A stretch of DNA of 64,000 nucleotides from Flavobacterium aquiphilum (GTDB lineage: Bacteria; Bacteroidota; Bacteroidia; Flavobacteriales; Flavobacteriaceae). A program made the position numbers and the translations under genes. The notes beneath the pieces are model-generated. The model made no database searches, was not told the DNA's origin, and saw only the letters and a list, made by a program, of their open reading frames with translations. The DNA lies in assembly GCF_027111335.1 (NCBI RefSeq), contig NZ_CP114288.1, forward strand, positions 372,001 to 436,000, given 5' to 3'. Numbering within the stretch: the first letter of the stretch is position 1; each line of letters begins with the position of its first letter. Positions 1-64,000 of this stretch are shown one piece after another.

Positions 1-695
1 AACTGCCTGGGCATTTGGACGCTATTCAAATGCTGATTGAAATGGCGGGACTGACCAATGCTGACAATGTTTTGGATATTGCCTGCGGACCGGGTCTCGT
101 ACTTTGCGAATTTGCCAAAACAGCTAAAGAAGCGGTTGGGATTGACATAACCGAACAAATGCTGGCTCAGGCCAAAATCAGGCAGAATTCTCTTGAATTG
201 AACAATATAACCTGGACATTGGGTGATGTAACGAATCTCCCTTTTGAAACCGATTCTTTTTCACTTGTAATCACTCGATATAGTTTTCATCATTTCTTAG
301 ATCCCGAAAAAGTACTTTCGGAAATGTATCGTGTGTGCAAACCCGGCGGACGCATATTAATTGCCGATTTGGCTCTCCCTGCCGATAAAATAGATGCTTT
401 TAACGCAATGGAAAAGCTAAGAGACAGTTCGCACACAAAAGCGTTAACATTTGAGCAATTTGACGATCTTCTTCAAAAATTCAATCTAAAAAACCTAAAG
501 ACGACAAATTACGAAGTACACATAGAGCTCGAAAAACAGCTTAAAGCCTCCTTTCCCGAAGAAGGCGACGAAGAGAAAATCAGACAACTTTTCGCAAGAG
601 ATATAACAACGAATGAACTTGGCGTAAACTCACGTATTATCGATGGTGAAACACACTATTCCTATCCTATTTCAATATTTGTGGGAGAAAAGTAA
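1..695 (+). CDS. SAM-dependent class I methyltransferase (5' partial)
   Basis: The reading frame is open to the first base of the window, so the true start lies upstream; the TTG at 15 is only the first possible start codon inside the window. The glycine-rich SAM loop (VLDIACGPGL) is followed by the acidic GIDI strand end, a GDVTNLPF motif and the LSEMYRVCKPGGRILIAD segment, the usual order of motifs I to IV in the UbiE/Methyltransf_11 family. The C-terminal third has no motif that fixes the substrate. The last codons overlap nothing and the next gene starts 36 bases later. A small-molecule C-, N- or O-methyltransferase is likely; the target cannot be told. Confidence 0.85.
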   Translation, partial: LPGHLDAIQMLIEMAGLTNADNVLDIACGPGLVLCEFAKTAKEAVGIDITEQMLAQAKIRQNSLELNNITWTLGDVTNLPFETDSFSLVITRYSFHHFLDPEKVLSEMYRVCKPGGRILIADLALPADKIDAFNAMEKLRDSSHTKALTFEQFDDLLQKFNLKNLKTTNYEVHIELEKQLKASFPEEGDEEKIRQLFARDITTNELGVNSRIIDGETHYSYPISIFVGEK

Positions 696-731
696 AACTC
701 TTTTAACAGTAAAAAATCAATTAAAGTAACG

Positions 732-1121
732 ATGAAAATTCTATACAAGAAAAGACGACTAAATTATAATCTAACATTTGGAATATTTTGGCTAGTTCTA
801 AGTTTACTAAAGATTTTTAACCAAGAAAAATTCTCATGGTTTGATTGGGGTTTCTTAATGTTATCATTTTTATATCTTGGAATTTATTCCTACGAAAAAA
901 AGAATCAATACCTAACTATAGAAAATGGAATGATTTCAATAAATAAGCTGTTTCCTAATAGAATAAGACTTACCGAGATAAAACAAATTAAAAAATTTGC
1001 CGGAGATTACATCTTGAAAACAGATAAAGCCGCACTAACTATTAATACCCAGTTTATTGATGAGAACTCTCTAAAAGAATTGAATACAGAATTGGAAAAA
1101 CTAAATATAGAATGGAATTAA
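732..1121 (+). CDS. small two-helix membrane protein, unknown function
   Basis: A protein of 129 residues with a basic N-terminus, two hydrophobic helices at about residues 14-29 and 39-53, then a soluble tail of about 70 residues rich in beta-type sequence (YLTIENGMISINK, RIRLTEIKQIKKF). That layout resembles small membrane-anchored PH-like or YdbT-like proteins, but I do not recognise a named family. It follows the methyltransferase by 36 bases and is closed by a strong terminator at 1142, so the two may be cotranscribed. No function is assigned. Confidence 0.7.
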   Translation: MKILYKKRRLNYNLTFGIFWLVLSLLKIFNQEKFSWFDWGFLMLSFLYLGIYSYEKKNQYLTIENGMISINKLFPNRIRLTEIKQIKKFAGDYILKTDKAALTINTQFIDENSLKELNTELEKLNIEWN

Positions 1122-1141
1122 AACCTGTTTAATCAGAAAAA

Positions 1142-1180
1142 AAACCTCTTTCACATACTTATGAAAGAGGTTTCTTTTTT
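1142..1180 (+). terminator. rho-independent terminator
   Basis: Perfect 12-base inverted arms (1142-1153 and 1162-1173) around an 8-base loop, followed by CTTTTTT. It ends the preceding small membrane protein gene. Confidence 0.85.
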
Positions 1181-1261
1181 AACCCTTTCAACAAAAAAGA
1201 GTCATTTTGTAGCCAAAATCGAATATATTTACGTTGTTAAAGTAATTTAAATCAATAAACT

Positions 1262-1998
1262 TTGAAATACTATATTTTACTGCTAGTAACATTTATATCA
1301 ACTTTTAGTTGTACTCAAGAGAAAGAATGTCTTATTGCTCAAAATGTATCACTAGATAATTTTTTTGGTGGAAAAGAGACATTAACATTAAAAAATGACT
1401 CTTCATTTTCTTTTACATCTGTTCCTAACAATAAAAGTTTTGGAAAAGGGTCAATTATTTCAGGAAAATATAAACTATTTAATGACACAATATATCTAAA
1501 AATCAAAAAACTGTCAACAAAAATAATTCTCGCAGGAGATCAAATTGAATTGCTTCCACTAAATGCAAAAATTAAAATATTGAAGAATAATTTATCAATA
1601 AAGAATAGTTATCAGTTTAAAATACCGAAAGATTTCACAGTTTTTACCTATACTGAGTCGCTAAAAAATTATTTTGATTATCCTGTAAAAGCAACAAAAA
1701 TATCTCTACATGATTTTGAAAAACTTGAATCAATAATTCAAAAACAAATAAGTTTAAACATTACTAAATTTAGAAAACACAAATCTCAATCTGATTATTT
1801 TAAACAATGTATCTTCATTATAAATGCGAATAATGAAAAAGAAGTTTGGCTACAAGGTATATCAAAAAAATCTTCATTAAGGAATCTTGGAAAAACCATA
1901 TCATAGATGTAAATGATGGAGGCGAATATTATTTCATCTTACAAATGAATTTAACAACCGGTAAAATATACTATTTCTCTCCTCATGGTTTAGCATAA
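1262..1998 (+). pseudogene. lipoprotein of unknown function, broken near its 3' end by a frameshift
   Basis: Starts at a TTG at 1262 and reads a lipoprotein signal peptide with the lipobox Cys at residue 17 (STFSC), then a beta-rich domain with the segments VWLQGI and a Cys in KQCIFIINAN. The frame stops at 1904-1906, but from about 1866 the -1 frame continues with a sensible C-terminus (WKNHIIDVNDGGEYYF, then NLTTGKIYYFSPHGLA) ending with TAA at 1996-1998. That ending resembles small Flavobacterium lipoproteins whose tail reads MDGGNCYF...NLT...NGxA (from memory). The run of seven A at 1864-1870 is the likely slip site. Either a recent mutation, a sequencing error or a slippage site; the gene would otherwise encode about 244 residues. 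Confidence 0.6.
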
Positions 1999-2064
1999 AA
2001 GTCATTATAGAAAATCAAGCAAAGTTCTGTAAAATCAAACAAATGAAAAAACCATAATTCCTAA

Positions 2065-2142
2065 TTAGCCCCGATTGAAACGGCATCCTTTTCCTTTTTT
2101 TCTTTAAAAAGGAAAAGATACAGTGGAAAGCGGAAACCCATG
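2065..2142. repeat. dispersed intergenic element with perfect hairpin
   Basis: Between the lipoprotein and the next gene lies a block starting TAGCCCCGATTGAAACGG and running to AAGATACAGTGGAAAGCGG. Its centre is a perfect 12-base inverted repeat (2088-2099 and 2106-2117) around a 6-base loop. I recognise this block as a recurring intergenic element of Flavobacterium chromosomes; its function is not known to me. A diverged relative appears to lie at about 44492-44540 in opposite orientation. Confidence 0.6.
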
Positions 2143-2239
2143 CCGGCAAATGAAGCCCACCCGAACGAAGAGAACAGGCGAAGCAAATCATTCGCTCCTG
2201 AAAAATAAAATAATTTCAAATATTAATTGTTATAAATAG

Positions 2240-2593
2240 ATGAAGAACTGCATTGAATGTGGAGAGCCTTTTGTGGGGCGTGAAGACAAAAAGTTTTGTA
2301 GTGACGGCTGTAGAAATGCCTATAACAACAAAATAAATAAGGACAGCACTAATTATATGCGTAATATCAATAACAAATTGCGCAAAAATTACCGAATTTT
2401 GTCGGAGCTAAATGTGAATCCAGACGGAAAGTCCAAAACAACCCGAATGAAGTTGATGAGCAAGGGTTTTGATTTTGAGTTTTTCACCAATATTTTGAAT
2501 ACCAAATCGGGGAATACCTACTATTTCCTATATGACCAGGGCTATATGGTTTTGGACAATGATTATTATATGCTAGTTAAAAAAGATATTTAA
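2240..2593 (+). CDS. small zinc-ribbon protein, unknown function
   Basis: A 117-residue protein with an N-terminal zinc ribbon: Cys4-x2-Cys7 and Cys20-x3-Cys24, in a context (KFCSDGCRNAYNN) seen in many treble-clef or MYM-like zinc knuckles. The remainder is basic and helical, then beta-rich at the C-terminus (NTYYFLYDQGYMVLDNDYYML). Zinc binding and perhaps nucleic acid contact are inferred from the Cys pattern only. It is followed after 22 bases by the M28 peptidase on the same strand. Confidence 0.75.
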   Translation: MKNCIECGEPFVGREDKKFCSDGCRNAYNNKINKDSTNYMRNINNKLRKNYRILSELNVNPDGKSKTTRMKLMSKGFDFEFFTNILNTKSGNTYYFLYDQGYMVLDNDYYMLVKKDI

Positions 2594-2615
2594 TACCACG
2601 AAAAGATCCCCAATT

Positions 2616-5009
2616 ATGAAAAAGAATTATTCCTCCCTTATAAGCGTTGTCATCATCTTCGCGATTTTGGGATTGTTGTTTACTTTCCTAATACCAACTT
2701 GGTCACGCGATGAGGACAATAAAATAACGGAGTTTTCGACTAAAAGGGCTTTAGAACATGTCCATGCGATTGCCAAACAACCTCATTATGTAGGAACCCA
2801 AAACCACGAAGTGGTAGGCGGATACATTATTAGGGAACTCAAAAAAATTGGGTTAACTGCAACCGTTCAGGAAGGTTATACACTAACAGATTGGGGAAAT
2901 TTGGTGAAATCCAAAAACATAATGTGCCGCATAAAAGGCTCTAAAGAGGGCAAAGCTTTGCTCCTGCTCTCTCATTATGACAGCGCACCACATTCTTTTT
3001 CGCGTGGCGCTAGCGACGATGCCTCGGGTGTGGCGACAATATTGGAAGGCATTCGCGCTTTTTTGAATGCAAAAACCAAACATCAAAACGATATTATTAT
3101 TCTGTTTACCGATGCTGAGGAACTGGGCTTGAATGGTGCCGCGCTTTTTGTAACCGAACACCAATGGGCAAAAGAAGTGGGACTGGTCTTGAATTTTGAA
3201 GCCCGCGGTTCATCGGGACCAAGTTATATGCTGATGGAAACCAACAAAGGAAACTCAGGTTTAGTTTCAGCATTTTCTAAGGCCGGTGTACATTATGCGG
3301 TTTCAAATTCCCTGATGTACAGCATTTACAAAATGTTACCAAATGATACTGATTTAACCGTTTTTAGAGAACAATGCGACATTCAAGGTTTCAACTTTGC
3401 TTTTATCGACGGGCATTTTAATTACCATACACAACAGGACGATGTAGCACATTTGGACAAAAATTCACTGAAACACCAAGGCTCCTATTTGATGCCTTTA
3501 CTAAATTATTTCTCGAATACCGATTTGAACGTTACGCATGCAACTACAGACGATGTTTATTTTACGATTCCGTTTGCATTTATCAGCTATCCTTTTGACT
3601 GGGTGATGCCGATGACCTTGATTGCCGCTGGTCTTTTAATTGTTTTGGTATTTCTCGCCAAAGCCAAAAGAATGGTGAAACTAGGAGAAATCATGAAAGG
3701 TTTTTTCCCGTTCTTGGGTTCTCTGGTTGTTAGCGGACTAATCACTTATTATGGTTGGAAAGCATTATTGCTCTTAAACCCACAATACAATGACTTGCTC
3801 AATGGTTTTACCTACAACGGACACGATTATATTGCAGCATTTGTATTGCTCAGCCTTTCGGTCTCTTTTTTCTTTTATAATGTTGCCTCCAAGCCAAAAG
3901 TAACAATGAACCATTATGTCGTTCCACTGATTTTTTGGATTGTTTTAAATGGTTTCCTTGCCAATAGCTTACGCGGTGCCGGGTTCCTGATTATTCCGGT
4001 TTATTTCGGTTTGATTGCCTTTGCTGTTTTTGTTTTTAGTCAAAAGTCCAATTGGATTGTAAACCTAATCTGTGCCATTCCGGCTTTGTTAATTGTCGCT
4101 CCATTTATCGAAATGTTTCCGGTAGGTTTGGGATTGAAAATATTGTTTGGTAGTGCAATTTTGACTGTTCTGACTTTTGCATTATTGCTACCTGTTTTTG
4201 GGGCTTTCGCCAAAAAAAGAAGCTGGTCCATCTTGTTCTTATTAATTGCTATTCTCTTTTTTGCAAAAGCGCAATTCCATTCGGGTTATAATTCAGACGA
4301 AGCAAAATCCAATAGTTTGGTTTATTTGTATAATGCTGATACCAATAAGGCGCATTGGTTAACTTATGACACCAATCTGGATTCCTGGACAAAAGGCTAT
4401 TTGGGTGAAAACCCAAAAGGCGCAAAAAATTTCAATAATTTGAAGTTGTTCAGCAAATACAATTCGGAGTTTACCTATGCCACCGAAGCACCAATCAAAA
4501 ACATTGCAAAACCAACTATTTCATTCCTTACTGACAGTGTGGTAGGTTTTAAACGCTATTTGAAAATACAAATTACTCCAAATCGCAAGGTGAATCGCTA
4601 TGATATTTTTGCCAATGAAGCTATGAACATTTACAATTTTAAAGCTAACGGCGTTTCTACTTTGGGTAAGGAAGGAAACGAATTGGAAAGAAATGGTAAA
4701 AAAATATTGAGCTATTATGTAGTTGACAACGAACCTTTGGTATTGCAATTTACGATAAACAAAGCGACCACTTTCGACATGAATCTAATGGAAAGTTCGT
4801 TTGATTTAATGTCAAATCCCCTGTTTTCAATGACGCCAAGAGAAGACTGGATGATGCCAACTCCTTTTATACTTAATGATGCGGTTGTTATTACCGAAAA
4901 AATAAAACCAAGTCCGAAAGTTGCTGCTCCAATAGTAAATCCAATAGTTCCAAAACCGGTAGTCGCGGATAGTTTAAACGTAGTGAAAGACAGTTTAAAG
5001 GTGAAGTAA
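2616..5009 (+). CDS. membrane-anchored M28 family metallopeptidase
   Basis: A 797-residue protein with an N-terminal membrane helix (residues 8-27), an M28 aminopeptidase domain (about 40-300), then a block of some eight or nine transmembrane helices (about 325-560) and an exposed C-terminal domain. Zinc ligands and catalytic residues of M28 are all visible: His120 and Asp122 (LSHYDS), Asp134 (ASDDASG), Glu168-Glu169 (DAEELG), Glu195 (NFEARG) and His271 (NYHTQQDD). This layout matches the ER metallopeptidase 1 / Pff1-like bacterial proteins. The active site should face the periplasm. A role in peptide breakdown is inferred from the family. Confidence 0.9.
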   Translation: MKKNYSSLISVVIIFAILGLLFTFLIPTWSRDEDNKITEFSTKRALEHVHAIAKQPHYVGTQNHEVVGGYIIRELKKIGLTATVQEGYTLTDWGNLVKSKNIMCRIKGSKEGKALLLLSHYDSAPHSFSRGASDDASGVATILEGIRAFLNAKTKHQNDIIILFTDAEELGLNGAALFVTEHQWAKEVGLVLNFEARGSSGPSYMLMETNKGNSGLVSAFSKAGVHYAVSNSLMYSIYKMLPNDTDLTVFREQCDIQGFNFAFIDGHFNYHTQQDDVAHLDKNSLKHQGSYLMPLLNYFSNTDLNVTHATTDDVYFTIPFAFISYPFDWVMPMTLIAAGLLIVLVFLAKAKRMVKLGEIMKGFFPFLGSLVVSGLITYYGWKALLLLNPQYNDLLNGFTYNGHDYIAAFVLLSLSVSFFFYNVASKPKVTMNHYVVPLIFWIVLNGFLANSLRGAGFLIIPVYFGLIAFAVFVFSQKSNWIVNLICAIPALLIVAPFIEMFPVGLGLKILFGSAILTVLTFALLLPVFGAFAKKRSWSILFLLIAILFFAKAQFHSGYNSDEAKSNSLVYLYNADTNKAHWLTYDTNLDSWTKGYLGENPKGAKNFNNLKLFSKYNSEFTYATEAPIKNIAKPTISFLTDSVVGFKRYLKIQITPNRKVNRYDIFANEAMNIYNFKANGVSTLGKEGNELERNGKKILSYYVVDNEPLVLQFTINKATTFDMNLMESSFDLMSNPLFSMTPREDWMMPTPFILNDAVVITEKIKPSPKVAAPIVNPIVPKPVVADSLNVVKDSLKVK

Positions 5010-5022
5010 AATAATTCAATCG

Positions 5023-5055
5023 AGACGCGACAGGTTTTAAAAACCTGTCGCGTCT
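5023..5055. repeat. convergent hairpin, dispersed repeat (terminator-like)
   Basis: A 33-base palindrome: AGACGCGACAGG at 5023-5034, a TTTT/AAAAA centre, and the exact complement at 5044-5055. It lies between convergent genes (M28 peptidase and rhodanese) and could end transcription from either side. The core GACAGGTT...AACCTGTC recurs at 61065-61097, so it is a family. Confidence 0.75.
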
Positions 5056-5070
5056 AAAATTTAAATACCA

Positions 5071-5466
5071 TCAACAAGCGCACTCAAACTTCAATCCTTC
5101 TTTATTTCCGTTGCTTCCCTCTGTAGCGTAGCCATCAAATTTCCACCATTCGATTCCGCCGATTAATTCTTTTACTTTGAATCCTAGTCTAGCCATATTC
5201 AGCGCGCCTTTGGTAGAAGCATTACAGCCGATTCCGTCACAATAAGTCACATACAAAATGTCTTTATCCAAATGGGCAGTGGTTTCAGGGTTCATTTCGC
5301 GATGCGGAATGTTAATCGCATTCGGGATATGCTCTGCCTCAAACCCGAATGCTTTTCGGGCATCGAGAGCGATTACCTTTTCTCCGTTATCCAAAGCATC
5401 AAACAAATCGGATGGATCCATTTCAAACGCCAGTTTATTTTCATAAAATTTTATTTGCTCTTCCAT
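5071..5466 (-). CDS. single-domain rhodanese-like sulfurtransferase
   Basis: A 131-residue protein with one rhodanese domain. Visible features are the substrate-entry strand (VIALDARKAFGFEAEHIPNAINIPH, residues 31-55 approximately), the active-site loop CDGIGC with nucleophile Cys76 at residues 76-81, and the closing ELIGGIEWWK helix start. It ends in FECAC, so two more cysteines sit at the extreme C-terminus. It probably moves sulfur from a persulfide to an acceptor in the cytoplasm; the acceptor is unknown. It is divergent from the LysR gene at 5613, whose product may control it. Confidence 0.88.
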   Translation of the reverse strand: MEEQIKFYENKLAFEMDPSDLFDALDNGEKVIALDARKAFGFEAEHIPNAINIPHREMNPETTAHLDKDILYVTYCDGIGCNASTKGALNMARLGFKVKELIGGIEWWKFDGYATEGSNGNKEGLKFECAC

Positions 5467-5612
5467 TTATGTAGTTTTTAGATTGGTTAATGATTCCAAA
5501 ATTAGGGCAACTGATTTTCAAATAAAAACGAAAAGAATTCATCGATCGCATTAATTATTTTCATACCAATCCAAGCAGAAATTTTGTTCCTTTGTTAAAA
5601 TAATTTTCAAAA

Positions 5613-6503
5613 ATGGAAATCAGACATCTCAAATTGATTAAGGCAATTATCGAAGAAGGAAGCATCACAAAGGCGATTGATAAACTGCATTTAACACAAT
5701 CTGCCTTGAGCCACCAACTGAAAGAAGCCGAATATCAATTGGGTACCAAACTGTTTTTGAGAACCAACAAAAAACTGATTCCTACCAAAGCCGGCGAGAA
5801 AGTTTATGGAATTGCAAATGAAATCCTCGACAAACTTTCGGAAACGGAGCTTCAAATTAAAGAGATGGTTTTCGGGGAATTTGGCGAAATCCGTATCAGC
5901 ACCGAATGTTTTTCCAGTTACCATTGGTTGCCTTCCGTTTTAAAACAATTCCACCATTTATATCCAAACATCGAATTGAAAATTATCACTGAAGCCACCC
6001 ATTATCCGTTACAAAAACTATTGGATAATGTGATTGACATCGGAATTGTAAGTGACCAAATCAAAGATGATAGAATAAAATATATTGAACTCTTTCAGGA
6101 CGAAGTGATGATGGCTGTTTCCGAAAACCACCCTTGGACCAATAAAAAATATGTGGTTGCCGAAGATTTTGCCAATGAACATTTAATTATTCATTCCCTT
6201 CCGTTGGAAACCGTTACTGTCCATCAAATGGTTTTGGCTCCAGCCCAAGTTACACCAAAAAAAATAACGCCCCTGCCCCTCACCGAAGCCTCCATCGAAA
6301 TGGTCAAAGCCGATATGGGCGTGATGTCGATGGCCAAATGGGCGTTGCAGCCTTATTTAAAAAACGGCGATGTCAAAGCCGTAAAAATTGGCAAAAACGG
6401 TCTGAAAAGAAAACATTTCATCGCCATTAGATCCGAAAAACAATATCCGGATTATTTCAACCAATTCATTGGTTTTTTACTTAACGAAATCAATCTGCAA
6501 TGA
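5613..6503 (+). CDS. LysR family transcriptional regulator
   Basis: A 296-residue protein with the LysR N-terminal winged helix-turn-helix (residues 3-60; GSITKAIDKLHLTQSALSHQ) and a type 2 periplasmic-binding-like effector domain from about residue 90 (GEIRISTECFSSYHWLP). LysR proteins usually control the divergent gene, here the rhodanese, and themselves. The effector cannot be read from sequence, though the MetR-like start (SYHWLPSVLKQF) suggests a sulfur or homocysteine-type ligand as one possibility. The stop overlaps the start of the GNAT gene (ATGA), so the two are translationally coupled. Confidence 0.9.
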   Translation: MEIRHLKLIKAIIEEGSITKAIDKLHLTQSALSHQLKEAEYQLGTKLFLRTNKKLIPTKAGEKVYGIANEILDKLSETELQIKEMVFGEFGEIRISTECFSSYHWLPSVLKQFHHLYPNIELKIITEATHYPLQKLLDNVIDIGIVSDQIKDDRIKYIELFQDEVMMAVSENHPWTNKKYVVAEDFANEHLIIHSLPLETVTVHQMVLAPAQVTPKKITPLPLTEASIEMVKADMGVMSMAKWALQPYLKNGDVKAVKIGKNGLKRKHFIAIRSEKQYPDYFNQFIGFLLNEINLQ

Positions 6504-6949
6504 ACTACCTGATACGGGATTGCCACCCAGAAGATATAATCAGACTAGTTGATTTGTGCCTAAAACACGCCGAATACGAAAGAGCCTCTTTTAATCCGGT
6601 TGGAAAAGAAGAGAAACTCAAAAACGCTTTGTTTGGAGAAAGCCCAAAATTATTCTGTCTAATTGCGGAAATCAGCGGAACAATCGTTGGCTATGCGAGT
6701 TATACCTTTGATTTTTCAACTTGGGACGCCGCCACTTTTATGTACATGGATTGTCTGTATCTCGAGGAAGATGCCCGTGGTTTTGGCATTGGTGAAGCTC
6801 TGATCGAAAAATTGAAACAAATTGCAACGGACAAAAACTGCATCAATATTCAATGGCAAACACCTGAATTCAACAAAAGGGCGATTAAATTTTACCGTCG
6901 CATTGGCGGGATAGGAAAAGACAAAGTGCGGTTTTTTATAGATTTATAA
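6500..6949 (+). CDS. GNAT family N-acetyltransferase
   Basis: A 149-residue protein with the GNAT fold order: N-terminal strand and helix (IRDCHPEDIIRLVDLC), central strands with YMDCLYLEEDARGFGIG, which is the acetyl-CoA pyrophosphate loop (R/Q-x-x-G-x-G/A, here ARGFGIGEAL), and a C-terminal NKRAIKFYRRIG motif. The substrate is likely a small amine, as for diamine acetyltransferases. It overlaps the upstream LysR gene by 4 bases and precedes the epimerase gene by 14 bases, so all three may form one operon. Confidence 0.88.
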   Translation: MNYLIRDCHPEDIIRLVDLCLKHAEYERASFNPVGKEEKLKNALFGESPKLFCLIAEISGTIVGYASYTFDFSTWDAATFMYMDCLYLEEDARGFGIGEALIEKLKQIATDKNCINIQWQTPEFNKRAIKFYRRIGGIGKDKVRFFIDL

Positions 6950-6963
6950 TTAAAAAAATAAAA

Positions 6964-7827
6964 ATGAAACAAATAAGCATATTGGGTTGTGGCTGGCTGG
7001 GTTTACCTTTGGCGAAAGCCTTATTGGCAAATGGATTTTCCGTGAAAGGTTCGACCACGTCCGAAAGCAAACTTTCAGTATTAAAATCAGCGGGGATTGA
7101 ACCTTTTTTGTTAAACCTCACCCCAACCCTCTCTAGCGGAGAGAGAGCCGAAATTGGAAATACTATCGAAAATTTCCTCAACGGAAGCGAGACTTTGGTT
7201 ATCGACATCCCTCCCAAATTGAATAGAAAAAACAATGATACAACTGTTGCGGATGACCCTTCATCTTTGCTCAGGATGATATTTGTCGAAAAAATAAAAA
7301 CCCTGATTCCACATCTTGAAAAATCGGCTGTGAAGAATGTGCTTTTTGTGAGTTCCACTTCTGTTTATGGCGAAGTCAATGGAACAATCACCGAAGAAAC
7401 CCTTCCAAAACCCGATACCGAAAGCGGAAAACAGTTATTGGAAGTTGAAAAACTGCTGCAAAGCAATTCCGATTTCAAAACTACCATTCTGCGTTTTGGA
7501 GGACTCATTGGCGAAGACCGAAATCCGATTAAATTTTTGGCCGGAAAAGAAAACCTCGAAAATCCCGAAACGCCTATTAATTTTATACATCTAGAAGATT
7601 GCATTGGCATCATCCTAAAAATAATAACCGCTGATTCTTGGAACGAAATCTACAACGGCGTTAGTCCTTTTCATCCTACGAGGGAAGCTTATTATTCGCA
7701 AAAAGCAACCGAATTAGGATTGCCAATCCCTCGCTTTGCCCATTCCAAACCTTCTGTGAACAGGCTGATTTTGGGTGACAAAACGGAAAGGGTTTTGGGT
7801 TATAAGTTTATAAAAGCAAATTTATAA
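6964..7827 (+). CDS. NAD(P)-dependent epimerase/dehydratase-like protein (YeeZ type)
   Basis: A 287-residue Rossmann protein. The nucleotide loop GCGWLGLPLA (residues 8-17) replaces the classical GxxGxxG, as in the YeeZ subgroup of extended short-chain dehydrogenases. SSTSVYG and the later LRFGGLIG and NFIHLEDC segments are typical of the family. The substrate is unknown. Residues 52-62 (LTPTLSSGERA) come from a palindromic repeat inserted in frame, described separately; the insert falls in the loop after the second beta strand, so the fold probably tolerates it. Confidence 0.85.
   Translation: MKQISILGCGWLGLPLAKALLANGFSVKGSTTSESKLSVLKSAGIEPFLLNLTPTLSSGERAEIGNTIENFLNGSETLVIDIPPKLNRKNNDTTVADDPSSLLRMIFVEKIKTLIPHLEKSAVKNVLFVSSTSVYGEVNGTITEETLPKPDTESGKQLLEVEKLLQSNSDFKTTILRFGGLIGEDRNPIKFLAGKENLENPETPINFIHLEDCIGIILKIITADSWNEIYNGVSPFHPTREAYYSQKATELGLPIPRFAHSKPSVNRLILGDKTERVLGYKFIKANL
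7117..7149 (+). repeat. palindromic repeat inside a coding sequence
   Basis: The bases CTCACCCCAACCCTCTC, then AGCGG and AGAGAG, make the small hairpin (CTCTCT 7129-7134, AGAGAG 7140-7145) of a very common intergenic repeat. Here it is read in frame as LTPTLSSGERA without disturbing the gene. This recalls the palindromic elements that insert into Rickettsia proteins. Confidence 0.65.
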
Positions 7828-7834
7828 AGCAATA

Positions 7835-10186
7835 CTAATTCAGCTTTTGCAGTTTACCAAAATAAAGCTGCAATAATTTTGATAATTCGTCTTTTTTGAT
7901 TGGTTTAGAAATGTACCCGTTGCAACCAGCCTCTATTGTTTTTTCTTTATCTCCTTCCAAAGCAAAAGCAGTTTGTGCCAAAATAATTACTTTTTCGTTG
8001 AATTTCCTTATTTCCTTTGTAGCTTCATATCCATTCATTTGAGGCATTTGCATATCCATTAAAATTAAATCGATATCTGGGTTGTTTCGGTAAATTTCAA
8101 CTGCTTCCAAACCCGTTTGTACCATTAATATTTCTCTACTATATGAGTTTAAAACTTTTGTAATAAGCATTCTCGATATTTTGTCGTCCTCGGCAACAAG
8201 GATTTTTAACTTTGCGATCTCGCTATCAAACGGATTGGCCAACACATTGATTGGCACAAAACTATTTTCTTCGAATTTGGCTATACAGGGAAATGTAAAG
8301 TAAAAGATGGAACCTTTTTCGGGTTCACTTTCCACCCAAATTTTACCGCCGAGTAATTCCACATAGGCTTTTGCAATGGACAAACCCAAGCCCGCACCTT
8401 GTCTTGCCATTTTATCATTGAAATGAGCTTGGATAAAACGCTCAAATATAGCATCCTGACTCTCTTTCGGGATTCCTATTCCTGTATCTTTCACAAAGAA
8501 CTCAATATGGCCATCCTTCTTTTCATACCCAAATTCTATTGTTCCTTTGGTAGTAAACTTGATGGCATTTTTGACAAGGTTGATAAGAATGGCAAAAAGC
8601 TTTTCCCGATCTGTACTTATTATTATTTCATCCTCGGCCGAAGGTTTTTTCAATAGGAGCTGTACTCCCTTTTCTTCAGCTTCAGGATTAAAAAAGGTTT
8701 GTATGTACTGCAATTGTTCATCTATATTTGTTTCCGAAAAAACGGCATTCATCTGCCCCGCCTCAATTTTTGAAATATCGACGATGTCATTGATAATGTT
8801 TAGCAAACGGGCACCACTTTTTTCAATAATATCAATATAGTTCTTTTGTTCCTCACTGTTTAGATTGGCTTTTTTCAGTAATTCGGCAAAACCCATTATT
8901 CCATTCATGGGAGTTCTTATTTCATGGCTCATATTGGCGAGAAAAGCCGATTTTAGTCGGTCGCTTTCTTCTGCTTTTATTTTGGCTTTCTCTAATTCTA
9001 CGTTTGTTTCTTTTAGTTTTTCTTTGGAAGAAATTAACTTTTTGTAATTTTTTTCAAGTGAATCATTCATCCTTTCGTACTCCTTGTTTTTGTTGGACAA
9101 GTCCAAACTTAACCGCGCCGCAATAGTTTTTGCCCGCAGTTTGGTAATCAGTAAGGAGTAGGATAATGCAAATAACAGCAAACAGATTATGAAACCACCA
9201 ATTGCTATCATCATTGCTTTCTCCGAAAACAAAAACGGACTTCTCATTGGTTCCGAAAATACCAATGTCCATTTTTTGTGATCGAAAAAAATAGATAGTC
9301 TTCTAGTTTTAATATTTGAATTTCTACTGCTTTTTATTCTGTTTTTATGACTGTCAAATAAAAGTGATTTTTGCGCTATTGTCCCATCGTCGTAAATCTT
9401 TACACGAATATCTTCGCCTTCTTCTAAATTCGATTTAGCCAAAACACTTCTCATTAAATCATCCATTCGAAAAGGACAAAAAACCCACCCCACGATTGCC
9501 GAACGTCGCTCAGCAATTGTATTTATCGGTCCATTTTTATAGACAGGAACATAGATTATAGTTCCAGCCTGAATATCTTTTTTGGTTTCCTGCCGAAGCA
9601 CCACTTTACCCGACAGAACGGGCGTGTTAAAGTCGCGCGCCTGTTCCATTGCTTTGCGTCTGACCGGTTCAGTAAACATATCAAAACCTAGGGCCCTACT
9701 GTTCCTGTAATTATAGGGCTCAAGATAAACAGTGGAAGTATAAATAGTTCTAGAACCCGAAGGGTAGATGGTGTATTGCGAAAAACCTTCTTTCCGAACA
9801 TCTTGAATGTGTTTCGTTAACTGTTCTTTTTTGATTATTTCGACATATCCAAAACCCTGAACTCCTTTAAAATTTTCATTCACTATTGAAAATTTGTTGA
9901 ATTGTTCCCACTCTTTTCGACTGACAAATTCAGATGCCTCAAAAAAAGAAGATGCATTAATCAAAAACTGCGAGTGCAGATCAATTCGGAGGGAAATTTC
10001 TTTTTTGATTTCATTACAAGCTACTTCAAATTCTTTTTCGGACTCATATTCTTCTTCTTTATTAACATTATGAGAAACACCACAAGTTATTATAAGCCCA
10101 ATAAATAAGATTACCGAAGACTTCCACAAAGGACTGAGGTTTTTTGTCGAACGGTTTTTTTTATGTCTCAAATTTGGTATGCCCAT
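7835..10186 (-). CDS. hybrid sensor histidine kinase with CHASE domain and receiver
   Basis: A 783-residue membrane sensor. Order: transmembrane helix (residues 22-38), periplasmic CHASE domain (about 70-310; VQGFGYVEI and the R-x-ALGFDM motif), second transmembrane helix (325-347), coiled coil (360-410), HisKA dimerisation domain with phosphoacceptor His421 (MSHEIRTPMNG), HATPase with N box (NLVKNAIKFT), G1 (DTGIGI) and G2 (GAGLGLS), and a C-terminal receiver with acidic pair (665-668), Asp711 (LILMDMQMP) and Lys761. All catalytic residues are present. CHASE domains sense small extracellular ligands. No separate output gene is next to it, so its partner is unknown. Confidence 0.93.
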   Translation of the reverse strand: MGIPNLRHKKNRSTKNLSPLWKSSVILFIGLIITCGVSHNVNKEEEYESEKEFEVACNEIKKEISLRIDLHSQFLINASSFFEASEFVSRKEWEQFNKFSIVNENFKGVQGFGYVEIIKKEQLTKHIQDVRKEGFSQYTIYPSGSRTIYTSTVYLEPYNYRNSRALGFDMFTEPVRRKAMEQARDFNTPVLSGKVVLRQETKKDIQAGTIIYVPVYKNGPINTIAERRSAIVGWVFCPFRMDDLMRSVLAKSNLEEGEDIRVKIYDDGTIAQKSLLFDSHKNRIKSSRNSNIKTRRLSIFFDHKKWTLVFSEPMRSPFLFSEKAMMIAIGGFIICLLLFALSYSLLITKLRAKTIAARLSLDLSNKNKEYERMNDSLEKNYKKLISSKEKLKETNVELEKAKIKAEESDRLKSAFLANMSHEIRTPMNGIMGFAELLKKANLNSEEQKNYIDIIEKSGARLLNIINDIVDISKIEAGQMNAVFSETNIDEQLQYIQTFFNPEAEEKGVQLLLKKPSAEDEIIISTDREKLFAILINLVKNAIKFTTKGTIEFGYEKKDGHIEFFVKDTGIGIPKESQDAIFERFIQAHFNDKMARQGAGLGLSIAKAYVELLGGKIWVESEPEKGSIFYFTFPCIAKFEENSFVPINVLANPFDSEIAKLKILVAEDDKISRMLITKVLNSYSREILMVQTGLEAVEIYRNNPDIDLILMDMQMPQMNGYEATKEIRKFNEKVIILAQTAFALEGDKEKTIEAGCNGYISKPIKKDELSKLLQLYFGKLQKLN

Positions 10187-10569
10187 TATCTCTTCTGAAA
10201 TTAAAGTAATTTATGGAAAAGTTGCTTTTTTTCTTTTGACTGTAATGTTCATTTGTATAAAAAAATCATCAATCCTTTCCTGTAAACAATAAAATTAGCA
10301 AATAAAATTCTGTTTTTATATTAATAATTTGATATTAAGTACATTTTTGTCTTTAAACAATTTAGAATAGATTTTAAGCATTAGTCACCTCCACATGAAT
10401 ACTTTAGGGAAACACTCTTAAAACAATAGGGATAATTTAGACAAAAAGCAGTCAATTTAGTCTTACCTTCACCTCCTTTTGACCACACTAAACCTTCTTA
10501 AGAAAAACTTGTCTTAGTATTTAAAGCCGAAAAAAATAGGCTATGCCTTTATCAAAATAATTTTTAGCA
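10187..10569. other. AT-rich intergenic region without recognisable gene
   Basis: 383 bases between the divergent kinase and EamA genes. I see no open frame with coding character, no strong hairpin and no clear consensus promoter in it; it must hold the promoters of both flanking genes. Confidence 0.6.
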
Positions 10570-11517
10570 TTGAGAACAAAAATACAAACCGCTTTTAAAT
10601 CAAGAATTAATGCTATTGGGTTGCCCATTTTGGCTTTATGTTGGGTAGGTTTTTTTTGGGGAACCACTTGGATAGCATCCAAAGAAGGGGTAAGACAGAT
10701 GCCGGGATTGCAACTCGCTGCAACCAGACAGTTTATCGCGGGATTTCTTTATTTATGTTTCTTTATTCTGAAAAAAACACCTTGGCCCAAAGGAAAACAA
10801 TGGAACACGATCATTATTCTTAGTTTTCTCAATTTTCTTTTAAGCAACGGCCTTAGTACCTGGGGCGTAAAATACATCAGCAGTGGTCTGGGTTCGATCA
10901 TTGCAGCAATGGTTCCGCTGTGGATTTTACTAATCAAAACGTTTAGTGGTGAACGAATTACCCGCATGGCAGTTTATGGAATTTTAATCTGTTTTGGAGG
11001 GGTGTGCTTCATCTTTTCAGAACACCTTCCCGATTTTCTACAACCTGATTTCCGATTTGGAATCTTCATCTCGGTAACTTCGACAATTACCTGGTCTTTT
11101 GGTGCTTTATATACCAAGAAAAAAGCCGCTAGTTTTAATCCCTATTTTAGTGTAGGATTACAAATGTTCATTTCAAGTATTTGTATTTATGCGATAATGG
11201 GCGTTACGGGAACTAGCATCCCAATCTCTGAAATCCCTACCAATTCCTGGTGGTCAATTGTTTATTTGGTTGTCTTCGGATCGATATTGACATTTGCTGC
11301 CTTTGTTTATGCACTGCAAAAACTCCCAACGGAATTGAGTAGCCTTTATGCCTACATGAACCCAATAGTCGCTATTCTTTTGGGAGCTTTTATATTTAAT
11401 GAACCGCTGAGTATGGAAATTGTCTTTGGCGGAAGCATAACCTTAATTGGTCTTTACATCATTAATTATGCAATGCACAAAAAGAAAGGAAATACTATTC
11501 AGATTCCAAAACAGTAA
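10570..11517 (+). CDS. EamA/DMT family exporter
   Basis: A 315-residue protein with ten predicted membrane helices arranged as two EamA repeats: ALCWVGFFWGTTWIASKEG opens the first, and TITWSFGALYTKK the second. The start is a TTG; the next in-frame Met falls after the first helix, so the TTG is kept. The family exports amino acids or other metabolites across the inner membrane; the substrate is not visible here. A basic C-terminal tail faces the cytoplasm. It stands alone between two promoters. Confidence 0.88.
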   Translation: MRTKIQTAFKSRINAIGLPILALCWVGFFWGTTWIASKEGVRQMPGLQLAATRQFIAGFLYLCFFILKKTPWPKGKQWNTIIILSFLNFLLSNGLSTWGVKYISSGLGSIIAAMVPLWILLIKTFSGERITRMAVYGILICFGGVCFIFSEHLPDFLQPDFRFGIFISVTSTITWSFGALYTKKKAASFNPYFSVGLQMFISSICIYAIMGVTGTSIPISEIPTNSWWSIVYLVVFGSILTFAAFVYALQKLPTELSSLYAYMNPIVAILLGAFIFNEPLSMEIVFGGSITLIGLYIINYAMHKKKGNTIQIPKQ

Positions 11518-11604
11518 AAGTAAAGTTTCGATTTAAGTTTTTCAGCCCGTGCTATCTATATGCCCGATTTAAACAATAAACCGATATATTAAACAATTAA
11601 ATCC

Positions 11605-11613
11605 TATTTTTGC
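11605..11613 (+). promoter_or_regulatory. -7 promoter box for the SCO-like gene
   Basis: TATTTTTGC matches the Bacteroidetes TAnnTTTG box. It lies 14 bases before the ATG at 11628 and overlaps the in-frame TTG at 11610, which argues that translation starts at the ATG. Confidence 0.6.
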
Positions 11614-11627
11614 ACCAAATTATTTTT

Positions 11628-12305
11628 ATGTTATCTATTTTAAAAAGATACCGAACCTACATTATTGGCTTACTGATTTTTTCTGCCATAACGATTTACC
11701 TGTTTTACGGAGCATTGAAACCCGCTAAAACACTGCCGATTTATAATCCTGCTGATGTAAACCCCGAATTGGTGGACAGCACGGTGCAATACGTGAGCAA
11801 ATACCACACTATTGCCGATTTCTCTTTTGTGAACCAAAACGGAAAAACCGTCACACAAAAAGATTATGAAGGCAAAGTTTATGTAGCCGACTTTTTCTTT
11901 ACAACCTGCGGTTCGATTTGCCCTAAAATGACAACCAATCTAGTTGATGTTCAAAAAGCGATAAAAAACAATCCAAAAGTAATGTTGCTTTCCCACACCG
12001 TTTTTCCGGAAACCGACAGTGTGCCTGCATTAAAAGCGTATGCCAAAAAATACGGAGTTATAGACGGTAAGTGGAATCTAGTAACCGGTGACAAAAAAGA
12101 AATCTACACTATGGCCAGAAAATCCTATTTGGCCGTAAAACTTGGAAAACCAGAACAATTATACGACATGGTGCATACCGAAAATTTTATTTTGGTAGAT
12201 CAAAAACGAAGAGTGCGAGGTTTTTATGACGGAACAAAGAAAGAAGACATCCAACGATTGATCGAAGATATTAACTGGCTTTGCGAGAATGAAAAAAATG
12301 AGTAA
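11628..12305 (+). CDS. SCO1/SenC family copper-binding thioredoxin-like protein
   Basis: From the ATG at 11628 the protein has 225 residues: one N-terminal membrane anchor (about 11-29) and a thioredoxin-fold domain facing the periplasm. The copper motif Cys94-x3-Cys98 (TTCGSICPK) and the distal His183 (MVHTENF) are present, which are the three ligands of SCO proteins. The family delivers copper to the CuA site of cytochrome oxidase or acts as a thiol reductase. An in-frame TTG at 11610 lies inside a promoter box and was not chosen. feoA follows after its own promoter. Confidence 0.9.
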   Translation: MLSILKRYRTYIIGLLIFSAITIYLFYGALKPAKTLPIYNPADVNPELVDSTVQYVSKYHTIADFSFVNQNGKTVTQKDYEGKVYVADFFFTTCGSICPKMTTNLVDVQKAIKNNPKVMLLSHTVFPETDSVPALKAYAKKYGVIDGKWNLVTGDKKEIYTMARKSYLAVKLGKPEQLYDMVHTENFILVDQKRRVRGFYDGTKKEDIQRLIEDINWLCENEKNE

Positions 12306-12342
12306 ATCTGATAATAATCAGGTATATTTATAATAAAAGATG

Positions 12343-12351
12343 TATTTTTGC
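12343..12351 (+). promoter_or_regulatory. -7 promoter box for feoAB
   Basis: TATTTTTGC, a full match to TAnnTTTG, 26 bases before the TTG start of feoA. I see no good -33 TTG and no clear Fur-type palindrome next to it. Confidence 0.55.
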
Positions 12352-12376
12352 AATCTTAATTCAATCTAAATAAGCT

Positions 12377-12613
12377 TTGCAAACAACGATTCATTCTCTC
12401 AAAAAAGGTCAAAAGGCCATCATATTGGATTTTGATATCGATATAATTCCATTAAAACTTCTGGAAATGGGCTGTTTACCTGGCAACGAGGTCGAATTAC
12501 TTCAAATAGCTCCTTTTGGAGATCCTTTATATTTGAACATTAATGGTTCTCATCTTGCCATCCGCATCGAGACCGCCAAACAAATTGAAATAGAACTCAT
12601 TAACAACAAATAA
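12377..12613 (+). CDS. feoA: ferrous iron transport protein A
   Basis: A 78-residue SH3-like FeoA protein (LKKGQKAIILDF, LLEMGCLPGNEVELLQIAPFGDP, LAIRIETAKQIEIE). Translation starts at a TTG; no ATG is available. FeoA is a small cytoplasmic partner of FeoB needed for Fe(II) uptake. The feoB start follows 2 bases after its stop, so the two are coupled. Confidence 0.93.
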   Translation: MQTTIHSLKKGQKAIILDFDIDIIPLKLLEMGCLPGNEVELLQIAPFGDPLYLNINGSHLAIRIETAKQIEIELINNK

Positions 12614-12615
12614 AA

Positions 12616-14715
12616 ATGAGTTTAAAAAATATCAACGTTGCTTTAATTGGGAATCCGAATGTAGGGAAAACTTCGGTCTTTAATCAACTTACAGGGCTGA
12701 ACCAACAAGTGGGGAACTATCCCGGAATTACTGTTGAGAAAAAAATGGGTTTTTGCAAACTGCCCAACAATATCAAAGCCAACATCCTTGATTTACCGGG
12801 AACCTATAGCCTAAACGCAAGCTCCATTGATGAAAGCGTCGTTATAGAACTTTTGCTAAACAAAAACGACCGTCTCTATCCGGACGTAGCCCTCGTGGTT
12901 ACCGATGTCGAGAACCTGAAACGAAATTTACTTCTTTATACGCAAATTAAAGACCTTGAAATTCCAACTATTTTGGTCATTAACATGGCTGACAGAATGG
13001 AACAAAAAGGAATCAGTCTTGACATTCCTTACCTTGAAGAACATCTGAAAACCAAAATCGCACTGATCAGTTCGAGAAAAGGATACGGAATTGAAGAACT
13101 GAAAAACCTCATCATCAGTTACAAAACCATTTCTTCGGAACCTTGCTTGAATGCTTCGGTGATTGACACGGAATATTTCAACAGTCTCCGTCAGGCATTC
13201 CCTAACCAATTACTCTATAAATTATGGTTGGTTATAACACAGGATGTTAACTTTTTGAACTTAGAGCGAAACGAAATTCGTAGCACTTTCACAAAATCCC
13301 ATTCGGATTTAAAACGCTTACAGCAAAAAGAAACCATTAAAAGATATCAATTCATCAATGAAGTCCTAAAGGGAGGTTTGAAAATTGACTCTAGTGTGGC
13401 CAAGGATTTTAGAAGCAAACTTGACCGCGTCCTTACACACAAAATATGGGGTTACGTAATATTCTTTGTTATTTTGTTTGTGATTTTTCAGTCTATTTTC
13501 CAATGGTCAAAAATTCCGATGGATTTCATAGACAGCACCTTTGCAACACTGAGCACGCTGGCAGCTGAACATTTGCCTAAGGGCATGTTGACCGATTTGA
13601 TTTCGCAGGGAATAATCCCCGGAATTGGCGGTATTTTGATTTTCATCCCCCAAATTGCCTTTTTATTTTTATTCATTTCGATACTGGAAGAAAGCGGTTA
13701 TATGAGTCGTGTGGTTTTCCTGATGGACAAAATCATGCGCCGTTTTGGATTGTCGGGTAAAAGTGTGGTTCCCTTGATTTCCGGTACAGCCTGCGCCATT
13801 CCGGCCATTATGGCGACACGAAATATCGAAAACTGGAAAGAGCGTTTAATCACAATTCTCGTAACTCCGTTTACAACCTGTTCAGCCCGACTTCCCGTTT
13901 ATGCCATTATAATCGGATTGGTCATTCCCAACACTTATGTACTGGGAATATTAAACCTTCAGGGATTAACACTGATGTTGCTCTATCTCATCGGTTTTGG
14001 AATGGCAATATTTTCAGCCTATATTTTGAATATTGTTCTAAAAGTAAAAGGAAAAACATTCTTTGTGGTCGAAATGCCCAACTATAAATTGCCAATGTTC
14101 AAGAACGTTGCCATCAATGTGGTGGAAAAAACAAAAGCTTTTGTTTCTGGCGCCGGAAAAATCATTTTGGCAATATCTATCATTTTATGGTTTTTGGCTT
14201 CTTACGGACCGGGAAAACAATTCAAAAACGCCGAACAAATAATATTAGAGAATAATAAAACGAATCCTCTATCCCCAACGGAATTTCAAAACGCTGTTGC
14301 TTCGCAAAAACTGGAAAACTCATACATTGGTTTGATGGGAAAAACTATAGAACCGGTAATTTCTCCATTGGGATACGACTGGAAAATAGGTATCGCTATC
14401 ATCAGTTCGTTTGCGGCGAGAGAAGTATTTGTAGGAACCTTGGCAACTATCTACAGCGTAGGCGGAACCGACAATGAAAACACCATAAAAAACAAAATGG
14501 CAGAAGAAATTAATCCGGAAACGGGTCAAAAGATATTCAATTTTGGCACTGGAATTTCTTTGTTGATGTTTTATGCCTTTGCCATGCAATGCGCCAGTAC
14601 TCTTGCCATAACAAAAAAAGAAACCAACTCTTGGAAATGGCCGGCAACTCAGCTTGTTTTCATGAGTACATTGGCTTATGTCGTAGCTTTAATTGCTTTT
14701 CAAATTCTAAAATAG
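12616..14715 (+). CDS. feoB: ferrous iron transporter B
   Basis: A 699-residue polytopic iron transporter with an N-terminal G domain: G1 GNPNVGKTS (12-20), G3 DLPGTYS, G4 NMAD, and a helical linker. The membrane part starts near residue 275 and contains two inverted Gate/nucleoside-recognition repeats (VPLISGTACAIPAIMATR and AAREVFVGTLATIYS). It imports Fe(II) across the inner membrane. Length is within the usual 650-780 range and no motif is missing. It forms an operon with feoA and the small Cys-rich protein just downstream. Confidence 0.96.
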   Translation: MSLKNINVALIGNPNVGKTSVFNQLTGLNQQVGNYPGITVEKKMGFCKLPNNIKANILDLPGTYSLNASSIDESVVIELLLNKNDRLYPDVALVVTDVENLKRNLLLYTQIKDLEIPTILVINMADRMEQKGISLDIPYLEEHLKTKIALISSRKGYGIEELKNLIISYKTISSEPCLNASVIDTEYFNSLRQAFPNQLLYKLWLVITQDVNFLNLERNEIRSTFTKSHSDLKRLQQKETIKRYQFINEVLKGGLKIDSSVAKDFRSKLDRVLTHKIWGYVIFFVILFVIFQSIFQWSKIPMDFIDSTFATLSTLAAEHLPKGMLTDLISQGIIPGIGGILIFIPQIAFLFLFISILEESGYMSRVVFLMDKIMRRFGLSGKSVVPLISGTACAIPAIMATRNIENWKERLITILVTPFTTCSARLPVYAIIIGLVIPNTYVLGILNLQGLTLMLLYLIGFGMAIFSAYILNIVLKVKGKTFFVVEMPNYKLPMFKNVAINVVEKTKAFVSGAGKIILAISIILWFLASYGPGKQFKNAEQIILENNKTNPLSPTEFQNAVASQKLENSYIGLMGKTIEPVISPLGYDWKIGIAIISSFAAREVFVGTLATIYSVGGTDNENTIKNKMAEEINPETGQKIFNFGTGISLLMFYAFAMQCASTLAITKKETNSWKWPATQLVFMSTLAYVVALIAFQILK

Positions 14716-14721
14716 CACATT

Positions 14722-14844
14722 ATGATTCAAGAAATAATTGCATTTAGTATCCTTGTATTAGCATTTGCATTTTTGATTCGAAAATTTTTCTTCAAAAAAA
14801 AATCGGATAAAAATTGCGGGAATGGCGATTGCGGCTGCAGTTAA
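14722..14844 (+). CDS. FeoB-associated Cys-rich membrane protein
   Basis: A 40-residue protein starting 6 bases after feoB. Residues 3-19 form a membrane helix, followed by a basic stretch (RKFFFKKK) and a Cys-rich end (Cys32, Cys37, Cys39 in NCGNGDCGCS). This matches the small Cys-rich proteins found after feoB in many bacteria, sometimes treated as FeoC replacements. The cysteines would lie in the cytoplasm next to the FeoB G domain; binding of Fe(II) or a regulatory role is inferred. Confidence 0.85.
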   Translation: MIQEIIAFSILVLAFAFLIRKFFFKKKSDKNCGNGDCGCS

Positions 14845-15189
14845 TTGAATTTAAATTTCAAAAAGCAATTCTTTCAAAATAATCTTCTTTCAATTTCCTA
14901 ACAGGTTTCAGCTCTTACTAATAGTAAATTGGAAATTCACAGTAGCTAAAAACTTCTTCAATACAAACTTCCTTCGCTATTTTTTGTCATAAAAAAATAC
15001 AAATCGCTGTCAGTCCTAGACAAAACGATGTTAAATAAATCAATTTATCGTACAAAAAATCATTCCGTTTTATTTTTTATCTTAAATTTATGTCATTAAT
15101 TTCCAGCTATTTAATACCTATATTTAAAAATTCATACTGTTTGACAGAATGAGCATCTCAACAAATTAAAAACTTTAAAAATCTATTAT
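14845..15189. other. AT-rich intergenic region
   Basis: 345 bases with no coding frame I trust. A weak -7-like box TATATTTA lies at 15119-15126 ahead of the lipoprotein gene. No terminator-like hairpin is obvious after the feo operon. Confidence 0.5.
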
Positions 15190-15684
15190 ATGAAAAAGCA
15201 GTTTATTAAAGGGTTAGTTGTATCAGGCGCATTGTTATTATTAATTTCCTGCAAAAAAGAGGAAGCACCGGCTGCCGCAGTTATTGATACTAACCAAATC
15301 AAAGAAGAAATTCAAGCCAAAGAAAATGAATTTGCCGAAACATACAACTCGGGGGTAACCAAGGACATCGGTTATCATGCCGATGACGCCATAACCTATC
15401 CGCAAAACAGCAAACCGATAATAGGCAAAACCGCAATAGTTGAATTTTTGAAAACCCACAGGGACACTATTTCCAAAGGACGGAAACTCAATTTCAAAAC
15501 AGAAGACGTATTTGTATCAAAAGACGGCGAACAGGTAGTGGAAATTGGATATTATAAAGTAACCGACTCTACAGATGCAGTTGTGAATTCCGGAAACTAT
15601 ATGAGTTTATTTGTAAAAAGAAACGGCAAATATGTTTGTTTAAGAGATATGAGCACATCGGACATGGATATGCCAAACGAATAA
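15190..15684 (+). CDS. lipoprotein with NTF2/SnoaL-like (DUF4440-type) domain
   Basis: A 164-residue lipoprotein with lipobox Cys21 (LLLLISCKKEE) and a cone-shaped NTF2-like domain (IKEEIQAKENEFAETYNSG, YHADDAITYPQNSKPIIGK, VSKDGEQVVEIGYYKVTD). Such domains bind small molecules or act as enzymes or as inert scaffolds; no catalytic residues are recognised. Lys after the lipid Cys suggests no inner-membrane retention by Asp, and Bacteroidetes lipoproteins are commonly moved to the outer membrane. Role unknown. Confidence 0.8.
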   Translation: MKKQFIKGLVVSGALLLLISCKKEEAPAAAVIDTNQIKEEIQAKENEFAETYNSGVTKDIGYHADDAITYPQNSKPIIGKTAIVEFLKTHRDTISKGRKLNFKTEDVFVSKDGEQVVEIGYYKVTDSTDAVVNSGNYMSLFVKRNGKYVCLRDMSTSDMDMPNE

Positions 15685-15703
15685 AAATAACACCCCCGCA
15701 CTG

Positions 15704-15747
15704 AAAAAGGTTCTCAAAAAATTGTTTTGGGAACCTTTTTTTATTGC
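15704..15747. terminator. terminator between lipoprotein and dispersed repeat
   Basis: 16-base arms (15704-15719 and 15725-15740) with one T-G type mismatch, A-rich on one side and T-rich on the other, so it can work in both directions. It follows the lipoprotein stop by 20 bases. Confidence 0.8.
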
Positions 15748-15817
15748 TATTCATTTTTATATACCGGATATTTTATTCAAATTACCGCACGCATATTCAT
15801 CGCACAGACGCACGGAA

Positions 15818-15843
15818 GTAGAGACGCACGGCAGCGTTTCTAC
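15818..15843. repeat. short hairpin repeat (GTAGAGACGC family)
   Basis: GTAGAGACGC at 15818-15827 pairs with GCGTTTCTAC at 15834-15843 with one mismatch. A partial copy (AGACGCACGG) precedes it at 15806-15815. I recognise GTAGAGACGCAC hairpins as common in Flavobacterium intergenic DNA. Confidence 0.55.
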
Positions 15844-15972
15844 CGCTACGACCACAAATTAAAACAACATTTATTTCTACCACAGGTAATTCATTTTAGA
15901 AACAATTTTGCCCAATAAAAAACCCCGACACAACTGCATCAGGGTATATTTTCTTTGAAAAGTACTTCACAT

Positions 15973-17064
15973 TTAACGTCTTCTTCCTCCACCGCCGCTA
16001 AATCCGCCACCGCCACCACGGTAACCACCGCCACCGCCACCGGAACGGAAACTTCCACTGTTACTTGCTCTGTTTAAACTAGAACCGGAGCTAGAACGAG
16101 AAGAACTCATATTATTGCTTGTCGATGGTCTGGATGAAGAAGACCCTCTGCTCGCATCACGTGTAGAAGCGCTGTTTCTATTACTGGCATCACGAGTTGA
16201 AGCACTGTTTCTATTGCCATCCCTTGACGTGTTTCCAATATTGTTATTGTTTCTGCTGTTGTTTATATTGTTTCTGTTACCGCTGTTTATGTTATTATGC
16301 GAAACTCTGTTTGAAGTGTTTCTGCTGTTATTATTATAATTATTGTAACTATTATGATTAATATAAACATTACTGTGACCGTAATATCCACCATGATGAT
16401 GATAATAATGGTTACTTCTATAAATACCAACTGCCATAACAGTGGCAAACCCAAACCAAGGTGGGTAATACCCGTAATAGTAAGGTGGGTAATATGGCAC
16501 ATAAGCCGGTGAATATACATACTGTACGATTGGTGCCTGTTCCACAACTACAGTCGTAGTTTGTGCCGGAACATTTACAGTAACAGGGTTATTTCCTGTA
16601 TATCCGGGATTTGCAGTAACTCCTTGTCCCGTTGTATTAGGCTCTATAATATAATCTTTGCCATACAAATCTTTGTCTCCAATAATTTGCATAGAAACCT
16701 TTTTGTTTTTGTCTTTTGTAACCATGATTACAGCAACGTCTTGGGTTTCTTTTTTGCTTATTGGATCTCTAAGGATAAATGTAAAATTATCTCCATCTTT
16801 TTTGGTCTCCACTTTGATAAAATCAACTTTTTTATCATCATTTAAATCCAAATTATTGACTTTTGTTTTTTCATCATTCAATGATTTTTCAAAGTCTTCT
16901 ATAGTCTTAGATTTTTGAAAAAGATCCAAAACCGCATAAAGATCCAAATTGTCTCCAGGCAAACCTAATTCTTCAGTATCCTTATCTTTATCTGTTTGAG
17001 CAAAAGCAGTAGCTCCAATCAAGCTCATTACTATTAATAGAAATGAATAAAAACGTACTTTCAT
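15973..17064 (-). CDS. secreted low-complexity protein with Asn/Ser-rich and Gly-rich tail
   Basis: A 363-residue protein with a signal peptide (residues 1-22, ending AFAQ). The N-terminal part has a calcium-loop-like segment (DLNDDKKVDFIKV, 73-85) and a beta-rich domain to about 145. Then follow a Tyr/Pro segment (YVPYYPPYYYGYYPPW), a His/Tyr stretch, an Asn/Arg/Ser-rich region containing NRNSASTRDAS twice in tandem, and a Gly-rich tail ending GGGGRRR. I do not recognise a named family. It may be a cell-surface or extracellular adhesive protein; this is inferred from composition only. It stands alone. Confidence 0.8.
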   Translation of the reverse strand: MKVRFYSFLLIVMSLIGATAFAQTDKDKDTEELGLPGDNLDLYAVLDLFQKSKTIEDFEKSLNDEKTKVNNLDLNDDKKVDFIKVETKKDGDNFTFILRDPISKKETQDVAVIMVTKDKNKKVSMQIIGDKDLYGKDYIIEPNTTGQGVTANPGYTGNNPVTVNVPAQTTTVVVEQAPIVQYVYSPAYVPYYPPYYYGYYPPWFGFATVMAVGIYRSNHYYHHHGGYYGHSNVYINHNSYNNYNNNSRNTSNRVSHNNINSGNRNNINNSRNNNNIGNTSRDGNRNSASTRDASNRNSASTRDASRGSSSSRPSTSNNMSSSRSSSGSSLNRASNSGSFRSGGGGGGYRGGGGGFSGGGGRRR

Positions 17065-17258
17065 AATACTTTTATTTTAATTTGTAATGTAAATATAGAA
17101 AACAAAACTTAATAAATTATGTCTTGATCGCAATATATACGAGATAAATCAAAATTTGTGCCAAATGGGAAATGCCTCATATAACGCCCTTTAGCAAAAC
17201 TAAATCACAATTGAGTTTCAATATAAGTTCCCCATTCAAAACGAAAGTTCTTTTCGGG

Positions 17259-17912
17259 CTAAAGCATTTTTACAAACAGATTACTTGCAATTTTATTTGA
17301 GATTGCAAATTCGGTTTCGTTTACTTTTATTTTTAAGGATAAATCGAATGCTTCTTTGGACACCACTTCAATTTTGGTACCTAATCTGATTTGTTGTTTG
17401 TCAAGGTATTTTAGGAAATCAGGAGAATTATCCTTTACCCCAACGCATATCCCCAATTGATTGGCATGTAATTCGGACAACAATTGTTTTTCAATCGCAA
17501 TTATTCGACCCTGCGCATCCGGAATTGGATCTCCGTGTGGGTCTTCGGTAGGATTACCAAGAAAATCGTCCAACTTATTAATCAATTTTTCGGATTTGAT
17601 GTGTTCCAATTGTTCGGCAACATCATGAACTTCATCCCACGAAAAATCAAGTTTATCCACCAAAAAAACTTCCCATAAGCGATGCTTTCTCACAATCATT
17701 TTGGCGGCAAGCTTTCCGTTTTCGGTTAAAGAAACTCCTTGGTATTTTTTATAGTTCACCAAATCTTTTTCGGCCAACTTTTTAAGCATGTCGGTTACTG
17801 AGGAAGCTTTCGTTTCCATCATTTCGGCAATAGCATTGGTGCTTACTTCGCTATCTAAGTTGGCGGTAAGATGGTATATCGCTTTTAGGTAATTTTCTTC
17901 AGAGAAAGTCAT
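17259..17912 (-). CDS. DtxR/MntR family metal-dependent regulator
   Basis: A 217-residue protein with an N-terminal winged helix (residues 3-60; NYLKAIYHLTAN, KASSVTDMLKKL), a dimerisation and metal-binding domain (VRKHRLWEVFLVDKL, HDVAEQLEHIKSEKL, and DPHGDPIP, the usual ligand region), and a C-terminal FeoA/SH3-like domain from about 145. It should repress uptake genes when Fe(II) or Mn(II) is bound. It lies directly downstream of the Nramp gene on the same strand, so manganese or iron homeostasis is the likely theme. Confidence 0.92.
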   Translation of the reverse strand: MTFSEENYLKAIYHLTANLDSEVSTNAIAEMMETKASSVTDMLKKLAEKDLVNYKKYQGVSLTENGKLAAKMIVRKHRLWEVFLVDKLDFSWDEVHDVAEQLEHIKSEKLINKLDDFLGNPTEDPHGDPIPDAQGRIIAIEKQLLSELHANQLGICVGVKDNSPDFLKYLDKQQIRLGTKIEVVSKEAFDLSLKIKVNETEFAISNKIASNLFVKML

Positions 17913-17923
17913 TCGATTTTAGA

Positions 17924-17956
17924 TTTTTGATTGCTGATTTTTGATTGCTGATTTTT
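17924..17956. repeat. short tandem repeat between mntH-like and dtxR-like genes
   Basis: Two exact 14-base units TTTTTGATTGCTGA (17924-17937, 17938-17951) and the start of a third. Similar ATTGCTGATT text occurs at 58588-58605 in the heme operon. Confidence 0.6.
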
Positions 17957-18001
17957 AATCATCAACCCAAAATCTTAATACTTAATTCTTAGTACTTAAT
18001 A

Positions 18002-19879
18002 CTATTTTTCTTTTTTTACAATCAGCAAAGGTATCGAAATTTTATGACGCAATTTATCTACGGTTGTGCCAAAAATCAAGTCTTTTAAACCTGTATGTCC
18101 GTGGGTTCCCATAACCAAAGTATCAAAATTTTCGGCATTGATTATTTCGGGTATTATCTTTATTGGCTCCCCAAATCCCAATTCGGTTTTTACACGAAAA
18201 CCTTTTTGCGAAAGCATTTCCTCATATTCTTTCAATAACCTTCTATCAATTAATGTCTCGTGGTCATCAATATCTTCTCCGTAAACCATAGCTCCAACAG
18301 TTTCTACCACATGGATCAAAGTATATTCGGCATCCATTCCACCCAATTCAAAAGCACTGTTTAACGCTACTTCATCAGCCGTAGAAAAATCTACGGAAAC
18401 GGCAATATTTTTTTTGTCATAACTCCCCGATTTAGAAAATTGCAGTTTCAAATGATGTGGCGAATGGTTCTCGATATCATGTTTTGCTTTGGCAATAAAA
18501 GGATTGAAAATAATATAAAGCAACAATCCCAAGAAAAAAAGCGCCAAAGGAACCACGGTAAGCCACAGTAATATTGGGTTTTCAGAAGTTTCAAGCCAAC
18601 CGTTAATTTCGTTATAAACCAATTTTGCGTTCAATGAAACAATAATAGTAGCAATAATCCATGCTGTAATTTGGGTCGTTCTTGAAATATGGAAGCCTTT
18701 CATTTTAACTTTGTCACTCACAAAATGAATCAAAGGAATAATCGCAAACCCCAATTGTAAACTCAAAATAACCTGGCTTAAAATCAGCAATTTACCGGTT
18801 ACGCTTTCGCCATAAATTAAAATCACAATAACAGCAGGAACAATTGCAATCAATCGGGTTAATATTCTTCGAACCCAAGGCTGAATCCTTAAATTCAAAT
18901 AACCTTCCATCACGATTTGTCCGGCCAATGTTCCGGTAACCGTTGAACTCTGTCCCGCAGCAATTAAGGCAACGGCAAATAAAATTGGTGCCCATTTGGT
19001 TCCCAAAAGCGGTTGTAAAAACCGATGTGCATCCTGAATTTCGGCCACTTCAAACATTCCATTTCTATAAAATGTAGCTGCCGCCAAAATCAAAATCGCA
19101 GCATTTACAAAAAAGGCCAAATTTAAAGCAATAGTCGAATCCAAGAAATTATATTTCAAAGCTTGCTTGATTCCCTTTGGAGTTCGGTCAAAGTTTCGGG
19201 TTTGTACCAAAGACGAATGCAGGTACAAATTATGTGGCATTACCGTAGCCCCAATAATTCCAATCGCAATGTATAATGCTGTTTCATTTGGTATTGACGG
19301 AACTAAACCATAAAACACTTTGTCCAATTCCGGTTGCGCAAAAATCATTTCAAAAACAAAAGAAAAACCAATGATTGCAACCAATACAATGATAAAAGCT
19401 TCCATCTTTCGGATGCCTTTATTGATTAAAAAGAGCAGTAAAAAAGTGTCCAAAACCGTAATCAAAACCCCTTCGATAAGCGGAATATTAAATAATAAGT
19501 TGATTCCGATTGCCATTCCCAAAACTTCGGCAAGGTCACAGGCAGCTATGGCAATCTCAGCCAAAAAGTATAAAATGTAATTTATCGGTCTTGAATACGT
19601 CTCTCTTGAAGCTTGCGCCAAATCACGTTGGGTAACGATTCCAAGTCTTGCGCTCAAACTTTGCAACAGCAAAGCCATCAAATTACTCATCAACAAAACC
19701 CACAACAAAGAATATCCAAACTGGCTTCCACCGGCAATATCCGTCGCCCAATTTCCGGGATCCATGTAGCCAACACTTACTAAATAGGCTGGGCCAAAAA
19801 AGGCAATTATTCTTCTAAAAATGGTGGATTTATCTTGAGTATGGACAGATTGATGGACTTCTTCTAATGATTTGCTCAT
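18002..19879 (-). CDS. Nramp divalent metal transporter fused to a universal stress protein domain
   Basis: A 625-residue protein, about 200 longer than a plain Nramp. The Nramp part has eleven or so helices, with the metal-site motifs DPGN (40-43, TM1) and A-T-V-M-P-H-N (211-217, TM6). After residue about 480 a complete UspA domain follows (KKNIAVSVDFSTADEVAL) with the nucleotide loop MGTHGHTGL and a trailing FGTT. Nramp proteins import Mn(II) or Fe(II) with protons; the cytoplasmic Usp domain could sense ATP or dimerise. The dtxR-like gene follows after 89 bases. A -7 box lies upstream at 19901. Confidence 0.93.
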   Translation of the reverse strand: MSKSLEEVHQSVHTQDKSTIFRRIIAFFGPAYLVSVGYMDPGNWATDIAGGSQFGYSLLWVLLMSNLMALLLQSLSARLGIVTQRDLAQASRETYSRPINYILYFLAEIAIAACDLAEVLGMAIGINLLFNIPLIEGVLITVLDTFLLLFLINKGIRKMEAFIIVLVAIIGFSFVFEMIFAQPELDKVFYGLVPSIPNETALYIAIGIIGATVMPHNLYLHSSLVQTRNFDRTPKGIKQALKYNFLDSTIALNLAFFVNAAILILAAATFYRNGMFEVAEIQDAHRFLQPLLGTKWAPILFAVALIAAGQSSTVTGTLAGQIVMEGYLNLRIQPWVRRILTRLIAIVPAVIVILIYGESVTGKLLILSQVILSLQLGFAIIPLIHFVSDKVKMKGFHISRTTQITAWIIATIIVSLNAKLVYNEINGWLETSENPILLWLTVVPLALFFLGLLLYIIFNPFIAKAKHDIENHSPHHLKLQFSKSGSYDKKNIAVSVDFSTADEVALNSAFELGGMDAEYTLIHVVETVGAMVYGEDIDDHETLIDRRLLKEYEEMLSQKGFRVKTELGFGEPIKIIPEIINAENFDTLVMGTHGHTGLKDLIFGTTVDKLRHKISIPLLIVKKEK

Positions 19880-19900
19880 GACTGAATTTGAATTACTAAG

Positions 19901-19909
19901 GCAAATATA
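19901..19909 (-). promoter_or_regulatory. -7 promoter box for the Nramp-Usp gene
   Basis: On the minus strand TATATTTGC, matching TAnnTTTG, 21 bases before the ATG at 19879. No clear MntR-type palindrome was recognised around it. Confidence 0.6.
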
Positions 19910-19942
19910 TAAAATTTATTTACGCTGCTTGAATTATTTTTT

Positions 19943-19950
19943 TAGCTTTG
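19943..19950 (+). promoter_or_regulatory. -7 promoter box for the TonB-dependent receptor
   Basis: TAGCTTTG, a full match to TAnnTTTG, 21 bases before the ATG at 19972. It covers the in-frame TTG at 19948, which is therefore not the start. The divergent Nramp promoter is only about 33 bases away, so one operator could control both. Confidence 0.55.
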
Positions 19951-19971
19951 TCTAAAATTTTATTTATAATC

Positions 19972-22248
19972 ATGAAACATTTATTTTTGATAATTATAAC
20001 ATTAATAACTTCAATTACATTCGCACAGGAAACCACAGTTGTAAGCGGAACAATAAAGCATAAATCCAACCCAATTGAAAATGCAACGGTAGAAATAGTT
20101 GGAACCAATTTCACCACTCAAACGGACAGCAACGGCAGTTACAGCTTTCAAAATATTACTAAAAGCAACTATAAAATTCAGGTGACTTCAGTAGGTTATA
20201 AAACCCAACGAAAAAACATCTCAATACAGTCATCGGCACAAACGCAACTCAACTTTGAACTCATATCAGATGATAACGAACTTAACGAAGTGGTGGTTTC
20301 CGGAACTTTAAAAGCGGTAAAACGACTTGAAAGTGCCGTTCCGGTTGAAGTCTATTCGCCTGTTTTCTTCAAAAAAAACCCAACGCCAAGTATTTATGAA
20401 GCTTTACAAAACGTAAACGGAGTCAGACCTCAACTCAATTGTGGTGTCTGTAACACCGGGGACATTCACATTAACGGGCTTGAAGGCCCTTATACTTCTG
20501 TAATGATTGACGGAATGCCGATTGTAAGCAGTTTATCTACCGTTTATGGATTATCGGGAATTCCGAATTCATTGGTGGAGCGAATCGAAATTGTGAAAGG
20601 TCCTGCCTCTTCTTTGTATGGAAGTGAAGCCGTGGGTGGTTTAATCAACATCATCACAAAAAATCCAAACAACGCCCCCATTTTTTCTGCCGATGTGCTT
20701 ACAACCTCTTGGCTCGAAACCAATGTCGATTTGGGTGGGAAATTCAATATCAAAGGCAGAGCAACTTCGATAGTAGGATTAAATTATTACAACTATGGAC
20801 AAACCATTGACAACGACCATGACGGATTTACTGATGTTACGGCACAAAACAGAATTTCGGTTTTCAATAAATGGAATTTTAACCGACCTCAAAACCGATT
20901 ATTTACGGTGGCTGTCCGAGGAATGTACGAAGATCGATGGGGAGGTGATACTCGTTGGGAGAAAAAATACCGCGGTGGAGATGAAATTTACGGGGAAAGC
21001 ATTTACACCAAAAGAGGGGAATTATTAGGAAATTATCAATTACCTACAACCGAAAAATTAATGCTCTCTTTCTCGGGAACAATGCATTTTCAGGACAGCC
21101 GCTACGGAACAACCTCTTATATCGCCAATCAAAAAATTGCTTTTATTCAGCTTACTTGGGACAAAAAAATCCAAAACAACGATCTCTTGACCGGAATCGC
21201 TTCGCGTTATACCTACTACGATGACAACACCACCGCAACAGCATTTGTAAACGAAAACAATCCTGAAAAAACATGGCTTCCGGGGATTTTTGCACAAGAC
21301 GAAATCTCTTTCAAAGAAAAACACAAGATTTTACTTGGCATACGATACGACTACAATTCCATTCACGGAAATATTTTCACGCCACGATTTGCCTACAAAG
21401 TAAAATTCAATGACAACAATATTCTCCGATTCAATACTGGAACCGGATTTAGGGTTGTCAATTTATTTACGGAAGATCATGCCGCGCTAACTGGTTCTCG
21501 TGAAGTGATTATTGCCGAAAATCTAGACCCCGAAAAATCTGTCAATGCCAATTTGAATTATATCAAGAAAATTTTTCTTAACAACGGCACCTTTTTAGGC
21601 ATTGAAACCACGGCATTTTACACCCGTTTCAGTAATAAAATTGTATCGGATTACGAAACCGACCCAAACAAAATCATTTACAACAATATCAATGGTTACG
21701 CCCTGAGCCAAGGAATCAGTTGCAATACCGACATTAATTTCACCAACGGTCTAAAGTTTATTTTAGGTGCCACCTATATGGATGTTTCCAATGTCGAAAA
21801 CGGTATCAAAACAAGACCCTTTTTGACCGAAAAATTCACGGCTACTTGGAGTGTTTCGTACAAAATCAATTCGATTGATCTAGGCATAGATTACACCGGA
21901 AATTGCTACAGTCCAATGAAATTGCCTTTGCTAAGCGAAACCGACCCAAGAAACCCGAACTCCCCTTGGTACAGCATCCAAAACATCCAATTCACCTATA
22001 CCGGTTGGAAAAACTTTGAGCTCTACGCCGGAATAAAAAACCTGCTCAACTTTACCCCTAAGCAAAACAATCCATTCCTGATTTCGAGAACTGAAGACCC
22101 ATTTGACAAAAATGTTCAATACGACGCCAACGGAAAGGTGTTGGTAACCCCCGACAATCCTTATGGTTTGACTTTCGACACCACTTATGTTTATGGCGCC
22201 AATCAAGGAATCAGAGGGTTCTTTGGGCTTCGATATAATTTATTTTAA
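19972..22248 (+). CDS. TonB-dependent outer-membrane receptor with CxxC in the plug
   Basis: From the ATG at 19972 the protein has 758 residues: signal peptide (1-18), a carboxypeptidase-regulatory-like domain (about 20-100; VSGTIKHKSNPIENATVEIVG), a plug (about 115-235; VERIEIVKGPASSLYGSEAVGG) and a 22-strand barrel ending in Phe (LRYNLF). The plug holds Cys157-x2-Cys160 (QLNCGVCNTGDIHING), a feature of one receptor subgroup in Bacteroidetes. It takes up a ligand with TonB energy. Being divergent from an Nramp metal importer and followed by a thioredoxin, it may carry a metal or metal chelate; that is inference. Confidence 0.93.
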   Translation: MKHLFLIIITLITSITFAQETTVVSGTIKHKSNPIENATVEIVGTNFTTQTDSNGSYSFQNITKSNYKIQVTSVGYKTQRKNISIQSSAQTQLNFELISDDNELNEVVVSGTLKAVKRLESAVPVEVYSPVFFKKNPTPSIYEALQNVNGVRPQLNCGVCNTGDIHINGLEGPYTSVMIDGMPIVSSLSTVYGLSGIPNSLVERIEIVKGPASSLYGSEAVGGLINIITKNPNNAPIFSADVLTTSWLETNVDLGGKFNIKGRATSIVGLNYYNYGQTIDNDHDGFTDVTAQNRISVFNKWNFNRPQNRLFTVAVRGMYEDRWGGDTRWEKKYRGGDEIYGESIYTKRGELLGNYQLPTTEKLMLSFSGTMHFQDSRYGTTSYIANQKIAFIQLTWDKKIQNNDLLTGIASRYTYYDDNTTATAFVNENNPEKTWLPGIFAQDEISFKEKHKILLGIRYDYNSIHGNIFTPRFAYKVKFNDNNILRFNTGTGFRVVNLFTEDHAALTGSREVIIAENLDPEKSVNANLNYIKKIFLNNGTFLGIETTAFYTRFSNKIVSDYETDPNKIIYNNINGYALSQGISCNTDINFTNGLKFILGATYMDVSNVENGIKTRPFLTEKFTATWSVSYKINSIDLGIDYTGNCYSPMKLPLLSETDPRNPNSPWYSIQNIQFTYTGWKNFELYAGIKNLLNFTPKQNNPFLISRTEDPFDKNVQYDANGKVLVTPDNPYGLTFDTTYVYGANQGIRGFFGLRYNLF

Positions 22249-22270
22249 AGAATAGCAATACAAGTTTTTC

Positions 22271-22327
22271 GCCTCAGATTCACAGAATTTAATGATTATT
22301 TTAAACTAAAATCTGTGAATCTATGGC
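22271..22327. repeat. intergenic hairpin (AGATTCACAGA family)
   Basis: AGATTCACAGA (22276-22286) pairs exactly with TCTGTGAATCT (22312-22322), with outer GCC/GGC pairing at 22271-22273 and 22325-22327. It lies between the receptor and thioredoxin genes of one presumed operon. This text (xCAGATTCACAGA) is common in Flavobacterium spacers. Confidence 0.6.
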
Positions 22328-22348
22328 TGAAAATAAAACTTATTTTAA

Positions 22349-22813
22349 ATGAAAAAGTGGATTTACATAACAGCAATTTTCTTTTGGGCAACATCCTCTG
22401 TTTTTGCCCAATTAAAAACCTATACTTTTGAGGAAGCCGAAAAACTGTCCAAAGAAAATCCAAAACCATTTGTGGTTTTTGTGCATACTTCTTGGTGCAA
22501 TTACTGTAAAATGATGGAAAATTCCACTTTCAAAGATCCTGAAATCATTCGGCTATTAAACGCAAATTTTTACTTTGTTCCATTGGATGCCGAAACCAAA
22601 TCAGCCATTCGTTTCAATAATCACACATTCACATTCAAACCAAACGGTCAAAACACAGGAATCCACGAACTAGCAACCGCGTTGGCAACTATCGATTCCA
22701 AAGTCATTTATCCAACAATTACAATTTTACTAGCTGATTATTCAATTGTTTTTCAAAAACATTCTTTCATAAACAGTAAACAATTAATTCTTATTTTGGA
22801 AAATGCACGGTAA
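22349..22813 (+). CDS. periplasmic thioredoxin-like protein
   Basis: A 154-residue protein with a signal peptide (1-20, ending SVFA) and a thioredoxin fold of the DUF255/thioredoxin_7 kind. The active pair is Cys50-x2-Cys53 in SWCNYCKMM, and a cis-Pro follows in the YPTITIL segment. It would reduce or isomerise disulfides in the periplasm. It follows the TonB-dependent receptor by 100 bases on the same strand; as that receptor has a CxxC in its plug, a functional pair is possible. Confidence 0.87.
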   Translation: MKKWIYITAIFFWATSSVFAQLKTYTFEEAEKLSKENPKPFVVFVHTSWCNYCKMMENSTFKDPEIIRLLNANFYFVPLDAETKSAIRFNNHTFTFKPNGQNTGIHELATALATIDSKVIYPTITILLADYSIVFQKHSFINSKQLILILENAR

Positions 22814-22903
22814 TTTAATTGGCAGTTAAAAAATTTACTAAAACAACAATCAAACTATAACAAAACTTTATAATTCAAATTAAGTTCTTGCGTCTAAACT
22901 TTG

Positions 22904-22911
22904 TAACTTTG
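22904..22911 (+). promoter_or_regulatory. -7 promoter box for the bacilliredoxin gene
   Basis: TAACTTTG followed by C, matching TAnnTTTG, 32 bases before the ATG at 22944. Confidence 0.6.
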
Positions 22912-22943
22912 CAGTTCAAAAGGTTAAACTTAAAATAAAAAAT

Positions 22944-23354
22944 ATGTATCCAGAAGAAATGGTAAAACCAATGCAGGCTGAATTGACAACTGCAGGTTTT
23001 CAAGATTTACATAGTGCTGAAGAAGTTAATAATGCAATTAAATCAGAAGGTACGACATTTGTGGTAGTAAATTCTGTTTGTGGTTGTGCCGCAAGAAATG
23101 CCCGTCCGGGAGCAGTGATGAGTTTGGAAGGCGCCAAAAAGCCAGATCAATTGATCACCGTTTTTGCAGGAGTTGATAAAGAGGCTGTAAACGCAGCAAG
23201 AGAACACATGTTTCCTTTTCCTCCATCTTCTCCAAGCATTGCGTTGTTCAAAAATGGTGAATTGGTTCACATGTTAGAGCGTCACCACATTGAAGGACGT
23301 CCGGCTGAAACTATCGCTGAAAACCTTAAAGACGCTTTCAACGAATTTTGCTAA
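22944..23354 (+). CDS. BrxA/BrxB family bacilliredoxin
   Basis: A 136-residue protein of the YphP/YqiW family, thioredoxin-like with the unusual Cys46-Gly-Cys48 active site (VVNSVCGCAARNARPG). Full family length; the HMFPFPPSSPSIALFKNGE segment carries the cis-Pro region. In Firmicutes the family removes bacillithiol from S-bacillithiolated proteins, and Flavobacteria also make bacillithiol. The gene is alone, with its own promoter and terminator. Confidence 0.9.
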   Translation: MYPEEMVKPMQAELTTAGFQDLHSAEEVNNAIKSEGTTFVVVNSVCGCAARNARPGAVMSLEGAKKPDQLITVFAGVDKEAVNAAREHMFPFPPSSPSIALFKNGELVHMLERHHIEGRPAETIAENLKDAFNEFC

Positions 23355-23373
23355 GCATTAAAAGATTTTAAAC

Positions 23374-23407
23374 AAAAAAACCATTCACCGCGGTGAATGG
23401 TTTTTTT
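23374..23407. terminator. perfect bidirectional terminator
   Basis: A 34-base perfect palindrome: seven A, CCATTCACCG, its complement, seven T. It separates the bacilliredoxin gene from the convergent efflux operon. Confidence 0.9.
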
Positions 23408-23426
23408 ATATCTATTGGTTAATTTT

Positions 23427-24794
23427 CTAATTCCAACCGCCCCCAAGAGCTCTGTACAATACTATCATCGAACTCAATTGGTTTTGTGTTAACTCAGAAA
23501 GACTCAATTCAGAATCAAATAATGCCTGCTGAACCTGAATTACTTCCAAATACGAAACATAGCCATTATAATATCTCGCTTCGGATAATTCATAGTTTTT
23601 TCTGGCCGCTATTACCTGTTTATTTCTAGCAGTCCATTCTTCTTTGTAAGTCCTTACGTTTTGCAAAGCTTGTTCCACTTCAGCAACAGCAACTAGACAG
23701 GTTTTTTGATACGAAAGTTTCGATTCTTCGGCAATTTGTCTGTAAACTTCTACTCTTCTTTTATTTTTACCAAAATTAAAAATTGGCCCTGCAACTGATG
23801 CGCTTGCATTTTGCAGATAAGAAGAACTATCAAACAGATGGCTTATTTCACTGTTTGCGAAACCCGCTAATGCAGCAATATTAAAAGATGGAAAACGCAT
23901 TGCTTGTGCGACCCCAATTCTTTCGTTGGAGGCAATATAAGTTCGCTCAGCCTGTTGTACGTCCGGCCTATTTTTTAATACAATTGAAGGGATCGAAACA
24001 GGAATATTGTTTGCGACCTGTAATTCCGAAACTGTTTTTCCTCTCTCAATTGGACCTGGAGCCTGTCCGATCAATATCGAGATTTTGTTTTCACGATCGG
24101 TAATCAATCGCTGAATAGCAGGAATAGCAGCTTCGGCGATTGCCACCTGTTGCTCAATTTGAACTTTATCCACCTCAGAAACATACCCTTGTTTGAATCT
24201 TGCATTGATTATTTCATAGGCTTTTTGTCTGGCTTCCAAAGTTTGTTTGGTAATCAACAACTGATTGTCAAAATCACGAAGCTCAAAATAAGCAACAGCA
24301 ATATCGCTTACCAAATTTGAAAGAATTACTTTTCGTCCTTCTTCACTAGCTAGCAATTCATTTTGAAGCGCTCTGTTTTCATGGCGTATTTTACCCCAAA
24401 AATCCAACTCCCAAGATAGTGTAGCCGATGCATTCGAAGGTAAAAAGGATTTCTTATTACTATTTACCGTTGCACTATATCCTACTGCAGGCAATAAATC
24501 GGCTTTACTGTAGCCTAATTCAGCTCTCGTACGTTCAATACGCGCCAAAGCAATTTTCATGTCATAGTTATTTTCCAACCCTTTTTTGATTAGTCCCTTT
24601 AGAACCTCATCATTAAAGAGATCAAACCATTTGATATTGACAACGGAGGCCAACGTATCTGCATTTGCAGTTCCATTACGATAATTAGCAGCACTTTGAT
24701 CTTCCGGTTTTTGGTATTTAGGTCCAACTAAACAACCTACAGGAAGCACTGCAAGAACTACAACAACAACAATTATTTTAAACTTATTCTTCAT
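23427..24794 (-). CDS. RND efflux outer-membrane channel (TolC/OprM type lipoprotein)
   Basis: A 455-residue NodT-family outer-membrane factor. The signal peptide ends in a lipobox with Cys21 (VLPVGCLVGPKYQKP). Two OEP repeats with long alternating coiled coils follow (ALARIERTRAELGYSKADLLP and LQNVRTYKEEWTARNKQVIAARKNYELSEARY). It forms the trimeric exit duct of a tripartite pump. Its start overlaps the end of the RND pump gene by 11 bases, so it is the third gene of the operon. Confidence 0.93.
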   Translation of the reverse strand: MKNKFKIIVVVVVLAVLPVGCLVGPKYQKPEDQSAANYRNGTANADTLASVVNIKWFDLFNDEVLKGLIKKGLENNYDMKIALARIERTRAELGYSKADLLPAVGYSATVNSNKKSFLPSNASATLSWELDFWGKIRHENRALQNELLASEEGRKVILSNLVSDIAVAYFELRDFDNQLLITKQTLEARQKAYEIINARFKQGYVSEVDKVQIEQQVAIAEAAIPAIQRLITDRENKISILIGQAPGPIERGKTVSELQVANNIPVSIPSIVLKNRPDVQQAERTYIASNERIGVAQAMRFPSFNIAALAGFANSEISHLFDSSSYLQNASASVAGPIFNFGKNKRRVEVYRQIAEESKLSYQKTCLVAVAEVEQALQNVRTYKEEWTARNKQVIAARKNYELSEARYYNGYVSYLEVIQVQQALFDSELSLSELTQNQLSSMIVLYRALGGGWN

Positions 24795-27700
24795 GATCTG
24801 TAGTTTTTGAGTCCGTAATACTTTCAGTTGCTACAACCTCATCTTTCTTTTTTCCGATATTTTCAATCATAACAAATAAACCTGGTACAATTAATACTCC
24901 AAGCACTGTAGCAATCAACATACCTGCAAACACAGCCATACCCATTACAATACGGGCTTGTGAACCTGCACCTGTAGCAGTTAATAACGGAACCACTCCA
25001 AGGATAAAAGCAAAAGCAGTCATTAAAATAGGTCGGAAACGGAGCTTAGCCGCAACCATCGCCGATTCGTACAGCGGCTTTCCTTTTTCATATTCTTCTT
25101 TGGCAAACTCTACGATAAGAATCGCATTCTTGGCTACCAATCCGATTAACAGTACCAATCCAATTTGTGCAAACACGTTGTTTACATAAGCATCACTTCC
25201 AAATCTTGCCAAAGCGAGTCCTAAAAATGCCCCAAATACGGCAAAAGGTGCTCCAAGCAATACACTAAAAGGTAGTTTCCAACTTTCGTATTGTGCAGCA
25301 AGAATTAAAAACACAAATACCAATGCCATGAAAAACACAGTTCCCCCACCCGGAGAATGTTTCTCCTGATAGGAAAGGTTGATATAATCGTAACTCATAT
25401 CGGCAGGAAGGGTTTCTTTGGCAACTTCTTCCAAAGCAGCCAAGGCTTGCGCACTACTGTAACCGTCGTTAGGGCTTCCGCCAATCTCAGCCGATCTAAA
25501 CAAATTCAAACGGTTTGTAAAATCCGGTCCTGCCACTTTTGTAGCAGTTACAAGGGTTGATACAGGAAGCATGCTACCTTCGTTATTCCTTACATAAATA
25601 TTGTTCAGATTTTCAGGGCTTAATCTGTCCACCGCTTCTCCTTGCAAATACACTTTGTACTGACGTCCAAAACGGTTGAAGTCATTCACATAAGTACCTC
25701 CCAAAAAAGCGCCTAATACTTCGGTAACTTTTGAAACAGGAACGCCCAATTTCATCGCTTTTTGATTGTCTATATCCAATTTTATTTGAGGAGTACCGGC
25801 GTTGAAAGTCGTATAAATCCTTTTAATCTCTGGACGTTTCTGAGCTGCTGCAATAAACGCCTGAGTTTGTTGTGCAAGATATTGTGGTGGATTACCTCCA
25901 CGATCCTGTAACATCAAACTAAATCCGGCAGAAGCACCCAAACCCTGAATCGCTGGAGGTCCAAAGGCAAAAGCAGTTGCGTTTGTAATTTGAGTAGATA
26001 ATTTTTTGTTTAACCGATCTACTAATTGTTTTGCCGTTTCTGCTCTTTCTTCCCATGGTTTTAAAGAGATGAAAATAAACGCGTTATTAGGCTGATACGA
26101 GTTGGTAAGCATACTAAATCCGTTAATCGTCGTATAAGATAGTATCGCTTTCTCTTCTTTCAAGAAACTATCCACTTTCTTCGAAACCTCATCTGTTCGC
26201 TGAAGGGATGACGCAGGAGGTAAAGCAATATTAATCAATATATAACCTTGGTCTTCTTCAGGTATAAAACCTAATGGGATTTTCTTGCCTAAGAAAACAA
26301 TTGCGACAATAATTACAGCCAATAAAGCAACAATACGCAATGCTTTTTTGGCAAAAAATGTAGCTCCTCCTAAATACTTTTCTGTTACTTTTTCGAAAAT
26401 TCTGTTGAAACCCGCAAAAAACTTGGCTAACCATCCTGTTTGCTGATCGACAGGTTTTGTAGGCTTTAATATCATCGCACAGAGCGCAGGACTCAAAGAC
26501 AAAGCACTAAATGCCGAAAACGCCACCGAGACCGCAATGGTTATCGCAAATTGTTGATAAAAACGACCCGTGATACCCGGTGTCATCGCAACAGGAACAA
26601 ACACCGCAATCAAAATAAGCGCAATGGCAATTACCGGTCCCGAAACTTCCTTCATCGCCTGAATAGTTGCATCTTTTGGAGATTTACCATGCTCAATATG
26701 ATGTATTACGGCTTCTACCACCACAATCGCGTCATCCACAACAATACCAATTGCAAGTACCAATCCCAATAAAGACAGAGTATTTATCGAAAAGCCCAAC
26801 ATTGGAAAAACCGCAATGGTTCCGATTAAGGATACTGGCACCGTAATCAATGGAATCAAAGTCGCACGCCAATTTTGGAGGAAAATAAATACCACCAAGA
26901 TTACCAATATAACCGCTTCAAAAAGCGTGTGAACGATATCATTAACACCCGCTGTAATTGCAAGCGTTGTATCCAATGATTCCTGATAAACAACATCCTT
27001 TGGAAACTTTTCGGACATTTTTTTCATAGCCTCTTTGGCAAGAGTGGCCACTTCCAAAGCGTTACTTCCCGGCATTTGGAATACTGTAATTGCTGCTGTA
27101 GCATTACCGTTTCTACGGGCATTTGAACTATAATTCTCAGTCCCTAATTCGATTCTGGCGATGTCGCTTAACAATACTTGTGCACCATCTGACTTACTTT
27201 TAACCACAATGTTACCAAACTCTTTTTCGGTAACCAAACGGTCTTGAAGCGTAACTCCATAAGTAAAATCGGTTCCTGGTGGAGTAGGCTCAGCGCCAAA
27301 TTTCCCTCCGGGACTAATCATGTTTTGTGCATTCAAGGCATTTTTTACATCATCAACAGTAATACCAAGTTTGCTCATCATATCGGCTTTCAGCCAAACC
27401 CTCATGGAATAATCACTTCCCCCGAAAAGAGAAACCTCTCCAACCCCTTTAATACGTGCCAATTGATCCACAATGTTGATGTTGGCGTAGTTATTCAGGA
27501 ATTTCGAATCGTATTTAGGATTTGTGGAAGTCAGCGTAAACAACATCATCGGGAACGATAATGATTTTTTAACCACCACACCTTGTTGTTTTACACTCGA
27601 AGGCATAAACGGAGCCGACTGCGCCTGACGGTTTTGGGTAAGCATGTTGGCGTTATCCAAATTGGTTCCTACATCAAAAGTCACTTCAATTGTACAAGCC

Positions 27701-27957
27701 CCATCAGATGTATTTGTAGATTTTATGTAAAGCATTTGCTCAACACCGTTAACCTTTTGCTCAATTGGAGTGGCAACAGCTTGCTCAACGTTTAAAGCAT
27801 TAGCTCCTGTAAATGAGGTAGTAATTTTTACAACCGGCGGATTGATATCCGGATACTGAGATACTGGTGTTTTTTGTAGTGCTAGTAACCCAAGTATCAC
27901 AATGATGATACTGATTACCATAGCCACAATTGGTCTTCTAACGAAAAATTCTCCCAT
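24784..27957 (-). CDS. RND multidrug efflux pump (HAE1 family)
   Basis: A 1057-residue inner-membrane pump with the HAE1 start MGEFFVRRPIVAMVISI, twelve helices in two halves and two large periplasmic loops. The proton relay Asp pair is visible in GIVVDDAIVVVEAV (TM4), and the KNAILIVEFA segment with Lys lies in TM10. It exports hydrophobic drugs or other toxic compounds by proton antiport. Length and domain order are normal for AcrB/MexB relatives. Adaptor upstream and channel downstream complete the set. Confidence 0.96.
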   Translation of the reverse strand: MGEFFVRRPIVAMVISIIIVILGLLALQKTPVSQYPDINPPVVKITTSFTGANALNVEQAVATPIEQKVNGVEQMLYIKSTNTSDGACTIEVTFDVGTNLDNANMLTQNRQAQSAPFMPSSVKQQGVVVKKSLSFPMMLFTLTSTNPKYDSKFLNNYANINIVDQLARIKGVGEVSLFGGSDYSMRVWLKADMMSKLGITVDDVKNALNAQNMISPGGKFGAEPTPPGTDFTYGVTLQDRLVTEKEFGNIVVKSKSDGAQVLLSDIARIELGTENYSSNARRNGNATAAITVFQMPGSNALEVATLAKEAMKKMSEKFPKDVVYQESLDTTLAITAGVNDIVHTLFEAVILVILVVFIFLQNWRATLIPLITVPVSLIGTIAVFPMLGFSINTLSLLGLVLAIGIVVDDAIVVVEAVIHHIEHGKSPKDATIQAMKEVSGPVIAIALILIAVFVPVAMTPGITGRFYQQFAITIAVSVAFSAFSALSLSPALCAMILKPTKPVDQQTGWLAKFFAGFNRIFEKVTEKYLGGATFFAKKALRIVALLAVIIVAIVFLGKKIPLGFIPEEDQGYILINIALPPASSLQRTDEVSKKVDSFLKEEKAILSYTTINGFSMLTNSYQPNNAFIFISLKPWEERAETAKQLVDRLNKKLSTQITNATAFAFGPPAIQGLGASAGFSLMLQDRGGNPPQYLAQQTQAFIAAAQKRPEIKRIYTTFNAGTPQIKLDIDNQKAMKLGVPVSKVTEVLGAFLGGTYVNDFNRFGRQYKVYLQGEAVDRLSPENLNNIYVRNNEGSMLPVSTLVTATKVAGPDFTNRLNLFRSAEIGGSPNDGYSSAQALAALEEVAKETLPADMSYDYINLSYQEKHSPGGGTVFFMALVFVFLILAAQYESWKLPFSVLLGAPFAVFGAFLGLALARFGSDAYVNNVFAQIGLVLLIGLVAKNAILIVEFAKEEYEKGKPLYESAMVAAKLRFRPILMTAFAFILGVVPLLTATGAGSQARIVMGMAVFAGMLIATVLGVLIVPGLFVMIENIGKKKDEVVATESITDSKTTDHEE

Positions 27958-27990
27958 AATAATATTTCTAAATTATTTAGTTAGCTCTGA

Positions 27991-29139
27991 TTAATTTTCT
28001 GCTTTTCCTGGGGTCCAATCGGTAATTTTTGGAGTTACTACATTTCCGCTTTTCAACAGGGAAGTTCCACCAAGAGCCACTTTATCATTAGCTGTTAATC
28101 CATCAGTAACTATATAAGAATCTTTGTATGACGGACCAATTTGTATCATTTTAATATCTACTTTATTGTCATTGCCTAAGACATAAACCTGATAAAACCC
28201 TTGCATTTCGATAACCGAACGTTTTGGGATAACCAATGCAGATTTACGTACATCGGTTACAACATGAACCTTCACAAATTGTCCCGGTCTGATTAATCGG
28301 TCAGGATTGGCAAATGCGGCCTCCAAAGTCACGGCACCTGTTGAAGGATCTATTTGTCTGTCTGCAAAACTGATTTTCCCTTTTTCCGAATATTCAGATC
28401 CGTCAGACAATATCAAGGAAATTGATTTTCCCTCGCCTTTTAGGTTAGAATCTTTCTTGGTTATTTCCCTGAAAATACGAAGATACTCCTGTTCACTTAT
28501 TGTAAAACGAACCCTAACATCGCCTAAATCCGAAACTGTATTTAAAACAGAAGCAGCACCTGGACGAACATAATCCCCTACCCTAACTTTTGATATTCCG
28601 ATCAATCCCGAAATTGGGGCAACAACTCTGCAATAACCTAATTCTATTTTTGAATTTTCTAAATTGGCAGTAGCCGCCTTTATGGAAGCGGTAGCTGCGC
28701 TGTACGCCGATTTTGCTGCAATTAATTCTCTCTGGCTGACAGCATTCATCTTAGCCAATGGCACCATCATGTCGTAATCTGATTTGGTTTTGGCTAATCT
28801 AGCCTGCATTTCTGCCAAATTTGCCTCCGATTCATGTACTTTTTCCTGAAACGGCAACGGATCAATCGTATATAATAATTGTCCTTTGGTTACCAAACTA
28901 CCTTCCTTGAAATTGAGGCTTTCGATAACCCCGTCAACCCTAGGGTTAATCTCAATATCCGACTGTCCAAAAGTCTGTCCGGTAAATTCCGATTCAAGAC
29001 GTACATCCTGCTGGAGGACTTTTACTACCGAAATCTCCAATGGCTTGGCTTCCGGTGCTACTTCCTTCTTACAAGAGAAAAAAAATGGGGGGAGGACTAA
29101 AACGAAAAATAATATTTTAATCTTTTTCAACGTATTCAT
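27991..29139 (-). CDS. RND efflux periplasmic adaptor (membrane fusion protein)
   Basis: The start is the ATG at 29139 (382 residues); a longer open frame upstream would put foreign hydrophobic sequence before the signal peptide. The lipobox Cys is residue 23 (FFFSCKKE). Order: lipoyl half-motif (VDGVIESLNFKEGSLVTKGQLLYTI), alpha-hairpin, second lipoyl half (VVAPISGLIGISKVRVGDYV), beta-barrel and membrane-proximal domain. It bridges pump and channel. First gene of the three-gene efflux operon, 33 bases before the pump. No regulator is next to it. Confidence 0.94.
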   Translation of the reverse strand: MNTLKKIKILFFVLVLPPFFFSCKKEVAPEAKPLEISVVKVLQQDVRLESEFTGQTFGQSDIEINPRVDGVIESLNFKEGSLVTKGQLLYTIDPLPFQEKVHESEANLAEMQARLAKTKSDYDMMVPLAKMNAVSQRELIAAKSAYSAATASIKAATANLENSKIELGYCRVVAPISGLIGISKVRVGDYVRPGAASVLNTVSDLGDVRVRFTISEQEYLRIFREITKKDSNLKGEGKSISLILSDGSEYSEKGKISFADRQIDPSTGAVTLEAAFANPDRLIRPGQFVKVHVVTDVRKSALVIPKRSVIEMQGFYQVYVLGNDNKVDIKMIQIGPSYKDSYIVTDGLTANDKVALGGTSLLKSGNVVTPKITDWTPGKAEN

Positions 29140-29425
29140 AAAATTATTATTAAAGTTAATAGAAATAAAATACTGATTTAAACTTTTAAATGGTAGGAAA
29201 TTACAAAAAACAAACGAATAATTCACTGCAACTACCAAAAAAATCAACTATTTACGATTATTTTTAGTTTACCCAACAAATTCTTCAATTATTTTTTTAA
29301 TAAAAAAATACTGCTTTTGTTTTTTTGCTAAATTAGTAGGTTGGATTCTAAAATCACTCAATTGTAAGAAAGCCTTAATTGTTTTTAACCTGCATCACTA
29401 TTTACTAACACCAAACTTCAAGATT

Positions 29426-30397
29426 ATGTCTAAGTCAAATAAAAAAGAGCTCAATGAATTTGAGGAAAAACTAATTGACCTTACTACTTTAAGCAAAAAA
29501 GAACTGATACAAAGAGCCAAAAAATTTTCAAAACAATATTGTGTTGGTGATGGAGACGATTTCAAGCTTAAAGATTGCGAAACCAAAGCGAGTTTCAATT
29601 TGGGCGAAGAAGGAAAACCATTGGTAAACCAAACCCTACAAATGGGTGTCGATGCCTTGGCTGCCATGCAAGATGTATTATACGCCCAAGACAAATGGTC
29701 ACTGCTGCTTATTTTTCAGGCTATGGATGCTGCTGGCAAAGATGGGACCATCAAACATGTGATGTCTGGGGTAAATCCACAAGGATGCCAAGTTTCTTCT
29801 TTCAAGGCACCGAGTTCCGAAGATTTGGACCATGATTTTTTATGGCGATGCCAAAAACATTTGCCAGAACGGGGACGCATCGGAATATTCAACCGTTCCT
29901 ATTATGAAGAAGTACTGGTAGTGCGCGTACATGAGCAAATTCTGAAAGGACAGAAGATTCCCCAAAAACTGATTACCAAAGACATTTGGGAAGAGCGTTT
30001 TCAGGATATTCGAAACTTCGAAAAATACCTGAACCGAAACGGAACCATAGTTCTCAAATTTTTCCTTAATGTTTCCAAAAAAGAACAAAAGAAACGTTTC
30101 ATAGAACGTGTTGACGATCCGGACAAAAACTGGAAATTCAGTGCCGCCGACGCCAAAGAAAGAGGCTACTGGGACGACTACATGGATGCCTATCAGGATT
30201 TAATTAAAAACACCTCGACCAAAAAATCCCCTTGGTACGTGATTCCTGCCGATAATAAATCCTATGCCCGTATTGCAATAGCATCGGCAATTATCACGGC
30301 ATTGGAAGAAATGGATTTAGAATACCCAAAAGTGAGCGCCGAAAAAATCGCGGAATTACAAGCCGTTAAACAAGCTTTGCTTGACGAAAAAGATTAA
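29426..30397 (+). CDS. polyphosphate kinase 2 family protein
   Basis: A 323-residue PPK2 protein. The Walker A-like loop is FQAMDAAGKDGTI (Asp101, Lys105, Asp106), and the Walker B and lid parts are visible as FNRSYYEEVLVVRVH (from 155) and ERVDDPDKNWKFSAADAKERGYWDDY. Length and the single domain fit class I or III PPK2, which transfers phosphate between polyphosphate and nucleotides, often phosphorylating ADP, GDP or AMP. The subclass cannot be fixed by eye. Followed by a SulP transporter after 104 bases containing a repeat. Confidence 0.92.
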   Translation: MSKSNKKELNEFEEKLIDLTTLSKKELIQRAKKFSKQYCVGDGDDFKLKDCETKASFNLGEEGKPLVNQTLQMGVDALAAMQDVLYAQDKWSLLLIFQAMDAAGKDGTIKHVMSGVNPQGCQVSSFKAPSSEDLDHDFLWRCQKHLPERGRIGIFNRSYYEEVLVVRVHEQILKGQKIPQKLITKDIWEERFQDIRNFEKYLNRNGTIVLKFFLNVSKKEQKKRFIERVDDPDKNWKFSAADAKERGYWDDYMDAYQDLIKNTSTKKSPWYVIPADNKSYARIAIASAIITALEEMDLEYPKVSAEKIAELQAVKQALLDEKD

Positions 30398-30401
30398 TTT
30401 T

Positions 30402-30495
30402 AGTAATTAGTGACTAGTAATTGGTAATTAGCTTATTTAGAAATATTTCAAAAGAAGCTAATCACTAATTACTGATTACTTTAAAAAAGCTAATC
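30402..30495. repeat. imperfect inverted repeat between PPK2 and SulP genes
   Basis: AGTAATTAGTGACTAG at the left and CTAATCACTAATTACTG at the right are near complements, giving a long AT-rich imperfect stem; AAGCTAATCACTA occurs twice at the right end (30455 and 30487 approximately). Confidence 0.5.
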
Positions 30496-30501
30496 ACTAT
30501 T

Positions 30502-32172
30502 ATGGCTCCTAAACTTTTACCCTCAGCCGACTGGATTAAAAAATACAAAACAAAAACCCTCAAAAGCGACTTTACAGCCGGTATTACACTGGCCGCTTAC
30601 GGTATTCCGGTCTCTTTGGCCTATGCCACACTTGCAGGACTACCTCCGCAATACGGAATTTATGGTTACCTCATTGGCGGAATCTTTTATGCTTTATTGG
30701 GAACAAGCAGGCAACTCGCCATTGGACCAACATCGGCAATTTCTTTGTTGGTAGGTACCACTATTGCCAATTTAGCCAACGGCGATGCTCAACGCTGGGC
30801 CGACATTGCCTCGCTCACTGCTTTGGTATTTGCAGGAATGGCTATCCTCGCTTATCTATTGCGTTTGAGCGGTATCATCAATTTTATCAGCGAAACTGTT
30901 TTGGTCGGATTCAAAGCAGGAGCCTGTCTAACGATTGGTTTGACACAATTGCCCAAATTATTTGGCATAAAAGGCGGAGGCGACAATTTTCTGGAACGCA
31001 TCATGACTATTTTTCAACAGCTTCCTGACATGAATACTGCAGTTTTTATTTTTGGTATTACTGCCATAATCATATTAATTGTTGGCGAAAAAGTGGCTCC
31101 CGGACGTCCTGTTGCTATTTTGATAGTCGTTTTATCAATAATACTCATTTCGATTACACCTTTGGGACATGATGGATTCAGTACCGTAGGAACAATACCA
31201 ACAGGTTTACCTGAATTTCATTTACCCTCACTTCGGATTAAGGATGTTGATGGTGTATTACCCCTCGCCATGGCCTGTTTTCTGTTATCTTATATCGAAA
31301 GTGTTTCGGCAGCAAGGACTTTGGCACAAAAAAACGGATACGTGATAGATCCACGTCAAGAATTATTGGCTCTTGGAGTTGCCAATGCCGCCGTTGCAAT
31401 TGGACAAGGCTATCCCGTTGCAGGTGGATTGTCACAGTCTGCAGTGAATGATACGGCTGGAGCCAAAACCCCCATGTCATTGGTTTTTGCTTCGGGCGCA
31501 ATTGCGATTTGTCTATTGTTTTTAACCGGATTTCTTCAAAATTTACCGACAGTGATTTTGGCATCCATCGTTCTGGTAGCAATAAGAGGGCTTTTTGATA
31601 TAAAAGAACTCAAACACTTGTATAAAATAAACAAACAAGAATTTGGCGTTGCCATGATCGCGCTTGTGGGCGTACTTATTTGGGGAATATTGACAGGTGT
31701 TTTGTTTGCTGCTATGGTAACTTTATTGTTGCTGATAAAAGCGGCCTCAAAACCTAATGTGGCATTCCTTGGCAGAATTCCCGGCACCAAACGCTACACC
31801 GACATGGAAAGACATCCTGAAAACGAAAAGATTGAAGGCGTACTGATTGTTCGCATTGAGTCCTCGATTTTTTACTTTAATGCCGAATACATCAAAGAAT
31901 GTATTTGGGAAAAAATATACACCGAAGCCGATTCTTTAAAAACGGTAATCCTGGATCTAAATTCCTCTCCAAGCATCGATATTTCAGGAGCACGTTTTTT
32001 AAAACATCTTTTTTTTGATTTGAAAGCCAAACATATTACGCTGCAAATTGCCGAAGCCCGCTCCGAAGTACGTGATATGCTACGAACTGAAAATCTGGAA
32101 GCTTTATTGGGACACATCAGCCGTTTTGTTTCGGTAGATGATTTGGTGGTCCGTGCGCTTCAAAAAGAGTAA
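30502..32172 (+). CDS. SulP family inorganic anion transporter with STAS domain
   Basis: A 556-residue protein with a membrane domain of 10-14 helices (residues 20-400) and a cytoplasmic STAS domain (about 440-556; VILDLNSSPSIDISGARFLKHL). The family signature AGLPPQYGIYGYLIGGIFYALLGTS in two parts, and IGPTSAISLL in TM3, are visible. SulP proteins carry sulfate, bicarbonate or other anions, with H+ or Na+. The transported ion cannot be decided; no carbonic anhydrase gene is adjacent. Probably a single gene or cotranscribed with PPK2. Confidence 0.93.
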   Translation: MAPKLLPSADWIKKYKTKTLKSDFTAGITLAAYGIPVSLAYATLAGLPPQYGIYGYLIGGIFYALLGTSRQLAIGPTSAISLLVGTTIANLANGDAQRWADIASLTALVFAGMAILAYLLRLSGIINFISETVLVGFKAGACLTIGLTQLPKLFGIKGGGDNFLERIMTIFQQLPDMNTAVFIFGITAIIILIVGEKVAPGRPVAILIVVLSIILISITPLGHDGFSTVGTIPTGLPEFHLPSLRIKDVDGVLPLAMACFLLSYIESVSAARTLAQKNGYVIDPRQELLALGVANAAVAIGQGYPVAGGLSQSAVNDTAGAKTPMSLVFASGAIAICLLFLTGFLQNLPTVILASIVLVAIRGLFDIKELKHLYKINKQEFGVAMIALVGVLIWGILTGVLFAAMVTLLLLIKAASKPNVAFLGRIPGTKRYTDMERHPENEKIEGVLIVRIESSIFYFNAEYIKECIWEKIYTEADSLKTVILDLNSSPSIDISGARFLKHLFFDLKAKHITLQIAEARSEVRDMLRTENLEALLGHISRFVSVDDLVVRALQKE

Positions 32173-32336
32173 CATTTTCAATGGTAATAAGAAATTCAAC
32201 AAAATTATAATTGGTTTAAGCTATCCCAAAGTTCCAAGTATTTCAACCGATTCAAAAAATAGAAATCCAAGCTAGAAGCGTTAGGAAAAATAATCAGAAA
32301 GTGATATTTGTCATTTACAGCCCCAAAAACCAACAT

Positions 32337-32344
32337 TATCTTTG
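32337..32344 (+). promoter_or_regulatory. -7 promoter box, TATCTTTG
   Basis: Full match to TAnnTTTG, about 112 bases before the ATG at 32456, which leaves a leader of about 100 bases for the beta-flower gene. Confidence 0.45.
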
Positions 32345-32455
32345 CCCGAAAAATACCGAAATTTAGGTTGGTAGATTTCGCTTTTGGCTCAACTAATAAG
32401 TGTGGGCGATAATCCAATAGTGCAAATTTATTTACCAAGAATAATTTTAAATCAA

Positions 32456-32821
32456 ATGCAAGAAACATTACACAACACCCAAGGACGAACAATCGCTTAC
32501 ATAGATTATAGTGATGACAACACAATTTATTTGTGGAATGGAACTCCAACTGGATATTTAGATTCAGATAATAGAATTTATGGATTCAACGGAAAACATT
32601 TAGGATGGTATGAGGATGGAATATTATGGGACTTAAATGGTAACCGAACGGGATTTAACAAACAATCACTTCCTGTTTTTGCAAAATTTGGACCTTTTAA
32701 AAGTTTTAAGCAATTCAAACCCTTTAAAAGTTTTAAAGAATTCGCAAAGTACAAACCTTTAAAAAGTAACGCTTGCAGTGATTCCGATCTTTCTAATTAT
32801 TTGATGTTAGGAATAAACTAA
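32456..32821 (+). CDS. 4-fold beta flower domain protein
   Basis: From the ATG at 32456 the protein has 121 residues. The N-terminal 75 residues carry repeated strand-turn units (GRTIAYIDYSDDNTIYLWNG, TPTGYLDSDNRIYGFNGKHLG, WYEDGILWDLNGNRTGF), the pattern of the 4-fold beta flower family as I know it. The second part is a Lys/Phe-rich repeat (KSFKQFKPFKSFKEF). Function of the family is unknown. A TTG at 32384 extends the frame but gives a poor N-terminus and was not used. Confidence 0.7.
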   Translation: MQETLHNTQGRTIAYIDYSDDNTIYLWNGTPTGYLDSDNRIYGFNGKHLGWYEDGILWDLNGNRTGFNKQSLPVFAKFGPFKSFKQFKPFKSFKEFAKYKPLKSNACSDSDLSNYLMLGIN

Positions 32822-32853
32822 TTAACTCAAACGGTCGGTTTTAGATTAAATTT

Positions 32854-32894
32854 CTCTGTGTCACATAGCGGTAACAAATCGTTACCACAAAGAG
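32854..32894. repeat. small intergenic hairpin
   Basis: GGTAAC-AAATC-GTTACC (32870-32886) inside CTCTgTG ... CAaAGAG (32854-32860 and 32888-32894). It lies just after the beta-flower gene; without a T-tract it is not a typical terminator. Confidence 0.5.
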
Positions 32895-32916
32895 AGCTTA
32901 CAAAACAAGTATTTAC

Positions 32917-32968
32917 TATAAAAACAAGAATGCCATTTCAATACCTGATTGGCTTTCTTGTTTTTATA
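32917..32968. terminator. long inverted repeat, terminator-like
   Basis: Perfect 14-base arms TATAAAAACAAGAA (32917-32930) and their complement (32955-32968), with further GCCA/TGGC pairing inside. The right arm ends in TTTTTATA. It may end the beta-flower transcript. The remaining bases to 33144 hold no gene; a fragment AAAAGATAGCGAAAATAGG at 33031-33050 resembles part of the dispersed element at 2065. Confidence 0.6.
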
Positions 32969-33144
32969 ACCTTGCTACATTTTTAGTCAACTATTATTTT
33001 TTTTACTTTTTTAATGAAGATAAAAAAGCAAAAGATAGCGAAAATAGGATCCATCTTCTTGAAAATCCTGAAAGTTTTAGCTCCAAAAAACAAATAGTAT
33101 TCGCTTTCAAAAGCTGATAAATCATAATATTCCACTAATCCGCA

Positions 33145-33174
33145 TTTGAAAATCACAAAAGTTCACTAATTTTG
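33145..33174 (+). promoter_or_regulatory. Bacteroidetes promoter of the trhO-trhP-ferredoxin operon
   Basis: TTTG at 33145-33148 and TAATTTTG at 33167-33174, separated by 18 bases, a near-ideal match to the Bacteroidetes -33/-7 consensus. It lies 65 bases before the ATG of trhO. Confidence 0.75.
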
Positions 33175-33239
33175 CGCCCGATTTCGAACCAACAATATCG
33201 GAATCAAATATATTTTCTAAACTTAAAATCGTTTATAGC

Positions 33240-34598
33240 ATGCAACTGTACAACACTTTAAGCGCAGAAGAAAGAGCCATTCTAATTGATGATGCCGGTA
33301 AACAACGACTTACGTTGTCTTTCTATGCGTATGCCAAAATTCAAGATCCTAAAAAATTTCGCGACGATTTATTTGTAGCCTGGAACGCACTCGATGCTTT
33401 AGGCCGAATTTATGTTGCCAACGAAGGCATCAATGCCCAAATGAGTATTCCTGCCGAAAATTTGGAGGCTTTTAGAGCGACTCTAGAAGTTTATGATTTC
33501 ATGAAAGGCATACGGTTGAACGAAGCGGTAGAACATGATGATCATTCGTTTTTGAAACTGACCATCAAAGTACGTCATAAAATCGTTGCTGACGGTTTGA
33601 ACGACGATACTTTTGATGTAACCAATATAGGCGTTCACCTGAAAGCCAAAGAATTCAACGAAATCCTTGATGATCCCAACACGATTGTAGTAGATTTTAG
33701 AAATCACTACGAAAGCGAAGTCGGACATTTTAAAGGCGCCATCACTCCCGATGTGGAAACTTTCAGAGAGAGTTTGCCGATTATCAACGAACAACTTCAA
33801 AACCACAAAGAGGATAAAAACCTGGTAATGTACTGCACTGGAGGTATTCGTTGTGAAAAAGCAAGTGCTTATTTCAAACACCAAGGTTTTAAAAATGTTT
33901 TCCAATTAGAGGGTGGAATTATCAACTACGCCAAACAGCTTAAAGAAGAAGGTCTTGAAAGCAAATTCATTGGTAAAAACTTTGTGTTTGATAATCGTCT
34001 GGGCGAAAGAATTACCGATGATATTATTTCCCAATGTCACCAATGCGGGAAACCTTGCGACAACCACACCAATTGCGAAAATGACGGATGCCATCTATTG
34101 TTTATCCAATGTGATGACTGCAAAGCAGCTATGGAAAACTGCTGTTCTACAGAATGTCTTGATATTATTCATTTGCCTTTGGTTGACCAAGTGCGTTTGA
34201 GAACCGGAAAACAAGTGGGTAACAAAGTTTTCAGAAAAGGAAAATCCGAAAATCTGAAATTTAAACATTCCGGTGAGTTGCCAAATGATGCTTTAGCAAC
34301 AAGTGAAAAACCCGCGGATATTCGTCAAAAAATAAAAGTTAAAAAAGTGCTTCTTGGTAAAGCGGAACATTTTTACGTTAAAGCGAGCGTTGGTCAATTT
34401 ACTATTGAAAACCACGAACTGAACAGCGGAGACAAAATCTTAATCTCCGGACCAACAACCGGTAATCAGGAATTGATTTTGGAAAAAATTATCGTAAACG
34501 GAGCTGAAACTGCAACGGCTAAAATTGGCGATAAAGTTACTTTTGAAGTTCCTTTCAGAATTAGATTGTCGGATAAAATATATAAAATTTTAGAATAA
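33240..34598 (+). CDS. trhO: tRNA uridine(34) hydroxylase, rhodanese type, with extra C-terminal domain
   Basis: A 452-residue member of the YceA/TrhO family, which hydroxylates U34 of tRNAs to 5-hydroxyuridine using oxygen. Order: N-terminal acylphosphatase-like domain (20-125), rhodanese domain (135-240) with loop Cys199-TGGIR-Cys205, then a Cys-rich zinc segment (Cys266, 269, 273, 279, 284, 291, 294, 301, 302, 306). The E. coli protein ends soon after this (about 350 residues); here residues 364-452 add a domain nearly the same as the C-terminus of the next gene product, with PFRIRLSDKIYKIL at its end. First gene of a three-gene operon; trhP-like starts 6 bases after its stop. Confidence 0.92.
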   Translation: MQLYNTLSAEERAILIDDAGKQRLTLSFYAYAKIQDPKKFRDDLFVAWNALDALGRIYVANEGINAQMSIPAENLEAFRATLEVYDFMKGIRLNEAVEHDDHSFLKLTIKVRHKIVADGLNDDTFDVTNIGVHLKAKEFNEILDDPNTIVVDFRNHYESEVGHFKGAITPDVETFRESLPIINEQLQNHKEDKNLVMYCTGGIRCEKASAYFKHQGFKNVFQLEGGIINYAKQLKEEGLESKFIGKNFVFDNRLGERITDDIISQCHQCGKPCDNHTNCENDGCHLLFIQCDDCKAAMENCCSTECLDIIHLPLVDQVRLRTGKQVGNKVFRKGKSENLKFKHSGELPNDALATSEKPADIRQKIKVKKVLLGKAEHFYVKASVGQFTIENHELNSGDKILISGPTTGNQELILEKIIVNGAETATAKIGDKVTFEVPFRIRLSDKIYKILE

Positions 34599-34604
34599 TT
34601 TATC

Positions 34605-35846
34605 ATGACAACACCAAACAAAATAGAACTCATGGCTCCCGCTGGGAACTTTGAGTCATTACAAGCAGGACTTGACAATGGAGCTGATTCCGTTTATTTC
34701 GGCGTAGAGCAATTGAACATGCGCGCACGTGCCACGGTAAATTTTACAATGGATGATTTACCTGAAATCGCCCGCCGTTGCGAAGAAAAAAACGTTAGAA
34801 GTTATTTGACGCTGAACACCATCATTTACGACCATGATTTATCTGTCGTAAAAACCTTGTTGAATAAGGCAAAAGAAGCCAACATCACAGCCGTAATCGC
34901 CTCCGACCAAGCCGTAATTGCGATGGCGAGAGGAATTGGAATGGAGGTTCATATTTCGACACAATTGAATATTACCAATATCGAAACCATCAAATTCTAC
35001 AGCCTTTTTGCCGATACGATGGTTTTGAGCCGTGAATTGAGTTTGCGACAAGTAAAAAAAATCACAGAACAAATCGAGAAAGAACAAATCAAAGGGCCAA
35101 ACGGCAAATTGGTAGAAATTGAAATTTTTGGTCACGGCGCATTGTGTATGGCTGTTTCGGGGAAATGCTATTTGAGTTTGCATTCGCACAACTCATCGGC
35201 AAACCGCGGTGCCTGCAAACAGAACTGCCGTAAAAAATACACCGTTATTGACCAAGAAACCGGTTTTGAAATCGAATTGGACAACGAATATATGATGTCT
35301 CCAAAAGATTTATGTACGCTAGATTTTCTAGATCAGGTAATCGATTCGGGCATTCAAGTATTGAAAATTGAAGGCCGAGGCCGTGCTCCTGAATATGTGG
35401 CCACCGTAATCAAAACCTATCGCGAAGCAATTGACAGTTATTTCGAAGGTACTTTTACCAAAGAAAAAATTGCCGTTTGGATGGAAGACTTGAACACTGT
35501 TTACAATCGCGGTTTTTGGTCGGGATATTATCTGGGTCAGGAATTGGGCGAATGGAGCGATGTTTCGGGATCAATGGCGACGCAGAAAAAAGTCTATGTG
35601 GGGAAAGGAACCCATTTTTTCCCAAAAGCGGAAATTGGACAATTCAAAATCGAAGCTTACGATATTAAAATTGGCGATAAAATATTGGTAACCGGTCCAA
35701 GCACTGGAGCGCAAGAAATGGTTATTGAAGAAATGTATGTAAATGATACCATTGCTGAAAAAGCTACCAAAGGTGACGATTGTACTTTCAAACTGCCGTT
35801 CAGAATCCGAATGTCCGACAAATTATACAAGATAGTAGAAGCCTAA
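34605..35846 (+). CDS. trhP: U32 family protein, probable tRNA hydroxylation factor TrhP
   Basis: A 413-residue U32 (peptidase U32, collagenase-like) protein. The (beta/alpha) barrel start MAPAGNFESLQAGLDNGAD and the U32 signature region around Cys181 to Cys208 are clear. Cysteines 181, 188, 204, 208 and 237 resemble the iron-sulfur ligand spacing known in UbiU-type U32 proteins. Residues 330-413 are the U32 C-terminal domain, shared with the upstream TrhO. In E. coli, TrhP (YegQ) makes 5-hydroxyuridine at tRNA U34 with prephenate and without oxygen; other U32 roles (RlhA, UbiU/V) are possible. The gene neighbourhood favours TrhP. Its stop overlaps the ferredoxin start (TAATG). Confidence 0.88.
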   Translation: MTTPNKIELMAPAGNFESLQAGLDNGADSVYFGVEQLNMRARATVNFTMDDLPEIARRCEEKNVRSYLTLNTIIYDHDLSVVKTLLNKAKEANITAVIASDQAVIAMARGIGMEVHISTQLNITNIETIKFYSLFADTMVLSRELSLRQVKKITEQIEKEQIKGPNGKLVEIEIFGHGALCMAVSGKCYLSLHSHNSSANRGACKQNCRKKYTVIDQETGFEIELDNEYMMSPKDLCTLDFLDQVIDSGIQVLKIEGRGRAPEYVATVIKTYREAIDSYFEGTFTKEKIAVWMEDLNTVYNRGFWSGYYLGQELGEWSDVSGSMATQKKVYVGKGTHFFPKAEIGQFKIEAYDIKIGDKILVTGPSTGAQEMVIEEMYVNDTIAEKATKGDDCTFKLPFRIRMSDKLYKIVEA

Positions 35847-36076
35847 TGGTTATTGTAACGTTACAAAGGGACAAATGCATTGGGTGCAACTATTGTGTGG
35901 AAATGGCGCCTGTTCAATTTCAAATGTCTAAAAAAGACGGAAAATCGGTGTTGATTAAAAGTGTAAACGCTAAAGGTTTCTTCACTTTGAAATCACCCGA
36001 CCACACTATAGTTGAAAGTTGTGAATTAGCAGCCAAAGCCTGTCCGGTGAAAATTATTACGGTAAAGGAAACCTAG
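35846..36076 (+). CDS. small ferredoxin, single iron-sulfur cluster
   Basis: A 76-residue ferredoxin starting at the ATG that overlaps the stop of the U32 gene by one base. Ligands: Cys11-x2-Cys14-x2-Cys17 (CIGCNYC) and Cys66-Pro in AAKACPV; Cys59 is an additional candidate. That is one 4Fe-4S cluster. As the last gene of the trhO-trhP operon it may feed electrons to the iron-sulfur U32 protein; this partnership is inferred from tight gene coupling. Confidence 0.88.
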   Translation: MVIVTLQRDKCIGCNYCVEMAPVQFQMSKKDGKSVLIKSVNAKGFFTLKSPDHTIVESCELAAKACPVKIITVKET

Positions 36077-36105
36077 AAAACATTTTTCATTTATTCAAAC
36101 AAAAA

Positions 36106-36138
36106 AAGTGGCTGTTCATTTAATTTGAACAGCCACTT
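36106..36138. terminator. bidirectional terminator
   Basis: Perfect 13-base arms (36106-36118 and 36126-36138), preceded by A and followed by a T-rich stretch. It lies between the ferredoxin and the convergent arylsulfatase. Confidence 0.85.
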
Positions 36139-36170
36139 CTATTTTAAACTCTGCTAAGCAGACACTATTG

Positions 36171-38570
36171 TTATTCTTTTTTCAAAGCTCTGGCGGCTTC
36201 CATTTCAAGATCACTATATTTCTCTTTGCCTGTGCTTACAGTTACAAAAGCAATTTCTCCGCCTTCAAATTCACCTGGAGAACTGTACAATTTACTAACT
36301 GGATCTCCACTGTCATAACCCACACAAAGACCATCACCTACAAGGGTAAATTTACCTACTTGCGCTTTCATACTTCCTGAAGCTACTTCTTTCTCGTTTA
36401 CATACAGTTTAGCCGTACCAATGGATTCATTGTGCTCACCTGCTTTTTCTTTGATAAACTCCATTCCAACAGTAAATTTACCCACTTTTACGGGTTCTGA
36501 AGACACTAATTGTTGTTCCGTAATTCCAAGGAAATTATACACATAATACAATTTGTGATCTTTGATAAACAAGGAGTGACCACCAAAACGAGATCCGTGA
36601 GCGAAAATAACCCCAGAAGCATTAGCATCCTTAATCTCAACATTGGCAATAATTTTATATGATTTTCCTCTAACATTTACGGCCACCGCTTCGGGTACTG
36701 AACTGGTATGAGGATAATAGGTATAACTGTCTTTTTCTGCTTCTTCCTTCGGACGTTCAACAGTTAAAATTTGAGTTGCAGTTCTATCGTCCAATGGATA
36801 GGCATTATTTTTCTTGGCTTCTTCATCATACACTTTTTTCAAAGCTTCTAATTTGTCCGGGTTTTTCTTGGCCAAATCAACCGATTCAGAACGATCTACA
36901 TCTACGTGATACAATTCCCATTTATCTTGATCAAATTTTCCTTTGTCAGTAAGTGGTGCGTGTACGGCTACCGCTTTCCAACCGTCTTGCCAAATAGCGC
37001 GTGTTCCCAACATCGTGTAATATTGAATGTGCTTTTGAGTTGGTGTATCTGGTGTTGCATCGAACGTATATTTCATCGAAACTCCTGATAATGGATATTG
37101 TTCCACTCCTTTATAGACTTTTGGCATTTCAACTCCAACAATTTCAAGAATGGTAGGAACAATGTCTACAGCGTGGTGGTATTGGTTACGCACTTCTCCT
37201 CTTGCCTTAATTCCTTTTGGCCAAGTGATGGTCAACGGACACTCTGTTCCTCCAGCGTAGTTAGAATAACGTTTGAACATTTTGAAAGGAGTTGACAAAG
37301 CGGCTGCCCATCCTGTTGGATAATGCTCGTAAGTATTTGGACCACCCAACTCGTCAATTAACTTCATATTCTCTACCAAATCATCTGGATAACCATTGAA
37401 GAATTTATTTTCATTGACAGAACCACTTGGACTTCCTTCGCCTGAAGCTCCATTATCTGAAGCATACATAATAATAGTGTTTTCATACTGTCCCGTCGCT
37501 TTCAAATGATCGATGATACGCCCAATTTGAACATCGGTATATTCTGAAAATGCGGCATACACTTCACACAAACGAGAAAATAATTTCTTTTCGTCTGGAG
37601 TCAGTTTATCCCAAGGACGAACAAAATCACCCGGTGCTGCCTGATCGGCAGGCATTGGATTAAAATTCGTTAATTTAGTATCTTTTGGTAAAATTCCTTT
37701 TTCAATCATTCTAGGCAAAACCCACTTTCTATACGCATCATATCCATCGTCAAACTTCCCTTTGTATTTTGCGATATAATCTGCTGGCGCTTGGTGCGGG
37801 GCGTGATTCGCGCCCGGACAAAACCACATAAACCAAGGTTTGGAAGGGTTGGCCGATTTTTGGTCGCTAATCATTTTGATGGCCTGATCGGCTAAATCTT
37901 TGGACAAATGGTATCCTTTTTCTGGGCCATAAGGTTGTTCGATAGCGTGATTATCTTCAGTCAAATCAGGATAAAACTGATTGGTTTCTCCACCAATAAA
38001 TCCATAAAAACGGTCGTATCCCTGTTGCAGTGGCCATTGACTTTTATTGGCTCCAGCCGAAAGATCGGTTTCCGGCACATTGTGGTCTTTTCCTAACCAA
38101 AAAGTACTCCAGCCGTTATCATTCAGGATTTGTGCCATTGTTGCCGCTTGAGGTGGCAATTGACAGCTATATCCCGGAAAACCGTTAGCTCCTTCAGTAA
38201 TAGAACCCATTCCGTTCAAATTGTGGTTACGCCCGGTATTGATACAAGAACGTGTTGGCGAACAAAGCGCAACGGTATGCCATTGGGTATAAGTTAAACC
38301 ATCTGCCGCCAGTTTATCCATCGTTGGCATATTGATTCTTCCTCCATAAGGTGACCAGGCTGCTAATCCAGTATCATCATACAAAATGAATAAGATGTTA
38401 GGAGCTCCTTCGGGTGCTTTTTTTCGAACGAATGGTGTCCAGTCTGCGGTGGATTCCCGTACGTCTTGTTTGACAACACCTTTGAATGCAGGTGTTTTTT
38501 CCTGACCATTACCACTAAAAGCCACTAGTGCAATTACCGCCAGAAACAGTGATTTGATTTTGGTTTTCAT
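36171..38570 (-). CDS. exported arylsulfatase
   Basis: From the ATG at 38570 the protein has 799 residues with a signal peptide (about 1-22). The alkaline phosphatase-like sulfatase domain shows the metal Asp pair (ILYDDTG, residues 65-66), the formylglycine motif CSPTR (Cys103), GRNHNLNGMG, WFLGKDHN-type WLGKDHN, and HAPHQAPADYIAKYKG. Activation needs conversion of Cys103 to formylglycine by a maturase not present here. The C-terminal 250 residues form a beta-rich domain seen in long bacterial arylsulfatases. It removes sulfate from sulfate esters outside the cytoplasm. A longer frame upstream of 38570 lacks signal character and was not used. Confidence 0.92.
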   Translation of the reverse strand: MKTKIKSLFLAVIALVAFSGNGQEKTPAFKGVVKQDVRESTADWTPFVRKKAPEGAPNILFILYDDTGLAAWSPYGGRINMPTMDKLAADGLTYTQWHTVALCSPTRSCINTGRNHNLNGMGSITEGANGFPGYSCQLPPQAATMAQILNDNGWSTFWLGKDHNVPETDLSAGANKSQWPLQQGYDRFYGFIGGETNQFYPDLTEDNHAIEQPYGPEKGYHLSKDLADQAIKMISDQKSANPSKPWFMWFCPGANHAPHQAPADYIAKYKGKFDDGYDAYRKWVLPRMIEKGILPKDTKLTNFNPMPADQAAPGDFVRPWDKLTPDEKKLFSRLCEVYAAFSEYTDVQIGRIIDHLKATGQYENTIIMYASDNGASGEGSPSGSVNENKFFNGYPDDLVENMKLIDELGGPNTYEHYPTGWAAALSTPFKMFKRYSNYAGGTECPLTITWPKGIKARGEVRNQYHHAVDIVPTILEIVGVEMPKVYKGVEQYPLSGVSMKYTFDATPDTPTQKHIQYYTMLGTRAIWQDGWKAVAVHAPLTDKGKFDQDKWELYHVDVDRSESVDLAKKNPDKLEALKKVYDEEAKKNNAYPLDDRTATQILTVERPKEEAEKDSYTYYPHTSSVPEAVAVNVRGKSYKIIANVEIKDANASGVIFAHGSRFGGHSLFIKDHKLYYVYNFLGITEQQLVSSEPVKVGKFTVGMEFIKEKAGEHNESIGTAKLYVNEKEVASGSMKAQVGKFTLVGDGLCVGYDSGDPVSKLYSSPGEFEGGEIAFVTVSTGKEKYSDLEMEAARALKKE

Positions 38571-38899
38571 TATAATTGGTTTAAAATTTGATAGATAAAT
38601 ATCTGGCGAATTACAAACGAAATTGCCAATTGAGGTTAAAAGGCATTGAGAATATAAGGCAACTGTCACAATTCAATTATCTGCCATTTTACTTTTGGGT
38701 TAGTAAACATAATAAAAATAAAAGTCTTGGTTATGACTAGTGCTGGCTTCAAAATATTGACTTTTGAATAACTTAAACAAAAAAATGCTTTAGTCTAAGT
38801 TTTTCAAGGGTTTAGGATTTTTTTTAGGAGAATTTATTTTGTTTTGAAATATAATTTAGGACAAAAAACATACATTTGTTCTTAAATTTTTCAAATTCT
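38571..38899. other. divergent regulatory region of arylsulfatase and AraC gene
   Basis: 329 bases between divergent genes. A -7 box TACATTTG (38871-38878) serves the AraC-type gene, 21 bases before its ATG. I find no clear -7 box for the sulfatase and no obvious direct repeat operator. Confidence 0.55.
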
Positions 38900-40012
38900 A
38901 TGAATTACTCTTTGTCGGAATTGCTGTCTTATTTTGGGGGATTTTTGGGTCTTTTGCTTTTCATTGTAACCTTATCCTCGTGTAAAAAAAGCGCCATCAA
39001 ATATAGCCTTGCATTGTTTTTAATAGTTTGGTCAGCCGTAATGGTTTTGGGAGCCTTAATTTATTCTGGAAAAGTAATTCATTTTATACATATTTTCAGA
39101 CTTGATAGTCCAATGCATTTTTTGCTGGGTCCAACGGTATATCTTTTTACACTTTCGCTGCTCAATCCCGAATTTAGATTAAAAAAAAGCTACTTGTTCC
39201 ATTTGTTGCCGTTTATACTAAATGGCATCTATTTTTTACCCTTTTATTTAAATACTGCCGAATTCAAAATAGATAACTATGAACATTTAATAGCCAAGGG
39301 AAGCGTCATAATGCCCATACAATATCTATTAAAAACCATCAGTATGTCAGCTTATTTTACAGCACAGCTTTTCCTGTACAAGAAATATCAAAAAAGTAAA
39401 TCCAGCACTTACCAAGTATCTTGGTTCATACTTTATTTTACTAGTCAATTTATTCTAACAACGGGAAGCTTGATCGATCATTTTTCGGGATTACATTATT
39501 TTGGGGATCCTTATCGATTTGCAATCAACATAATTACCTTTTTCTTGTATAGCATAATGATAGGATTGCTTTTCTTTCCTAGTTTACTATATGGAAATAG
39601 GATTATTGAAAAGGAAACAAAAGAAAAATACAGCCACTCCAAACTTTCAAACGAAGTAAAAGAAACCATTTTATGCCAATTGAATGACTATATGAAGGGA
39701 AATGACAAACCCTATTTAAACGAAAATCTTCAGTTGGATGACATTGCAAAGATGCTAAAAGCAAGCTCACAACAGGTTTCTCAAGTAATCAATGAAAAGA
39801 TGGGCTTCAATTTCAACGACTTTGTAAATGCACATCGCATTGATGAAGCCAAAATGATGCTCTTGTCGGATTCCTACTCCAACATCACCATTGATGCCAT
39901 AGCGCAAAAATCAGGATTTCGATCTAAATCCGCTTTTTACACCGCATTTAAAAAACATACCGGCAACACGCCAAAGGAATATATTGCCAATACTGCCGCG
40001 CATTCCAGCTAA
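38900..40012 (+). CDS. membrane-bound AraC family transcriptional regulator
   Basis: The start is the ATG at 38900 (370 residues); a TTG at 38876 overlaps the promoter box. The first 235 residues contain seven hydrophobic helices, and the last 100 residues are an AraC DNA-binding domain (YLNENLQLDDIAKMLKASSQQVSQVINEK and IAQKSGFRSKSAFYTAFKKHTGNTPKEY in two parts). Such membrane AraC regulators are common in Flavobacteria. It may sense a sulfated compound and control the divergent arylsulfatase; this is inferred from position. Confidence 0.88.
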   Translation: MNYSLSELLSYFGGFLGLLLFIVTLSSCKKSAIKYSLALFLIVWSAVMVLGALIYSGKVIHFIHIFRLDSPMHFLLGPTVYLFTLSLLNPEFRLKKSYLFHLLPFILNGIYFLPFYLNTAEFKIDNYEHLIAKGSVIMPIQYLLKTISMSAYFTAQLFLYKKYQKSKSSTYQVSWFILYFTSQFILTTGSLIDHFSGLHYFGDPYRFAINIITFFLYSIMIGLLFFPSLLYGNRIIEKETKEKYSHSKLSNEVKETILCQLNDYMKGNDKPYLNENLQLDDIAKMLKASSQQVSQVINEKMGFNFNDFVNAHRIDEAKMMLLSDSYSNITIDAIAQKSGFRSKSAFYTAFKKHTGNTPKEYIANTAAHSS

Positions 40013-40095
40013 TATAAAAACATCCTTTTTTTCGTATTATAACCTTCTATTTTCTTTGGCATAATTTTATGATTTTTGGGAGATTTTTGCTCTTG

Positions 40096-40124
40096 TTGCA
40101 TAAACCAAAAAAATAGTATCTTTA
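40096..40124 (+). promoter_or_regulatory. promoter of the ricT-gldH-pbp operon
   Basis: TTG at 40096-40098, 18 bases, then TATCTTTA at 40117-40124 followed by C; one base off the TAnnTTTG consensus. The ATG of ricT lies at 40182. Confidence 0.55.
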
Positions 40125-40181
40125 CCCATTAAACCTAATACGAACTTAAATTGCATTTTTTGCAATACTACATATAGCATT

Positions 40182-41570
40182 ATGGCATGTACAAGTTGTT
40201 CAACCTCTGATGGTGGCGCACCAAAGGGTTGCAAAAATAATGGGACTTGCGGCACCGACAGCTGCAATAAATTAACGGTTTTTGACTGGCTTTCCAATAT
40301 GAGTTTACCCAATGGAGAGGCTCCTTTTGACTGTGTCGAAGTCCGTTTTAAAAATGGCCGAAAAGAATTTTACCGCAATACAGAAAATCTAACTTTGAGC
40401 ATGGGCGATATAGTGGCAACTGTCGCTTCACCTGGTCATGACATTGGAATTGTGACACTTACAGGAGAATTGGTAAAAATTCAAATGAAGAAAAAAGGCG
40501 TCAATCCTTACAGTAATGAAGTCCCGAAAGTATATCGAAAAGCTACTCAAAAAGACATCGATATTTGGACTACAGCCCGAAACAAGGAAGAACCTATGAA
40601 AGTTCGTGCACGCGAACTGGCGATTGCACAAAAACTCGAAATGAAAATTTCGGATATTGAATTTCAAGGCGATGGTTCAAAAGCTACTTTTTATTATACT
40701 GCCAATGACAGAGTCGATTTCAGGCTATTAATCAAAGATTTTGCCAAAGAATTCAGCACCAGAGTCGAGATGAAGCAAGTAGGTTTCCGCCAAGAGGCTG
40801 CTCGTTTGGGCGGAATTGGTTCTTGCGGAAGAGAATTATGCTGTTCGACTTGGCTAACGGATTTCAGAAGCGTAAATACTTCGGCGGCTCGTTACCAACA
40901 ACTGTCCCTAAACCCACAAAAACTTGCCGGTCAATGCGGAAAATTGAAGTGCTGTTTAAACTACGAACTAGACACTTATATGGATGCCTTGAAAGACTTT
41001 CCTGAGTTTGACACCAAATTAATTACCGAAAAAGGAGATGCTGTTTGTCAAAAACAAGACATTTTTAAAGGACTGATGTGGTTTGCCTATACTAATAATT
41101 TTGCCAACTGGCATGTCTTAAAAATTGATCAGGTTAAAGAAATCATTGCCGAAAACAAACTGAAAAACAAAGTTTCTTCTCTGGAAGACTACGCTATCGA
41201 GGTAATTTCAGAACCAGAACAAAATTTCACCAATGCAATGGGTCAAGAAAGTTTAACACGTTTTGACCAACCAAAGAAAAAGAAAAAACCAAATAAAAAA
41301 CCAAGACCTGCAGGTGACAAAGCAACTGCAGCTGTCCCTAACAATGCGAGCAAACCCGCTCCTCAAAAAAACAATTCGGCTAACAATACCAATACGGTAG
41401 CACAGGAAAATCCAAATAAAGAAAATTCAAACAATAATAACGGTAATCGTAACCGAAACCGAAATAACAATCGCAAAAAAAACAACAGCAACCGCACAGC
41501 TTCTTCTGAGAACAAACCGGAACAGCCTAAAAAACCAATAATCAATAAAAAAAATGAGAATAAAGAATAG
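40182..41570 (+). CDS. ricT: PSP1 domain protein, RicT family
   Basis: A 462-residue protein with the PSP1 C-terminal domain (VRARELAIAQKLEMKISDIEFQ, RVEMKQVGFRQEAARLGG, and the Cys-rich GSCGRELCCSTWL and CGKLKCCLNYELDTY). The RicT of B. subtilis forms an iron-sulfur complex with RicA and RicF that affects RNA processing. Here the N-terminus carries five more cysteines in the first 28 residues and the last 95 residues are a Lys/Asn-rich low-complexity tail that could bind RNA. Its end overlaps gldH by 17 bases. Confidence 0.88.
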   Translation: MACTSCSTSDGGAPKGCKNNGTCGTDSCNKLTVFDWLSNMSLPNGEAPFDCVEVRFKNGRKEFYRNTENLTLSMGDIVATVASPGHDIGIVTLTGELVKIQMKKKGVNPYSNEVPKVYRKATQKDIDIWTTARNKEEPMKVRARELAIAQKLEMKISDIEFQGDGSKATFYYTANDRVDFRLLIKDFAKEFSTRVEMKQVGFRQEAARLGGIGSCGRELCCSTWLTDFRSVNTSAARYQQLSLNPQKLAGQCGKLKCCLNYELDTYMDALKDFPEFDTKLITEKGDAVCQKQDIFKGLMWFAYTNNFANWHVLKIDQVKEIIAENKLKNKVSSLEDYAIEVISEPEQNFTNAMGQESLTRFDQPKKKKKPNKKPRPAGDKATAAVPNNASKPAPQKNNSANNTNTVAQENPNKENSNNNNGNRNRNRNNNRKKNNSNRTASSENKPEQPKKPIINKKNENKE

Positions 41571-42033
41571 TCTTTTGCTGCTTTTTGTGGCAGTACTCCT
41601 TTTTTCCTGTGATAAAAAAAGGGTTTTTGACGAATATAAATCTGTGGGAAGCGCTTGGAATAAAGACAGTATCGTTACTTTTGATTTACCCGTTTTGGAT
41701 TCTACAAAAAAATATGATTTGTATGTGAATTTAAGAGACAACAACAATTACAAATACAATAATATCTTTCTGATCGTGTCGTTAGAAACTCCAAATGGCT
41801 ATACCAAAGTAGACACATTGGAATACCAAATGGCTGAACCCGACGGGACATTGTTAGGTAATGGTTTCACCGACATCAAAGAAAGTAAACTCTATTACAA
41901 AGAAAATGTCCGTTTTAGAGGAAAATACAAAGTACATATCAAACAAGCGGTAAGAGAAAACGGAAAAGTCCCTGGTGTTGATTACTTGGACGGTATTACC
42001 GAGGTAGGTTTTAGAATAGAAAAAAAAGATTAA
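41554..42033 (+). CDS. gldH: gliding motility lipoprotein GldH
   Basis: A 159-residue lipoprotein with lipobox Cys19 (LLFSCDKKRVFDEYKSVG). The DSTKKYDLYVNLRDNNNYKYNNIFLIV and GVDYLDGITEVGFRIEKKD segments are typical of GldH. In Flavobacterium johnsoniae GldH is needed for gliding and works with the GldK-N/type IX secretion machinery at the envelope. The gene overlaps ricT by 17 bases and the PBP gene starts 9 bases later, so the three are one operon. It is strong evidence for a gliding-type Flavobacterium relative. Confidence 0.92.
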   Translation: MRIKNSLLLLFVAVLLFSCDKKRVFDEYKSVGSAWNKDSIVTFDLPVLDSTKKYDLYVNLRDNNNYKYNNIFLIVSLETPNGYTKVDTLEYQMAEPDGTLLGNGFTDIKESKLYYKENVRFRGKYKVHIKQAVRENGKVPGVDYLDGITEVGFRIEKKD

Positions 42034-42042
42034 AACACGATT

Positions 42043-44361
42043 ATGGCTACAAAAAAAAGTAACGCTCAAACAAAAAACATCGAAAAAGATGTTAAATACT
42101 ATGCCAGAAAATTTTGGAAAATTTACTTTTATGGATTGGGAGGAATTGCTTTATTTTTCCTGTTTGCCTCTTGGGGTTTTTTCGGATCCATGCCTTCATT
42201 TGAAGATTTGGAAAATCCGGATTCCAATCTAGCCACCGAGATCATCTCTTCTGACGGAGTTGTTCTTGGAAAATATTTCAAACAAAACCGCTCACAATTA
42301 AAATATTCTGATCTACCTAAAAACTTTGTTAATGCTCTTGTAGCTACCGAAGATGCCCGTTTTTACGAGCATTCAGGAATTGACGGAAGAGGAACTTTGA
42401 GAGCCATCGCCAGTTTGGGAACCAGTGGAGGAGCCAGTACGTTGACTCAGCAATTGGCCAAACAATTATTCCACGGTGAAGGATCTAAATTTTTACCATT
42501 TAGAATTATACAAAAAGCCAAAGAATGGATTATCGCCATTCGTTTGGAAAGACAATACACCAAAAACGAAATCATTGCGATGTACTGCAACGTATATGAT
42601 TTTGGTAACTATTCTGTTGGAGTAAGCTCCGCCGCAAAAACCTATTTCTCCAAAGAACCAAAAGATTTAACCATAGACGAATGTGCTATTTTGGTCGGTA
42701 TGTTCAAAAACTCCGGACTTTACAATCCTGTAAAAAATCCGGTTGGGGTAAAAAACCGTAGAAATGTGGTGCTTTCGCAAATGGAAAAAGCAAACCTCAT
42801 CACCGAGGACCAAAAACATCAATTGCAAAGCCTTCCTATTACATTACATTTCAAATTAGAAAGCCACAGAGAAGGAACTGCCACTTATTTTAGAGAATTC
42901 CTTCGTGATTACATGAAAAAATGGGTGGAAGAAAACAAAAAACCTGATGGTTCCGACTACGATATTTACAAAGACGGTCTTAAAATCTACACCACAATCG
43001 ATTCAAGAATGCAGGCTTATGCCGAAGAAGCTGTTGCTGCTCACATGGCCAACATGCAGGAAGAATTTTTTATTCAAAATAAAGAAAACAAAAATGCTCC
43101 TTTCATAAACATCACTGAAGCGGAAACTCAACGTATTCTTAACCAGGCCATGAAATCGTCTCATCGATGGGAAGTCTTGAAAGAACAGGACAAAAGCGAC
43201 GAAGAAATCATAAAAACTTTCCATGAAAAAACCAAAATGACGGTTTTCACTTGGAAAGGCGAACGAGACACCATAATGACACCAATGGATTCCATACGCT
43301 ATTACAAACACTTTCTACAAGCGGGCGTTATGTCGATGGAACCACAAACAGGTAATATTAAAGTTTGGGTTGGAGGTATCAACTACAAATATTTCCAATA
43401 CGACCACGTAGGACAAGGAGCAAGACAAGTAGGTTCGACCTTTAAGCCTTTTGTATATGCAACTGCGATAGAGCAATTGAACATGTCGCCTTGCGATTCC
43501 ATACTTGATGGTCCATTCATGATACGCAAAGGTCGTCACCACGTAACGGAGGATTGGGAACCTAGAAACTCCGACAACAACTACCGCGGAATGGTTACCT
43601 TAAAGCAAGCTTTGGCTTATTCGATCAATACCGTTTCGGCAAAATTAATTGACAAAGTTGGTCCAGAAGCAGTAGTTGAATTAACCCATAAACTAGGTGT
43701 GAAATCCGAAATCATCAACCAACCTTCCATCGCTTTAGGAGCCGTAGAAATTACCGTAGAGGACATGGTAGCTGCCTTCAGTACATTTGCAAATCAGGGA
43801 GTTTATACCAAACCACAGTTCTTAACCAAAATCGAGAACAAAAGCGGGGAAGTTATCTACGAACCAATACCAGAATCCCATGACGTTTTGAACAAAGACA
43901 TCGCCTTTGCCGTAATTAAATTATTGGAAGGAGTAACCGAATCTGGTTCTGGGGCAAGATTGAGAACACAAAACGGAGGAAACGGAGACAAACGCTGGAC
44001 AGGATATCCATACATGTTCAAAAACCCGATTGCAGGAAAAACAGGAACTTCACAAAACCAATCCGATGGTTGGTTCATGGGAATGGTGCCTAACCTTGTA
44101 ACAGGTGTTTGGGTAGGATGCGAGGATCGTTCAGCGCATTTCAAAAGCCTTACTTACGGACAAGGAGCAGCAATGGCCTTACCTATTTGGGGATATTTTA
44201 TGAACAAATGTTATGGCGACCCTAGCTTGACTATTTCCAAAGAAGATTTCGAAAGACCTAAAAACCTTTCTATCAAAGTGGATTGTTACGCTCCAAGAGC
44301 AGCCGTAGTTAAAGATTCTACTGCAACTCCAGAACAAGACACTGAAGAATTCTCATTATAA
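42043..44361 (+). CDS. class A penicillin-binding protein 1A
   Basis: A 772-residue bifunctional cell wall enzyme with a single membrane helix (about 28-47), a GT51 glycosyltransferase domain with catalytic Glu in ATEDARFYEHSG and the GASTLTQQLAKQLFH motif, and a transpeptidase domain with STFK, YSIN and KTGTS. All motifs are intact. It polymerises and cross-links peptidoglycan. It is the last gene of the ricT-gldH operon, an arrangement I know from other Flavobacteria. Confidence 0.95.
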   Translation: MATKKSNAQTKNIEKDVKYYARKFWKIYFYGLGGIALFFLFASWGFFGSMPSFEDLENPDSNLATEIISSDGVVLGKYFKQNRSQLKYSDLPKNFVNALVATEDARFYEHSGIDGRGTLRAIASLGTSGGASTLTQQLAKQLFHGEGSKFLPFRIIQKAKEWIIAIRLERQYTKNEIIAMYCNVYDFGNYSVGVSSAAKTYFSKEPKDLTIDECAILVGMFKNSGLYNPVKNPVGVKNRRNVVLSQMEKANLITEDQKHQLQSLPITLHFKLESHREGTATYFREFLRDYMKKWVEENKKPDGSDYDIYKDGLKIYTTIDSRMQAYAEEAVAAHMANMQEEFFIQNKENKNAPFINITEAETQRILNQAMKSSHRWEVLKEQDKSDEEIIKTFHEKTKMTVFTWKGERDTIMTPMDSIRYYKHFLQAGVMSMEPQTGNIKVWVGGINYKYFQYDHVGQGARQVGSTFKPFVYATAIEQLNMSPCDSILDGPFMIRKGRHHVTEDWEPRNSDNNYRGMVTLKQALAYSINTVSAKLIDKVGPEAVVELTHKLGVKSEIINQPSIALGAVEITVEDMVAAFSTFANQGVYTKPQFLTKIENKSGEVIYEPIPESHDVLNKDIAFAVIKLLEGVTESGSGARLRTQNGGNGDKRWTGYPYMFKNPIAGKTGTSQNQSDGWFMGMVPNLVTGVWVGCEDRSAHFKSLTYGQGAAMALPIWGYFMNKCYGDPSLTISKEDFERPKNLSIKVDCYAPRAAVVKDSTATPEQDTEEFSL

Positions 44362-44397
44362 GAACAGCAAGCCGACAGTACGTTTTTTAAAAACATT

Positions 44398-44545
44398 TAC
44401 GTCGTCAGTTCACTAACGCTCGTGTGGGCGTGCCACCATAAAAGAAAGGGACCTACTCACCAACTCGGTGATTCGGTCCCTTTCTTTTATGCTGTCGGGC
44501 TATACACGCTACAAGGTAGCTAGTTTCTATCCCTCACGCGGGCGA
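44398..44545. repeat. composite dispersed element with long terminator-like stem
   Basis: Three parts. Left: ACGTCGTCAGTTCACTAACG block. Middle: perfect 17-base arms (44437-44453 and 44475-44491) with an inner TCACC/GGTGA hairpin, probably a bidirectional terminator. Right: GCTAC-AAG-GTAGC hairpin (44508-44520) inside GGGCTATA ... TCTATCCC, which read on the other strand resembles the GGGATAGAAxC...TAGCCCGAC text of the element family at 2065. It follows the PBP gene. No open frame lies in it. Confidence 0.65.
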
Positions 44546-44701
44546 AAACAAAAAGCAAAAGGCAAACCATAAACTTTGCCCTCTAAACTTCAAAAAATGT
44601 ACTTATTTTACTAAATTTACTTTATCCATTCGTTTTTCTCAATTGCTGTTTATTTTTTGACACAATAAATAAAAATACTTCATAATAAAACCGAAATGTT
44701 C

Positions 44702-44709
44702 TACTTTTG
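44702..44709 (+). promoter_or_regulatory. -7 promoter box for the CoA-transferase operon
   Basis: TACTTTTG, full match to TAnnTTTG, 41 bases before the ATG at 44751. No convincing -33 box. Confidence 0.5.
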
Positions 44710-44750
44710 AAAATAATTACGAAATCGATATAGTTGTAAAAAGAATATTT

Positions 44751-45452
44751 ATGATTAACAAAAAAGTAAATACAGTTCAGGAAGCCCTTCAAGGAATCGA
44801 AAACGGAATGACCATCATGTTCGGTGGCTTTGGACTGTGCGGCATCCCCGAAAATTCCATTGCCGAAATGGTTCAAAAAGGAACCAAAAATCTAACCTGT
44901 ATTTCCAACAATGCCGGAGTAGATGATTTTGGGCTTGGTTTGCTTTTGCAAAAAAAACAAATCAAAAAAATGATTTCTTCCTACGTGGGTGAAAATGCCG
45001 AATTCGAACGTCAAATGCTTTCCGGTGAATTGGAAGTTGACCTCATCCCACAGGGAACTTTAGCCGAAAGATGCCGGGCTGCTCAGGCCGGAATCCCAGC
45101 TTTCTTCACACCTGCAGGCTACGGAACTGAAGTAGCAGAAGGTAAAGAAGTTCGCGAATTCAATGGTAAAATGCACATTATGGAGCACGCTTTCAAAGCT
45201 GATTTTGCTATCGTAAAAGCATGGAAAGGGGACGAAGCGGGAAATCTTATTTTTAAAGGAACTGCCAGAAACTTTAATGCTTGTATGGCTGGAGCCGGAA
45301 AAATCACCATTGCCGAGGTTGAAGAACTAGTTCCAGTTGGGACTTTAGACCCTAATCAGATTCATATTCCTGGAATTATGGTGCAGCGCATCTTCCAGGG
45401 AGAAAAATTCGAGAAAAGAATTGAACAACGAACTGTGAGACAACGTCAATAA
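44751..45452 (+). CDS. scoA: 3-oxoacid CoA-transferase subunit A
   Basis: A 233-residue alpha subunit of succinyl-CoA:3-oxoacid CoA-transferase type. It has the glycine-rich start [42 protein letters not shown] and [18 protein letters not shown] motifs. With the B subunit it moves CoA from succinyl-CoA to acetoacetate or a similar acid, feeding ketone bodies or branched acids into metabolism. The B subunit gene follows after 77 bases. Length is standard. Confidence 0.93.
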
Positions 45453-45529
45453 TTAGAGAATGATTTTGAATCGTTCAATTATCAAATCACTTTAACTATG
45501 GAATTATCACATTAACTCATTAAAAAGGT

Positions 45530-46186
45530 ATGTTAACAAAAGAAGATATAGCTAAGCGAATTGCGAAAGAAGTAAAAGACCGGTATTTTGTAAACTTAGG
45601 AATCGGAATTCCCACTCTCGTTGCTAACTACGTTCGGGAGGATATTACGGTAGAATTTCAGAGTGAAAATGGAGTTCTGGGGATGGGACCTTTTCCTTTT
45701 GCAGGAGAAGAAGACGCTGATATTATTAATGCGGGAAAACAAACCATAACAACATTGCCGGGAGCCAGTTTCTTTGATTCGGCTTTCAGTTTCGGGATGA
45801 TTCGTAGTAAAAAAGTTGATTTAACAATTCTTGGCGCTATGGAAGTTTCGGAAAATGGAGATATTGCCAACTGGAAAATCCCTGGAAAAATGGTAAAGGG
45901 AATGGGCGGTGCGATGGATCTTGTTGCATCGGCCGAAAATATTATCGTGGCGATGATGCATGTCAACAAAGCCGGCGAATCCAAAATATTAAAAAAATGC
46001 ACCTTGCCGCTAACAGGCGTAGGATGCGTCAAAAAAGTAGTAACCGAATTGGCCGTTTTAGAAATTACCCCAAAAGGATTTAAACTATTGGAACGAGCAC
46101 CAGGAGTTTCTGTAGAACACATCATAGCTTCCACGGAAGCCAACCTAATCATCGAAGGCGAAATTCCTGAAATGATAATTGACTAA
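45530..46186 (+). CDS. scoB: 3-oxoacid CoA-transferase subunit B
   Basis: A 218-residue beta subunit with the catalytic Glu in the FQSENGVLGMGPFP motif and the oxyanion/CoA segments VNLGIGIPTLVANYV and GAMEVSENGDIANWKIPGK. Partner of the preceding A subunit; the pair forms the heterotetramer. A short spacer of 77 bases, containing no terminator, separates them, so they are probably cotranscribed. Confidence 0.93.
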   Translation: MLTKEDIAKRIAKEVKDRYFVNLGIGIPTLVANYVREDITVEFQSENGVLGMGPFPFAGEEDADIINAGKQTITTLPGASFFDSAFSFGMIRSKKVDLTILGAMEVSENGDIANWKIPGKMVKGMGGAMDLVASAENIIVAMMHVNKAGESKILKKCTLPLTGVGCVKKVVTELAVLEITPKGFKLLERAPGVSVEHIIASTEANLIIEGEIPEMIID

Positions 46187-46302
46187 TTATTCAATCTGAT
46201 TTATCTCCAAAACAAACCGTAGGAATTTCACTTTCTGCTTAAAAATACTCTGCTCCTATCTATTTAAAAATTAATACAATTAAACAATTCATTAACATAT
46301 AA

Positions 46303-46335
46303 TTTGTAATCTTTTTAAATTTTTATTTATATTTG
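46303..46335 (+). promoter_or_regulatory. strong Bacteroidetes promoter for the barrel protein gene
   Basis: TTTG at 46303-46306, 21-base spacer, TATATTTG at 46328-46335; 25 bases later the ATG at 46361 follows an A-rich leader, typical of well-expressed Bacteroidetes genes. Confidence 0.75.
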
Positions 46336-46360
46336 TTAGAAACAAACAAACATAGAAATT

Positions 46361-46969
46361 ATGAAAAAATTTACTTTACTACTTATCAGTTTTTTATTTT
46401 CGGCAGGTATGATGGCCCAAGATAGAGGATCAGTTATTCTTGATCTACACGGAAGTTACACTTTTTCTAACAACGTAAACTTTGATTACGGACATATCAA
46501 AATTGGAGATGGTTTTACATACGGTGGAGGATTTGAATTTTTCCCGCAAAAAAACTCTTCTGTAGAGCTTAAATATTTAAGACTTGACACTAACATGAAA
46601 ATTGATGTACCAGGTACCAACGACGATAGAAGTGGTAATGGAGCATTCAACTATATCTTAATTGGAGGTAACCATTATTTTGATAGTGGAAATAATGCAG
46701 TTCCTTATTTAGGTGGTGGTCTTGGTATGGCGATTACTGAAGGTCCATATGGTGGAAGTGACACTAACTTTGCCTGGGAAATCAAAGGAGGGGTTAAAAT
46801 CAAAACTAAATCTAGCGTTTCTGTAAGCCTTCAAGCTAATCTTATATCAACAGTTGCACCTGCCGGTACTGATACTTACTGGGGTTATTGGGGGCCAATT
46901 GCTGTACAGGATTACGCTTATTCTTATCAATTTGGCCTAGGAGCTATTATTGGATTTGATTTAAAATAA
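46361..46969 (+). CDS. outer-membrane beta-barrel protein
   Basis: A 202-residue protein with a signal peptide (1-19, ending MMAQ) and alternating strands characteristic of an eight-stranded OmpA/OmpW-like barrel (SVELKYLRLDTN, YILIGGNHYFD, PYLGGGLGMAIT), ending YQFGLGAIIGFDLK. It has no ligand motif. Strong promoter and terminator suggest an abundant, single-gene unit. Role unknown, perhaps a porin-like or structural outer-membrane protein. Confidence 0.85.
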   Translation: MKKFTLLLISFLFSAGMMAQDRGSVILDLHGSYTFSNNVNFDYGHIKIGDGFTYGGGFEFFPQKNSSVELKYLRLDTNMKIDVPGTNDDRSGNGAFNYILIGGNHYFDSGNNAVPYLGGGLGMAITEGPYGGSDTNFAWEIKGGVKIKTKSSVSVSLQANLISTVAPAGTDTYWGYWGPIAVQDYAYSYQFGLGAIIGFDLK

Positions 46970-46989
46970 AAAACAAACAACAAACATAG

Positions 46990-47017
46990 AAAAGCAACTC
47001 AATCGAGTTGCTTTTTT
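46990..47017 (+). terminator. rho-independent terminator
   Basis: AAAAGCAACTC (46990-47000), AATC loop, GAGTTGCTTTT (47005-47015) and more T. It ends the barrel protein gene. Confidence 0.85.
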
Positions 47018-47070
47018 TATTCCCAATAGTGAACAAACTACCTCATTAATCATCATTTTCACCGCAATAA

Positions 47071-47102
47071 TTTGAATGGAAACCTTAAGTATCATACTTT
47101 TG
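47071..47102 (+). promoter_or_regulatory. promoter of the LytS/LytTR pair
   Basis: TTTG at 47071-47074, 20-base spacer, TACTTTTG at 47095-47102. The ATG at 47119 lies only 16 bases after the -7 box, so the leader is very short. Confidence 0.65.
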
Positions 47103-47118
47103 AGGAATTGATTTGGAT

Positions 47119-48234
47119 ATGAAAAAAAATATTTCCTTTTATGTAATGCACATTTGCTTGTGCTTCACATTTCTATTTTTACCGTATGCATTTTCTTCAA
47201 GTGGGAGTATTTTCAATTTACCAAATTTGACCAATAACCCACATGATAGGATATACTTTTTTATCTATTTTTTGCTGCTGTTATTCTTCTATTTCAATTA
47301 TTATATTTTAATCCCAAAGATTTATTTCAAAGAAAAACAGATTCGGTATGTCGCGATTCTAGTTTTGTTTTTACTATTCTTTCTTTGGATTTCAAGGGTT
47401 TTTGACACACCTGAAACCAACTTCCTTGATTTCAGATCGCCAAAATCTTTTCCTTCACACAAAATGCATCCGCTAAAACCGGGAGAATTTAATCATCCAA
47501 ATGACCCACTCTCTCATCAAAAACCACATCATGGATTAAATGGACTAAATCATTTTGGTGGTCCGCCCACACAATACAACCATACTATTTTGGTTTATCT
47601 CATTGGTGTTATTTCAAGTTTGTTCATTGCCATAAAAACCCGCTTGCAAAAGGTGGAAGAAGATAAAATGAAATCGGAATTGTCATTTTTAAAAGCGCAG
47701 ATCAATCCGCATTTTTTATTCAATACCCTAAACAGTATTTATTCATTAGCTATAAAAAAAGATGACAAAACCGCCGATGCCGTGGTACAGTTATCTGAAC
47801 TGATGCGGTATATCATTACAGATGCCAACGATGACCTTATCGCTCTGGAAAAAGAAATCAATTACATCAACAATTATGTGCTGTTGCAAAAAACCAGATT
47901 GGGAAACACTGTAACCGTTAACTATTCTGTTGATGGAAGTCCAATTGGAAAAGCCATTACGCCCCTTATTCTAATTTCATTTATTGAAAATGCCTTTAAA
48001 CACGGAGTCAATCCAAATGAGAATTCAGAAATTTGCATCCGAATCGATATTGTTGAAGATTATTTGACTTTATTCGTTTCCAACAACAAAGTGCAATCCA
48101 TTAAATCCGACAACGGAATCGGTTTGCAAAACACTATAGAAAGACTTGCCCTTTTGTACCCCAATAATCACGTATTGTCTATTGATGACAACCAAAAAAT
48201 GTATCTGGTAAATTTAACCATAAAAGTAGGATGA
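47119..48234 (+). CDS. LytS-type sensor histidine kinase
   Basis: A 371-residue kinase; the ATG at 47119 is preferred over a TTG two codons upstream. It has four membrane helices (about 5-175) with an unusual His/Pro-rich loop between the third and fourth (HKMHPLKPGEFNHPND ...), then a His_kinase domain (LKAQINPHFLFNTLNSIYSLA, phosphoacceptor His) and a HATPase domain (LISFIENAFKHGVNP, NGIGLQNTIERL). The His-rich loop could bind metal. It is coupled to the LytTR regulator by a 4-base overlap. Confidence 0.92.
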   Translation: MKKNISFYVMHICLCFTFLFLPYAFSSSGSIFNLPNLTNNPHDRIYFFIYFLLLLFFYFNYYILIPKIYFKEKQIRYVAILVLFLLFFLWISRVFDTPETNFLDFRSPKSFPSHKMHPLKPGEFNHPNDPLSHQKPHHGLNGLNHFGGPPTQYNHTILVYLIGVISSLFIAIKTRLQKVEEDKMKSELSFLKAQINPHFLFNTLNSIYSLAIKKDDKTADAVVQLSELMRYIITDANDDLIALEKEINYINNYVLLQKTRLGNTVTVNYSVDGSPIGKAITPLILISFIENAFKHGVNPNENSEICIRIDIVEDYLTLFVSNNKVQSIKSDNGIGLQNTIERLALLYPNNHVLSIDDNQKMYLVNLTIKVG

Positions 48235-48920
48235 TAAAAGCCATAGCACTTGATGATGAACCGCCTGCTCTCGATATTTTAGAAAGCTTTTGCGCTAAAA
48301 TCGATACCGTCGATTTGCAAAAGACTTTTACAAAATCGGAGGATGCATTCAAATATTTGAAAAAATACCCAGTTGATTTGCTGTTTTTAGACATCAATAT
48401 GCCTGCTATTTCCGGACTTGATTTCTACAAAAAATTGCCAAACAAAATCATGGTTATATTCACTACTGCCTATTCTGAATATGCAGTTGAAGGATTTACC
48501 TTGAGCGCCACCGATTATCTTTTGAAGCCTTTCTCTTTTTTCCGTTTTGAACAGGCTGTGGAAAAGGCTTATGCGCAATGGAAACTGCAAAACCAAAACC
48601 CCGAACAGCAATATCTTTTTATTCGTGCCGATTATAGTTTGATAAAAATCCTACTTTCGGATATTTTATTCATCGAAGGACTGGATGATTATCTAAAAAT
48701 ACACATTCAAAATCAAAAAACAATTGTCGCCAGAATGACGATGAAAGCGCTGTTGCAAAAGCTTCCAGAAACCGAATTTATAAGGGTACATCGCTCGTTT
48801 ATTGTTGCGATTTCCAAAATAGACAAAGTCAGAAACAAAATAATTTACATAAATGAGGAGGAGATTCCGGTAAGCGCAAGCTACGAAACTACTTTTTTTG
48901 CTTTGCTTAACAAACAATAA
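48231..48920 (+). CDS. LytTR family response regulator
   Basis: A 229-residue regulator: receiver domain with Asp8-Asp9 and phosphoacceptor Asp54 (LLFLDINMP) and Lys in LLKPFSFFRFEQAV, then a LytTR DNA-binding domain (about 130-229; FIRADYSLIKILLSDILFIEGLDDYLK, FIRVHRSFIVAISKIDKV). It is the partner of the upstream LytS kinase. Targets could include the downstream exported dioxygenase gene at 49053, which is on the same strand; this is inference. Confidence 0.93.
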   Translation: MIKAIALDDEPPALDILESFCAKIDTVDLQKTFTKSEDAFKYLKKYPVDLLFLDINMPAISGLDFYKKLPNKIMVIFTTAYSEYAVEGFTLSATDYLLKPFSFFRFEQAVEKAYAQWKLQNQNPEQQYLFIRADYSLIKILLSDILFIEGLDDYLKIHIQNQKTIVARMTMKALLQKLPETEFIRVHRSFIVAISKIDKVRNKIIYINEEEIPVSASYETTFFALLNKQ

Positions 48921-49052
48921 CACAACACTTTTAGTTAAAAAAAGACATTTTTACCCTATTTACCTCTTAAATTCTTAGTATTACCTCATAAATTTTAATG
49001 CATTTATGAGTTTAAATACTTTTACAATCGTAACCTAAAAATTGTATTTAGT

Positions 49053-49814
49053 ATGGACAGAAAAGATTTTTTAAGAGGATTGGGTTTAGTGGGATTGGGG
49101 GCGTTGACCATTCCGGCAATTAAGGCCTGTAGTAGTGGCGATGACGATTCATCATCATCTTCGTCAGCATCCGACACAACCCAAGCGACAGACACGGGGG
49201 GAACTTCCTCAAGTGATACCTGTTCCGTAACCGCAACGGAGACGGAGGGACCTTTTCCGACAAAAACACCGGGATCGCTAGTTACCTCAAACATTGTCAG
49301 CGACAGAACGGGGGTGGGTTTTAAGATAAACATTTACATAAAAAACACTAAGGCCAACTGTGCCGCACTCGCAGGGGCCATTGTCGATATCTGGCACTGC
49401 GACAAGGACGGTTACTATTCGGAGTACGGAGGGACATCGATGCAGAGTGCCAATTTTACGACGGTGCATTTCCTTAGGGGAAGACAAACCACCGATGCCA
49501 ACGGATTGGTTCAATTTACCTCAATTTTTCCCGGATGGTACAGCGGAAGGGCTACGCACATACACGTTCATATATACAACGCTTCGGGCACATCGTTGTT
49601 GGTAACTCAAATCGCATTCCCTGAAGGTTCAGGAAGTGCCGTGGCTTTGGTAAACGCTTCGAGTGCAAATGGATATACCAAAGGACTTTCTGGATATACC
49701 TATAATTCCACCGACAACGTGTTTTCTGATGGCGTTTCCAATGAAATGTCGACCGTAACAGGAAGCGTTGCAGAGGGTTTTGTTTTGACGCATACAATAA
49801 ACGTAGCCAGTTAA
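49053..49814 (+). CDS. exported intradiol dioxygenase-like protein
   Basis: A 253-residue protein. The N-terminus (MDRKDFLRGLGLVGLGALTI) is Tat-like in shape but has KD rather than RR, and ends with a possible lipobox Cys26. A Ser/Asp/Thr-rich linker (30-55) follows, then an intradiol ring-cleavage dioxygenase fold: EGPFP, VDIWHCDKDGYYSEYGG, FTSIFPGWYSGRATHIHVHIY. Two Tyr and two His positions of the non-heme Fe(III) site are present. Known relatives are catechol and protocatechuate dioxygenases, but the exported, linker-bearing form is of unknown substrate. A weak -7 box (TACTTTTA) lies at 49017. Confidence 0.85.
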   Translation: MDRKDFLRGLGLVGLGALTIPAIKACSSGDDDSSSSSSASDTTQATDTGGTSSSDTCSVTATETEGPFPTKTPGSLVTSNIVSDRTGVGFKINIYIKNTKANCAALAGAIVDIWHCDKDGYYSEYGGTSMQSANFTTVHFLRGRQTTDANGLVQFTSIFPGWYSGRATHIHVHIYNASGTSLLVTQIAFPEGSGSAVALVNASSANGYTKGLSGYTYNSTDNVFSDGVSNEMSTVTGSVAEGFVLTHTINVAS

Positions 49815-49843
49815 GAATTTTGTTCAATTTTAATGTCAAAAAG

Positions 49844-50542
49844 ATGATCAAACAAACACCTGCTCAAATTTTCAAATCCGATTTAAGGGGTGTTTTTAAA
49901 TCGGATGCTTTTCAAAAGTTATCGACTTTCAATTTTGAAACCTATCAAGATTCGTCCCGAAAGCCGTTTGGTACTTTAAAAATTTTGAATGAAGTTACAT
50001 TGGCCCCTTTGCAAAAAACGTCTGTATCCATTAATGTCAATGCAGAAATCATTCTTCTGCCTCTTTTTGGCGGAATAGATTATAAAGACAATTTGGGCAA
50101 TTCCGATTTCATTAGAATCGAACAGATAAAACACCTATCAGTCGAAAAAGGAATGTCGCTTGAAATTTCCAACACTTATGATTCGGAAAATGTAAGTTAT
50201 CTGGAAATTTGGTTTTCTGCCAAAACGCACAATTTTAAAGGGACTTCCAATCGATTTGATTTTGATTTTTCTGAAAGAAACAAAATAAGGCCAATTTTCG
50301 AGCTTTCTAATACGATTGGCTCTATTGGTGTCTATGATGGAAGAAAAGAAGGTTTTTATGCCCTTAAAAGCGTTTTAAACGGTGTTTTTGTTTTTGTCAT
50401 CAGTGGAGCATTTGAAGTAGAAAACATTCTTCTTCAGGAAAAAGACGGTTTGAGCTTAAAAAGCACCGAAAATATTGAATGGGAAGCCCTTTCGGAAAAC
50501 GCCATTTTATTATTATTTGAAGTTCCAATAGAAAATTTGTAA
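49844..50542 (+). CDS. pirin family bicupin-like protein
   Basis: A 232-residue protein from the ATG at 49844. It shows the cupin strands of the pirin family in a diverged form (PFGTLKILNEVTLAP, AEIILLPLFGGIDYKDNLGNSD, GMSLEISNTYDSENVSYLEIWF) and a C-terminal cupin half (GVFVFVISGAFEVENILLQEKDGLSL). The His/Glu metal ligands of true pirins are not evident, so catalysis is doubtful. It follows the dioxygenase by 29 bases and precedes another unknown gene by 4, so the three are likely one operon. Confidence 0.72.
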   Translation: MIKQTPAQIFKSDLRGVFKSDAFQKLSTFNFETYQDSSRKPFGTLKILNEVTLAPLQKTSVSINVNAEIILLPLFGGIDYKDNLGNSDFIRIEQIKHLSVEKGMSLEISNTYDSENVSYLEIWFSAKTHNFKGTSNRFDFDFSERNKIRPIFELSNTIGSIGVYDGRKEGFYALKSVLNGVFVFVISGAFEVENILLQEKDGLSLKSTENIEWEALSENAILLLFEVPIENL

Positions 50543-50546
50543 CCCC

Positions 50547-51053
50547 ATGCATAACGCCAAAATTAGACTAGCCTATAGAATTGTGATTGACAGCAATTCA
50601 ACCTTTCTTTGGGATAAATATGTTTGGGAAGATACATTCAAAGAGTATTTAATGCAAAATCAGCAATTCAACTCAAAGGAAAATCCAAAAAACACTTTCC
50701 GGGAACTATTGACCGAAAACGAAAAAGCGGTTCAATTGCATTATTTGGTTGGTATTGCCGCAAATGGCTATGTAGAACAACTTAAGGAAAACTTCCATAG
50801 GGTTACTGATGTGCTGGGAAATAATTATTTTCCGTTTGTAAACTATCAGTTGGACATTATCAATACTGACATTACAGACCAATCAAAACACAAAATAGGG
50901 ATTACTTTCTTCTCTCCCATTTTAACATTAATCGATATTATCGAGGGCAATTATTTGGTTTCAAAAAACAATGATGAAAATAATGGATTCGAAACTTTGA
51001 TGTTCCCCATTCAGCCTCGTTTATCGATATGTAATTACCATAAAACCACTTAG
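50547..51053 (+). CDS. protein of unknown function in the dioxygenase operon
   Basis: A 168-residue soluble protein without signal peptide or membrane helix. Mixed composition with aromatic residues (STFLWDKYVWEDTFKEYL) and a region rich in hydrophobic beta strands (NNYFPFVNYQLDIIN, KIGITFFSPILTLIDI). I do not recognise a family. It starts 4 bases after the pirin-like gene and is closed by a terminator at 51075, so it is the last gene of that operon. Confidence 0.7.
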   Translation: MHNAKIRLAYRIVIDSNSTFLWDKYVWEDTFKEYLMQNQQFNSKENPKNTFRELLTENEKAVQLHYLVGIAANGYVEQLKENFHRVTDVLGNNYFPFVNYQLDIINTDITDQSKHKIGITFFSPILTLIDIIEGNYLVSKNNDENNGFETLMFPIQPRLSICNYHKTT

Positions 51054-51074
51054 CCAAAATATATTTAAAAAAAG

Positions 51075-51102
51075 GACTGTCCAAAAGGACAGTCTCTCTC
51101 TA
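51075..51102 (+). terminator. rho-independent terminator
   Basis: GACTGTCC (51075-51082), AAAA loop, GGACAGTC (51087-51094), then TCTCTCT. The upstream side is A-rich, so it may also serve the convergent gene. Confidence 0.8.
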
Positions 51103-51134
51103 AAATTAAGATTAAAAAAGAATTAAAAAGCGAA

Positions 51135-51614
51135 TTAATAAGTATAAGCGATTGCCTTTAGGTTATCCTTTTTGTTTGAAGTAATCACGATAAATTGATA
51201 GCCTTTTTTGGCGGCGTTTTGTTTTAAACTGTTTTCCCCCATTTCGGATAATGTCCATCTTGTTTCTCCTTTGGCAACGCCGAGATAACTCCTTAAATCT
51301 TCGGACTTCTTCAAACCAATTGCCTCCGATTCCTTCAAGACAATTACTTTTTTGTAATCTGGTTTTTCAGTTAAATTTATCTTTTCGGATACGACTTTCG
51401 AATGATTTTTGGATTTTTCATTCAATTGTGCCACAGCATAACGGCTTATTTTGTGCTGTTCAGAGCTATTTGGCAACGAATAATGAATCAAATTATTTTC
51501 GATTTTTATAAAATTGGCTTCTAATTTCTCGCCATTGTGTTTAACAATTTCGTGTGTTTGCGCAAAAAGTTGTGCAGCAAACAATACAGCTATTGCAGTT
51601 ATAATATTTTTCAT
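51135..51614 (-). CDS. secreted protein of unknown function
   Basis: A 159-residue protein with a clear signal peptide (1-18, LFAAQLFAQ). The next 40 residues (HEIVKHNGEKLEANFIKIENNLIHYSLPNS) look like a small beta domain that recurs in Bacteroidetes exported proteins, where a short sequence such as D-x-I-x-K-x-N-G is followed by strand pairs. The C-terminal half (KGETRWTLSEMGENSLKQNAAKKGYQFIVIT) resembles a DUF4156-like or YdgH-like alpha/beta fold. No function assigned. Confidence 0.7.
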   Translation of the reverse strand: MKNIITAIAVLFAAQLFAQTHEIVKHNGEKLEANFIKIENNLIHYSLPNSSEQHKISRYAVAQLNEKSKNHSKVVSEKINLTEKPDYKKVIVLKESEAIGLKKSEDLRSYLGVAKGETRWTLSEMGENSLKQNAAKKGYQFIVITSNKKDNLKAIAYTY

Positions 51615-51704
51615 TTTTGGATGTGTTTATTGAGCCACAATACAATTGCAGCAGATTTTGATAATTACTTTAGAATAGCTTAGAAACAAGCTCGTTTGAA
51701 ATAA

Positions 51705-52010
51705 TTATGCAATCTCAGGAGGGGGAGTATGGCTTTCAAAACAAAATTCCTCAACATTAAAGGAATAAAATGGATTGTTGTTTTGAGCCGTTGATGAAGA
51801 AAATTGAACCAAATTTAAAAGATCAATTTGGTTGACAAACAATGTTTTTAATTTGATTTCCAATTGATTTTCCGAATCGTTTTTCTCAGTAGTTTCGTAA
51901 TAACTGTATTTTTCCTTTTCCAAAAAAACAGAAAGCTTGTCACTAATCCAAATTATGGAAAAAGTGGCCATCAGAAATATAAAAAATAGTTTAAAAACGC
52001 TGTTTTTCAT
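51705..52010 (-). CDS. small membrane-anchored protein of unknown function
   Basis: A 101-residue protein with one N-terminal helix (residues 6-27) and a polar exported part ending in a Cys/His-containing tail (EEFCFESHTPPPEIA). Proteins of this size with a final H-T-P-P-P-E are found in other Flavobacteria by my recollection, without a known role. A minus-strand TAGTTTTG lies at 52015-52022, so close to the ATG that the transcript would be almost leaderless if it is the real -7 box. Confidence 0.6.
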   Translation of the reverse strand: MKNSVFKLFFIFLMATFSIIWISDKLSVFLEKEKYSYYETTEKNDSENQLEIKLKTLFVNQIDLLNLVQFSSSTAQNNNPFYSFNVEEFCFESHTPPPEIA

Positions 52011-52204
52011 ATTTCAAAACTAACGATAAACACCTGCATTTACAAGGATTATAAGAATAAATTAAGATTTTATGTCTAAAAAAAACAAAGTTCGGCGATC
52101 GCCTTTTTTAGAGGGGCAATAATTAATTTTTTTGCAGAATTTAGCCTCTTGACCCTTCTTTTTTTAGGGGATAGTAATGCTTTTTAGGCTATTTAAAAAT
52201 GACA

Positions 52205-52264
52205 AACCGCAAATTCGCAACTTTCCATCTCAAAACATTTGAAATAATTTGCGAATTTGCGGTT
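52205..52264. repeat. inverted repeat, AACCGCAAATTCGCAA family (copy 1)
   Basis: Perfect 16-base arms (52205-52220 and 52249-52264), just downstream of the fumarase gene on the minus strand. Related copies at 55721-55792 and 57105-57175. Confidence 0.75.
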
Positions 52265-52297
52265 AAAATCTTTACAGTCTTTGCGGATTACAAGAAC

Positions 52298-53899
52298 CTA
52301 CAAATTCGCAAAGAAATCATTCCCTTTATCATCAGTAATAATAAACGCAGGGAAATCTTTAATGGTGATTTTACGAACGGCTTCCATTCCTAATTCTTCG
52401 AAGTCAACAACCTCAACTGAAAGAATATTCTCTTTCGCCAAAATAGCCGCAGGACCTCCAATAGAACCCAAATAGAATCCGCCATACGTTTTACAGGCAT
52501 TCATCACATCTTTGGTTCTGTTTCCTTTTGCAAGCATTACCATGCTTCCGCCGTTCTTTTGGAATTCCTCCACATAAACGTCCATTCTACCTGCAGTTGT
52601 TGGTCCAAAACTTCCCGAAGGCATTCCTTCCGGTGTTTTTGCAGGACCTGCGTAATAGATTGGGTGGTTTTTAAAGTAATCCGGCATTGGTTTCCCAGCA
52701 TCCAATAATTCTTTGATTTTGGCGTGGGCAATATCACGCGCCACAATCAAGGTTCCGTTTAGTTTCAAACGTGTTTTGATTGGGTATTGTGATAATTTTT
52801 TAAGAATATCTGCCATCGGTTGGTTCAAATCTATCTCAACCGCTTCTTCCAAATGTGGTGCTGTTTCAGGCAGCAAGCGTTTTGGGTTTACTTCCAATTG
52901 TTCTACAAAAATTCCGTCTTTGGTAATTTTCCCTTTGATATTTCGGTCGGCAGAACAAGAAACTCCCAATCCAACCGGACAAGAAGCCGCGTGACGTGGC
53001 AAACGGATTACTCGAACGTCGTGGGTGAAATATTTACCTCCAAATTGCGCTCCAATGGCACTCTGTTGGCAAATTAACTGTACTCTTTTTTCCCATTCCA
53101 AATCACGGAAAGCCTGACCTGCCATGTTTCCTGAAGTCGGAAGATTGTCAAAATAACCCGCCGATGCTTTTTTTACGGCAGCCAAATTCGCTTCCGCAGA
53201 AGTTCCTCCAATCACTAAAGCCAAGTGATACGGCGGACAAGCCGAAGTTCCCAAATCCATTATTTTGGCACGGATGAAAGCATCCAATGATTTTTCGTTT
53301 AATAATGATTTTGTTTGTTGGTATAAATAGGTTTTATTCGCAGATCCTCCTCCTTTTGCCAAAAACAAAAACTCGTAAGAAGCTCCTTTTTTTGCATAAA
53401 TATCAATTTGCGCCGGAAGATTCGAACCTGAATTTTTTTCTTCAAACATGCTGATTGGCACAATTTGGGAATAGCGAAGGTTTCTTTCTTGATACGTGTT
53501 AAAAATCCCTTTTGAAAGCCATTCTGCGTCATCGACACCTGTATATACATTTTCTCCTTTTTTGGCCATTACAATCGCTGTTCCGGTGTCCTGGCATGAT
53601 GGCAACTCCCCGTCGATGGCAACAACTGCATTTTGCAATAAATTATAAGCCACAAATCGGTCATTGTCGGTTGCTTCCGGATCATCAAGAATGGCTCTTA
53701 ATTTTTCCAAATGCGAAGTACGTAACATAAAAGAAACGTCTTTCAAGGCTTCTTGTGCCAAAAGCTCCAAGCCTTTTGGATCAATGGTCAGAATTTCTCT
53801 GTCGCCTAGTTTTTCGGTTTTTACAAAATCGGAAGTGATTTTACGGTATTGGGTATCGTCTTTTAAAATTGGATAAGGATCCTGGTATATAAATTCCAT
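52298..53899 (-). CDS. fum: class I fumarate hydratase
   Basis: From the ATG at 53899 the protein has 533 residues, the normal length of class I (FumA/FumB-like, [4Fe-4S]) fumarases. Order: N-terminal iron-sulfur domain ([50 protein letters not shown]) and C-terminal beta-type domain ([38 protein letters not shown]). It hydrates fumarate to malate in the TCA cycle. The open frame extends 48 codons upstream, but a -7 box at 53924-53931 lies within that stretch, which supports the chosen start. Confidence 0.94.
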
Positions 53900-53923
53900 A
53901 ATTTGAGTTTTTTTAAACAACGT

Positions 53924-53931
53924 CAAATATA
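53924..53931 (-). promoter_or_regulatory. -7 promoter box for fumarase
   Basis: On the minus strand TATATTTG, full match to TAnnTTTG, 24 bases before the ATG at 53899. Confidence 0.6.
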
Positions 53932-54049
53932 AGAATTGTAGAAGGAATTTATTGCGATTTATATCAACTAATGGTTTAGAATTGTTATAAATTAAAGGGG
54001 TTTTGGATTGTCTAAAAATGACGGTTTTCCAAAAATCGACCAAACATTT

Positions 54050-54221
54050 AACGAATTAAAACCCGTTGCCACAATATCTATCGTTCCTAACCAACGGATT
54101 AAAATCCATTGCCACAATATCAATCATTCCTAACCAACGGATTAAAATCCATTGCTACAATATCTATCGTTCCTAACCAACGGATTAAAATCCGTTGCTA
54201 CAATACTAATCGTTCCTACGG
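54050..54221. repeat. four 43-base tandem repeats with internal palindrome
   Basis: Units begin at 54050, 54093, 54136 and 54179, exactly 43 bases apart, each opening AACGGATTAAAATCC (first unit AACGAATTAAAACCC) and continuing TTGC[CT]ACAATA and TCGTTCCTA. AACGGATT and AATCCGTT in the last unit form a hairpin. The array lies between the fumarase promoter and the end of the SpmA-SpmB gene. Units touch directly, so it is not a CRISPR. Confidence 0.85.
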
Positions 54222-54243
54222 AACTTTTACATTTTTGCTTCTA

Positions 54244-55683
54244 TTAAAAAAACCAGCTCGCCACGAAAATCGCAGTAATCACACAGATTAAATCCACCAA
54301 AAGCATTGTTTGCAATGCGTAACGGGTGTTTTTGATGTTAACCGAACCAAAGTAAACCGCAATCACGTAGAAGGTGCTTTCGGCACTGCACTGAAAAATA
54401 CTGCTCAATCTTCCGGTCAGGGAATCGGCACCAAAAGTATTCATCGAATCAATCAAAAATCCTCTTGATCCCGCAGAACTAAACGGTCTAAGCAATGCAA
54501 CCGGCAAAGCGTCGGTGATTTCTTTGCTTACGCCCATGTTCGAGAAAGCAAAAGAAATCCAATTGCTGATAATTTCAAACAAACCACTGTTTCTAAACAA
54601 CGAAATCGCCACCAACATCCCCAAAACATAAGGAAAAATGGTTACCCCCGTTTTTACTCCGTTATTCGCTCCCGATACAAAAGCTTCAAAAACGGTAGTT
54701 TTTGCTTCGATGAATTTCTTTTCCTTAGCAAATGACAAAATCAAAGTGGCAACAATAATCACAACCAAAATCAATGCGGAAAGATTCGAAGTAAAATAAT
54801 TTTTACCAATTAAATCCAAATGGTTTACATACATCAGCAAGCCAACAATAGCGGCAATCAAGGCCATCAATGAAACCACCAAAGAGGCGCTTTTGAAATT
54901 GATTTTCTGCCTGATTCCAACGATTAGGAAAGCAGCGATCGTTCCAATAAACGAAGTGATAATACAAGGCAACATTACATCCGCAGGGTTCGTCGCATTT
55001 GCAGCGGCGCGATAACCAATTATCGAAGTGGCAATCAATGTTAGTCCCGATGCGTGCAGACACATGAACATAATTTGGGCATCACTCGCCTTGTCTTTTT
55101 CGGGATTTAATTCCTGTAAGCTTTCCATGGCTTTCAACCCAAAAGGCGTTGCGGCGGAATCCAATCCAAGGAAATTGGCGGCAAAGTTTAAAGTCATATA
55201 GGAAATCGAAGGGTGATTTTTGGGAACACTCGGAAACACTTTAACAAATACCGGACTCAATACTTTTGCCAGTTTTTCGGAGGCTCCGGATATAATTAAA
55301 AGCTCCATCAATCCGCAGAAAAAGGCCAGATAAGCCATCAATGGCAAAATCAAATCAACCAAAGTATTCTTGCACGTAGGCAATAATCCATCCGATTTTT
55401 GAACCCCGCTGAAGATTTTTACGGTTTTATTTTTATAAACATAAGTAGTGTCAGCATTTAGCGTATCGCGGTTGATAATCATCGTTTGATCCTTTGCTTT
55501 CTTGATACTGTCTTTTATGAAAACAGGTACTTGCTCGATATATTTTTCGGAAATTAAAATAGGGTCATCTTTTTTTCCATTTAAAACGAAATCCAAACTG
55601 TAGCTGTTTCCTGTAAACAAACTAATAGCAACGAATACAATTGACGAAATGAAAATAACCAACCAAAATCTACTTAATACCAT
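54244..55683 (-). CDS. fused SpmA-SpmB nucleoside-recognition membrane protein
   Basis: A 479-residue polytopic protein. An N-terminal helix and a soluble insert (about 30-100) precede two Gate/nucleoside-recognition halves: SpmA-like (GLLPTCKNTLVDLILPLMAYLAFF, NFAANFLGLDSAATPFGLKAM) and SpmB-like (FEAFVSGANNGVKTGVTIFPYVLGMLVAI, LLRPFSSAGSRGF). In spore formers SpmA and SpmB are separate and help dehydrate the spore core; the fused form is widespread in non-sporulating Bacteroidetes, where the transported molecule is unknown. It stands alone. Confidence 0.9.
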   Translation of the reverse strand: MVLSRFWLVIFISSIVFVAISLFTGNSYSLDFVLNGKKDDPILISEKYIEQVPVFIKDSIKKAKDQTMIINRDTLNADTTYVYKNKTVKIFSGVQKSDGLLPTCKNTLVDLILPLMAYLAFFCGLMELLIISGASEKLAKVLSPVFVKVFPSVPKNHPSISYMTLNFAANFLGLDSAATPFGLKAMESLQELNPEKDKASDAQIMFMCLHASGLTLIATSIIGYRAAANATNPADVMLPCIITSFIGTIAAFLIVGIRQKINFKSASLVVSLMALIAAIVGLLMYVNHLDLIGKNYFTSNLSALILVVIIVATLILSFAKEKKFIEAKTTVFEAFVSGANNGVKTGVTIFPYVLGMLVAISLFRNSGLFEIISNWISFAFSNMGVSKEITDALPVALLRPFSSAGSRGFLIDSMNTFGADSLTGRLSSIFQCSAESTFYVIAVYFGSVNIKNTRYALQTMLLVDLICVITAIFVASWFF

Positions 55684-55720
55684 AATTTATAATTTTTGTA
55701 AAAATATTTAAAAAAATTCA

Positions 55721-55792
55721 ACCGCAAATTCGCAAATTAAAATAATGAAAATTTACTAAGCTAACTAAAAATCTAATTTGCGAATTTGCGGT
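55721..55792. repeat. inverted repeat, AACCGCAAATTCGCAA family (copy 2)
   Basis: Perfect 19-base arms (55721-55739 and 55774-55792), between the exonuclease gene end and the SpmA-SpmB start. Same core as 52205 and 57105. Confidence 0.8.
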
Positions 55793-55804
55793 AAATTAAA
55801 ATTA

Positions 55805-56518
55805 TTACACATGAATAATCTCTTCCTCAATCAGTAAATCTTCTCGGCGGAGGCGAAGGAAAATCTGAGCCACGGCAATGGTGTCTTTTTCGCAATAAGT
55901 CACAATTCTGTCAATGTCTTTTTCAACATAAAAAACATGCCCAACCTGACTTCCGTCAATATCGCCTTTTGGCGATGGGATACCGAGAACTTTACACATT
56001 AACTTAAGCGAGGTAAAATGCTTATAATCACCAAATTTCCACAGCTCCAACGTATCCAGATGAGGAATTTCCCAAGGTTTTTTACCAAATAAATTCAGCT
56101 TGTCGGGAATGGGGATTTGGTTGATAATCATTCGGCGGGCTATAAATGGAATATCAAATTCTTTGGCATTATGACCACACAAAAGGTGTTGCGGTTGCCC
56201 GAAATGATTATTCAGTAGATTATTGAAGTCTTTCAATATTTTGGTTTCGTCACCAAAAAAAGAGGTAACCCTAAAATTTCGAATGTCACCTTTGATAACA
56301 AAAAAGCCTACCGAAATGCAGACGATTTTCCCAAATTCGGCCCAAATTCCGGCACGGTCATAGAATTCTTCTCCCGAAAATTCGTCTTTGCGTTGGTATT
56401 GGGTTTTTAGTTCCCAAAGACTTTTTATTTCATCGTCGAGGGAATTGTAATCGGCGGTTTCCGGAACGGTTTCAATATCAAGGAAAAGGATATTGTTAAG
56501 GTTTATTTTTTCAATCAT
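55805..56518 (-). CDS. 3'-5' exonuclease, DEDD/PolB-like
   Basis: A 237-residue protein from the ATG at 56518 (a second ATG seven codons upstream is possible). DEDD motifs: Exo I LFLDIETVPE, Exo II around LLCGHNAKEFDIPFIARRM, Exo III YCEKDTIAVAQIFLRL. It belongs to the predicted PolB-like 3'-5' exonucleases, which act on single-stranded DNA or RNA ends. Its exact substrate is unknown. A methyltransferase gene for DNA repair (ogt) lies about 100 bases upstream on the same strand. Confidence 0.88.
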   Translation of the reverse strand: MIEKINLNNILFLDIETVPETADYNSLDDEIKSLWELKTQYQRKDEFSGEEFYDRAGIWAEFGKIVCISVGFFVIKGDIRNFRVTSFFGDETKILKDFNNLLNNHFGQPQHLLCGHNAKEFDIPFIARRMIINQIPIPDKLNLFGKKPWEIPHLDTLELWKFGDYKHFTSLKLMCKVLGIPSPKGDIDGSQVGHVFYVEKDIDRIVTYCEKDTIAVAQIFLRLRREDLLIEEEIIHV

Positions 56519-56619
56519 TTTTAGACTTTCATTAGACAACTTTGACTTATAGACGACTTTGATTTGCAGAACTAAAAATCTAAGATAGTCTAATTATCTT
56601 ACAATCAAAAAGGTCTAAA

Positions 56620-57093
56620 CTAAAATAAACTTTGCTGAGTCGTTGGATTTTCGTGTTCTAACAGCCATTTTTTTCGCCACAATCCTCCGGCATAGCCTGT
56701 GAGAGAGCCATCAGTCCCAATAACTCGGTGGCAAGGCACAACTATCCAAAGCGGATTTTTCCCATTGGCGGAAGCCACTGCGCGAATTGCTTTGACATCT
56801 CCCATGATTTTGGACTGTTCCAAATACGTTCTGGTTCTTCCGTACGGAATCTCTAATAATGATTTCCAGACTTTTTGTTGGAATTCGGTTCCTTTTGGAT
56901 TGAGTTTGAAGTCAAAATGGATTCGTTTTCCTTCGAAATAATCGTTGAGCTGTAAAACGGCTTCCAGCAAAACAATTGGAATTTCAGCTGAAACAGTTCC
57001 TTCATCCGAAACGGAAATTACGGATATACCATTTTCATCGCCTGTAATTGTGGCAATTCCTAAAGGTGTTTTGATATAAACTGTTTCCATCAC
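56620..57093 (-). CDS. ogt: methylated-DNA--protein-cysteine methyltransferase
   Basis: A 157-residue suicide DNA repair protein. The acceptor motif IVVPCHRVIG has Cys121; the helix-turn-helix arginine finger (EIPYGRTRTY) and the asparagine hinge (AVASANGKNPL) are present. It moves alkyl groups from O6-alkylguanine in DNA to its own cysteine. Length is normal for Ogt. Two adjacent ATG codons allow either start. Confidence 0.94.
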   Translation of the reverse strand: MMETVYIKTPLGIATITGDENGISVISVSDEGTVSAEIPIVLLEAVLQLNDYFEGKRIHFDFKLNPKGTEFQQKVWKSLLEIPYGRTRTYLEQSKIMGDVKAIRAVASANGKNPLWIVVPCHRVIGTDGSLTGYAGGLWRKKWLLEHENPTTQQSLF

Positions 57094-57104
57094 TTAGAAT
57101 TTTA

Positions 57105-57175
57105 AACCGCGAAGTTCGCAAAGAATTACGCAAAGCTTTGCGATCTTGGCGTAATTCTTTGCGAACTTCGCGGTT
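57105..57175. repeat. inverted repeat, AACCGCGAAGTTCGCAA family (copy 3)
   Basis: Perfect 26-base arms (57105-57130 and 57150-57175) with an inner CGCAAAGCTTTGCG palindrome. It lies between the cytochrome c gene end and ogt. Same core as the copies at 52205 and 55721, with A to G changes. Confidence 0.85.
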
Positions 57176-57185
57176 AAATATTGTA

Positions 57186-57569
57186 CTATTTCAAATTGGA
57201 AGAAATGTAAGCTTCCAATGCTTCTAATTCTTCGTCTGACATTTCTTCAGTGATAGCAAAGTTGGTTTTCATCACTTCGAACTGACTTGGATCTACCAGA
57301 GGTTTACTGTCACCTTTTAAAAACGTAACAATGTCACCATTTTTCTCTTTGTAGATTTTGGCGATTTCCTGAATGCTTGGCCCAACAACCTTTTGATCAA
57401 CTTGGTGGCAAGCAACACAATTTCCTTTGCCTTCAAAAATCTCTTTTCCTAATGCTTCCGGAGTTTTGGCTTCTATGGCGGTTTCTTCAGGCTTGCCAAA
57501 TGGTTCTTGGCTTTCTTTTTTACAAGACAAAAAAGATAAAACTGCAAATAAAAATACTATTTTCTTCAT
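57186..57569 (-). CDS. c-type cytochrome lipoprotein
   Basis: A 127-residue lipoprotein with lipobox Cys16 (LSFLSCKKES), a short linker and one class I cytochrome c domain: heme-binding Cys51-x2-Cys54-His55 (CVACHQ) and a Met ligand in the second half near EVMKTNF. It carries electrons in the periplasm, anchored to a membrane. It starts 3 bases after the hemB stop, so it is the last gene of the heme operon; placing a heme acceptor there fits the pathway. Confidence 0.92.
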   Translation of the reverse strand: MKKIVFLFAVLSFLSCKKESQEPFGKPEETAIEAKTPEALGKEIFEGKGNCVACHQVDQKVVGPSIQEIAKIYKEKNGDIVTFLKGDSKPLVDPSQFEVMKTNFAITEEMSDEELEALEAYISSNLK

Positions 57570-57572
57570 TTT

Positions 57573-58568
57573 TTATTTGTTTAAAAGAATGGCGGCTTCT
57601 TTGGCAAAATAAGTCGAAATCAGGCTCGCTCCTGCTCTTTTGATACACATTAACTGCTCCATCATAATTTTGTCGTTATCGAGCCATCCTCTTTCGGCAG
57701 CGGCTTTGATCATCGCATATTCACCCGAAACGTGAAAAACCGTTACCGGAACATTCACGGCATTTGTAACCTCGCGGACGATGTCCAAATAAGCAATTCC
57801 CGGTTTTACCATCACCATGTCGGCACCTTCCTCAACATCCCAAACCGCTTCTTTGATAGCTTCAATGCGGTTCGCATAATCCATTTGGTATGTTTTTTTG
57901 TCTTTTGGAACCACAACATCGGCTTCTCTTGGCGCACTGTCCAACGCATCACGGAAAGGTCCGTAAAATGCCGAAGCATACTTCGCCGAATAACTCATAA
58001 TCCCCACATTGTGGAAACCTGCGGCGTCCAATCCTTCGCGCAAGCGTAACACGCGTCCGTCCATCATATCCGATGGCGCTACAAAATCGGCTCCGGCTTG
58101 AGCATGTGAAACTGCCATTTTAACCAAAGCATCATTGGTAGAATCATTTTCTACATCGCCATTGGCAATGATTCCATCGTGTCCGTAAATAGAATAAGGA
58201 TCCAAAGCTACATCCGGCATTACAATCATCTCTGGACAGGCTTCTTTAATAGCTCGAATCGCCTGTTGCATCAGTCCGTTTGGGTTCCAAGCTTCGACAC
58301 CTGCGTTGTCTTTCAGGTTTTCGCTTACTTTTACATAAATATTCACTGCGCGAATTCCCAAAGCGTAAATCTCTTTGACTTCCTCAACCGTTAAATCTAT
58401 TGAACGGCGAAAAATCCCCGGCATTGATGGTATTTCAACCTTTACATTTTCGCCTTCGGCTATAAACATCGGGAACATAAAATCGGATGGGCTTAATGTG
58501 GTTTCGCGAACTAAACATCTAATTGATTCGCTGGTTCTTAATCTTCTACCTCGGTGTAATGGAAACAT
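57573..58568 (-). CDS. hemB: delta-aminolevulinic acid dehydratase (porphobilinogen synthase)
   Basis: A 331-residue enzyme that condenses two 5-aminolevulinates to porphobilinogen. The two catalytic lysines are Lys196 (SYSAKYASAFYGPF) and Lys255 (MVKPGIAY). In the metal-binding region the residues are Asp119, Asp123 and Asp131 (DVALDPYSIYGHDG) instead of the three cysteines of the zinc type, so this is the magnesium-dependent class. It lies between hemF and the cytochrome gene. Confidence 0.96.
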   Translation of the reverse strand: MFPLHRGRRLRTSESIRCLVRETTLSPSDFMFPMFIAEGENVKVEIPSMPGIFRRSIDLTVEEVKEIYALGIRAVNIYVKVSENLKDNAGVEAWNPNGLMQQAIRAIKEACPEMIVMPDVALDPYSIYGHDGIIANGDVENDSTNDALVKMAVSHAQAGADFVAPSDMMDGRVLRLREGLDAAGFHNVGIMSYSAKYASAFYGPFRDALDSAPREADVVVPKDKKTYQMDYANRIEAIKEAVWDVEEGADMVMVKPGIAYLDIVREVTNAVNVPVTVFHVSGEYAMIKAAAERGWLDNDKIMMEQLMCIKRAGASLISTYFAKEAAILLNK

Positions 58569-58651
58569 ATGATTTATGATTTTAGATTAAAGATTGCTGA
58601 TTTATGATTTGATCGTGATTACAAACTTCTGCAATCAAAAATCGTTAATCA

Positions 58652-59560
58652 TCAATCTACAATCCATTCTTTAGGGTTTTCTAATACTTTCAATAATTTT
58701 TCTTCTTCGCTTCCCGCTTCCGGATGATGATCATACACCCACTGCACGTGTGGCGGTAAACTCATCAGGATGCTTTCTATTCTTCCGTTGGTTTTTAGAC
58801 CAAATAAAGTGCCTTTATCGTGAACCAAATTGAATTCTACATAACGTCCTCGACGGATTTCCTGCCAAGTTCTATTCGCTTCGGTATAAGGAAGATTTTT
58901 TCTTTTTTCAACTATTGGAACATAGGCTTCAAGGAAACTATTTCCTACTTCGGTAACAAAATTGTACCAATCCTCCATTGACATTTGCTCATTTGCTTTG
59001 CAATAATCAAAGAACAAACCACCAATTCCGCGGGCTTCATTTCGGTGTGCGTTCCAAAAATAGTTGTCACACTGCTTTTTATATTTTGGGTAAAAGTCTG
59101 GATTGTGTTTGTCACAAGCTGTTTTACAGGTTTGATGAAAATGAACGGCATCTTCCTCAAACAAATAATAAGGCGTTAAATCCTGACCACCACCGAACCA
59201 TTGCTGAATTACGTTTCCGTTTTCATCATACATTTCGAAGTAACGCCAATTAGCATGAACCGTTGGCACCATTGGATTTTTGGGATGCAAAACTAAACTC
59301 AGTCCACAGGCAAAAAAATCGGCTTCGCCTACATTGAACATTTTTTGCATGGTTTCGGGCAATTTTCCGTGAACAGCTGAAATATTAACACCTCCTTTTT
59401 CGAAAACTTTTCCGTTTTCAATAACACGTGTTCTTCCACCGCCACCTTCAGAGCGTTCCCACAAATCCTCACGAAATTTGGTCTGACCATCAACTGCCTC
59501 TAATCCTGCTACAATTTGGTCTTGAAGGTTTTGTATGTATTGATAAAATTTGTCTTTCAT
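58652..59560 (-). CDS. hemF: oxygen-dependent coproporphyrinogen III oxidase
   Basis: A 302-residue HemF with the motifs FREDLWERSEGGGGRTRV, VHANWRYFEMYDENG, QQWFGGGQDLTPYYLFEEDAVHFH and RRGRYVEFNLVHDKGTLFGL. It converts coproporphyrinogen III to protoporphyrinogen IX using O2. Length is normal. Presence of HemF rather than HemN here shows an aerobic route. It starts 2 bases after the 125-residue unknown gene. Confidence 0.96.
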   Translation of the reverse strand: MKDKFYQYIQNLQDQIVAGLEAVDGQTKFREDLWERSEGGGGRTRVIENGKVFEKGGVNISAVHGKLPETMQKMFNVGEADFFACGLSLVLHPKNPMVPTVHANWRYFEMYDENGNVIQQWFGGGQDLTPYYLFEEDAVHFHQTCKTACDKHNPDFYPKYKKQCDNYFWNAHRNEARGIGGLFFDYCKANEQMSMEDWYNFVTEVGNSFLEAYVPIVEKRKNLPYTEANRTWQEIRRGRYVEFNLVHDKGTLFGLKTNGRIESILMSLPPHVQWVYDHHPEAGSEEEKLLKVLENPKEWIVD

Positions 59561-59562
59561 TA

Positions 59563-59940
59563 TTAATTTCCTTTCAAGGCAGATAACTTATTTAAAATCC
59601 CAAACGAAAAAACTTTGCTTTCCTTTTGGATATAATTGTAAATAGCAAGGGCTTTTTCTTTAAAATCGAACTGACTTTCCTTCGAAAATGCCACTAAAAA
59701 ATCAGCGAACATCTCCAATTGATTCCAATCCAAATGAAGTCTTTGCAAATGAACAATCAATTCGGCTGAATTGAATTGCTGGAGACTTTCGACATTCATC
59801 GCCAAGTCTTTCAATTCATTTTCCAAATAAAGGAGATCTTCCAAATTCCAAAATTTAGGCACATACACCAATGACATCAGCTTTTTGAGCACGTTGTCAA
59901 TGCGAATACTTTCCTGGTCTCTTAAGCCTTTGTTTAGCAT
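59563..59940 (-). CDS. unknown protein inside the heme operon
   Basis: A 125-residue, probably all-helical soluble protein with many Leu and acidic residues (ENELKDLAMNVESLQQF, LHLDWNQLEMFADFLVAFSKE). No signal peptide, no cysteines, no motif I can name. It lies between hemE and hemF and its stop is 2 bases before hemF, so it is translated with the pathway enzymes. I do not recognise it; a link to heme metabolism rests on position only. Confidence 0.75.
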   Translation of the reverse strand: MLNKGLRDQESIRIDNVLKKLMSLVYVPKFWNLEDLLYLENELKDLAMNVESLQQFNSAELIVHLQRLHLDWNQLEMFADFLVAFSKESQFDFKEKALAIYNYIQKESKVFSFGILNKLSALKGN

Positions 59941-60021
59941 TTTTTATTGATTGTTGGTCAAAAGTTGTACGCTGATAGTCGCTGATGATTTTCCCAACAA
60001 CTATCGACTAACAACTGTCAA

Positions 60022-61050
60022 CTATTTTTTTTCATATTCCTTAACCGCATCCACAAACGCTTTGGCGTGATCGACAGGAATATTTGGTAAAATTCCGTGG
60101 CCTAAATTGGCAATATATTTGTCTTTTCCGAATTCGTCAATCATTTCGTGAACCATTTTCTTGATGGTCGGGATTGGAGAAAGCAATCTTGAAGGGTCAA
60201 AATTTCCTTGTAAAGTCACGTTTCCACCGGACAAATAACGGGCATTTCTTGGCGTACAAGTCCAATCTACTCCCAAAGCCGAGGCTTTACTTTTTCCCAT
60301 TTCGTTAAGGGCAAACCAACATCCTTTTCCGAACACAATCACAGGAGTGATTTCGGCCAAAGCATCAACGATTTGGTTGATGTATTTCCATGAAAATTCC
60401 TGATAATCTGTTGGAGAAAGCATTCCACCCCAAGAATCAAAAATCTGAACTGCATTTACACCTGCTTTTACTTTTTCTTTCAAGTATAAAATAGTCGTGT
60501 CAGTGATTTTTTGTAGTAAAGTGTGCGCCGCTACCGGATTGGAGAAACAAAACCCTTTGGCAGTATCAAAACTTTTCGAACCTTTTCCTTCTACAGCGTA
60601 GCAGAAAATCGTCCAAGGCGAACCGGCAAAACCAATCAGCGGAACCTCATCGTTCAGCATTTCTTTGGTCAATTTCACGGCATCCATCACATAACCCAAA
60701 GTCTCCTCAATATTCGGAACAAAAACCTGATTCACCTGTTCCATTGTGCGGATTGGATTTGGAATTATTGGCCCCAAATTATCTTTCAATTCTACATGAA
60801 TTCCCATTGCCCTTGGCACTACCAAAATATCCGAAAACAAAATTGCGGCATCCGGACCAACAATTCTAATAGGTTGAACCGTAATTTCGGCAGCCAATTC
60901 CGGAGTTTCGCAGCGAGTGAAAAAATCATATTTATCACGCAAAGCCCTGAATTCTGGCAAATATCTTCCTGCCTGACGCATCATCCAAACCGGCGGGCGT
61001 TGTACTGTTTCTCCTTTTAATGCTTTTAAAAATAGGTCGTTCTTTAACAT
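60022..61050 (-). CDS. hemE: uroporphyrinogen decarboxylase
   Basis: A 342-residue enzyme with the N-terminal signature [17 protein letters not shown] and the second signature [20 protein letters not shown] in two parts, plus the end [20 protein letters not shown]. It removes four carboxyl groups from uroporphyrinogen III. Length is normal. It lies between hemD (55 bases, containing a hairpin) and the 125-residue gene. Confidence 0.96.
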
Positions 61051-61064
61051 GAGTTTCTATATTT

Positions 61065-61097
61065 AAACCCGACAGGTTTTTAGAACCTGTCGGGTTT
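61065..61097. repeat. intercistronic hairpin in the heme operon
   Basis: AAACCCGACAGGTT (61065-61078) and its exact complement (61084-61097). Core GACAGGTT/AACCTGTC as in the palindrome at 5023. It lies between hemD and hemE and could attenuate or shape the operon message. Confidence 0.7.
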
Positions 61098-61104
61098 GTT
61101 ATTG

Positions 61105-61773
61105 TTATTTGTATTCTTCGATTACGGCTTCAATAACATCTTCAATCGTCGGCTCTTCGGCAATGATGATGTTTTTAGTTTTATTTTCTAATGCTGATGC
61201 GGTGGTTTCGCCAATGCAAAAGCAAATTTCGTTTTGGATTTTGTTATTGGTCAAATAACTTTCAACGGCTGAAGGGCTAAAAAACAGAATCCCATCAAAC
61301 TTTTCCAGATTGGATATTTTAAAAGGCGCTAATTTGGTTTGATAAACCTCAATTTCATTAAAAGTGATGCCTGCACTCTTTAATGCTTTTGGCAAGGTTT
61401 CTTTGCGTAGATTTCCACTGAAAAAAGTATAGCTTTCCTTGTTGTAGATCAAAGTAATTATTTCTGCCAATTCCGATGCATAATCCATATAGGCCTCTAC
61501 TTTAAAGCCGTGATGCTCCAATAATTCTTTGGTTTTTATCCCTACACAAAAAACGCTTTTAGATTTAAGCATTTCCCAGCCATTTTGTTCTGTCAAACTT
61601 AAAACAGCATTTTGACTACTGAAAATCAAATTAGTATTGATCTTGTCTAATTCGAAAATAGTATTTTTAATTTCGATGAAATCTTGTTCTAAAAGATCAA
61701 AATTGGCATCAAGAAATACTTGTCGTTGCTCAGCTGATAAGGTTTTGGTTGACAGAATACTTGTTTGAGTCAT
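61105..61773 (-). CDS. hemD: uroporphyrinogen-III synthase
   Basis: A 222-residue protein with the weakly conserved two-domain HemD fold: LSTKTLSAEQRQVF start, FSSQNAVLSL, LFFSPSAVESYL and FCIGETTASALENKTKNIIIAEEPTIEDVIEAV. It closes and inverts the tetrapyrrole ring D. Its ATG overlaps the hemC stop codon by one base, so they are translationally coupled. Confidence 0.9.
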   Translation of the reverse strand: MTQTSILSTKTLSAEQRQVFLDANFDLLEQDFIEIKNTIFELDKINTNLIFSSQNAVLSLTEQNGWEMLKSKSVFCVGIKTKELLEHHGFKVEAYMDYASELAEIITLIYNKESYTFFSGNLRKETLPKALKSAGITFNEIEVYQTKLAPFKISNLEKFDGILFFSPSAVESYLTNNKIQNEICFCIGETTASALENKTKNIIIAEEPTIEDVIEAVIEEYK

Positions 61774-62699
61774 TACTTTTTCAAATTTTTTTTAATTTCC
61801 GCCATCAATTCACTTCCTCCATTGTCCAAAATTTCTTTTGCTAAATTGTATCCTAGTTTTTTCCATTCTTCGATAGGAACAACTTTGTGGACTTCAATTT
61901 TTTGTTTTCCGTCAATGGAAAATAAAACACCTTTGAAATCAAGGGTATCTTCCTCTTCGTTATATTTTGCTAAAGCCCCGATCGGTGCGGTACAACCGCC
62001 TTCGAGAGTTTTGAGGAATTGTCTTTCGATATGGGTACATACTTCGGTTTCTATATCGTTCAACTGCGCAACTGCATCACGGCAAAAATCGTCCTCGGCC
62101 ATTGCCACAACAACCATCGCTCCTTGTGCAGGCGCTGGAATCATCCAATCAAGATTAATGTAATTTTCGGGTTTTAGATTGATACGCTCCAATCCTGCTG
62201 CGGCAAAAACGGCACCGCTCCAATCGTTTTCCTGTAGTTTTTGCATGCGGGTATTCACGTTTCCGCGCAAATCGACTACAGTGTGATTCGGGTATTTATT
62301 CCACCATTGTGCCTGACGGCGTAAACTTCCTGTGGCGATGGTTCCAGTTCCTTCTAGAAAATCAAGGTTTCCTTTGTGAATCAGAATATCCAAAGTATTG
62401 GCCCGTTCCAAAACCGCCGCCTGAACAATTCCGATAGGCAAAGCAGTTGGAACGTCTTTCATGGAATGCACGGCAATATCGACCTGCCCATTGATCATGG
62501 CAATGTCAAGCGTTTTCGTAAAAATTCCGGTTATTCCTAGTTCATAAAGGGGTTTGTCGAGAATAATATCGCCTTGTGATTTTACGGCAATGATTTCAGT
62601 TTTATAACCTAAATCGTTTAGTTTTTTTTCTACCGTATGAGCTTGCCATAAAGCAAGTTCACTGTCACGGGTTCCTATTCGTATTGTTTTTTCTGCCAT
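61773..62699 (-). CDS. hemC: hydroxymethylbilane synthase (porphobilinogen deaminase)
   Basis: A 308-residue enzyme with RIGTRDSELALWQAH, HSMKDVPTALP (catalytic Asp82), GTGTIATGSLRRQAQ, and the dipyrromethane cofactor Cys236 in LEGGCTAPIG. It assembles four porphobilinogens into hydroxymethylbilane. All key residues present. It normally follows hemA in Bacteroidetes; here a repeat-flanked GxxExxY gene lies between them. Confidence 0.96.
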   Translation of the reverse strand: MAEKTIRIGTRDSELALWQAHTVEKKLNDLGYKTEIIAVKSQGDIILDKPLYELGITGIFTKTLDIAMINGQVDIAVHSMKDVPTALPIGIVQAAVLERANTLDILIHKGNLDFLEGTGTIATGSLRRQAQWWNKYPNHTVVDLRGNVNTRMQKLQENDWSGAVFAAAGLERINLKPENYINLDWMIPAPAQGAMVVVAMAEDDFCRDAVAQLNDIETEVCTHIERQFLKTLEGGCTAPIGALAKYNEEEDTLDFKGVLFSIDGKQKIEVHKVVPIEEWKKLGYNLAKEILDNGGSELMAEIKKNLKK

Positions 62700-62711
62700 T
62701 TTTTGTTTTTT

Positions 62712-62803
62712 ACCATTAAGATATTAAGAGTCATTAAGCTTTATGTTGAAAATAAGTTGATTAATTTTTGACTCAAACTTAATTTTCTTAATATCTTAAT
62801 GGT
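62712..62803. repeat. inverted repeat flanking the GxxExxY gene (hemC side)
   Basis: Perfect 17-base arms ACCATTAAGATATTAAG (62712-62728) and complement (62787-62803). The same arm occurs on the other side of the gene. Confidence 0.8.
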
Positions 62804-62826
62804 TCAAATTTCTTTTATAGTAACGT

Positions 62827-63231
62827 TTAGTCAATTAATCTTGCAAAATAATCATTTACAAGTGGTTTCATTGATTTTGTTATGTTTAAAGTGTTAAAAT
62901 TAATTAATAATCCTTGAGGTCTTTGCAATAATTTCATGTATGTAAGTAGTTGCGCTTCATGAATTGGCAAAAGGTTTTCTATCGCTTTTAATTCAACAAC
63001 CACGCAATCATTCACAAGTAAATCAATTCTTAAATCAGATTCTAATTCAAGGTCATAATAATCTATTTTAACAACTAATTGTTGTTTAACATCGTATCCG
63101 TTTTGTTCTAATTCATATTTAAGACATTGCTCATAAACGCTTTCTAAAAGTCCGGGTCCTAAAGCTTTATGTACTTTAATGGCAAAACCTGTAATTTCAT
63201 AAGCTAATTGAGTAACTTCTTTTTTTGTCAT
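62827..63231 (-). CDS. GxxExxY family protein
   Basis: A 134-residue protein of the GxxExxY family (named for the G-L-L-E-S-V-Y motif in LGPGLLESVYEQCLKYEL). It has the PD-(D/E)xK-like core: a strand ending RIDLLVNDCVVVELKA that contains Asp and Glu-x-Lys, as in nucleases. Biochemical role unproven. It sits between hemA and hemC on the same strand, with related inverted repeats on both sides, so it looks like a movable cassette rather than a heme gene. Confidence 0.88.
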   Translation of the reverse strand: MTKKEVTQLAYEITGFAIKVHKALGPGLLESVYEQCLKYELEQNGYDVKQQLVVKIDYYDLELESDLRIDLLVNDCVVVELKAIENLLPIHEAQLLTYMKLLQRPQGLLINFNTLNITKSMKPLVNDYFARLID

Positions 63232-63249
63232 AGAACTTTTTTCTTTTTT

Positions 63250-63341
63250 ACCATTAAGATAATTTTTACCATTAAGATATTAAGGTTATTAAGCCTACTT
63301 TTATAAATACAAAAGTTAATTTATCTTAATCCCTTAATGGT
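63250..63341. repeat. inverted repeat flanking the GxxExxY gene (hemA side)
   Basis: ACCATTAAGATATTAAG (63268-63284) matches the other flank exactly; its partner at 63325-63341 differs at two bases. A truncated extra arm ACCATTAAGAT lies at 63250-63260. Confidence 0.78.
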
Positions 63342-63374
63342 TCATTTTTTTTAATTAAGTGTTTAATGATTAAA

Positions 63375-64000
63375 CTACTTAGCAATTGTTGCTAATTGAA
63401 AAACTTTTTCGATCCAATCGATGCTCTCATCTACCATTGTGTCTTCATTTTTAAGATGGTTGGCAAAATGGGTCGTGATTTTTTGAATGATTCTAGAGCT
63501 GATGATTTCGGCTTGTTCTTCGTTGAAGTTGGACATTTTTTTGCTTTGAAAATCCAATTCCGAATTTTTAATCGTATTCAGCTTCTCTTTCAAGGCGTTA
63601 ATCGTTGGAGCAAACTTTCTTGCTTTTGTCCAAGCGATAAATTCATCCTTTATTTCTTCAATAATAGCCTCAGCTGCTGGGATATGGGCTTTTCTGTTTT
63701 CCAATGTCTCGTCAGTCATCTGTGACAAATCATCCATGTGAATCAAAGTCACGCCTTCAAGGTCTTTCACGTTTTCGTGAACATTTTTCGGAATAGACAA
63801 ATCCAAAATCAACATCGGTTTTTTCAAGTTCAGAATGGCTTTGTCGATAGTTGGATTTTGAGCTCCTGTCGCAACAACCACTACATCGGCTTTTTGCAAT
63901 TCAATATGTAGTTCCGAGTAATCCTTAACAATAAGGTTCAATTTTCCGGCCAATTTCTCGGCTTTGTCTTTGGTTCTGTTGATTAAGGTGATATGCTCGT
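63375..64000 (-). CDS. hemA: glutamyl-tRNA reductase (5' part beyond the window)
   Basis: The reading frame runs off the right edge of the window (HITLINRTKDKAEKLAG from the edge), so only the C-terminal 208 residues are present and the catalytic domain is missing. What remains is the NADPH domain (VVVATGAQNPTIDKAIL, MLILDLSIPKNV) and the C-terminal dimerisation domain. The enzyme reduces glutamyl-tRNA to glutamate-1-semialdehyde, the first step of heme synthesis. It would be the first gene of the heme operon. Confidence 0.92.
   Translation of the reverse strand, partial: EHITLINRTKDKAEKLAGKLNLIVKDYSELHIELQKADVVVVATGAQNPTIDKAILNLKKPMLILDLSIPKNVHENVKDLEGVTLIHMDDLSQMTDETLENRKAHIPAAEAIIEEIKDEFIAWTKARKFAPTINALKEKLNTIKNSELDFQSKKMSNFNEEQAEIISSRIIQKITTHFANHLKNEDTMVDESIDWIEKVFQLATIAK

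Follow-up and report, generated by a model that had tools for sequence, protein, structure and literature searches.

A C-terminal barrel common to a TrhO homologue and its U32-family neighbour, with an adjoining ferredoxin, in Flavobacterium aquiphilum

E. coli possesses two unrelated enzymes for one and the same tRNA mark (PMC6599085), and the locus described here raises the question of why relatives of both should lie side by side, carry the same C-terminal domain and be followed by a ferredoxin gene. The window, that is, the whole stretch of 64,000 nt that was analysed (Flavobacterium aquiphilum, GCF_027111335.1, contig NZ_CP114288.1, positions 372,001–436,000 of the forward strand), encodes on its + strand, in this order, a TrhO homologue of 452 aa (33240..34598), a U32-family protein of 413 aa with a catalytic part and a C-terminal barrel (34605..35846), and a small ferredoxin of 76 aa (35846..36076), the ATG of which overlaps the U32 stop codon. 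TrhO (YceA, UPF0176) is an O2-dependent tRNA U34 hydroxylase; TrhP (YegQ), which acts in the prephenate-dependent hydroxylation of the same position, belongs to the U32 family, for which 12 groups have been published.

The reading that we consider fairly probable is that the three genes form one operon supplying 5-hydroxyuridine at the tRNA wobble base U34 (ho5U34) by two independent chemistries: a TrhO route that would use O2, and a U32 route in which a TrhP-type hydroxylase with a four-cysteine iron-sulfur site, independent of O2 and from a separate Bacteroidota branch, would presumably take its oxygen from prephenate and its electrons from the small ferredoxin as dedicated partner. TrhO would have acquired the EF-Tu-domain-2-like C-terminal barrel of its U32 neighbour once, long ago, which most likely gives it extra tRNA-binding surface. 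The genes are presumably co-transcribed. A possible promoter on the + strand (TTTG-N18-TANNTTTG, 33145..33174, 65 bases 5' of trhO) follows a consensus that we take to be Bacteroidetes-type, although such matches are not significantly enriched (7 in the window vs 5.4 by chance); a terminator-like hairpin 3' of the ferredoxin gene (36104..36140, both strands) is weak alone, given 5 such sites in the region vs 3.5 expected in shuffles.

The product of the first gene comprises UPF0176_N (residues 25–115), Rhodanese (136–231) and Rhodanese_C (245–306) with the active-site loop CTGGIRC from residue 199, scores 264.5 bits against the NCBIfam equivalog NF001133 (curated cut-off 170), and agrees in fold with solved TrhO (PDB 9j5o, 4f67); the CTGGIR loop is present in all 223 TrhO cores compared. 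By its entry title, 9j5o is B. subtilis TrhO solved with tRNA, and no publication for it was found in a literature search that left most subscription journals outside its coverage. Beyond the core follow a low-confidence stretch (residues about 321–363, + strand 34200..34328; block pLDDT 49–66 over residues 321–370), which is probably a flexible linker, and the captured β-barrel (residues 364–452, + strand 34329..34595). As had been stated in the first-pass annotation, E. coli K-12 TrhO is devoid of such a tail, its 350 aa yielding UPF0176_N, Rhodanese and Rhodanese_C only in a domain search, and the tail-less protein is the usual form outside the tailed group. The E. coli enzyme forms ho5U34 in vitro although it is tail-less (PMC6599085); TrhO can therefore act without this domain, which speaks against our preferred reading.

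The likeness of the two tails, first counted by eye as 44 identities over about 84 gapless positions, is borne out by BLASTP, which aligns TrhO 368–452 with U32 328–412 over 85 ungapped positions (45/85 identities, 64/85 positives; E = 8e-28 as a single comparison), and both proteins end, as had been written, in PFRIR[LM]SDK[IL]YKI. These are the only two copies in the genome (search at E ≤ 1; second copy at E = 1.9e-26). According to a fold comparison of the tail family, its predicted fold is that of 4he5/4he6, that is, the EF-Tu-domain-2-like barrel of Peptidase_U32_C. Neither window tail gives a PF16325 match at E ≤ 1, let alone the gathering score; 31 of 72 tail relatives match this model at E ≤ 0.1 (best 1.1e-4). 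Weak tail matches to G5, Pirin_C_2 and flagellin were judged to be chance in view of this fold. Free-standing copies find no evidence among the 120 matches listed of 177 (all 81–156 aa) from a tail-alone search that takes only short proteins into account; the listed matches lie mostly on short contigs and, where named, mostly bear the label UPF0176 protein or partial sulfurtransferase. When the TrhO tail region was searched, the 120 matches listed of 1499 all had Rhodanese_C.

How, then, did TrhO come by this domain? The tail is present on U32 proteins phylum-wide, while on TrhO it was seen only in Flavobacterium, in a second genus within the family sample and in one probably transferred group. 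When 183 representative tails were placed in a tree, the 99 from TrhO fell into a single clade among those from U32 (SH-aLRT 94; 90 columns, quick search, some long branches with a program warning), and therefore a single, ancient capture from U32 by TrhO is supported by the sequences, with the U32 barrel (residues 324–413, + strand 35574..35843) as the donor-type copy. Repeated captures are superfluous, as one label change on this tree suffices, and recent gene conversion found no support, own-genome tail pairs being no closer than pairs between genomes (median 0.518 vs 0.524). The shortness of the tail alignment, the quick search and the long branches nonetheless weigh against the best explanation. 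Those Flavobacterium TrhO genes that are tail-less or fused fall within the tailed group (SH-aLRT 95; quick tree with 39 of the 223 cores), so that they look like later losses and find no support as ancestral intermediates.

The donor itself is less easily named. The U32 protein (PF01136, 234.4 bits) carries an active-site stretch (+ strand 35121..35228) in which E173, C181 and C188 correspond to the essential E162, C170 and C177 of TrhP, and C181, C188, C204 and C208 form a CX6CX15CX3C motif. This motif recurs in 201 of 202 U32 cores, all 201 with the glutamate at the E162 position, and the remaining core is broken. Its score against the NCBIfam TrhP equivalog NF011996 is 193.9 bits, far below the cut-off of 534, and those against UbiU (NF047963, 164.2 of 440 bits) and UbiV (NF047965, 56 of 275 bits) likewise fall short; the protein is therefore better described as TrhP-like, of another U32 branch. 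In a U32 tree that left out B. subtilis TrhP1/TrhP2, E. coli TrhP and UbiU sit on long branches with a loose position, the window protein is not placed with E. coli TrhP, and the RlhA pair is set apart at 100/100. DUF3656, present in E. coli RlhA and in a separate RlhA-like U32 protein of the same genome, is absent from the window U32 in a Pfam search, and a search for solved relatives by sequence gave nothing beyond a weak pyruvate kinase match. Sakai et al. describe trhP orthologs as occurring mainly in gamma- and beta-proteobacteria (PMC6599085). Of the earlier proposal that the tail had moved from TrhP to TrhO, the direction thus stands, from a U32 protein to TrhO, while the identification of the donor as TrhP is not supported by the curated model; both the low scores and the tree placement also count against our preferred reading.

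Evidence for the ferredoxin as a partner comes from its distribution. The protein (Cys 11, 14, 17, 59 and 66) exceeds the gathering scores of Fer4_13 (45.3 bits; 24.5) and Fer4_15 (43.3 bits; 22.4) and is of the 4Fe-4S class. All 86 U32-bearing genomes in a sample of 199 Flavobacterium genomes contain it, and a strong match was found in 1 of the 113 genomes without U32, at a contig edge; within the genus the gene thus comes and goes together with U32, in keeping with the suspected link between the two. Across the phylum, however, a ferredoxin adjoins only 13 of 20 picked U32 loci, one of the 13 by motif only. The role of the iron-sulfur cluster in U32 oxidases is described as an open question in PMC11574389, and among the matches listed (titles and beginnings of abstracts, most subscription journals outside coverage) we found no paper on a U32 ferredoxin partner or a TrhO tail.

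TrhO and U32 were further examined as alternatives, and the presence counts throughout ignore kinship. In two families, nearly every genome that lacks TrhO has U32, and the genes adjoin in 29 of 34 genomes having both, which agrees with the original suggestion of two alternative routes. Two genomes carry a natural TrhO-U32 fusion; no further fusion was seen among the 120 matches listed of 4010 in 5.8 billion proteins, the search scoring only the 7995 candidates that shared most words. To call the locus an oxygen-switchable unit nevertheless goes too far, as TrhO occurs in 192 of the 199 Flavobacterium genomes and 107 of these 192 are without U32. That the tail had allowed cells to drop U32 found no support, since against these 107 of 192 stand 93 of 126 genomes with tail-less TrhO that are without U32 (family sample; derived manually from presence sets). 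In a Bacteroidota sample, U32 is found in 139 of 296 genomes and neither gene in 50, so the mark is either not always needed or made by other genes. For 584 organisms, Sakai et al. report the opposite trend, with trhP (or trhP1/trhP2) and trhO co-occurring above expectation (P 0.0003 and 0.0007); in E. coli, TrhO and TrhP prefer different tRNAs (PMC6599085). A search for the pathway's next enzyme, a methyltransferase, identified none. The genomes with neither gene, the co-occurrence and the failure to identify this enzyme all speak against our preferred reading.

It seems rather unlikely, if worth keeping in mind, that the U32 protein performs another hydroxylation, at a different tRNA or rRNA position or on a metabolite, and neighbours TrhO only as a translation gene. 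Its distance from the curated TrhP model and the genomes with neither gene would fit, as would its paralogues, RlhA acting on 23S rRNA and UbiU and UbiV in ubiquinone synthesis (PMC11574389); but the complementary presence, the adjacency and the fusion tie it to TrhO, the genome has its separate RlhA-like protein, and UbiU and UbiV are without a comparable C-terminal domain. As to the tail, a functionless passenger of a chance fusion is highly improbable: tail-less TrhO is normal elsewhere, one lineage within Flavobacterium lost the tail, and the tail's rate of evolution is about threefold that of the core (median dN/dS 0.089–0.115 vs 0.033–0.034), yet its dN/dS stays below 0.5 in every pair compared, and it is carried by 187 of 192 Flavobacterium TrhO genes and by 34 of 35 in family f2, where the 35th is a different TrhO (59% identical).

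The captured copy is thus under purifying selection, even in 58 TrhO loci without U32 (median dN/dS 0.089, 30 usable pairs), which also bears on the idea of a protein–protein module that joins TrhO with U32 or the ferredoxin in one complex sharing the tRNA. Such a module would suit the common domain, the adjacency and the fusions, and at each of the four loci found to have lost the TrhO tail within the tailed clade, TrhO adjoins, or is fused with, a U32 that has one; we regard it as unlikely all the same, because nearly all of the 107 TrhO genomes without U32 keep the tail and own-genome tails are no more alike than tails between genomes. An EF-Tu-domain-2-like barrel might also bring TrhO to ribosomes, or to some other translation factor, instead of to free tRNA, which we hold to be similarly improbable. 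Docking of tRNA by the TrhO tail, as in our preferred reading, is plausible, although RlhA, likewise an enzyme acting on RNA, contains DUF3656 and gives no PF16325 match.

The domain moved between the two enzymes represents a candidate tRNA-reading part that can be deleted or swapped, and the ferredoxin, present or absent with U32 across 199 genomes of one genus, a named partner candidate. If the preferred reading is true, the U32 proteins of Bacteroidota, which are still named after a peptidase, would gain a likely function. Only tentatively, and with slightly more doubt than trust, do we go further and propose two things together. U32 and ferredoxin would be the two components of one tRNA hydroxylase that needs no O2, and within the literature searched this would be the first case of a U32 oxidase with an identified redox partner of its own; the C-terminal barrel of U32 would be a mobile unit for reading tRNA that evolution grafted, on a single occasion, onto an enzyme with the same product but with a fold and chemistry unrelated to those of U32.

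Compared with known systems, the window TrhO resembles TrhO (YceA) in its three domains, active-site loop and fold, and differs from the E. coli protein by the additional linker and C-terminal U32-type barrel. The window U32 shares with TrhP the U32 domain, the essential glutamate and cysteines, the CX6CX15CX3C motif and a C-terminal barrel of predicted U32_C fold, whereas 30% identity, a length of 413 vs 453 residues, the adjoining ferredoxin gene and a score below the TrhP cut-off set it apart from E. coli TrhP. In this it is reminiscent of PepU32#1 and PepU32#2, other U32 branches that Sakai et al. propose as substitutes for TrhP in Clostridia and Helicobacter, their ho5U34 role likewise being deduced from gene content (PMC6599085). 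Peptidase_U32_C (PF16325; 4he5/4he6) has the fold predicted for the tail family, yet its Pfam model misses the window copies, and it occurs here additionally on a rhodanese-family enzyme. Unlike domain 2 of EF-Tu and IF2, finally, the window barrel is attached to modification enzymes and not to a GTPase.

The TrhO gene (33240-34598, + strand) is followed by that of a TrhP-like U32 protein (34605-35846, +), which starts six bases past the TrhO stop and whose own stop is overlapped by the ATG of a ferredoxin gene on the same strand (76 residues); a hairpin is located 3' of the latter. Upstream of this operon, a 4-fold beta flower protein (PF21784) is encoded at 32384-32821. The first-pass annotation had described a C-terminal domain common to TrhO and the U32 protein, and this observation stands because TrhO 368-452 aligns with U32 328-412 at 53% identity with zero gaps (E 8e-28) and these two copies of the tail, a predicted barrel resembling EF-Tu domain 2, were the only ones found in the 5.05 Mb genome. 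As the nearest named U32 loci belong to Flavobacterium (identity up to 98%), we refer to the genus as Flavobacterium and to its family as Flavobacteriaceae; the second family of the same order is, at a guess, Weeksellaceae. One contig (locus L082) is recorded as part of a Klebsiella pneumoniae MAG but carries this Flavobacterium-type operon with a 92% identical U32 protein, so the record appears to be mislabelled or contaminated. At another locus (L032, genome G317), two frames make up the U32 gene, either by a recent break or by sequencing error, while tailed TrhO and ferredoxin are still open.

U32 proteins of this type occur in 139 of 296 Bacteroidota genomes, with matches mostly extending to the U32 C-terminus. 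In a family sample of 149 Flavobacteriaceae genomes, nearly one per genus, tailed TrhO was found only in the window's own genome, G127, and G042; the remaining TrhO matches stop at residues 337-375, the longer ones mostly running across a stop codon. Within Flavobacterium, TrhO is present in 192/199 genomes, of which 187 have a tailed form (including a few genes with the start cut by a contig edge), three a tail-less one, and two (G179, G247) a form that is cut short or ambiguous; in the other seven (G182, G194, G231, G232, G251, G263, and G294) it is absent or reduced to contig-end pieces. In the second family, TrhO occurs in 35/110 genomes and is tailed in 34 of these 35. The tailed proteins share 75-83% identity with the window's TrhO, as compared to 53-70% for other Flavobacteriaceae genera (G042 apart), which points to transfer. 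TrhO genes of the second family (L268-L296, L306, L307) are patchily distributed and nearest to those of Flavobacterium, suggesting that the tailed gene was transferred horizontally, in some cases beside U32.

In a tree of 99 TrhO and 84 U32 tails (chosen by identity out of 198 and 202; rooted at the midpoint, built by a quick search on 90 columns, and with long branches), the TrhO tails form a single clade (support 94) amid U32 tails of both families, and 20 U32 tails from the wider phylum fall outside (support 94). As judged from the aligned tails, this nesting shows that the domain moved once, from U32 to TrhO, the direction proposed at first pass. Four loci nested in the tailed TrhO clade (SH-aLRT 95) are without a separate TrhO tail: two have a tail-less TrhO beside U32 (L029, L085), and in two (L027, L028) both proteins form one 792-residue frame. 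An assembly error is an unlikely source of the fusion since the two frames, from different genomes, are 88% identical in DNA. The linker runs directly into U32 residue 6, as if a deletion had removed the TrhO tail together with the U32 start; no more fusions appeared among the 120 matches listed in a protein search. At L085, where TrhO has no tail, a short spacer containing an inverted repeat lies between the two genes.

Persistence of the tail on TrhO in loci without U32 speaks against its being a pure linker between TrhO and U32; in these loci, its median dN/dS is 0.089 (30 pairs, 58 loci), as compared to 0.115 in loci with U32 (1241 pairs, 140 loci); the respective core values are 0.033 and 0.034. 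Every pair compared gave a tail dN/dS below 0.5, so the tail is under purifying selection; the pairs used were only those of equal length within a set dS range, and they share branches and in a few loci represent the same genome twice. Median net charges are +3 for TrhO and +2 for U32 tails, and -11 and -7 for the respective cores. Binding of tRNA by the tail is plausible, with the balance about even. Since E. coli TrhP and TrhO differ in tRNA preference according to Sakai et al. (PMC6599085), the tail perhaps shifts the set of tRNAs served by TrhO. Summed up, this is a well-supported, real instance of enzyme evolution, in which a known enzyme displays a new architecture and its neighbour belongs to a U32 branch that has been little studied and is partnered by a ferredoxin.

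That the ferredoxin serves the U32 protein, as had been proposed, agrees well with Flavobacterium: among 199 genomes, U32 occurs in 86, each of which also gives a strong match to the ferredoxin (E below 1e-25), and the 87th such match (G194) starts at contig base 36. Two genomes without U32 gave weak matches, namely a remnant with stops (G264) and a match of 27% identity (G277). In G222 (contig 16, about 481092-481762), degenerate remnants of another U32 and ferredoxin, both containing stops, are found together within a few kb of the intact genes. All 80 loci fetched by their U32 gene contain the ferredoxin, 79 TrhO, and 78 a tailed TrhO; the ferredoxin frame starts at most 150 bases from the U32 end in 185/191 loci with both. 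Across the phylum, however, the link is weaker, with a ferredoxin near U32 in 12 of 20 hand-picked loci by BLAST and one more by motif (an iron-sulfur motif 0.8 kb downstream in L205 was left out of this count). According to two reports, UbiU and UbiV bind Fe-S clusters, a motif suggests such a cluster in most U32 proteins, and its function there is undetermined (PMC11574389, PMC6747719). The ferredoxin likely passes electrons to the U32 cluster.

The U32 protein itself would, with good probability, form 5-hydroxyuridine at the tRNA wobble base (ho5U34) independently of O2. For the next step, the sole PF01596 O-methyltransferase found in the genome (contig 1, 4806518-4807111) is a possible TrmR, although it resembles general O-methyltransferases (E 1e-32) more closely than TrmR structures (E 4e-20 and 5e-18).

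The idea of TrhO and U32 as two routes is supported by their complementary presence in both families, as raw genome counts that ignore kinship. In the family sample, where U32 was scored via its tail and some of the TrhO absences are likewise in poor assemblies, U32 occurs in 17/20 genomes without TrhO versus 34/129 with it; the three with neither are 80% complete, 66% complete, and 8% contaminated. In good assemblies (completeness at least 90%, contamination at most 5%), the figures are 11/11 versus 33/114 (P 4e-6). The second family gave 72/75 versus 12/35, and 66/67 versus 12/35 in good assemblies, the single exception (G716) containing an undecidable fragment. One Flavobacterium genome (G231) has U32 without TrhO. 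The genes lie within 4 kb of each other in 29/34 family-sample genomes with both, in varying order and strand. Across the phylum, however, a rule of at least one gene fails because 50 of 296 genomes have neither (both 54, U32 only 85, TrhO only 107; odds ratio 0.30). According to Sakai et al., the two routes are redundant in E. coli, obligate anaerobes are without TrhO, and other U32 groups are proposed to stand in for TrhP elsewhere (PMC6599085). Their 584 organisms, in contrast, showed trhP and trhO co-occurring above expectation, a trend opposite to that of the TrhO and U32 counts presented here (PMC6599085).
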